Positions 1-20,182 of a stretch of 20,182 nucleotides of DNA are shown here, piece after piece. Within the stretch, counting starts at the first letter, position 1. The number at the start of each line of letters is the position of its first letter. The notes beneath the pieces are model-generated. The model had not been told where the DNA came from. It saw only the letters and a program-made list of their open reading frames with translations, and did not search any database. The stretch covers positions 1 to 20,182 of the IMG/VR virus record IMGVR_UViG_3300021364_001419; one strand, 5' to 3'. Position numbers and translations under genes: made by a program. This DNA comes from a virus.

Positions 1-504
1 ATATTCAAATTCTTCTATGCTCCTTTCGACGATTTCTTCGTTGTCTGATGCAAGGACACAAAATTGTCCTGGGTGCATTGAGAGCCTAACATCCAAGCGT
101 CTGGCTGCGTCACCAACTTCTCTGTAGTGTTTCTCGCAGTACGCCACCACATCTGGACGGCTCCAAAAATAACGCCAAGTAGGCTCGGTAGCACAAGGAA
201 GCTGATTGCTACCCAGTCGGACCATACGAAGTTCTGGAGGAAGGCTTCCCACATATTCTACTAACCTTTTTGCTGCTGCTGCGTTGTGTACCATAATATC
301 CCACAAACGCTCTTCTGCAACATCCTTACTTTGTCTATTTAGCCATGCAACTGTTGTTGCACGTTCTGTAAGAGGCCGTTGTAATTCTTCTAATAATTTT
401 TTGGGTTGACGTTGATTATGATGCAAATATTTGCAAGCGAAACCAATACGCTTTTGCTGCGATTTCAAATAGTCACCTGCTGTGGTAAACTTCAAGTCAT
501 TCAT
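1..504 (-). CDS. uvsE: UV damage endonuclease UvsE/UVDE, N-terminal part (runs off left edge)
   Basis: The reading frame opens at the ATG at 504-502 and is still open at base 1, giving 168 residues of the N-terminal part. It shows the UVDE family pattern: RIGFACKY near residues 19-26, a T-x-R-A-T-TVAWL stretch at 46-55, ERLWDIMVHN at 65-74, ELRMVRLGS at 91-99 and the hallmark LSMHPGQFCVLAS at 141-153, whose His is a metal ligand in characterised UVDE enzymes. These TIM-barrel nucleases nick DNA 5' of UV photoproducts and start alternative excision repair, a sensible function for a phage in sunlit water. The start overlaps the stop of the upstream 57-residue gene as ATGA, so it is translationally coupled. 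The plus-strand and other-frame ORFs here are shadows. The family call is confident; the C-terminal half and its metal ligands are outside the window. Confidence 0.9.
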   Translation of the reverse strand, partial: MNDLKFTTAGDYLKSQQKRIGFACKYLHHNQRQPKKLLEELQRPLTERATTVAWLNRQSKDVAEERLWDIMVHNAAAAKRLVEYVGSLPPELRMVRLGSNQLPCATEPTWRYFWSRPDVVAYCEKHYREVGDAARRLDVRLSMHPGQFCVLASDNEEIVERSIEEFEY

Positions 505-674
505 ACTTTTTCCAATTCACGCAACTTGATAAGCGTTGCTGTATATTCATCTACATTCCAGTTGCTAGGCGGGCCAAACTTGCCACGAGTCCTAAACAAC
601 ACTGCCTCTTCGGTCTCGCCATACTCATAGCCGAGGAAAGTAAGACCTGCATACATCATATAAGTTCTAATCAT
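501..674 (-). CDS. Small hypothetical protein (57 aa) coupled to uvsE
   Basis: A 57-residue frame from ATG 674-672 to TGA 503-501. I do not recognise the product. It is rich in Gly, Tyr and Glu (GLTFLGYEYGE at residues 10-20) with a charged C-terminal helix-like stretch (LIKLRELEKV), and no signal or membrane segment. Support for it being real comes from context: it fills the only gap between its neighbours, lies on the coding strand, and its TGA overlaps the uvsE ATG by the usual 4-base ATGA. No Shine-Dalgarno sequence is visible before its ATG. Instead a TAGTAT hexamer with a TTGACT 17 bases further upstream ends five bases before the ATG, so the transcript may begin at or next to the start codon. 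Confidence 0.65.
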   Translation of the reverse strand: MIRTYMMYAGLTFLGYEYGETEEAVLFRTRGKFGPPSNWNVDEYTATLIKLRELEKV

Positions 675-679
675 AATAT

Positions 680-708
680 ATACTAACTTTAATTTCTAGA
701 ATAGTCAA
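680..708 (-). promoter_or_regulatory. Sigma70-like promoter, TTGACT-17-TAGTAT
   Basis: On the minus strand TTGACT (708-703) and TAGTAT (685-680) are separated by 17 bases in the 40-base gap between two genes. The -35 region sits inside a perfect 6-bp inverted repeat (AATAGT at 700-705, ACTATT at 711-716). The ten bases CTTGACTATT around the -35 recur exactly at the promoter near 5385-5394. The predicted start point falls on or next to the ATG at 674. Confidence 0.5.
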
Positions 709-714
709 GAACTA

Positions 715-1029
715 TTACGAGACATTTTTTCTAACTTTACCTGTTTTAGTAAAAAACTTTTTTCGCACTTCTGCTAACCCACCTTCTACACGACTTGGAT
801 ACTTGCCTAAGAAAGTGCCTGCTTCCAAATCACCTTTGCTAATGTGTTCTTTGTGAAAGTGTTCAATGTCATCCCAAACAGTCAACATTGTTTTGCCCAT
901 CTCGTCAAAGAAGCCATCTGAGAAAATAGCATCATCTTGTACATAGTAGGCGTATGATGCCATGAGATACCACGGCACCATCAAGTTTATGTTTTTAGCA
1001 AATATTTTTGCTGCGTGATCATCCAGCAT
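715..1029 (-). CDS. Conserved-looking phage hypothetical protein (104 aa)
   Basis: A 104-residue, probably cytosolic protein of unknown function. An aromatic-rich first half (PWYLMASYAYYVQDD at about 19-33) is followed by SDGFFDEMGKTML, then WDDIEHFHKEHI with clustered His and acidic residues, then GTFLGKYPSRVEGG and a basic tail. The pattern resembles small proteins I associate with T4-like marine phages, but I cannot name a fold, and the His/Asp cluster is only suggestive of metal binding. The ATG overlaps the end of the upstream phosphoesterase by 11 bases, so the two are coupled. No membrane segment or signal peptide is visible. Confidence 0.75.
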   Translation of the reverse strand: MLDDHAAKIFAKNINLMVPWYLMASYAYYVQDDAIFSDGFFDEMGKTMLTVWDDIEHFHKEHISKGDLEAGTFLGKYPSRVEGGLAEVRKKFFTKTGKVRKNVS

Positions 1030-1543
1030 TGGTCAACTCGTCTATGTTTACAGGTTTAAAATCTGTTTGCTCAACGCACACACATTTGTATGGTCCTTCC
1101 GGTGAAGGATTACTGTGTATGTGTCCGTGAACATTCAATATAGGAGCAGTACCAAATCTGTGTGACTCAGCAAGTGTACTTGCGTGTTGTGGCGTGTGAC
1201 TCAACAACAACCCTATATCACTCATATCCTTCCACAATGCTATGCTTTTGAAGAAAGGAGCAAGGAACTTTGGATTGTCGTGGTTACCTAATATCAAGTG
1301 CTTTTTGCCTGGCAACTTGTACATATTGTTTTCCAACCATATAACTTTGTCCTGACCAAACAACACATCACCCAAGTGATATACAGTGTCATTTGGTCCA
1401 ACACAGTCAACCCAGTTGTCCATCATACACTCGTTCATTTGATCTACACTGTCAAACACTCTAGGAGGTTTGCCAGCATAGTCTTTGAATGTCAAGATTG
1501 CTGCGTGATTGAAGTGTGTATCGCTTATTACCCAAGTATTCAT
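1019..1543 (-). CDS. Calcineurin-like metallophosphoesterase
   Basis: 174 residues with the complete metallophosphoesterase metal-site set in order: DTH-x2-H at residues 8-13, GD at 58-59, GNHD at 86-89, a His at 116 (LLSHTPQH) and GHIH at 140-143. Such enzymes are two-metal phosphodiesterases or phosphatases; this compact type is common in phages, where the substrate (nucleotide, RNA end or phosphoprotein) is usually unknown. It is the first gene of a four-gene run ending in uvsE. It has a strong ribosome binding site (AGGAGGG, four bases before the ATG) and a near-consensus sigma70 promoter directly upstream. The family assignment is firm; the substrate is not deducible. Confidence 0.9.
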   Translation of the reverse strand: MNTWVISDTHFNHAAILTFKDYAGKPPRVFDSVDQMNECMMDNWVDCVGPNDTVYHLGDVLFGQDKVIWLENNMYKLPGKKHLILGNHDNPKFLAPFFKSIALWKDMSDIGLLLSHTPQHASTLAESHRFGTAPILNVHGHIHSNPSPEGPYKCVCVEQTDFKPVNIDELTNAG

Positions 1544-1562
1544 AGTACCCTCCTATATGCTT

Positions 1563-1591
1563 TTTATAGCATTAAATTAATACTATGTCAA
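1563..1591 (-). promoter_or_regulatory. Strong sigma70-like promoter, TTGACA-17-TATAAA
   Basis: On the minus strand a perfect TTGACA (1591-1586) is followed after 17 bases by TATAAA (1568-1563), 20 bases upstream of the phosphoesterase ATG at 1543. The -35 element overlaps the TGA stop of the preceding glycosyltransferase gene. The -10 lies in the loop of a small perfect inverted repeat (ATGCT at 1557-1561, AGCAT at 1568-1572), and TATAAAAA at 1568-1561 also resembles a T4 late promoter, so two polymerase forms could use it. Confidence 0.65.
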
Positions 1592-2280
1592 CCCCAATGT
1601 TTACGTACCCAGCTATCATTGGCATCTGCTGGATTAGGTTCACCGTGAAAAACTGCTACGCTACAATCATCTAGTATTTTTGGTGGAGTGTCTACAACAA
1701 AATTTCTTTTACCTTTATGTAATTGCAAATCTCTCCTATCTCTCATTTCCCACTTATAACTACGTATCCATTCGTCTGGCCAATAATTGTAGTTACGAAT
1801 GTTTCTATACATCCAATCTTGGTCACCTCTATTCTTTTGCATATGCATTTTAGGATCTACTTCGAATTGTTTATAGATATTATGAAACATACCAGATTCC
1901 AATCTAAAAACACTGCTGTTGATTCTATCATAATTTTTTCTTAGTGATCTATTGAAATCTCTAATAATACAAAATTGTTTTGGTTTGTAGGAAAATAATT
2001 TATCTATATTTCTAAATACAATAACGTCTAAATCAAAATATAAAAGCGTTCCTTGAATAGGCAAATCTTTGCTGAAAAACCAAGGTTTGTACCACCATCC
2101 ATCTACATTCATAGTAGGAAGATCTATAGTGCGTATTTGTTTGTCTATTCCTTTTCTGTTTTCAGTAAAGCAAACAAATTCGTGTGGCACGGTACAATGT
2201 CTTTGTGTCATTGCATACAAATTGTTTACATATTCTGCCGAATATTTTTTACCCCATTTTAAACAAATAATATAATTCAA
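1588..2280 (-). CDS. GT-A-like glycosyltransferase (phage type)
   Basis: 230 residues with the layout of small nucleotide-sugar glycosyltransferases: an N-terminal beta strand and helix (IICLKWG at 4-10, then KYSAEYVNNLYAM), FVCFTEN at 35-41, WWYKPWFF at 62-69, the metal-binding YFDLDVIV with DLD at 83-85, NSSVF at 121-125, GDQDW at 152-156 and a C-terminal FHGEPNP at 211-217 followed by WV-x2-HWG. The Asp-x-Asp and the late His fit a retaining or inverting GT-A enzyme transferring a sugar to phage DNA, virion protein or host surface glycan. The start is TTG at 2280, inside a TTGA overlap with the upstream stop; AAGG six bases upstream supports it and no nearby ATG keeps the first beta strand. 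Confident on the fold class, not on donor or acceptor. Confidence 0.75.
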   Translation of the reverse strand: MNYIICLKWGKKYSAEYVNNLYAMTQRHCTVPHEFVCFTENRKGIDKQIRTIDLPTMNVDGWWYKPWFFSKDLPIQGTLLYFDLDVIVFRNIDKLFSYKPKQFCIIRDFNRSLRKNYDRINSSVFRLESGMFHNIYKQFEVDPKMHMQKNRGDQDWMYRNIRNYNYWPDEWIRSYKWEMRDRRDLQLHKGKRNFVVDTPPKILDDCSVAVFHGEPNPADANDSWVRKHWG

Positions 2281-2681
2281 AGTTCGCCTTTTGCTCTCAT
2301 TTGTGCTCTAATTTTTGTAGCACTTATATTGTGCATCTCTTCACCTAAATCATGTTCTGTAAATGTATAACCTACACCGCGACCATAACTTATATCTACT
2401 ATGTTTGGCACTCTTGTTATAATATATTTGTCTGCGTATGCATAACCTTCTTTTGCAAGTTCTTTTTTTATGTTTTCTATGACATCAGTTGCTTGGAAAG
2501 GATTGTCATCTTGTATCATTGTTCTGCCGCCACTAGCATCTTCTGTTTGTGGTACAGTCCTAACCATAATATGCACTTGTCCTGTTTCGGCTAATGCACG
2601 TTTGAATAGTTCTGTATGTCCTTTGTGCCAAGGTTGCCAACGTCCTAGCATTTGTGTTGTAGGTGCAAAATCATTGAACAT
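2277..2681 (-). CDS. HxGH-family nucleotidylyltransferase (NMNAT/cytidylyltransferase-like)
   Basis: 134 residues. The N-terminal GRWQPWHKGH (13-22) holds the HxGH motif of adenylyl- and cytidylyltransferases, and ISATKIR (119-125) matches the C-terminal ISxTxIR phosphate-binding motif. Such enzymes join a nucleotide to a phosphorylated small molecule (NMN, phosphopantetheine, glycerol- or choline-phosphate). At 134 residues it is near the minimal single domain. It overlaps the kinase upstream by 11 bases and the glycosyltransferase downstream by 4, so kinase, nucleotidyltransferase and glycosyltransferase are coupled: a plausible activate-and-transfer pathway. An NAD-salvage role (NMNAT plus kinase, as in NadR) is an alternative. 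It is far too short for ATP sulfurylase. Confidence 0.8.
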   Translation of the reverse strand: MFNDFAPTTQMLGRWQPWHKGHTELFKRALAETGQVHIMVRTVPQTEDASGGRTMIQDDNPFQATDVIENIKKELAKEGYAYADKYIITRVPNIVDISYGRGVGYTFTEHDLGEEMHNISATKIRAQMRAKGEL

Positions 2682-3099
2682 TTTGTTTCCTAATATGTCT
2701 ATAGATAGCTTGAGTTAATGTCTCGTCGGTATTGTCAAACCATTCGCTTACATGATAGTCAACACGTTGCGGTTTTTCAAATATTTTGTTTGTATCTTCA
2801 AAATGACTATTATCAATAGTATCTAACCAAACAACATAGTCTGCTTCAAAAATGTGGCGTGTAAGTTTTGTAGGGCAAACAAAATCACAAATTACTGTTC
2901 TTCCGCAACCTTTTTCAAAGTCTGCTAAATTGCGCATACGCCTTGCCTGACGTATACGTGCTTCCTCGCTAAATTCCCAGTCATTTGCCTGCTTTCGGAC
3001 AGCGTCTGCATTATACCAAGCACAATCTAAATGCTTTTGTAACCTTTCAGCTAACCAAGTTTTTCCGCTGCCGGGCAATCCCATAATTAAAATTTTCAT
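2671..3099 (-). CDS. APS-kinase-like P-loop kinase
   Basis: 142 residues from the ATG at 3099; upstream in-frame codons would only extend into the previous gene. GLPGSGKT at 7-14 is a P-loop. NADAVRK at 30-36 followed by NDWEFS at 39-44 and ARIRQARRM at 47-55 parallels the D-x-DNVR / DLGFS / R-R elements of adenylylsulfate kinase, and DFVCPT at 72-77 occupies the place of its FISP motif; FEDTNKIFEKP at 100-110 follows. APS kinases phosphorylate the 3' hydroxyl of adenylylsulfate, but small phage relatives may act on other nucleotides or sugars. The gene starts one base after the QueD-like stop and overlaps the nucleotidyltransferase. No sulfotransferase or ATP sulfurylase is visible in this window, so a sulfation role is only a possibility. 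Confidence 0.75.
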   Translation of the reverse strand: MKILIMGLPGSGKTWLAERLQKHLDCAWYNADAVRKQANDWEFSEEARIRQARRMRNLADFEKGCGRTVICDFVCPTKLTRHIFEADYVVWLDTIDNSHFEDTNKIFEKPQRVDYHVSEWFDNTDETLTQAIYRHIRKQNVQ

Positions 3100-3100
3100 A

Positions 3101-3544
3101 CTACACTCTATAAATTGCTGAGTTTGCTCCGTGCTCTGCACATTCTACTTCAACACAACGACAACGACCATTTGTCATTTCACTTACAAGTTCATTAGCT
3201 TGTTTCCAAGCATGGTAAGCAAAACGCTCTACACCTACACCATTGAGTACTGTGAGTTCTGCAAGACCTTTTGCCTCCAAGTCTTTGAATGTATCCATTT
3301 CTGGATCATCCTTGTCCAATACAACTTTGTGATCAAAGTTATCTTCTAGCCAGGCTTTTAGTGGTTTAAGTCCACCAAAGTCAACCACCCAATTCTTTTC
3401 ATCCAGTTCTGTTGCAGAGAATGTGAATTTGAATTGCAAACTGTATCCGTGTAGGAATCTGCAATGTGAATGTGCTTTAGGTTGTCTAAAGCAGGCACTT
3501 AATCCAATGGCGTGCCCATATGTTTTTGTGCTATAATAAGCCAT
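3101..3544 (-). CDS. queD: QueD / 6-pyruvoyl-tetrahydropterin synthase family protein
   Basis: 147 residues, the normal length for the T-fold PTPS/QueD family. The metal and active-site regions are recognisable: ACFRQPKAHSHCRFLHGY at 17-34 (His25, His27, catalytic-type Cys28, His32), VVDFGGLK at 53-60, FDHKVVLD at 70-77 with His72, and VECAEHGANSA at 133-143 with Glu137/His138. Family members make 6-carboxy-tetrahydropterin for deazaguanine (queuosine) synthesis or tetrahydropterins. Oddly, the usual HGH zinc motif reads HGY, so one canonical zinc ligand is Tyr. No QueC, QueE or FolE is visible here. The start is secure: AGGAG stands five bases before the ATG. A tandem sigma70-like and late promoter precedes it, making it the head of a four-gene run. 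Confidence 0.85.
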   Translation of the reverse strand: MAYYSTKTYGHAIGLSACFRQPKAHSHCRFLHGYSLQFKFTFSATELDEKNWVVDFGGLKPLKAWLEDNFDHKVVLDKDDPEMDTFKDLEAKGLAELTVLNGVGVERFAYHAWKQANELVSEMTNGRCRCVEVECAEHGANSAIYRV

Positions 3545-3576
3545 TTATACTCCTTGCGTCTATGGAGTGTGCGGAA

Positions 3577-3584
3577 TATTTATA
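3577..3584 (-). promoter_or_regulatory. T4-type late promoter (TATAAATA)
   Basis: The minus strand reads TATAAATA at 3584-3577, an exact match to the T4 late promoter octamer, 32 bases upstream of the QueD-like ATG at 3544. T4-like phages use this element with the phage late sigma factor (gp55 type). It lies just downstream of a sigma70-like promoter, so the QueD operon could be expressed both early and late. Confidence 0.7.
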
Positions 3585-3613
3585 GTGGGTCGAACACCTA
3601 GTCCACTGTAATA

Positions 3614-3642
3614 ATAATACTACTTAGCAGTGTTGTTGTCAA
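3614..3642 (-). promoter_or_regulatory. Sigma70-like promoter, TTGACA-17-TATTAT
   Basis: On the minus strand a perfect TTGACA (3642-3637) is followed after 17 bases by TATTAT (3619-3614). The -35 lies within the last codons of the membrane-protein gene, the -10 just after its stop. The predicted start near 3607 leaves a leader of about 60 bases that contains the late promoter. Confidence 0.65.
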
Positions 3643-3934
3643 CCTGTAGTTCTTCTCGAATACTTTTGAGTTCTGCTGCTACTTCTATTACACCTTCTCT
3701 TGTGCTGTTCAGTGTTTTCACCAACAGATGTATGCTTTTCATAGTCCACCACCACCAAATAACTGCTGTACTAAAATACAATCCACAGGCAATAAAAAAT
3801 AGAGTTTGTATGTCACACAAACCTAATAACCATGTGACCATCAACAGGCCAGTAAAAAAAATGGGCGCCAGTATTGCTGCTCGATTCCATAACAATACTT
3901 GACGCTCCAATGCTTCAAGTGTAATATTTTTCAT
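3620..3934 (-). CDS. Small two-TM membrane protein with C-terminal coiled coil
   Basis: 104 residues from the ATG at 3934. After a short amphipathic N-terminus (ITLEALERQVLLWNR) there are two hydrophobic spans, about residues 20-40 (AILAPIFFTGLLMVTWLLGL) and 46-66 (ending in a WWWW run), then a roughly 35-residue heptad-like helix (VKTLNSTREGVIEVAAELKSIREEL). This predicts a hairpin in the inner membrane with a cytoplasmic coiled-coil tail. I do not recognise a family; a holin-like or host-membrane modifier role is possible but unproven. No Shine-Dalgarno is visible; a TAAATA element ends four bases before the ATG, and an in-frame GTG at 3952 is an alternative start. The upstream gene ends eight bases before. 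Confidence 0.65.
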   Translation of the reverse strand: MKNITLEALERQVLLWNRAAILAPIFFTGLLMVTWLLGLCDIQTLFFIACGLYFSTAVIWWWWTMKSIHLLVKTLNSTREGVIEVAAELKSIREELQVDNNTAK

Positions 3935-3941
3935 ATTGTAT

Positions 3942-5144
3942 TTAGTGAACACATTTTAAAATAATAGTATCACTATTTAAACGCCCGTTTAATTTGATAT
4001 CTGTTGTCTTGATATTATCCATAAATTTGCGTAGTGCAACCTTGCCTGCTTTCTTAAACTCTTTCAGTGTTTCTTCTGGTTTACGCAGGGTTTTTTGTAT
4101 ACTGTTCTTTTCATCATAGAACTGAAGTGTAGTGCCCTTGACTTGAATAGTTGTGTGTTCGTCTGCGATGTATTTGCCAATTTTGCGGGTTTTGCTATTA
4201 TATACCCATACTTCTTTAGCATCAATTAGATCTAAAGGATTTACACTGACTAGTTGTAATTTATCATCACGTTCTTTATATTGCACTTTTGCAATCATTT
4301 TTTCTTTACTTGGGGGTGCTTTTTTGCGTGGTTTACGTGTTGCTTTAGCAGCATCTATAATTACATCACACGCACCCATTAGTAATTCTAAAGCCTCCAA
4401 ATAATTTCTTGCATCCTGCTTTGTAAGATGACTGTAACCTTCACGCAACTGTTGAGCCATATCCTGTTCTTTTTCATTTTTTATTTTTTTGATTTGAGAA
4501 GGAGTTGGCATATTTTGTATTAGTTGTGCTTCTTCATACTCAGATGCATAAAATCCTTTGATTTTGCGAGCGTGTGCTTGTGAAACTTTTGTTGTTGCAA
4601 AATGTTTAACAAAATCAAACCCTTTAGGATCAAAATTCTTTTTGTCAGTTATAAAGTTATCTAGCCATTCTTCAATTGCATCACACGCAGCAATTGCTTG
4701 ATCACGTATGCGTTCTTGAATGCTAGGTGTGTACACATTCTTTTTTGTTTTTTCTTCTGCTTTCTTTTCTTCGACAACGGCAGCACCTTCTTCAGCAAGT
4801 TCTTTGATCCACCGATCGATGCCTGTACGATGTCCTTCTGGCACAATATCTGCTTTATCATTGTCAATTAAAAATGCCGCAGTCGCCCAATGACTCTTCC
4901 CACCAATTTTCCAATCTGGTAACTTGTTGATTGCAGTAACCATCTTCTTGTCATAGTGTTTTTTAATGTATGCTTTAACAGTTGTAAGCCACTCCTTTGA
5001 TTCTACTTCATAGTGTGTATAGTATTGTGCCTTGTGCCAAGTAATACCTTTCATAGGCATAAGTGGTAGCATATTACTGCCGCGACGAACTGCACGTACT
5101 GTTTTCTTTTTAGGTTTTGCTGCTACTTTGTTTGCCTTAGCCAT
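3942..5144 (-). CDS. Hypothetical protein, 400 aa, Lys-rich
   Basis: A 400-residue protein I cannot assign. It has a very basic N-terminus (MAKANKVAAKPKKKTVRAVRR, residues 1-21), then a region with KEWLTTVKAYIKKHYDKKM and WATAAFLIDND, an internal Lys/Glu-rich linker around 120-135, a helical middle, and a beta-rich C-terminal third (VWVYNSKTRKIGKYIADEHTTIQVKGTTLQFYDEKNSIQKTLRKP). The layout (basic tail, helical centre, small beta domain) suggests a nucleic-acid-binding or scaffold-type protein, but this is inference only. The ATG overlaps the SWIM gene stop by eight bases and has GAGGAAG upstream, so it is coupled to that zinc-finger protein. No membrane or signal segments. Confidence 0.8.
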   Translation of the reverse strand: MAKANKVAAKPKKKTVRAVRRGSNMLPLMPMKGITWHKAQYYTHYEVESKEWLTTVKAYIKKHYDKKMVTAINKLPDWKIGGKSHWATAAFLIDNDKADIVPEGHRTGIDRWIKELAEEGAAVVEEKKAEEKTKKNVYTPSIQERIRDQAIAACDAIEEWLDNFITDKKNFDPKGFDFVKHFATTKVSQAHARKIKGFYASEYEEAQLIQNMPTPSQIKKIKNEKEQDMAQQLREGYSHLTKQDARNYLEALELLMGACDVIIDAAKATRKPRKKAPPSKEKMIAKVQYKERDDKLQLVSVNPLDLIDAKEVWVYNSKTRKIGKYIADEHTTIQVKGTTLQFYDEKNSIQKTLRKPEETLKEFKKAGKVALRKFMDNIKTTDIKLNGRLNSDTIILKCVH

Positions 5145-5337
5145 TGAACGCTTCCTCTACTGCTTTGATATGTTTGCACTTTTTAAATGCTGGACAATCA
5201 CAACTAAATCCGGTGTCCTTCATTTCAATGTTATATATGCCTTTGGAACCTTCTGCGTACCAGATTGTACCTACAGCCCAGTGACCTTTTGTCTTAATAA
5301 TATCACTCGGATAAACTTTAGGACCAAATTTTGCCAT
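5137..5337 (-). CDS. SWIM-type zinc-finger mini-protein (66 aa)
   Basis: 66 residues, essentially one SWIM domain: a beta segment YNIEMKD (35-41) leads into C-x-C at 46/48 and C-x-H at 54/56 (CDCPAFKKCKHI), the CxCx(n)CxH signature of this zinc fold. SWIM domains bind DNA or proteins and normally occur as parts of large proteins (SWI2/SNF2, MuDR transposases, MEKK1); a stand-alone one is a compact adaptor or DNA-binding factor. It has a good ribosome binding site (GAGAGG), its own sigma70-like promoter, and is coupled to the 400-residue gene downstream, with which it may function. The zinc motif is clear; the partner is inferred. Confidence 0.85.
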   Translation of the reverse strand: MAKFGPKVYPSDIIKTKGHWAVGTIWYAEGSKGIYNIEMKDTGFSCDCPAFKKCKHIKAVEEAFNG

Positions 5338-5365
5338 TGTGTGCCTCTCACTATTACAAATTTAC

Positions 5366-5393
5366 TTATAACACAATTATGAATAATAGTCAA
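5366..5393 (-). promoter_or_regulatory. Sigma70-like promoter, TTGACT-16-TTATAA
   Basis: On the minus strand TTGACT (5393-5388) lies in the last codons of the SGNH-like gene and TTATAA (5371-5366) follows after 16 bases (TATAAG after 17). It sits 29 bases before the SWIM-gene ATG. The ten bases CTTGACTATT around the -35 are identical to those of the promoter at 703-708. Confidence 0.55.
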
Positions 5394-6102
5394 GTTCTTT
5401 ACACTTTTGATCTAAATAATCTTTCCAAGCAATGTGTGCATCTAATTTCAAATGCCAGCATTCTGTTTTTTCAAATCCTTTAGACAATCCCCAATACAAA
5501 AAGTTTTGATTTTTTGTTATAGGATGCAAGTATTTTTTTGTATCTAGTCTTTCAATGATGTCTTTATTGTTATAGGTTATACCAAGTTCTTCACAAGTAT
5601 TATACATCAGATACTTAACATTGTTTTTTTCTAAAAATCTTTGTAAATGCCAGGCATATGAAGCCCACATATCATATTCTTTTGTTTCTTCAAACAACAA
5701 AGGTGTAATACTATGAACTCGTTTGAATTCTTTACTGCTTGCTATACCAGGATCTTGACCAAGACTTATAGGAAAATACTTAGGATCGGCTTTTGCCATT
5801 GTAGTGTGAATATATTCAGACTCTTCTGGATATCTCAATTCCATACGGAAAGGTGATGTCCATCCAATTAGTACAAGGTAATCTTCATTTTTTTTCTTTA
5901 TACGAGTGAACCAATCTATGCAGGTTCTGTGTATGTATTCATTACTTCCTCCTGGCAAACTCAGGTTCATATATTTAAAATTATTTTTTTTTGCCAACAA
6001 AGCAGCATAATTATTTTGTAAATTAAAAAGACTAGATGATTGAATACCATCTAACATTGTTCCATAAGTGTGACTGCATCCAATAGCTACTAATGTTGTC
6101 AT
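5377..6102 (-). CDS. SGNH/GDSL-hydrolase-like protein (catalytic motifs present)
   Basis: 241 residues from the ATG at 6102; residues upstream of this Met lie in the previous gene. Block I is GCSHTYG at 8-14 with the nucleophile Ser10, block II/III corresponds to PGGSNEYIHR at 50-59 (Gly51 or 52, Asn54), and the C-terminal CWHLKLDAH at 215-223 supplies a block V-type His. SGNH enzymes are esterases or O-acetyl transfer/hydrolysis enzymes acting on lipids and glycans. Here it is the last gene of the radical SAM operon, so acyl removal or addition on the modified product is a reasonable guess. It overlaps its paralogue upstream as ATGA and shares with it IGW-x-(N/S)P near 79-84, DPKYF, and KYLMYN. 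Not secreted: no signal peptide. Confidence 0.7.
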   Translation of the reverse strand: MTTLVAIGCSHTYGTMLDGIQSSSLFNLQNNYAALLAKKNNFKYMNLSLPGGSNEYIHRTCIDWFTRIKKKNEDYLVLIGWTSPFRMELRYPEESEYIHTTMAKADPKYFPISLGQDPGIASSKEFKRVHSITPLLFEETKEYDMWASYAWHLQRFLEKNNVKYLMYNTCEELGITYNNKDIIERLDTKKYLHPITKNQNFLYWGLSKGFEKTECWHLKLDAHIAWKDYLDQKCKELDYYS

Positions 6103-6722
6103 TTTGATTTTAACTTTTCGTTTAATAAATTTGCAACACATTGTTGTCCTTCGAGTGTGTTGAAATCATAACCTAACTTTTTTACATATTTTTTTATATT
6201 AGCTTTGGGATTGTCTACCCCAATATACCGTGTTCTATCAATATGCTTGACCATATATAATGTGTATTCGTCCCAGCTGATTGAATTATCTATATTGTAC
6301 ATCAAGTATGGTATTTCTAGACTTTTCAAAAATTCTTGTACACTAACAACCAAATTGCACCATCTAATATTGGTTAAGTGATGGTCGGTGAGTATATGTT
6401 TCCATTTGTGTAATCTTTGAAAATCCATTTCAATTTCTTTGGTATTACTTCCAAAAACAAAGTAATTAGGATCATCGAACCCTGCAAAGAATTCTTTTTT
6501 AAAAACTTTTCTTAGCTGAATACTAGCAGGATTACTCCACCCAATTACAGGCAAAAAGTCTTCCTCTTGAGCTGCATATTTTGTTACTAACCTAAAAACA
6601 CTTTGTGGACCTGTAGTATTAGTGGTCAAATCTTTAAAATTGTATCCTAATTTTTGTGCAAGCAAATATGGAGCATTTTTTTCACCTACTAGTTTTTTAT
6701 CTCCAAATGCAACAATATCCAT
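6099..6722 (-). CDS. SGNH-like paralogue that has lost its catalytic residues
   Basis: 207 residues. By eye it aligns along its length to the SGNH-like protein encoded next: AFGDKKLVG (5-13) for AIGCSHTYG, TTGPQSVFR (36-44) for PGGSNEYIHR, VIGWSNPASIQLR (59-71) for LIGWTSPFRMELR, DPNYF for DPKYF, and IPYLMYN for VKYLMYN. The nucleophile Ser is replaced (GDK instead of GCSH) and no block V His is visible at the C-terminus, so it is probably a non-catalytic partner or binding subunit. The ATG at 6722 shares one base with the upstream stop (TAATG), and a GGAGG lies about 10 bases upstream inside the radical SAM gene. The paralogy is seen directly; loss of activity is inferred. Confidence 0.65.
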   Translation of the reverse strand: MDIVAFGDKKLVGEKNAPYLLAQKLGYNFKDLTTNTTGPQSVFRLVTKYAAQEEDFLPVIGWSNPASIQLRKVFKKEFFAGFDDPNYFVFGSNTKEIEMDFQRLHKWKHILTDHHLTNIRWCNLVVSVQEFLKSLEIPYLMYNIDNSISWDEYTLYMVKHIDRTRYIGVDNPKANIKKYVKKLGYDFNTLEGQQCVANLLNEKLKSK

Positions 6723-8047
6723 TACATATATTCCTCCATCCACGGAATATAATCCAAAATATTTACATTTCTAAATTTGTCACTTGCTTTGGTATTGTTA
6801 ATATACTTTTGCCAATCGCCTTCGTTTGGTTCTTCGTTAAGTTGATTTTTCAATCCTAAAATTGCATCTACTGCCCATTGTTCCCATTCTGGCAACCCTG
6901 CATTTTTAAATTTCACGTGTTGTTTTTCTAACATATCGTTCATCAATTCTTTACGTTCTGCTGGCAAATTTCTTATGTGCAGATTACGTGGATATTCTAC
7001 AATATTAAAATGTGGCAAACAATTTTGATAACCATGATTGCCCCAATCCCAAGTATAGTGCCAAGTATCATAATTTTCTTTACACCAGTCCAATACATTT
7101 GGTAAATCGTGTAAGTTCATTACACTAAGAGTAACGTGTGTATGCACAATAACACCTGTACGTGTTTTGCTAAACTCTTTGAGTTTTTCAATATTGCGTT
7201 TGATGATTTTCCACTTGCTAGGATATCTTACATAATATGCTAGATCCTCTGTAGCATCAATACTTAGACTTAGTACAACACCTTTAAATTTATCCCAAAT
7301 GTCCAACAGTCTATCTGGTATAGTTGTGCCGTTTGTATTGTAATGCAGTTCGATATTTTGACTCCAGCCTTGTTCAATAATGTGTTCTAACCAAGTGTAA
7401 TGTTCGTCAACAACCAAAGGTTCGCCACCAATAAAATTGATAATTTTTACATTAGGTAATACTTCATCAAAAAAGCCTTCTTCAAATGCTTTAATAAACC
7501 AAGGATCAGTGCTGCTTAACTTGCCTATTTTATATGCTGTTTCATCCCAATCTGTATGTGGCACTGTAGGACCTTCTTCGATCCATCTGTGGCTTGCCCA
7601 AGGATTGCAACTGCGACACTTTAAGTTGCAGACATTACCTAAACTGATATCTAAATACGTAATTGCCTGTGGATCTAGAAACCCATCTTCACTGACGTTT
7701 TGTAAACTTGTATCTATATGTTCTTCATAGATTTCATTTGATGTTTGTCTAAAACTGCGTATGCCATCTTTTTCAAGTTTGAAACACTCGGCACACCCTG
7801 CAGGTTGTTCTCCTTTTAACAATCCTTCTCTAATTTTCATTATTTCAGGATCATTGATAAATTCACTGAGATTCTGAGCTGCATTGACCTTATCATTGTA
7901 TTCTGGTGTATCTTGAAAATTTATACCTGGCATAAACTTTCTTGTTTCTTGTCTACTAAAACAACAGGGTCTGCTGCGTCCGTGTGGATGTGTGCTAAAA
8001 CTTTGCATAGCGTGATAGCAAAATGTATCAGGAGATGAGGTTGACAT
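6722..8047 (-). CDS. Radical SAM protein with N-terminal twitch-like Cys module (441 aa)
   Basis: The radical SAM core has C-x3-C-x2-C at Cys140, 144 and 147 (CNLKCRSC), SAM-binding GGEP at 207-210 and NTNGT after the third strand. Before it lies a Cys set typical of twitch-type auxiliary cluster modules: Cys10, Cys28-Cys29 and C-x2-C at 85/88. The enzyme would cleave SAM to a 5'-deoxyadenosyl radical, with a second iron-sulfur cluster aiding substrate binding or electron transfer; families of this kind often modify peptides, but the substrate is unknown. The C-terminus ends in NILDYIPWMEEYM, resembling the FPFLDYV and VFPEL tails of the sister enzymes. Its start overlaps the previous gene by 20 bases; a later Met would remove Cys10, so the 8047 start is kept. 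Confidence 0.85.
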   Translation of the reverse strand: MSTSSPDTFCYHAMQSFSTHPHGRSRPCCFSRQETRKFMPGINFQDTPEYNDKVNAAQNLSEFINDPEIMKIREGLLKGEQPAGCAECFKLEKDGIRSFRQTSNEIYEEHIDTSLQNVSEDGFLDPQAITYLDISLGNVCNLKCRSCNPWASHRWIEEGPTVPHTDWDETAYKIGKLSSTDPWFIKAFEEGFFDEVLPNVKIINFIGGEPLVVDEHYTWLEHIIEQGWSQNIELHYNTNGTTIPDRLLDIWDKFKGVVLSLSIDATEDLAYYVRYPSKWKIIKRNIEKLKEFSKTRTGVIVHTHVTLSVMNLHDLPNVLDWCKENYDTWHYTWDWGNHGYQNCLPHFNIVEYPRNLHIRNLPAERKELMNDMLEKQHVKFKNAGLPEWEQWAVDAILGLKNQLNEEPNEGDWQKYINNTKASDKFRNVNILDYIPWMEEYM

Positions 8048-9020
8048 TTTCTGGGCTCGCTTTACTTATATTAAAATCTGCTGCACAATGACAGTGTGTT
8101 TTAGGACAAACAATGGCTTCAGATAGTTTGATATCAAATTCACCTTGTACAATATTTCCTACTATTGGTCCAACTCCACAACTGGCTTGCTGTATTCTAC
8201 CATTTGGATGTATGTGCAAACTTTCGTGTATGTTGCAAGTCCATCCTTTAAAGAAGTTTTTACCCTCTGTAATTATAGCATTTGTATCTATTGCTTCTAC
8301 AGTATCGTCTTGATAATGCACTTTTGCCCAAGCATAGTTTGGTTCTTTGTGTATTGGAATCACTTGCTGTCTTGCACTGCTATTGGTTTTAAAAAAGTCC
8401 ATTTGCCACTGTTCTTTGTAAAAATATGGATCTGTACTAGGTCTTAATTCGTCATATACTGGTGCATACTCGATCATATAATTATCGCAAGTGTCTTTGA
8501 TTTTATCACCAAAGTCTACACATTGTTGAAAATGATCGTGATGCATCATTATACGACTACACAAATAATTTTTTTTATCTTGTAAAAATTTGTAACATTG
8601 TAAATATTTTTCTTCTTTAGTCCATTCAGCATGATAACTTGCAACAACATCTTCAAACAAGTGGTGATGTTTTTCCCACCAACTTAATGGACGGCTGAAG
8701 TTTGTATTGATTCCAACACAACTGCCAGGCCATTCAGCAATTTCTCTAAATTTTTCTACAACTGGAATGATACCTTTCCAAAATGTAGGTTCTCCACCAC
8801 TTAGATAAAGTTTAAAATATTTGTAACCTTTGTCCTTATAGTGCAACATAATACGCTCTAAAGTGGTTACAATTAAATCAATATCATCTTCGTTTTTATT
8901 ACGCCCGGCCCAATTCCATTCTGAACAATACGTACAACGGAAGTTACACCAGTCGTTTACTTGCCATACAATACTTACCCACTTGTCTTTAGCTGGTACA
9001 ATTGCTTTTATGTCTTGCAT
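8028..9020 (-). CDS. Radical SAM protein with C-terminal SPASM-like Cys cluster (330 aa)
   Basis: The core C-x3-C-x2-C lies close to the N-terminus (Cys25, 29, 32; CNFRCTYC) with LSGGEPTFW at 73-81, and there is no N-terminal twitch module. Instead the C-terminal part has Cys262, Cys281 and CPKTHCHC (Cys305, 310, 312) around a HIHPNGRIQQASCG segment, the usual SPASM/twitch position for auxiliary clusters. This is the architecture of peptide-modifying anaerobic sulfatase-maturase-like and RiPP enzymes, and also of QueE/MoaA-distant proteins. It differs clearly from its four twitch-first sisters and may act on the same substrate at another step. The ATG overlaps the upstream gene by 13 bases with GGAAA just ahead. 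Family firm, substrate unknown. Confidence 0.85.
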   Translation of the reverse strand: MQDIKAIVPAKDKWVSIVWQVNDWCNFRCTYCSEWNWAGRNKNEDDIDLIVTTLERIMLHYKDKGYKYFKLYLSGGEPTFWKGIIPVVEKFREIAEWPGSCVGINTNFSRPLSWWEKHHHLFEDVVASYHAEWTKEEKYLQCYKFLQDKKNYLCSRIMMHHDHFQQCVDFGDKIKDTCDNYMIEYAPVYDELRPSTDPYFYKEQWQMDFFKTNSSARQQVIPIHKEPNYAWAKVHYQDDTVEAIDTNAIITEGKNFFKGWTCNIHESLHIHPNGRIQQASCGVGPIVGNIVQGEFDIKLSEAIVCPKTHCHCAADFNISKASPENVNLIS

Positions 9021-10216
9021 TCTGTTTCCAATACATAATCTAAAAATGGAAAAATGTCACCAAATTTGTGTTTTCTATATTTGTCATTAATATTAATAAA
9101 CTGTTTCATTTTATTAATATTTTCAACAGAATATTTATCGGTGTTAAGTGTGTAGTTAATGATTCTTTGAACTGGGTCGGTATGTAGTTTTGTTTTTATC
9201 ATACGTAAATCATCAAGTGCTTTATGTCTTATTTCTTCAGGCCAGACACAACTGTGTATTTGATCAGGATGTTCAAGAAAGATAGGCACAAAATCTACAC
9301 GTCTAGTTTGTGTGCTTTCTAACCATTTAATCATTGGCGATACATCAAATATATTCCAAGCCTGATATACAAAATAAATTTTCAACTGTACTTTTTCAGG
9401 CAGTGTCATTGCTTTAGCAAAGTTTTCTTCTACCTTGTTCCAGTCTGTAGGATAGCGAATATACATATTATGTTCGCCGTGCCCGTCTATACTCATCTGT
9501 ATTTCACTTGCATCAAAGAAGTTTAATTTATCGTAAAATCCTTCTGGCCAAGTTGTCATATTTGTAGTCCAGGCAACATAACAACGATTATTTCCTACCT
9601 CTACCAATTTGTCTAAAACATATTGATTAGCCTGTATTAGTGTTGGCTCGCCGCCAGTCAAATACAATCGTTCTAGTGTAGGTGCTACCGCATCTACAAA
9701 GTCACGAAACTCTTGTGTTTCGTACCACTGCCAATCATGTTCTTCTACACTGCGTATTTCGTGTGCCCACTGGTTGTGTAACCACGTAGGCAAACGTTCC
9801 TTACTCATAATCTTTTTGCGTTCTTTGTAAATGTTGTCGCTGCTAACACTCCAACAACTGTTGCACTTTAAGTTACAGTGATTACCGAGCCGAAGTTCTA
9901 GGTGAGTAGGATTGCTATGCAATAATGGCGCTTTATAGTTAGCGTTTGCCCATTGCCTACTGCTTTCAAGACCTTTCCCTTCGTGCTCGTAGCAGCGACC
10001 ACATTCTTTAACAGGTTTGCCTGCCAACATATTTGCCCGTACATCCAGCATATATTGGCTGTTCCAAATATTTTTCCAATCTGTTTTACCTAATACAGCA
10101 TCTTTGCCATCTACTTGTATGTAATCTTCTCCATAAACATGACAGCAAAGTTTACACCTACCGTCTGTGTTTGTATGTACGTTTATAAATGGATAAACGC
10201 AATATGTATCAGACAT
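9008..10216 (-). CDS. Radical SAM protein with N-terminal twitch-like Cys module (402 aa)
   Basis: From ATG 10216 (an upstream in-frame ATG at 10243 lies inside the previous gene and is less likely; GGAAAATGGA precedes 10216). N-terminal cysteines: Cys6, Cys21, Cys24-Cys25, and C-x2-C at 72/75 (ECGRCYEHEGKGLES). Core: Cys114, 118, 121 (CNLKCNSC), LTGGEPTL at 186-193, then TTNMT and QMSIDG. The tail KFGDIFPFLDYV matches the family C-terminal pattern. It is flanked on both sides by other radical SAM genes with coupled starts, and its eight-base overlap ATGTCTGA with the upstream gene is identical to that between the two enzymes at 12365-14774. Likely a paralogue adapted to a separate step or substrate. 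Confidence 0.87.
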   Translation of the reverse strand: MSDTYCVYPFINVHTNTDGRCKLCCHVYGEDYIQVDGKDAVLGKTDWKNIWNSQYMLDVRANMLAGKPVKECGRCYEHEGKGLESSRQWANANYKAPLLHSNPTHLELRLGNHCNLKCNSCWSVSSDNIYKERKKIMSKERLPTWLHNQWAHEIRSVEEHDWQWYETQEFRDFVDAVAPTLERLYLTGGEPTLIQANQYVLDKLVEVGNNRCYVAWTTNMTTWPEGFYDKLNFFDASEIQMSIDGHGEHNMYIRYPTDWNKVEENFAKAMTLPEKVQLKIYFVYQAWNIFDVSPMIKWLESTQTRRVDFVPIFLEHPDQIHSCVWPEEIRHKALDDLRMIKTKLHTDPVQRIINYTLNTDKYSVENINKMKQFININDKYRKHKFGDIFPFLDYVLETECKT

Positions 10217-12365
10217 TCCATTTTCCTTTGCCTTGCCATTCATATTTGAAACTTAAATCTGTATCTCTAAATCTATAAAATTCTTTTTGGTGTTGCTTGA
10301 ATATTTCGCTATCAAACGCATTGTATGGATCTTTGCCTTTTTTGGCTTCATCACCTTTCCACGCAAGTTTTCTTGCACGTATTACTGCGTTACCGTTGTC
10401 TCTTGTAAAATCCATGATTGCCCATACAGGGCTCCAAGGATCTACACTCATTTTTTCTCTACCATCTTCAATCCAATACTTGTCATCCCAACTGTCGTAT
10501 TTGTCTTGTTGATAGTCCCACCAAAAGTCAGCCGTCCAATTACCTTCATCATCGATTTCAAAATCATATTCTGCATCAAGTGGTGCAGCATTTCTTGCAC
10601 CCCATTCTTCGTATTCCCAATCTTTTCTAAATTTAAGATTTAATTTGTAACCACCTTTGGTACGCCATAATATTCTCAAAAACGGCCAGATCTCATTCAC
10701 TAGACTGTCTGCAAAATTTCCAAGGTTTGGCTTAATAATATTATAGTCAAAATCTTCATAATTGTAAACCAAATCATTTAGTCTATCTGGTTGATTAAAT
10801 TCAATCTTGTAATGCTTTTGTCTTAAACTGTGCCTAGTAGGCAAACTACAGATTTTATCTGTCTGTAGAAAATCTGTAAAAATGCTAAAACTTTTCATTT
10901 TAATAAGTTTATGAACAATGCTTGCACGTAAATCTTTTGTAATCCAGTGATCATAGTAATAAAATGGCATTAGATTAAATTTGTTGAAGTTTTGTCCTAC
11001 AATGGTATCTACGCCTACACTAAATCCAGTGCCCTGACTCACCGCAATCAATCCTTGATTACGAATACGCCATAAAAATGTAAGTGTATCTTCTAATTCT
11101 TTTGGACCTTCGTTTGGAAAGCCTACAATCCAATTGGTCATTGCATCTACACCGGCAGCGTGTCCGTCACGGAAATTAGCTTCCATTTCTTCGACTGTTA
11201 CTTTTTTATCCATTGCATCAAGCACAACCTGACTGCCACTTTCAATGCCGTAATTTAAAACTTCACAGCCTCCTGCTTTTAAATCTTTGTAATATTCTGC
11301 ATCCATTCGTCCGTCGCACCTTGCATAACCTGTCCAGTGTATATCCAATCCTTTTTCTGCAACACCTTTTACAAATCCACGCAGTTCATTGAGATTACCG
11401 TTTACAAGACTGTCAATAAACCAAAACACATTTGTACCGTGTTCGTAGTACATATGTTCAATTTCGTTTAGTGTACTCAGTGCATTGCGCTGACGATATT
11501 TCCAAAAGTGAGTTTCTTCACAGAATGTACACTTGGCAATACAGCCACGTGATATTTCACACAATGCTCCGTTTGGAAACTTGTACTTGCTGAAATCAAA
11601 ATCACTGTAGTCAGGTAAAGGTAAAGTACTTAAATTGTAACGTTGATTTTCTGGCTGTCTTACAATTTTACTAACTGCATCTTCGTTGTATTCAATTGAC
11701 TTTTGATTTTCAATACTTGCAAGCATTAACAACAATGGTTGTTCGCCTTCGCCGTTCACAACATAATCGTAAACTTCTTCACCTTTGTAGTAACTTGCGT
11801 GAGTAGCAGGTCCGCCTACAATAATTTTAACATCCGGCATACGTTTTTTAATTTCTGTAGCCATCCATTTGCAAGGCTCTTCATTGCAATAATACAAACT
11901 AAAGCCAACTACATCTGGATTGAACTTTTCCATTTCGTCAATGTACTCTAACAAAATAGGCTTGAGATGTTCGTGTATATCCTTATAATATTCGTCTTTA
12001 TACCAATGCCAATCACGCAGCGGATTCCAAGGATCAAATGGTATGTCCCATTTTTCATTCAAAAATCTACTGTAACTTTCTACATTGATATCAAAACTTT
12101 TACACGCATATCCTGCACGTTTAATGGCACTGGCTAATTTTGCAACATTATATGGTGGAAAACTAGGATCCCACTCTGGTAGCAGTGCAAGACATACTCG
12201 TGTTTTCCTATTAACATCATATTCAATTTGCAATTCTTGTAAACCTTTTTGCACAGGCTTACTGTACTGTTGGATTACTTTGAGAGTTGCAACGTGTTTG
12301 TCTTCCATAAAGTCTGGTTTTTGAGGCTTTTCTCTTTCAGGGTCTTTGTATTCAAAAAATCCCAT
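10209..12365 (-). CDS. B12-binding-type radical SAM protein (718 aa)
   Basis: The largest gene. An N-terminal Rossmann-like region (VCLALLPEWDPSFPPYNVAKLASAIKRAGY at about 57-86, PDVVGFSLYY at 150-159, VKIIVGGPATHAS at 179-191, VVNGEGE at 202-208) has the layout of cobalamin-binding domains, and the radical SAM core follows: SRGC-x3-C-x2-C at Cys275, 279, 282, FIDS at 317-320, NYGIESGS at 371-378 and MTNWIVGFP. The DxHxxG motif that coordinates cobalt is not seen, as in many class B relatives (BchE, P-methylase and MiaB-like Fe-S oxidoreductases), so B12 use is uncertain. About 280 further residues form a charged, Trp-rich C-terminal part of unknown role. The ATG has GGAGGA upstream and shares a TAATG with the preceding gene. 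A methylation or cyclisation step is possible. Confidence 0.85.
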   Translation of the reverse strand: MGFFEYKDPEREKPQKPDFMEDKHVATLKVIQQYSKPVQKGLQELQIEYDVNRKTRVCLALLPEWDPSFPPYNVAKLASAIKRAGYACKSFDINVESYSRFLNEKWDIPFDPWNPLRDWHWYKDEYYKDIHEHLKPILLEYIDEMEKFNPDVVGFSLYYCNEEPCKWMATEIKKRMPDVKIIVGGPATHASYYKGEEVYDYVVNGEGEQPLLLMLASIENQKSIEYNEDAVSKIVRQPENQRYNLSTLPLPDYSDFDFSKYKFPNGALCEISRGCIAKCTFCEETHFWKYRQRNALSTLNEIEHMYYEHGTNVFWFIDSLVNGNLNELRGFVKGVAEKGLDIHWTGYARCDGRMDAEYYKDLKAGGCEVLNYGIESGSQVVLDAMDKKVTVEEMEANFRDGHAAGVDAMTNWIVGFPNEGPKELEDTLTFLWRIRNQGLIAVSQGTGFSVGVDTIVGQNFNKFNLMPFYYYDHWITKDLRASIVHKLIKMKSFSIFTDFLQTDKICSLPTRHSLRQKHYKIEFNQPDRLNDLVYNYEDFDYNIIKPNLGNFADSLVNEIWPFLRILWRTKGGYKLNLKFRKDWEYEEWGARNAAPLDAEYDFEIDDEGNWTADFWWDYQQDKYDSWDDKYWIEDGREKMSVDPWSPVWAIMDFTRDNGNAVIRARKLAWKGDEAKKGKDPYNAFDSEIFKQHQKEFYRFRDTDLSFKYEWQGKGKWNV

Positions 12366-13573
12366 TACTGTATTCCTCCTAATTCTGGAAACACTTCGAA
12401 CACATCTTCTTGTCTAAGTTTATCTACTTTGAAAGTTTTAAATAAAAACATTTTTAACTCTTCTGATCTGTCGTCATTGATAAATTTTAATATGCTTTCG
12501 TAATCGTTTTTTACGTGATTGATATTATCAAACTGTTCAAGATACTGCAAATGTTCGCTGTATCTTTTTCTAATTATATCTTTCTTGTGTTCAGGCAAAA
12601 TACTCAAACGCATATATGTTGGATCAAGCAAAATATTGATACGGATATTTTGTGGTTCTAGTAGTCCTTCTTCAACCCACTCTTTGTGAAAGTCTGGAAG
12701 ATTAAGCACATTGTATACACTCACAGTAGGAGTAATTTCAAAATACACTTGAGGACACTGTTCTATCATATCTCTACGATTCTGCACAACTGTGTCCCAA
12801 ATCATATTTTTACGTAGATATTCACCTCTTTGATGATTTGCATCCAAACTGGCAGCAACTCTAACTTTGTCAAAACTATTCCAATACTCAAATGCTGTTT
12901 TACGCTTGTAACGCATTTGTGTAAAGTTTGTGGTATAATCCATGGCAACATCACGTTTGCCCATTTCGATCCATTTATCAAGGATGCGATAATGTTCTTC
13001 TGTGATAAGAGGTTCGCCTCCTGCCCAATAAACACGTTCCACGCTTTCAAGTAATGGTTCAAGTTCATCCATAAAACTTTTCATTTCGTCACGAACTTTT
13101 AAAATTTTAGGATGTGTTAATTCGCCGTACATTTGTTTGTGATCTTCAAACCAACTGCTGCTAAATTGTGGACCACAACTGCGACATTTGAGATTACACA
13201 GATTGCTAAAACGGATATCCATATAAGCCATATTAACATCGCCTGCACTACCGTCGTCACTGGTATCCATAACTTTTTGCCAATGCTGTTCAGCAAAATT
13301 ATTGATACTGCTTGTACGCAGTGTTTGCATTCCGTTTTCTTCTAACTCGTAGCATCTTCTGCATTCTTTGCTTGGTTCGCCTTGCAACATATTCATTCTA
13401 ATTTGTCGCATTTGGCTGCCGTTCCAGATGTCTTGCAAACTTTGTGTTTGTGTGTTTCCTATTGGATGATCTGGATCGCTCATACAACACGGATAAGTAA
13501 AACCCGCTGGCCACAGATGCATATGTACCCAAGGCATCATACAAAAGTGTTTGTTATTTTTTATTTCAGACAT
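12365..13573 (-). CDS. Radical SAM protein with N-terminal twitch-like Cys module (402 aa)
   Basis: N-terminal module: Cys11 in FCMMPW, YPCC at 27-30, and C-x2-C at 71/74 (ECRRCYELEENG). Core: Cys126, 130, 133 in FSNLCNLKCRSCG, and WAGGEPLI at 183-190. The C-terminus DVFEVFPELGG is typical of this family. It is a close paralogue of the next enzyme upstream (same 402-residue length; DIRFSNLCNLKCRSCGP against DVRFSNLCNMKCRSCGP), which points to a gene duplication. The start overlaps the upstream stop by the eight bases ATGTCTGA, with AAGGA five bases before the ATG. Chemistry as for radical SAM enzymes generally; the substrate could be a peptide, sugar or nucleotide and cannot be read here. Confidence 0.88.
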   Translation of the reverse strand: MSEIKNNKHFCMMPWVHMHLWPAGFTYPCCMSDPDHPIGNTQTQSLQDIWNGSQMRQIRMNMLQGEPSKECRRCYELEENGMQTLRTSSINNFAEQHWQKVMDTSDDGSAGDVNMAYMDIRFSNLCNLKCRSCGPQFSSSWFEDHKQMYGELTHPKILKVRDEMKSFMDELEPLLESVERVYWAGGEPLITEEHYRILDKWIEMGKRDVAMDYTTNFTQMRYKRKTAFEYWNSFDKVRVAASLDANHQRGEYLRKNMIWDTVVQNRRDMIEQCPQVYFEITPTVSVYNVLNLPDFHKEWVEEGLLEPQNIRINILLDPTYMRLSILPEHKKDIIRKRYSEHLQYLEQFDNINHVKNDYESILKFINDDRSEELKMFLFKTFKVDKLRQEDVFEVFPELGGIQ

Positions 13574-14774
13574 ATAAATCCTTAAGTTCTGGAAATACCT
13601 TTAAAAAGTTTTCGCCTCGTTTCATATCAAGTAATTGCATTTGTTTTCTAAATTCGGGTATTAAATGTGTATCATCACTATTATACATAAAATTAACAAT
13701 ATTGTCGAGTCCGTTATGCAAAAATTCTTTACGCTGTGGATACATTTTCATTTGGTCTATATCTTGCTTTAGTAAATCAATATTTGTTTTTGCAAGATTT
13801 TTTAAATGCTCTGGTAATATAGTGCAACTTAACCAATCTGGGCCAACCAGTAGATTACTTAAATTTATATCATAATCTGTAGGAATATCATGTTCAAAAA
13901 GATAATTTACAATATATCTCAGATCAACTACATTCAATGCACTAATAGTAGGGTTTGGTTGTATGACTACACCTTTTTCATAACTGTGTTCAAAGTTATC
14001 ACGTATCCAGCATAGATTTGTAAACACTGTATCCCAGCTTTGCCCAGCTCTTGTATATTCTGCTTTAGATCCTACCTGGTCCAAACTTACACAATAAAAA
14101 ATCTTATCAAAGTGTTGCCAATAGTCTTTTATGTGTTTGCCTTTTAGGCTTAGACGTGTGGCGTTACTGTTGTATGTCAGTCTCGGTTTGAGTCCACGCT
14201 CTATAAGCATATCTAGCAATCTATAATGCTGTGGCATAAACAAACTTTCGCCACCTGTGAAATATATTTCTTCTATAGTAGGAAGTACTTCTTCAATTTC
14301 TTCCCACATATCTTGGTGGTTGATTTCTACAACTTCCGGTTTACCATTAATATCTTCGGCCCATTTACTGCTGAAGTGCGGACCACAACTACGACATTTC
14401 ATATTACACAAATTGCTAAAACGCACATCAAAGTATGCAAGATTCATTTGATCTACAGTACCATCTTCCTGTGTAGTTTGAACAAGATCGTAGTGGTGGT
14501 TGTATTCTGTGTTGAATTTGTGTCTATAACTAATAATGCCTTGCTTGTCATAGTTAATACATTTTGCACAACCTTCACTGGGTTCGTTTGCTAACATACG
14601 CAATCTCAGTTCACGCATCTTTTCACTATTCCAAGCACCTTTGATTCCACTGCGATTAATGTTATCAACTGGCATATCCCAATGATAGATACAGCATGGA
14701 TAAGCATCTCCGGTTTGCCAAACACTCATATGTGTCCAAGGAGCCATACAAAAGTTTTCTTTGAATTTAGACAA
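13566..14774 (-). CDS. Radical SAM protein with N-terminal twitch-like Cys module (402 aa, TTG start)
   Basis: Cysteines: Cys9 in FCMAPW, YPCC at 25-28, C-x2-C at 69/72 (GCAKC), core Cys123, 127, 130 (CNMKCRSC). The SAM-amine motif reads GGES at 174-177 instead of GGEP. The tail is NFLKVFPEL. The start is TTG at 14774-14772: GAGG lies five bases upstream, two bases separate it from the preceding stop, and the first ATG would remove the conserved Cys9. It pairs with the 12365-13573 enzyme as a recent duplicate. It follows the glycosyltransferase-like gene directly and is the first radical SAM gene of the run. Confidence 0.87.
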   Translation of the reverse strand: MSKFKENFCMAPWTHMSVWQTGDAYPCCIYHWDMPVDNINRSGIKGAWNSEKMRELRLRMLANEPSEGCAKCINYDKQGIISYRHKFNTEYNHHYDLVQTTQEDGTVDQMNLAYFDVRFSNLCNMKCRSCGPHFSSKWAEDINGKPEVVEINHQDMWEEIEEVLPTIEEIYFTGGESLFMPQHYRLLDMLIERGLKPRLTYNSNATRLSLKGKHIKDYWQHFDKIFYCVSLDQVGSKAEYTRAGQSWDTVFTNLCWIRDNFEHSYEKGVVIQPNPTISALNVVDLRYIVNYLFEHDIPTDYDINLSNLLVGPDWLSCTILPEHLKNLAKTNIDLLKQDIDQMKMYPQRKEFLHNGLDNIVNFMYNSDDTHLIPEFRKQMQLLDMKRGENFLKVFPELKDLYV

Positions 14775-14776
14775 TA

Positions 14777-15937
14777 TTACCTCGTTGCTTTCAATAGTTT
14801 ATTTTCTATGTCCAACCAACTGATTTTTCTATTGTAAAAGTTGTCATAGTTACTATATAATTTATCTATAAATTTTTGATCAAATTTATTTTTGTAACTC
14901 TCGATATCAGTATACTTTATTTTGCTTAAAAAATTACTCGATTCATCAAAATTCTCTACAGATTCTGTTTCAAAAAAATCTTCAAATGTGTGATATCCAT
15001 TTTCACGCAACAACCAATGATGCTGTTTATTTCCAATAATAAAAAAAGGATGACAATGTACAATAGCTTTGAATGTTTTTTCAGTTAAAAATGTATATCG
15101 AAAACTGCTTTCTGTAACAATACTAAACAAACTATCATCATAGTATTGTAGAATACTGTTGTTGTAATTGATAGGATCAGCACTTAATTTGTCAAGTTTT
15201 CTTCCTTCATACGTTTTGTTCAAAAAATTCTCGTATTCTGGGTGTAACGATCTTGGCACATACTTCATTACAAAAGTACTTTTAGACAACGAGTTATACA
15301 TTTCGATATCCAATAAAGGCAGATGATAACTTGTATGAGATTGTTTAAGCATTTTCAATCTATACAAATTAAAATAGAACCAAATCCTATGTGCTTTTTG
15401 ATTGCGATTCAAACACAAAAACTTTTTTTGTGCATCAAGATTAACTTGTCGTCTATCAGTTGCATTTGCTAAAAACCTTTGATGATATCTTGTAAAACTT
15501 TCCCAGTAGTCAATATAAAGAAACTTCAATCCAAATTGATTTTCTAAATGTGTATAACAACTTGTTAATGTAATAACTTTATCTTTGTTTATACGTTGTT
15601 TAGATAATTCTTTGAATAATTTTGCGTGATCAATTTCGCCTTCTAATATACTAATTAATACAAGAAACGTATTAGGATCTTTATTGATTTTTTCAATAGT
15701 AGGAAAATTAAGTTTCAGTTTGTAAGTTACTGGCATATTTACAGACAACATAATGAATTTTTTGTCTGCATCGATTTTGTCAATCCTATTTAAATTGTAA
15801 AAGTTTCGAAAAGAAAAATCATCAAAATGTCCAAACATATTTTCCAAACTGAATCCTTGATCAATAAATTCAGTTTCCAAAGCTGTTTGTCCAAATGGAT
15901 AAGATTTTATATTAGCTAGAAAGAAGCCGTGAGTCAT
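14777..15937 (-). CDS. Glycosyltransferase-like protein (386 aa)
   Basis: 386 residues. The informative part is C-terminal: KKFLCLNRNQKAHR at 171-184, then FSIVTESSF at 271-279, FLTEKTFKAI at 283-292, HPFFIIG at 296-302 and LRENGYHTFEDFF at 310-322. This order, a Glu-rich strand, TEK-x-(F/Y)K and a proline-containing P-F-(I/F)-(I/V)-G loop, resembles the nucleotide-sugar binding half of GT-B enzymes (exostosin and GT10-like families) seen in marine phages. No known catalytic residue can be assigned with certainty. It stands just before the six radical SAM genes and may decorate the same product. There is no clear Shine-Dalgarno; a perfect TATAAT ends five bases before the ATG, so its mRNA may be leaderless. 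Confidence 0.6.
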   Translation of the reverse strand: MTHGFFLANIKSYPFGQTALETEFIDQGFSLENMFGHFDDFSFRNFYNLNRIDKIDADKKFIMLSVNMPVTYKLKLNFPTIEKINKDPNTFLVLISILEGEIDHAKLFKELSKQRINKDKVITLTSCYTHLENQFGLKFLYIDYWESFTRYHQRFLANATDRRQVNLDAQKKFLCLNRNQKAHRIWFYFNLYRLKMLKQSHTSYHLPLLDIEMYNSLSKSTFVMKYVPRSLHPEYENFLNKTYEGRKLDKLSADPINYNNSILQYYDDSLFSIVTESSFRYTFLTEKTFKAIVHCHPFFIIGNKQHHWLLRENGYHTFEDFFETESVENFDESSNFLSKIKYTDIESYKNKFDQKFIDKLYSNYDNFYNRKISWLDIENKLLKATR

Positions 15938-15942
15938 ACTCT

Positions 15943-15971
15943 ATTATACAACAACTATTTCTTTTTAGCAA
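15943..15971 (-). promoter_or_regulatory. Candidate promoter, TTGCTA-17-TATAAT
   Basis: On the minus strand a consensus TATAAT (15948-15943) follows a weak TTGCTA (15971-15966) by 17 bases, inside and just after the end of the nucleotidylyltransferase gene. The start point is predicted at about 15937, the A of the next ATG. It would uncouple the glycosyltransferase/radical SAM operon from the four-gene block upstream. Confidence 0.5.
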
Positions 15972-16545
15972 GAAGTTTCTCTCTGTGTGGTTCCAAGTAC
16001 TTTGCAACCATATCAAAGAAGGTAATATCTTCACCAGGTACATCTATCATAGTATCTGCTGGTACACCTGCTGCGTTAGCAAACTCTTCTGGACTGTTAT
16101 CCAACACTGCTTTGCGTAAATCTGTTGCACTTGCTAGTCTTTCGGTTTTAACCCATTCAATTTCTTTGAAATTGAATAATCCGTGTGGCCCTTCCTGGCC
16201 GTTGTATTTTGGTAAACTATCAGCAACCCATTTCTCGTCTGTATATAATCGTAGTACAGCATTAGGATGCTTGGCATAGACTTCTGCTGCTAGTGTATAC
16301 CAACTTTGACTAAATTCTATATGTCCTTTTGCCTCTGGCATAATAGTTTCCATGGCTATCTTTTTTACTTGAGATGGCAGCGGATCTTTAGGTCCTATTG
16401 TCGCTGCATTTGTTCCAATATACCAATGGTCATTAGTTGCTGCCTGTTTCCAAGCTGCTTTGTGTCCTTTGTGTGGAGGATTAAATCTACCAAATATAAG
16501 TCCTACTGTTTCTTGTGGTGCTTCAAATAACTGTCTTAATCTCAT
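15955..16545 (-). CDS. HxGH nucleotidylyltransferase with capsid-targeting-like leader
   Basis: 196 residues. GLIFGRFNPPHKGH at 15-28 contains the HxGH motif, and ASATDLR at 138-144 takes the place of the ISxTxIR motif. Together these define the nucleotidylyltransferase superfamily (NMNAT, PPAT, cytidylyltransferases). It is unrelated in detail to the 134-residue enzyme at 2277-2681. The first residues MRLRQLFEA match the pattern of T4 capsid-targeting leaders (M-K/R ... L/I-x-E|A) that direct internal proteins into the prohead and are cut by the gp21 protease after the Glu. If so, this enzyme would travel in the virion and be injected. The ATG shares a base with the upstream stop (TAATG). 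Enzyme class firm; packaging is inference. Confidence 0.82.
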   Translation of the reverse strand: MRLRQLFEAPQETVGLIFGRFNPPHKGHKAAWKQAATNDHWYIGTNAATIGPKDPLPSQVKKIAMETIMPEAKGHIEFSQSWYTLAAEVYAKHPNAVLRLYTDEKWVADSLPKYNGQEGPHGLFNFKEIEWVKTERLASATDLRKAVLDNSPEEFANAAGVPADTMIDVPGEDITFFDMVAKYLEPHREKLLAKKK

Positions 16546-17342
16546 TATACTGTTCCAAATACTGTTTGACCAATCACTTCTGCATCAGCAGATTTTCTCA
16601 TTTTGTGCATAAAGGCAATGTTAGTGCCACGTCCATATGCACGAGGATTGTTACTGGTAAAATTAAGCCAAGATTTATTCATATCTGGCAAATATTTTAT
16701 TAATGCTCCTACTACTTGAGCTGCTGTTTGCTCACTCATTCCTGAGAAGTTTCTGCTAGGGCCAGGATCATATCTAGTACCTGTCACTGCCTGAAATTGG
16801 TTACGCTGCGTTAACACTCCTTCAATCGTATTAGGATATCTATTGCTTTTCACTCTGTTTAATATAACTGCGGCAACGGCTGCTCGTTCTTGTGCATTTG
16901 GACTTGCTTCTGCTGCTGTTGCACGTAATAATAAATTCAATTCTCTGTCGTCAATTTCGTCGCCTAAAAATTGTTGTACAACTTCTTTGGCTTTTCCGGT
17001 ATTTTGTAACGAAGCTACATCTCCTAAATCTGCACCTCCTGCATCATTACCAGTATCTGTAGGATTTTTCACAGGGTTTTCAGTTGCCATCGCTTTAAGC
17101 TCAAAAAGACTTAAATTAGATCCGTTACCAGGAAATCCAAAATCCTTTTTAAATGCTGCAACTGCACGAGCAGTACGTGGTCCAAATTTTCCATCTATAC
17201 CTGTACTACCTACACTGTATCCTAAATGTTCTAATCTTGCTTGTACTTTTTTAACAAAGTCTATTTGTTCGGAAGGAAAAGGAGGACCTTGTTCTATACC
17301 ATTGCTAGGATCAAATGCTTCGTTTATTTCACTAAATCTCAT
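16545..17342 (-). CDS. SleB-type cell wall hydrolase with peptidoglycan-binding domain
   Basis: 265 residues from the ATG at 17342, which forms an ATGA overlap with the upstream stop. A leader MRFSEINEA (1-9) is followed by a peptidoglycan-binding type 1 domain (about 26-70: VKKVQARLEHLGY, GIDGKFGPRTARAVAAF). After a Gly/Asn-rich linker comes a SleB/CwlJ-like hydrolase domain (about 136-263): LLLRATAAEASPN with likely catalytic Glu145, AAVAAVILNRVKSNRYP, and NQFQAVTG. Such enzymes cleave peptidoglycan glycan strands, as lytic transglycosylases. As a phage protein it could act in lysis or in wall penetration at infection; the capsid-targeting-like leader would favour virion association. There is no Sec signal peptide. 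Confidence 0.85.
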   Translation of the reverse strand: MRFSEINEAFDPSNGIEQGPPFPSEQIDFVKKVQARLEHLGYSVGSTGIDGKFGPRTARAVAAFKKDFGFPGNGSNLSLFELKAMATENPVKNPTDTGNDAGGADLGDVASLQNTGKAKEVVQQFLGDEIDDRELNLLLRATAAEASPNAQERAAVAAVILNRVKSNRYPNTIEGVLTQRNQFQAVTGTRYDPGPSRNFSGMSEQTAAQVVGALIKYLPDMNKSWLNFTSNNPRAYGRGTNIAFMHKMRKSADAEVIGQTVFGTV

Positions 17343-18460
17343 GACGGCGTCCATCTTTTTCTTGGAACAAGTTTTACATTGCCGAATTTTTTATCACCAC
17401 CATAGCGGACACGACCTTCGCCGTTTGTGTCCCAAATGTCTCCTTGTTCGCCTTCTACTTGATCAATGACTTCGTCTTTCATACGTTGTATCATTTTTAC
17501 AAGTTCTAATATTGCTGCAATTGCTTTTGTACTTTGATTTAGTTCAGCAATTTTTGCTTGCTTGGGTTTACTTACTTTGCTGCTACCTAACCATTGGAAG
17601 AAATGTTGTTCGCTGAGACTGTCCAATTGTTTTGCTTTTGCTGTTTGGTTTACATAGGTGTAAATTATATTTTTTAAATCACTCAGTCCGGGCACACTTG
17701 CTAAAAATTCATCGATTTTGGATCCGTGTGTTTTTACAAATGATTCAACTTTATCTATAGCTGCTGTGTTTACTTTTACTGGTTTTGTATTGTATACTGG
17801 TCCTAAAACAATTACATTTGAATTACCATTGAAGGCACTGAAGTCTTGCATAGGTTCTTGTGAACTATCAGGCATACCAAATTCTGGAAAGTATGCGTGT
17901 CCAACTACCATTATATTGGCTTGTGCAATCTGTCTGCCCAATTCGCTGTCTGCTTTTACGTGATAGCAGGTTTTGCTTTTTGGATTAGGACAGAATGTAT
18001 ACACACCATTTTCTTCTGCTGGTTGATCTAAAAATAATCCATCTGCATAAACATAGCCTACAAAGTCGCTTGGTGTTGCACGATCAAATTCATCATACAA
18101 ACCTGCAAATTTGTTGCCGAACTCTTTACGTGCAGCAACTTCTTCTGGAGTTTTAGGATTGCCAGATTTGTTTATAATAAAATCGGCAACTTCTTCAGCA
18201 CTTGTAGCAGCCGCACCTTTTGCCCAAGCATTGTGTCCTGCTAATACAAGTGGGCCGCCTTTTTCTGCTCTACCCCAATATATTTGAGGGTTACCATCCC
18301 ATTTCATACGTATGCTGTTGCTACCTTCTTGTGTAGCAAAATCTTTAAGATGCTCTAGAGCTTCTATAGTTCCTTCGCTGCCGTAGAAAAACACAAGATC
18401 TTCTAAGTGGTTAAACGCTCTACCTAATTGTTTGGCTTCTATTAGTTCTTGATATCTCAT
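17339..18460 (-). CDS. Ligase/nucleotidyltransferase-like protein with KWDG motif and capsid-targeting-like leader
   Basis: 373 residues. The leader MRYQELIEA closely resembles the T4 internal-protein leader core (YQEFIAEA). HLEDLVFFYGSEGTIEALEHL follows (18-38), then IRMKWDGNPQIYWG at 50-63, in which K53-W-D-G is a candidate motif I of the DNA/RNA ligase-capping superfamily (KxDG with adenylated Lys). FVGYVYADG at 133-141 may be motif III and TFCPNP-x4-CYHV near 155-168 motif IV. This layout matches a conserved T4-like phage family I associate with DUF6267. A role as a polynucleotide ligase or other AMP-transferring enzyme is inferred from motif I. The C-terminal half is Lys-rich and helical. 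ATGA overlap with the upstream gene. Confidence 0.75.
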   Translation of the reverse strand: MRYQELIEAKQLGRAFNHLEDLVFFYGSEGTIEALEHLKDFATQEGSNSIRMKWDGNPQIYWGRAEKGGPLVLAGHNAWAKGAAATSAEEVADFIINKSGNPKTPEEVAARKEFGNKFAGLYDEFDRATPSDFVGYVYADGLFLDQPAEENGVYTFCPNPKSKTCYHVKADSELGRQIAQANIMVVGHAYFPEFGMPDSSQEPMQDFSAFNGNSNVIVLGPVYNTKPVKVNTAAIDKVESFVKTHGSKIDEFLASVPGLSDLKNIIYTYVNQTAKAKQLDSLSEQHFFQWLGSSKVSKPKQAKIAELNQSTKAIAAILELVKMIQRMKDEVIDQVEGEQGDIWDTNGEGRVRYGGDKKFGNVKLVPRKRWTPS

Positions 18461-19269
18461 CTGCTGTCAGCCAATCTATTAATTAGTTCTACGATTCTGT
18501 TGTGATTTTTATCTGCTAGAGTAATAACACTTTCTGGTAGTTCTTTACCATCTCTAGCAAAGTCTTCGCGAGCTTTGGCTACCAATGCATCAAAGTCAGG
18601 ATCGCCTTTTATTGCTGCTATAATACTTTCAACAGTGAAAGTATCCTTTTCTGTTGCACCATTACCTAAAAGCAGTTTGGCTATTTCATTCCAATCATTT
18701 GATATTAGTTCATTTGTTTCAGCATTTTGTAAACCAAACTTTGGACTATATTTTAGTCCTCTTGCTCTAGCAATACTAGATATTAATATAGCTCTATCTT
18801 TACCACTGTATTGTTCAGTGCCGCCACGTTTAGAACCACGCTGAAAGTCTGGATTGTCTGTAAACATAAAGTCTGTTTGTACATAACCTTTAGAAGGGTC
18901 ACCGTCAATGGGTGTGCGGAAATGAACTTGATCGCCTTTGTCTGCAATATAGCCGTCTAACTTTTTACGGCCTACATTCATTATATCTTGTTCTGGTACG
19001 CCTTGACTTTGTAACCAATCACTAAGTTTACCTATAAGGTCTTGTTTGCTTACTTTGTTTGCATCAGTATTTAGATCCAAGTCACCTGACGAGTTCTTTT
19101 CAAAAGAGCCGTCTGGATGATTTTTTCTGCCAGTTGTTCCTAGCCAATCTTCTTCGTCAAATACTAAACCAGTAATTTTTTCTAAGAACTGTATTGTAGG
19201 ATGGACATCTTTTGTCGCAATACGTTGTGTTAAGGGATTTTCATCCTTTTTGAAAACATTACCACCCAT
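18457..19269 (-). CDS. Pol-beta-fold nucleotidyltransferase-like protein
   Basis: 270 residues from ATG 19269, chosen because AGGAG stands six bases upstream; a TTG 39 bases earlier extends the frame but has no ribosome site. WLGTTGRK at 42-49 fits the hG(G/S) helix, SGDLDLNTD at 61-69 supplies the Dh(D/E)h metal pair (Asp63, Asp65), and VQTDFMFTD at 130-138 offers the third carboxylate (Asp133). These are the elements of the Pol beta-like nucleotidyltransferase fold, which includes CCA-adding, poly(A) and kanamycin-type enzymes and many phage proteins of unknown target. It heads a four-gene block with two other nucleotidyltransferase folds and a wall hydrolase. It has no capsid-targeting-like leader (starts MGGNVFKKDENP). 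A tandem promoter precedes it. Confidence 0.75.
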   Translation of the reverse strand: MGGNVFKKDENPLTQRIATKDVHPTIQFLEKITGLVFDEEDWLGTTGRKNHPDGSFEKNSSGDLDLNTDANKVSKQDLIGKLSDWLQSQGVPEQDIMNVGRKKLDGYIADKGDQVHFRTPIDGDPSKGYVQTDFMFTDNPDFQRGSKRGGTEQYSGKDRAILISSIARARGLKYSPKFGLQNAETNELISNDWNEIAKLLLGNGATEKDTFTVESIIAAIKGDPDFDALVAKAREDFARDGKELPESVITLADKNHNRIVELINRLADSR

Positions 19270-19289
19270 ACTTATCTCCTGCTTTAGAG

Positions 19290-19297
19290 TATTTATC
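19290..19297 (-). promoter_or_regulatory. Late promoter candidate (GATAAATA)
   Basis: The minus strand reads GATAAATA at 19297-19290, seven of eight matches to the T4 late octamer TATAAATA, 20 bases before the ATG at 19269. Together with the sigma70-like promoter just upstream this repeats the tandem arrangement seen before the QueD operon. Confidence 0.55.
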
Positions 19298-19306
19298 GTA
19301 TGAGTC

Positions 19307-19335
19307 AATATAACATATTTTTGATTATTTGTCTA
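19307..19335 (-). promoter_or_regulatory. Sigma70-like promoter, TAGACA-17-TATATT
   Basis: On the minus strand TAGACA (19335-19330, overlapping the TAG stop of the zinc-ribbon gene) and TATATT (19312-19307) are 17 bases apart; each is five of six to consensus. The predicted start near 19300 gives a leader of about 30 bases to the ATG at 19269. Confidence 0.5.
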
Positions 19336-19494
19336 TTGTTTATCGACTACTACATCTTCTTTTTGTCCGCAGTGTGGACAATATTTGTAACCACGTTCAA
19401 TGCAGTATTTCTCCTCCATTGTAGCGTAACTCCAGTGCCCTTTGCACTTACTACAAGTTAGATGCCAAATAATCTCTTTTTGTGCTTTGATCAT
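19333..19494 (-). CDS. Zinc-ribbon mini-protein (53 aa)
   Basis: 53 residues from the ATG at 19494. Two C-x2-C knuckles, Cys14/Cys17 (CSKC) and Cys39/Cys42 (CPHCG), are separated by 21 residues, a rubredoxin-like zinc ribbon; His11 and Cys31 are extra possible ligands. Zinc ribbons of this size in phages are commonly transcription or translation modulators or protein adaptors, but nothing here tells which. The ATG shares its first base with the upstream stop (TAATG). A longer in-frame extension to 19557 overlaps the previous gene and lacks support. Confidence 0.75.
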   Translation of the reverse strand: MIKAQKEIIWHLTCSKCKGHWSYATMEEKYCIERGYKYCPHCGQKEDVVVDKQ

Positions 19495-19721
19495 TATTTT
19501 AATTCTCTTTTGAAAAAACCTTCGGGGGAATGAATAGCGGCAATCAATTCTTCCCACATATTTGGATTTATTTCTAAAATGTGTTGAGTATCTAATTCAG
19601 GATCATCTTGAGCAATATAAACTAAATCATCAAATGCATACACTTTTAGATCACCGTGTACACCTGTATCATCCATTACAGTGATACATACTTCATCGTG
19701 GTCAAATTCTACACTATACAT
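19494..19721 (-). CDS. Small acidic hypothetical protein (75 aa)
   Basis: 75 residues, strongly acidic (MYSVEFDHDEVCITVMDDTG at the start, QDDPELDT later), ending in a helical IHSPEGFFKRELK. The regular strand-turn pattern suggests a small beta-rich domain with a C-terminal helix; an anti-host or DNA-mimic role is imaginable from the charge but unsupported. The gene begins 16 bases after the CCA end of the tRNA block, with no visible Shine-Dalgarno and a TAAATA element ending five bases before the ATG. It is coupled to the zinc-ribbon gene downstream. Confidence 0.7.
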   Translation of the reverse strand: MYSVEFDHDEVCITVMDDTGVHGDLKVYAFDDLVYIAQDDPELDTQHILEINPNMWEELIAAIHSPEGFFKRELK

Positions 19722-19736
19722 AAAATTATTTAGTAA

Positions 19737-19828
19737 TGGTAGAAGTGCCAGGATTCGAACCTGGTCGAGAACGCTAATCTGGCGCTGAAAGACTTATAAG
19801 GCCTCCCTGTGTACCAACACCCACTTCT
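19737..19828 (-). tRNA. Atypical tRNA with long variable arm, anticodon uncertain
   Basis: A perfect 7-bp acceptor stem (AGAAGTG with CACTTCT), discriminator A and encoded CCA (19739-19737), and a perfect T arm (CCAGG, TTCGAAT, CCTGG) show it is a tRNA. The middle is odd. A 7-bp stem (GGGAGGC with GTCTTTC) closes the loop CTTATAA, which would give anticodon TAT. It is followed by a second hairpin, AGCGC-CAGATTA-GCGTT, as a long variable arm. Positions 8-9 are GG instead of U8. Class II tRNAs (Leu, Ser, Tyr) have such arms, but TAT is an Ile anticodon. In a class I fold the second hairpin would be the anticodon arm (GAT, but with A33 instead of U33). Identity is left open. Confidence 0.7.
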
Positions 19829-19832
19829 ACAA

Positions 19833-19922
19833 TGGCGGAGAGTGTGGGATTCGAACCCACGGTAGCGTTGCCACTACTTCAGTTTTCAAGACTGACGCCT
19901 TCGACCGCTCGGCCAACTCTCC
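19833..19922 (-). tRNA. tRNA-Ser (TGA)
   Basis: 90 bases with GGAGAGT acceptor pairing ACTCTCC, anticodon loop CTTGAAA (anticodon TGA, reads UCA), a long variable arm (GTAGTGGCAACGCTAC), T arm GTGGG-TTCGAAT-CCCAC, discriminator G and encoded CCA. The long variable arm and G73 are serine-type features. Confidence 0.93.
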
Positions 19923-19925
19923 TTT

Positions 19926-20002
19926 TGGTCTTGGTGGCAGGATTCGAACCTGCGATCTCTTGAACCCAAATCAAGCGCCTTACCAGACTAGGCCACACCA
20001 AG
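19926..20002 (-). tRNA. tRNA-Pro (TGG)
   Basis: 77 bases with CTTGGTG acceptor pairing CACCAAG, D arm with GG, anticodon stem CTTGA/TCAAG closing TTTGGGT (anticodon TGG), T arm GCAGG-TTCGAAT-CCTGC, discriminator A and encoded CCA. It reads CCA and, by wobble, other Pro codons. Confidence 0.93.
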
Positions 20003-20004
20003 AT

Positions 20005-20078
20005 TGGCATCGGTGGAGGGAGTCGAACCCCCGCTTGCGGTTTTGGAGACCGCCGTGCTACCATAACACTTCACCGAC
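20005..20078 (-). tRNA. tRNA-Trp (CCA)
   Basis: 74 bases with acceptor GTCGGTG pairing CACCGAT (terminal G-U), anticodon stem GCGGT/ACCGC closing CTCCAAA (anticodon CCA), T arm GGGGG-TTCGACT-CCCTC, discriminator G and encoded CCA. Position 8 is A instead of the usual U, a mild oddity. Confidence 0.9.
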
Positions 20079-20101
20079 AAGAAACTATGTTTCACTCCTT
20101 T

Positions 20102-20139
20102 AATAAAAAAAGCCCCTAACAAATTAATGCTAGGGGCTT
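20102..20139 (-). terminator. Factor-independent terminator upstream of the tRNA block
   Basis: On the minus strand AAGCCCCTA (20139-20131) and TAGGGGCTT (20118-20110) form a perfect 9-bp stem with a 12-base loop, followed directly by a run of T (20110-20104). It would end transcription of a minus-strand gene to the right of the window and insulate the tRNA genes. The plus-strand orientation lacks a T run. Between it and the tRNA-Trp gene lie only a GAAAC-TAT-GTTTC hairpin and an AAAGGAG string; to its right is a 14-base palindrome (ACTTTTTAAAAAGT, 20150-20163). Confidence 0.85.
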
Positions 20140-20182
20140 ATCTCAAATAACTTTTTAAAAAGTCACGTCAAGACATACACCA

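Follow-up and report, generated by a model that had tools for sequence, protein, structure and literature searches.

What might lead a phage to carry six radical SAM (rSAM) enzymes in a row? Enzymes of this class are costly and oxygen-sensitive, and those with auxiliary clusters are best known as peptide modifiers. Nevertheless, many phages keep six of them under strong purifying selection. In the window analysed here, which is the whole of an IMG/VR virus fragment of 20,182 bases, the list of open reading frames (ORFs) gives a contiguous minus-strand block from 15937 to 5377 made up of a glycosyltransferase-like gene (GT), six consecutive rSAM genes (6722-14774) and an SGNH pair, transcribed in the order GT-rA-rB-rC-rD-rE-rF-SGNH1-SGNH2. 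The first-pass annotation had described six rSAM genes in a row with junctions overlapping or within two bases, and both descriptions hold: the six are recognized by matches to PF04055 or NF033640 together with conserved cluster cysteines and, with mechanically assigned starts, the junctions range from overlaps of 43 bases to a gap of 2 bases at the widest. Promoter scanning gave scores no better than those of shuffled sequences.

Multi-rSAM phages are already known, from reports of 2017 and 2020 that gave the genes no function. The T4-like phage genome TARA_ERS488813_N000010 has 12 rSAM genes together with Fe-S carrier genes (PMC5332604), and the host-recognition cluster of pelagimyophages has rSAM cassettes in the tail-fibre region with glycosyltransferases (PMC7029224). 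The likeness to the present case is that of T4-like environmental phages with rSAM genes, but the excerpts of these two reports give gene content and describe no fixed order, GT-B or SGNH flanks, subfamilies or mechanism, and our literature searches found no proposed function for multi-rSAM phage gene sets. What is new here is a fixed operon with defined subfamilies, together with the folds of its esterase and glycosyltransferase, the sister loci in bacteria and a cultivated test system.

Cluster ligands and folds of the operon proteins

Four of the rSAM proteins, rA (13566-14774, 402 aa), rB (12365-13573, 402 aa), rD (9008-10243, 411 aa) and rF (6722-8047, 441 aa), belong to the NCBIfam family of twitch domain-containing rSAM proteins (NF033640), with scores of 361.9, 404.1, 295.8 and 323.3 bits that exceed the curated cut-off of 170 bits by 125-234, which bears out the earlier reading of four N-terminal twitch-like modules. 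When PF04055 is run against the window DNA it matches five of the six rSAMs; rD scores 28.5 bits, just below the cut-off of 29.5, while lying far above that of NF033640, and in rA both PF04055 and PF13186 are above cut-off. The cysteine ligands of all six rSAMs are 96-100% conserved (25-32 orthologs each); rA, rB, rD and rF each have seven cluster cysteines, four in the twitch module and three in the CX3CX2C motif, which are 96-100% kept per ortholog set. These four proteins share with the NF033640 family an auxiliary-cluster module at the N-terminus, ahead of the rSAM core, but the family has a name and no known reaction, and here four distinct subfamilies of it are joined by two other rSAM types in one operon.

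A profile of rB orthologs aligns, at E 1.9e-4, with the auxiliary-cluster domain at the C-terminus of BtrN, the four cysteines being in register. BtrN, NeoN and HygY are rSAM enzymes of aminocyclitols and aminosugars in which this module is C-terminal, whereas in rB it precedes the barrel, so that the order of parts is swapped relative to BtrN; the twitch part alone aligns, and the substrates may differ. Highly conserved cysteines that are not ligands occur in rB (C273, in close orthologs), rD (C221) and rE (C154), and by analogy these are candidates for the hydrogen-donor role described in NeoN and HygY (PMC10991966).

The remaining two rSAMs are of other types. As first annotated, rC (10209-12365, 718 aa) is a B12-binding rSAM protein, with a cobalamin-binding Rossmann domain ahead of the rSAM core, scoring 38.7 bits with PF02310 and 61.6 bits with PF04055, both above the gathering scores. 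Its relatives by sequence in the PDB are TokK, CysS and a tryptophan-C2-methyltransferase; it reaches no NCBIfam cut-off, its best score being with a RiPP C-methyltransferase model, below cut-off. rE (8028-9020, 330 aa) is above the gathering score of PF04055 and is not a member of NF033640 (23.4 bits). Its C25, C29 and C32 and its C-terminal C262, C281, C305, C310 and C312 are invariant in 46 orthologs. The Pfam SPASM model has no match to rE, and the SPASM-like character noted earlier is one of C-terminal cysteine pattern only.

On either side of the rSAM genes lie faster evolving proteins. GT (14777-15937, 386 aa), the first gene of the operon, matches no Pfam family above cut-off. Its AlphaFold model (pLDDT 82) retrieves in Foldseek top PDB folds that are nearly all GT-B (Gap1/Asp1, OtsA, exostosins, BshA), with a best E of 3e-4 and low TM-scores of 0.36-0.43, and this predicted fold gives moderate support to the view that it is a GT-B glycosyltransferase with two Rossmann-like domains, in keeping with the annotation of a glycosyltransferase-like gene in front. 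SGNH2 (5377-6141, 254 aa) is above the cut-off of PF19547 (DUF6071), and its AlphaFold model (pLDDT 91) confirms a predicted SGNH esterase fold: Foldseek places CE2 carbohydrate esterases and TesA at the top of its matches (E down to 1.7e-5), and acetyl xylan esterases are also among them; it would be an SGNH/GDSL-fold esterase or acyltransferase. Its G-[CD]-S nucleophile is intact, and in the alignment (A7) His236 is invariant and Ser23 almost so. The second half of the supposed SGNH pair fares differently, since SGNH1 (6099-6743, 214 aa) has FGDKK in place of GDS in block I (FGCK and FGDE also occur), and the serine is absent from close relatives too. It finds no family match in profile searches, and we regard it as a degenerate SGNH-like protein from its position and its weak similarity to relatives of SGNH2.

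Conservation and surroundings of the cassette

Viral loci were collected by searches with rB (24), rC (22) and rE (65), in partly overlapping sets. The genes GT-rA-rB-rC-rD-rE-rF are contiguous in 17 of the 52 distinct contigs scored, not counting the window, and an SGNH gene follows directly after rF in 14 of these 17; in the other scored contigs rC is absent, the cassette is cut by a contig end, or the order is rearranged. rC is also absent from several otherwise intact related cassettes. The identical order in 17 other viral contigs rules out a chimera or chance assembly, and a check of gene order in other viral contigs, which the first-pass annotation had recommended, thus finds the operon to be neither chimeric nor lacking in conservation.

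Among close relatives the median identity of the rSAMs is 71-82%, as against 40% for GT, 26% for SGNH1 and 44% for SGNH2, and the omega of the rSAM genes is 0.015-0.10, a rough estimate with synonymous sites near saturation. Strong purifying selection thus acts on the rSAM genes, which rules out recent pseudogenes, while GT and the SGNH genes on either side evolve quickly. When 114 twitch proteins are placed in one tree, rA, rB, rD and rF fall into separate supported clades, each extending across phages. Hence they are old paralogs that are not interchangeable, and recent tandem duplication within the operon is ruled out. Thirteen cassette-bearing viral records have 5-14 rSAM matches each, and some of the contigs exceed 200 kb.

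The rB subfamily is shared with bacteria: its relatives include 74 bacterial loci, and the wider group takes in proteins of Bdellovibrionota, Elusimicrobiota, Bacteroidota and Planctomycetota. In Bdellovibrionota (L116-L118) rB-like and rE-like genes are adjacent, the rE homologs being about 40% identical; the idea that rE is confined to phages, which had arisen when 84,980 genomes were scanned by pattern (not exhaustively) and no relative came up, was dropped on account of these homologs. The annotation had also pointed to host glycan loci, and one such relative emerged, in Bacteroidota (L136), where an rB-like gene adjoins a carbamoyltransferase amid an ABC transporter ATPase, a GDSL protein, an epimerase, a UDP-sugar dehydrogenase and a PhyH enzyme, a gene content that reads as a polysaccharide locus. 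Many twitch loci in bacteria stand alone or have mixed surroundings, so that the family is not bound to glycans only, and the Pfam tally of bacterial neighbours, being so mixed, does not on its own prove a glycan role. One Bacteriovoracaceae locus (L121:6028-18024) is a cluster of eight twitch rSAM genes, all but one on the same strand, without obvious glycan genes.

In the freshwater-type phages the cassette is preceded by a tail fibre whose end is Peptidase_G2-like and by GT-like genes (recognized by sequence motifs, with no Pfam match); after it come SGNH genes, a carbamoyltransferase and an APS-kinase/cytidylyltransferase-like pair. The window has this pair as well, on the minus strand, assigned by family and synteny: an APS-kinase-like P-loop kinase (2671-3141, PF01583 above cut-off) that recurs beside related cassettes, and its cytidylyltransferase-like partner (2277-2681, PF01467 above cut-off), which is fused to the kinase in some other phages. 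The window also has a QueD-like gene (3101-3544, minus strand). The cultivated Vibrio phage K566 has four twitch rSAMs in the company of two GT8 genes and one GT4-like gene (GT4 below cut-off), and the Vibrio phage rSAM cluster lies near a gene annotated PagP. When the 109 neighbours in related phage cassettes are tallied by Pfam family, most of the multiply matched families belong to nucleotide-sugar metabolism or sugar decoration; the tally includes sugar C-methyltransferase domains, UDP-Glc/GDP-Man dehydrogenases, carbamoyltransferase, NAD-epimerase, RmlC, DegT aminotransferase, Stf0 sulfotransferase and mannose-6-P isomerase.

Among the relatives of the window is G001 (134 kb), in which an A-type Fe-S carrier (PF01521) and a 17-kb run of very large tail-fibre-like genes come after the cassette region; a NifU-domain protein is encoded elsewhere in the contig. 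PF01521 is found in 7 of 17 cassette-bearing records, and tblastn with the G001 protein, run on 50,697 phage records, finds it in only 11, of which several seem to be bacterial; this suggests that the carrier is enriched in cassette phages, with the profile and tblastn differing in sensitivity. A pelagiphage origin was considered and rejected, since the G001 clamp loader has its nearest match (55%) in the PA5oct group of Pseudomonas jumbo phages. The same contig has genes reading as cytochrome c oxidase subunits at about 33989-36892 (in L191, which covers G001 20001-40000), and curli-like, GAPDH, NrdA and KAPA-synthase-like genes elsewhere; these are either unusual cargo or a sign of mixed assembly.

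A proposed glycan-tailoring mechanism and its rivals

We put forward a hypothetical function for the operon, namely that it is a phage glycan-tailoring cassette whose product is placed on tail fibres or on the host envelope, a proposal to which we give an even chance of being right. The substrate, each reaction, the order of the steps, the acceptor and the benefit are those we would expect from the gene content. The GT-B enzyme would transfer a sugar, assembling the glycan, and rA, rB, rD and rF together with rE would act successively on sugar carbons by dehydrogenation or epimerisation, in the manner of BtrN, NeoN and HygY. Where present, rC would C-methylate, SGNH2 would remove or move an acyl group, and SGNH1 may be its non-catalytic partner. 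The product would then be displayed at a site of host recognition, for which we slightly prefer the phage tail fibres to the host envelope. The proposal is supported by the conserved order, the GT-B and SGNH folds, the sugar enzymes among the neighbours, the relative in a polysaccharide locus, the twitch module that aligns with BtrN, the strong selection on the rSAM genes, the four twitch rSAMs beside GT8 genes in a cultivated Vibrio phage, the lack of a precursor-like ORF between the rSAM genes and the tail-fibre genes near related cassettes; it should be noted that proximity to tail fibres may just mark a hot-spot for cargo. The pathway had been suggested to be complete, and it is the modification rather than the completeness that gains support, on the grounds of the folds and the sugar-related neighbours and locus, since several related cassettes lack rC and the window operon has no nucleotide-sugar synthesis gene, so that the sugar would need host or distant genes as its source. 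A glycan on a structural protein, which is the end product that we propose, has a counterpart in mycobacteriophage virion glycosylation (Freeman 2023, cited in PMC12619734), but no rSAM enzymes are known there, and here the virion glycan is a proposal from genes. A more specific version, in which six non-redundant rSAMs build a radical-tailored sugar on the phage's own tail fibres, aided by a phage Fe-S carrier, in widespread aquatic phages, is tentative, and we rather doubt it.

The same tail-fibre genes near the cassettes of relatives would also suit a mechanism in which the rSAMs crosslink, epimerise or methylate a phage structural (or host) protein, as RiPP enzymes do but with a large substrate, and GT and SGNH then decorate it. 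Auxiliary-cluster rSAMs are classic peptide modifiers, and the below-cut-off RiPP model that scores best with rC points the same way, but the auxiliary enzymes of related cassettes are sugar enzymes and the cassette has no precursor-like ORF. Specifically, the window has none between its rSAM genes, as the first-pass annotation had said of the operon, and no room for one; in related cassettes the ORFs that lie between rSAM genes and reach 50 aa or more include none that is precursor-like and encode SGNH, methyltransferase, SnoaL-like or unassigned proteins. The RiPP reading is thus disfavoured, and we consider modification of a protein unlikely. A conserved ORF of about 101-117 aa lies upstream of the cassette in the freshwater-type phages (L013-L029, L096, L099, L114), between tail-fibre-like and GT-like genes, with no Pfam or PHROG match in L015; it was rejected as a RiPP precursor on account of this position and its absence from the cassette of the window clade.

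Remodelling of the host surface only, with LPS or capsule altered against superinfection or against receptor-bound progeny and the virion unaffected, has in its favour the twitch rSAM in a bacterial polysaccharide locus and the PagP-annotated gene near the Vibrio phage cluster, and it has been proposed for pelagimyophage glycosyltransferases, in a genome region able to hold rSAM cassettes (PMC7029224). We nevertheless judge it improbable. The rSAM core is 71-82% conserved and GT and SGNH are not, a pattern that fits one self-contained product with variable acceptors better than enzymes working straight on quickly varying host glycans, and that slightly favours tail fibres over a host glycan. 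Hypermodification of phage DNA through QueD, kinase, GT and rSAM steps is very improbable: it would give a role to the QueD-like gene at 3101-3544, and virus-encoded glycosyltransferases are known to hypermodify DNA (Pyle 2024, as cited in PMC12619734), but the conserved core includes neither QueD nor the kinase, which many relatives lack or have elsewhere, DNA modification does not usually involve SGNH proteins, carbamoyltransferases or sulfotransferases, and no hydroxymethylase was recognized beside the cassette. If the tailoring of virion or host-surface sugars that we propose is true, it would add a new layer to the contest over phage-host recognition and be a source of new carbohydrate enzyme chemistry. 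With the cultivated Vibrio phages K566 and K567, in which four clustered twitch rSAM genes lie next to genes for glycosyltransferases, the question is testable now.

Upstream of the operon, three minus-strand genes (15955-16545, 16545-17354 and 17339-18460), the first and third of which are conserved in most of the relatives listed, encode proteins whose N-termini follow the pattern M-R-x-x-x-[LI]-x-E-A (MRLRQLFEA, MRFSEINEA after four residues, and MRYQELIEA). These starts resemble the capsid-targeting sequences of T4 that are cut by the prohead protease, and the cytidylyltransferase-like, endolysin-like and DUF6267 proteins encoded at 15955-18460 may be packaged in the head.
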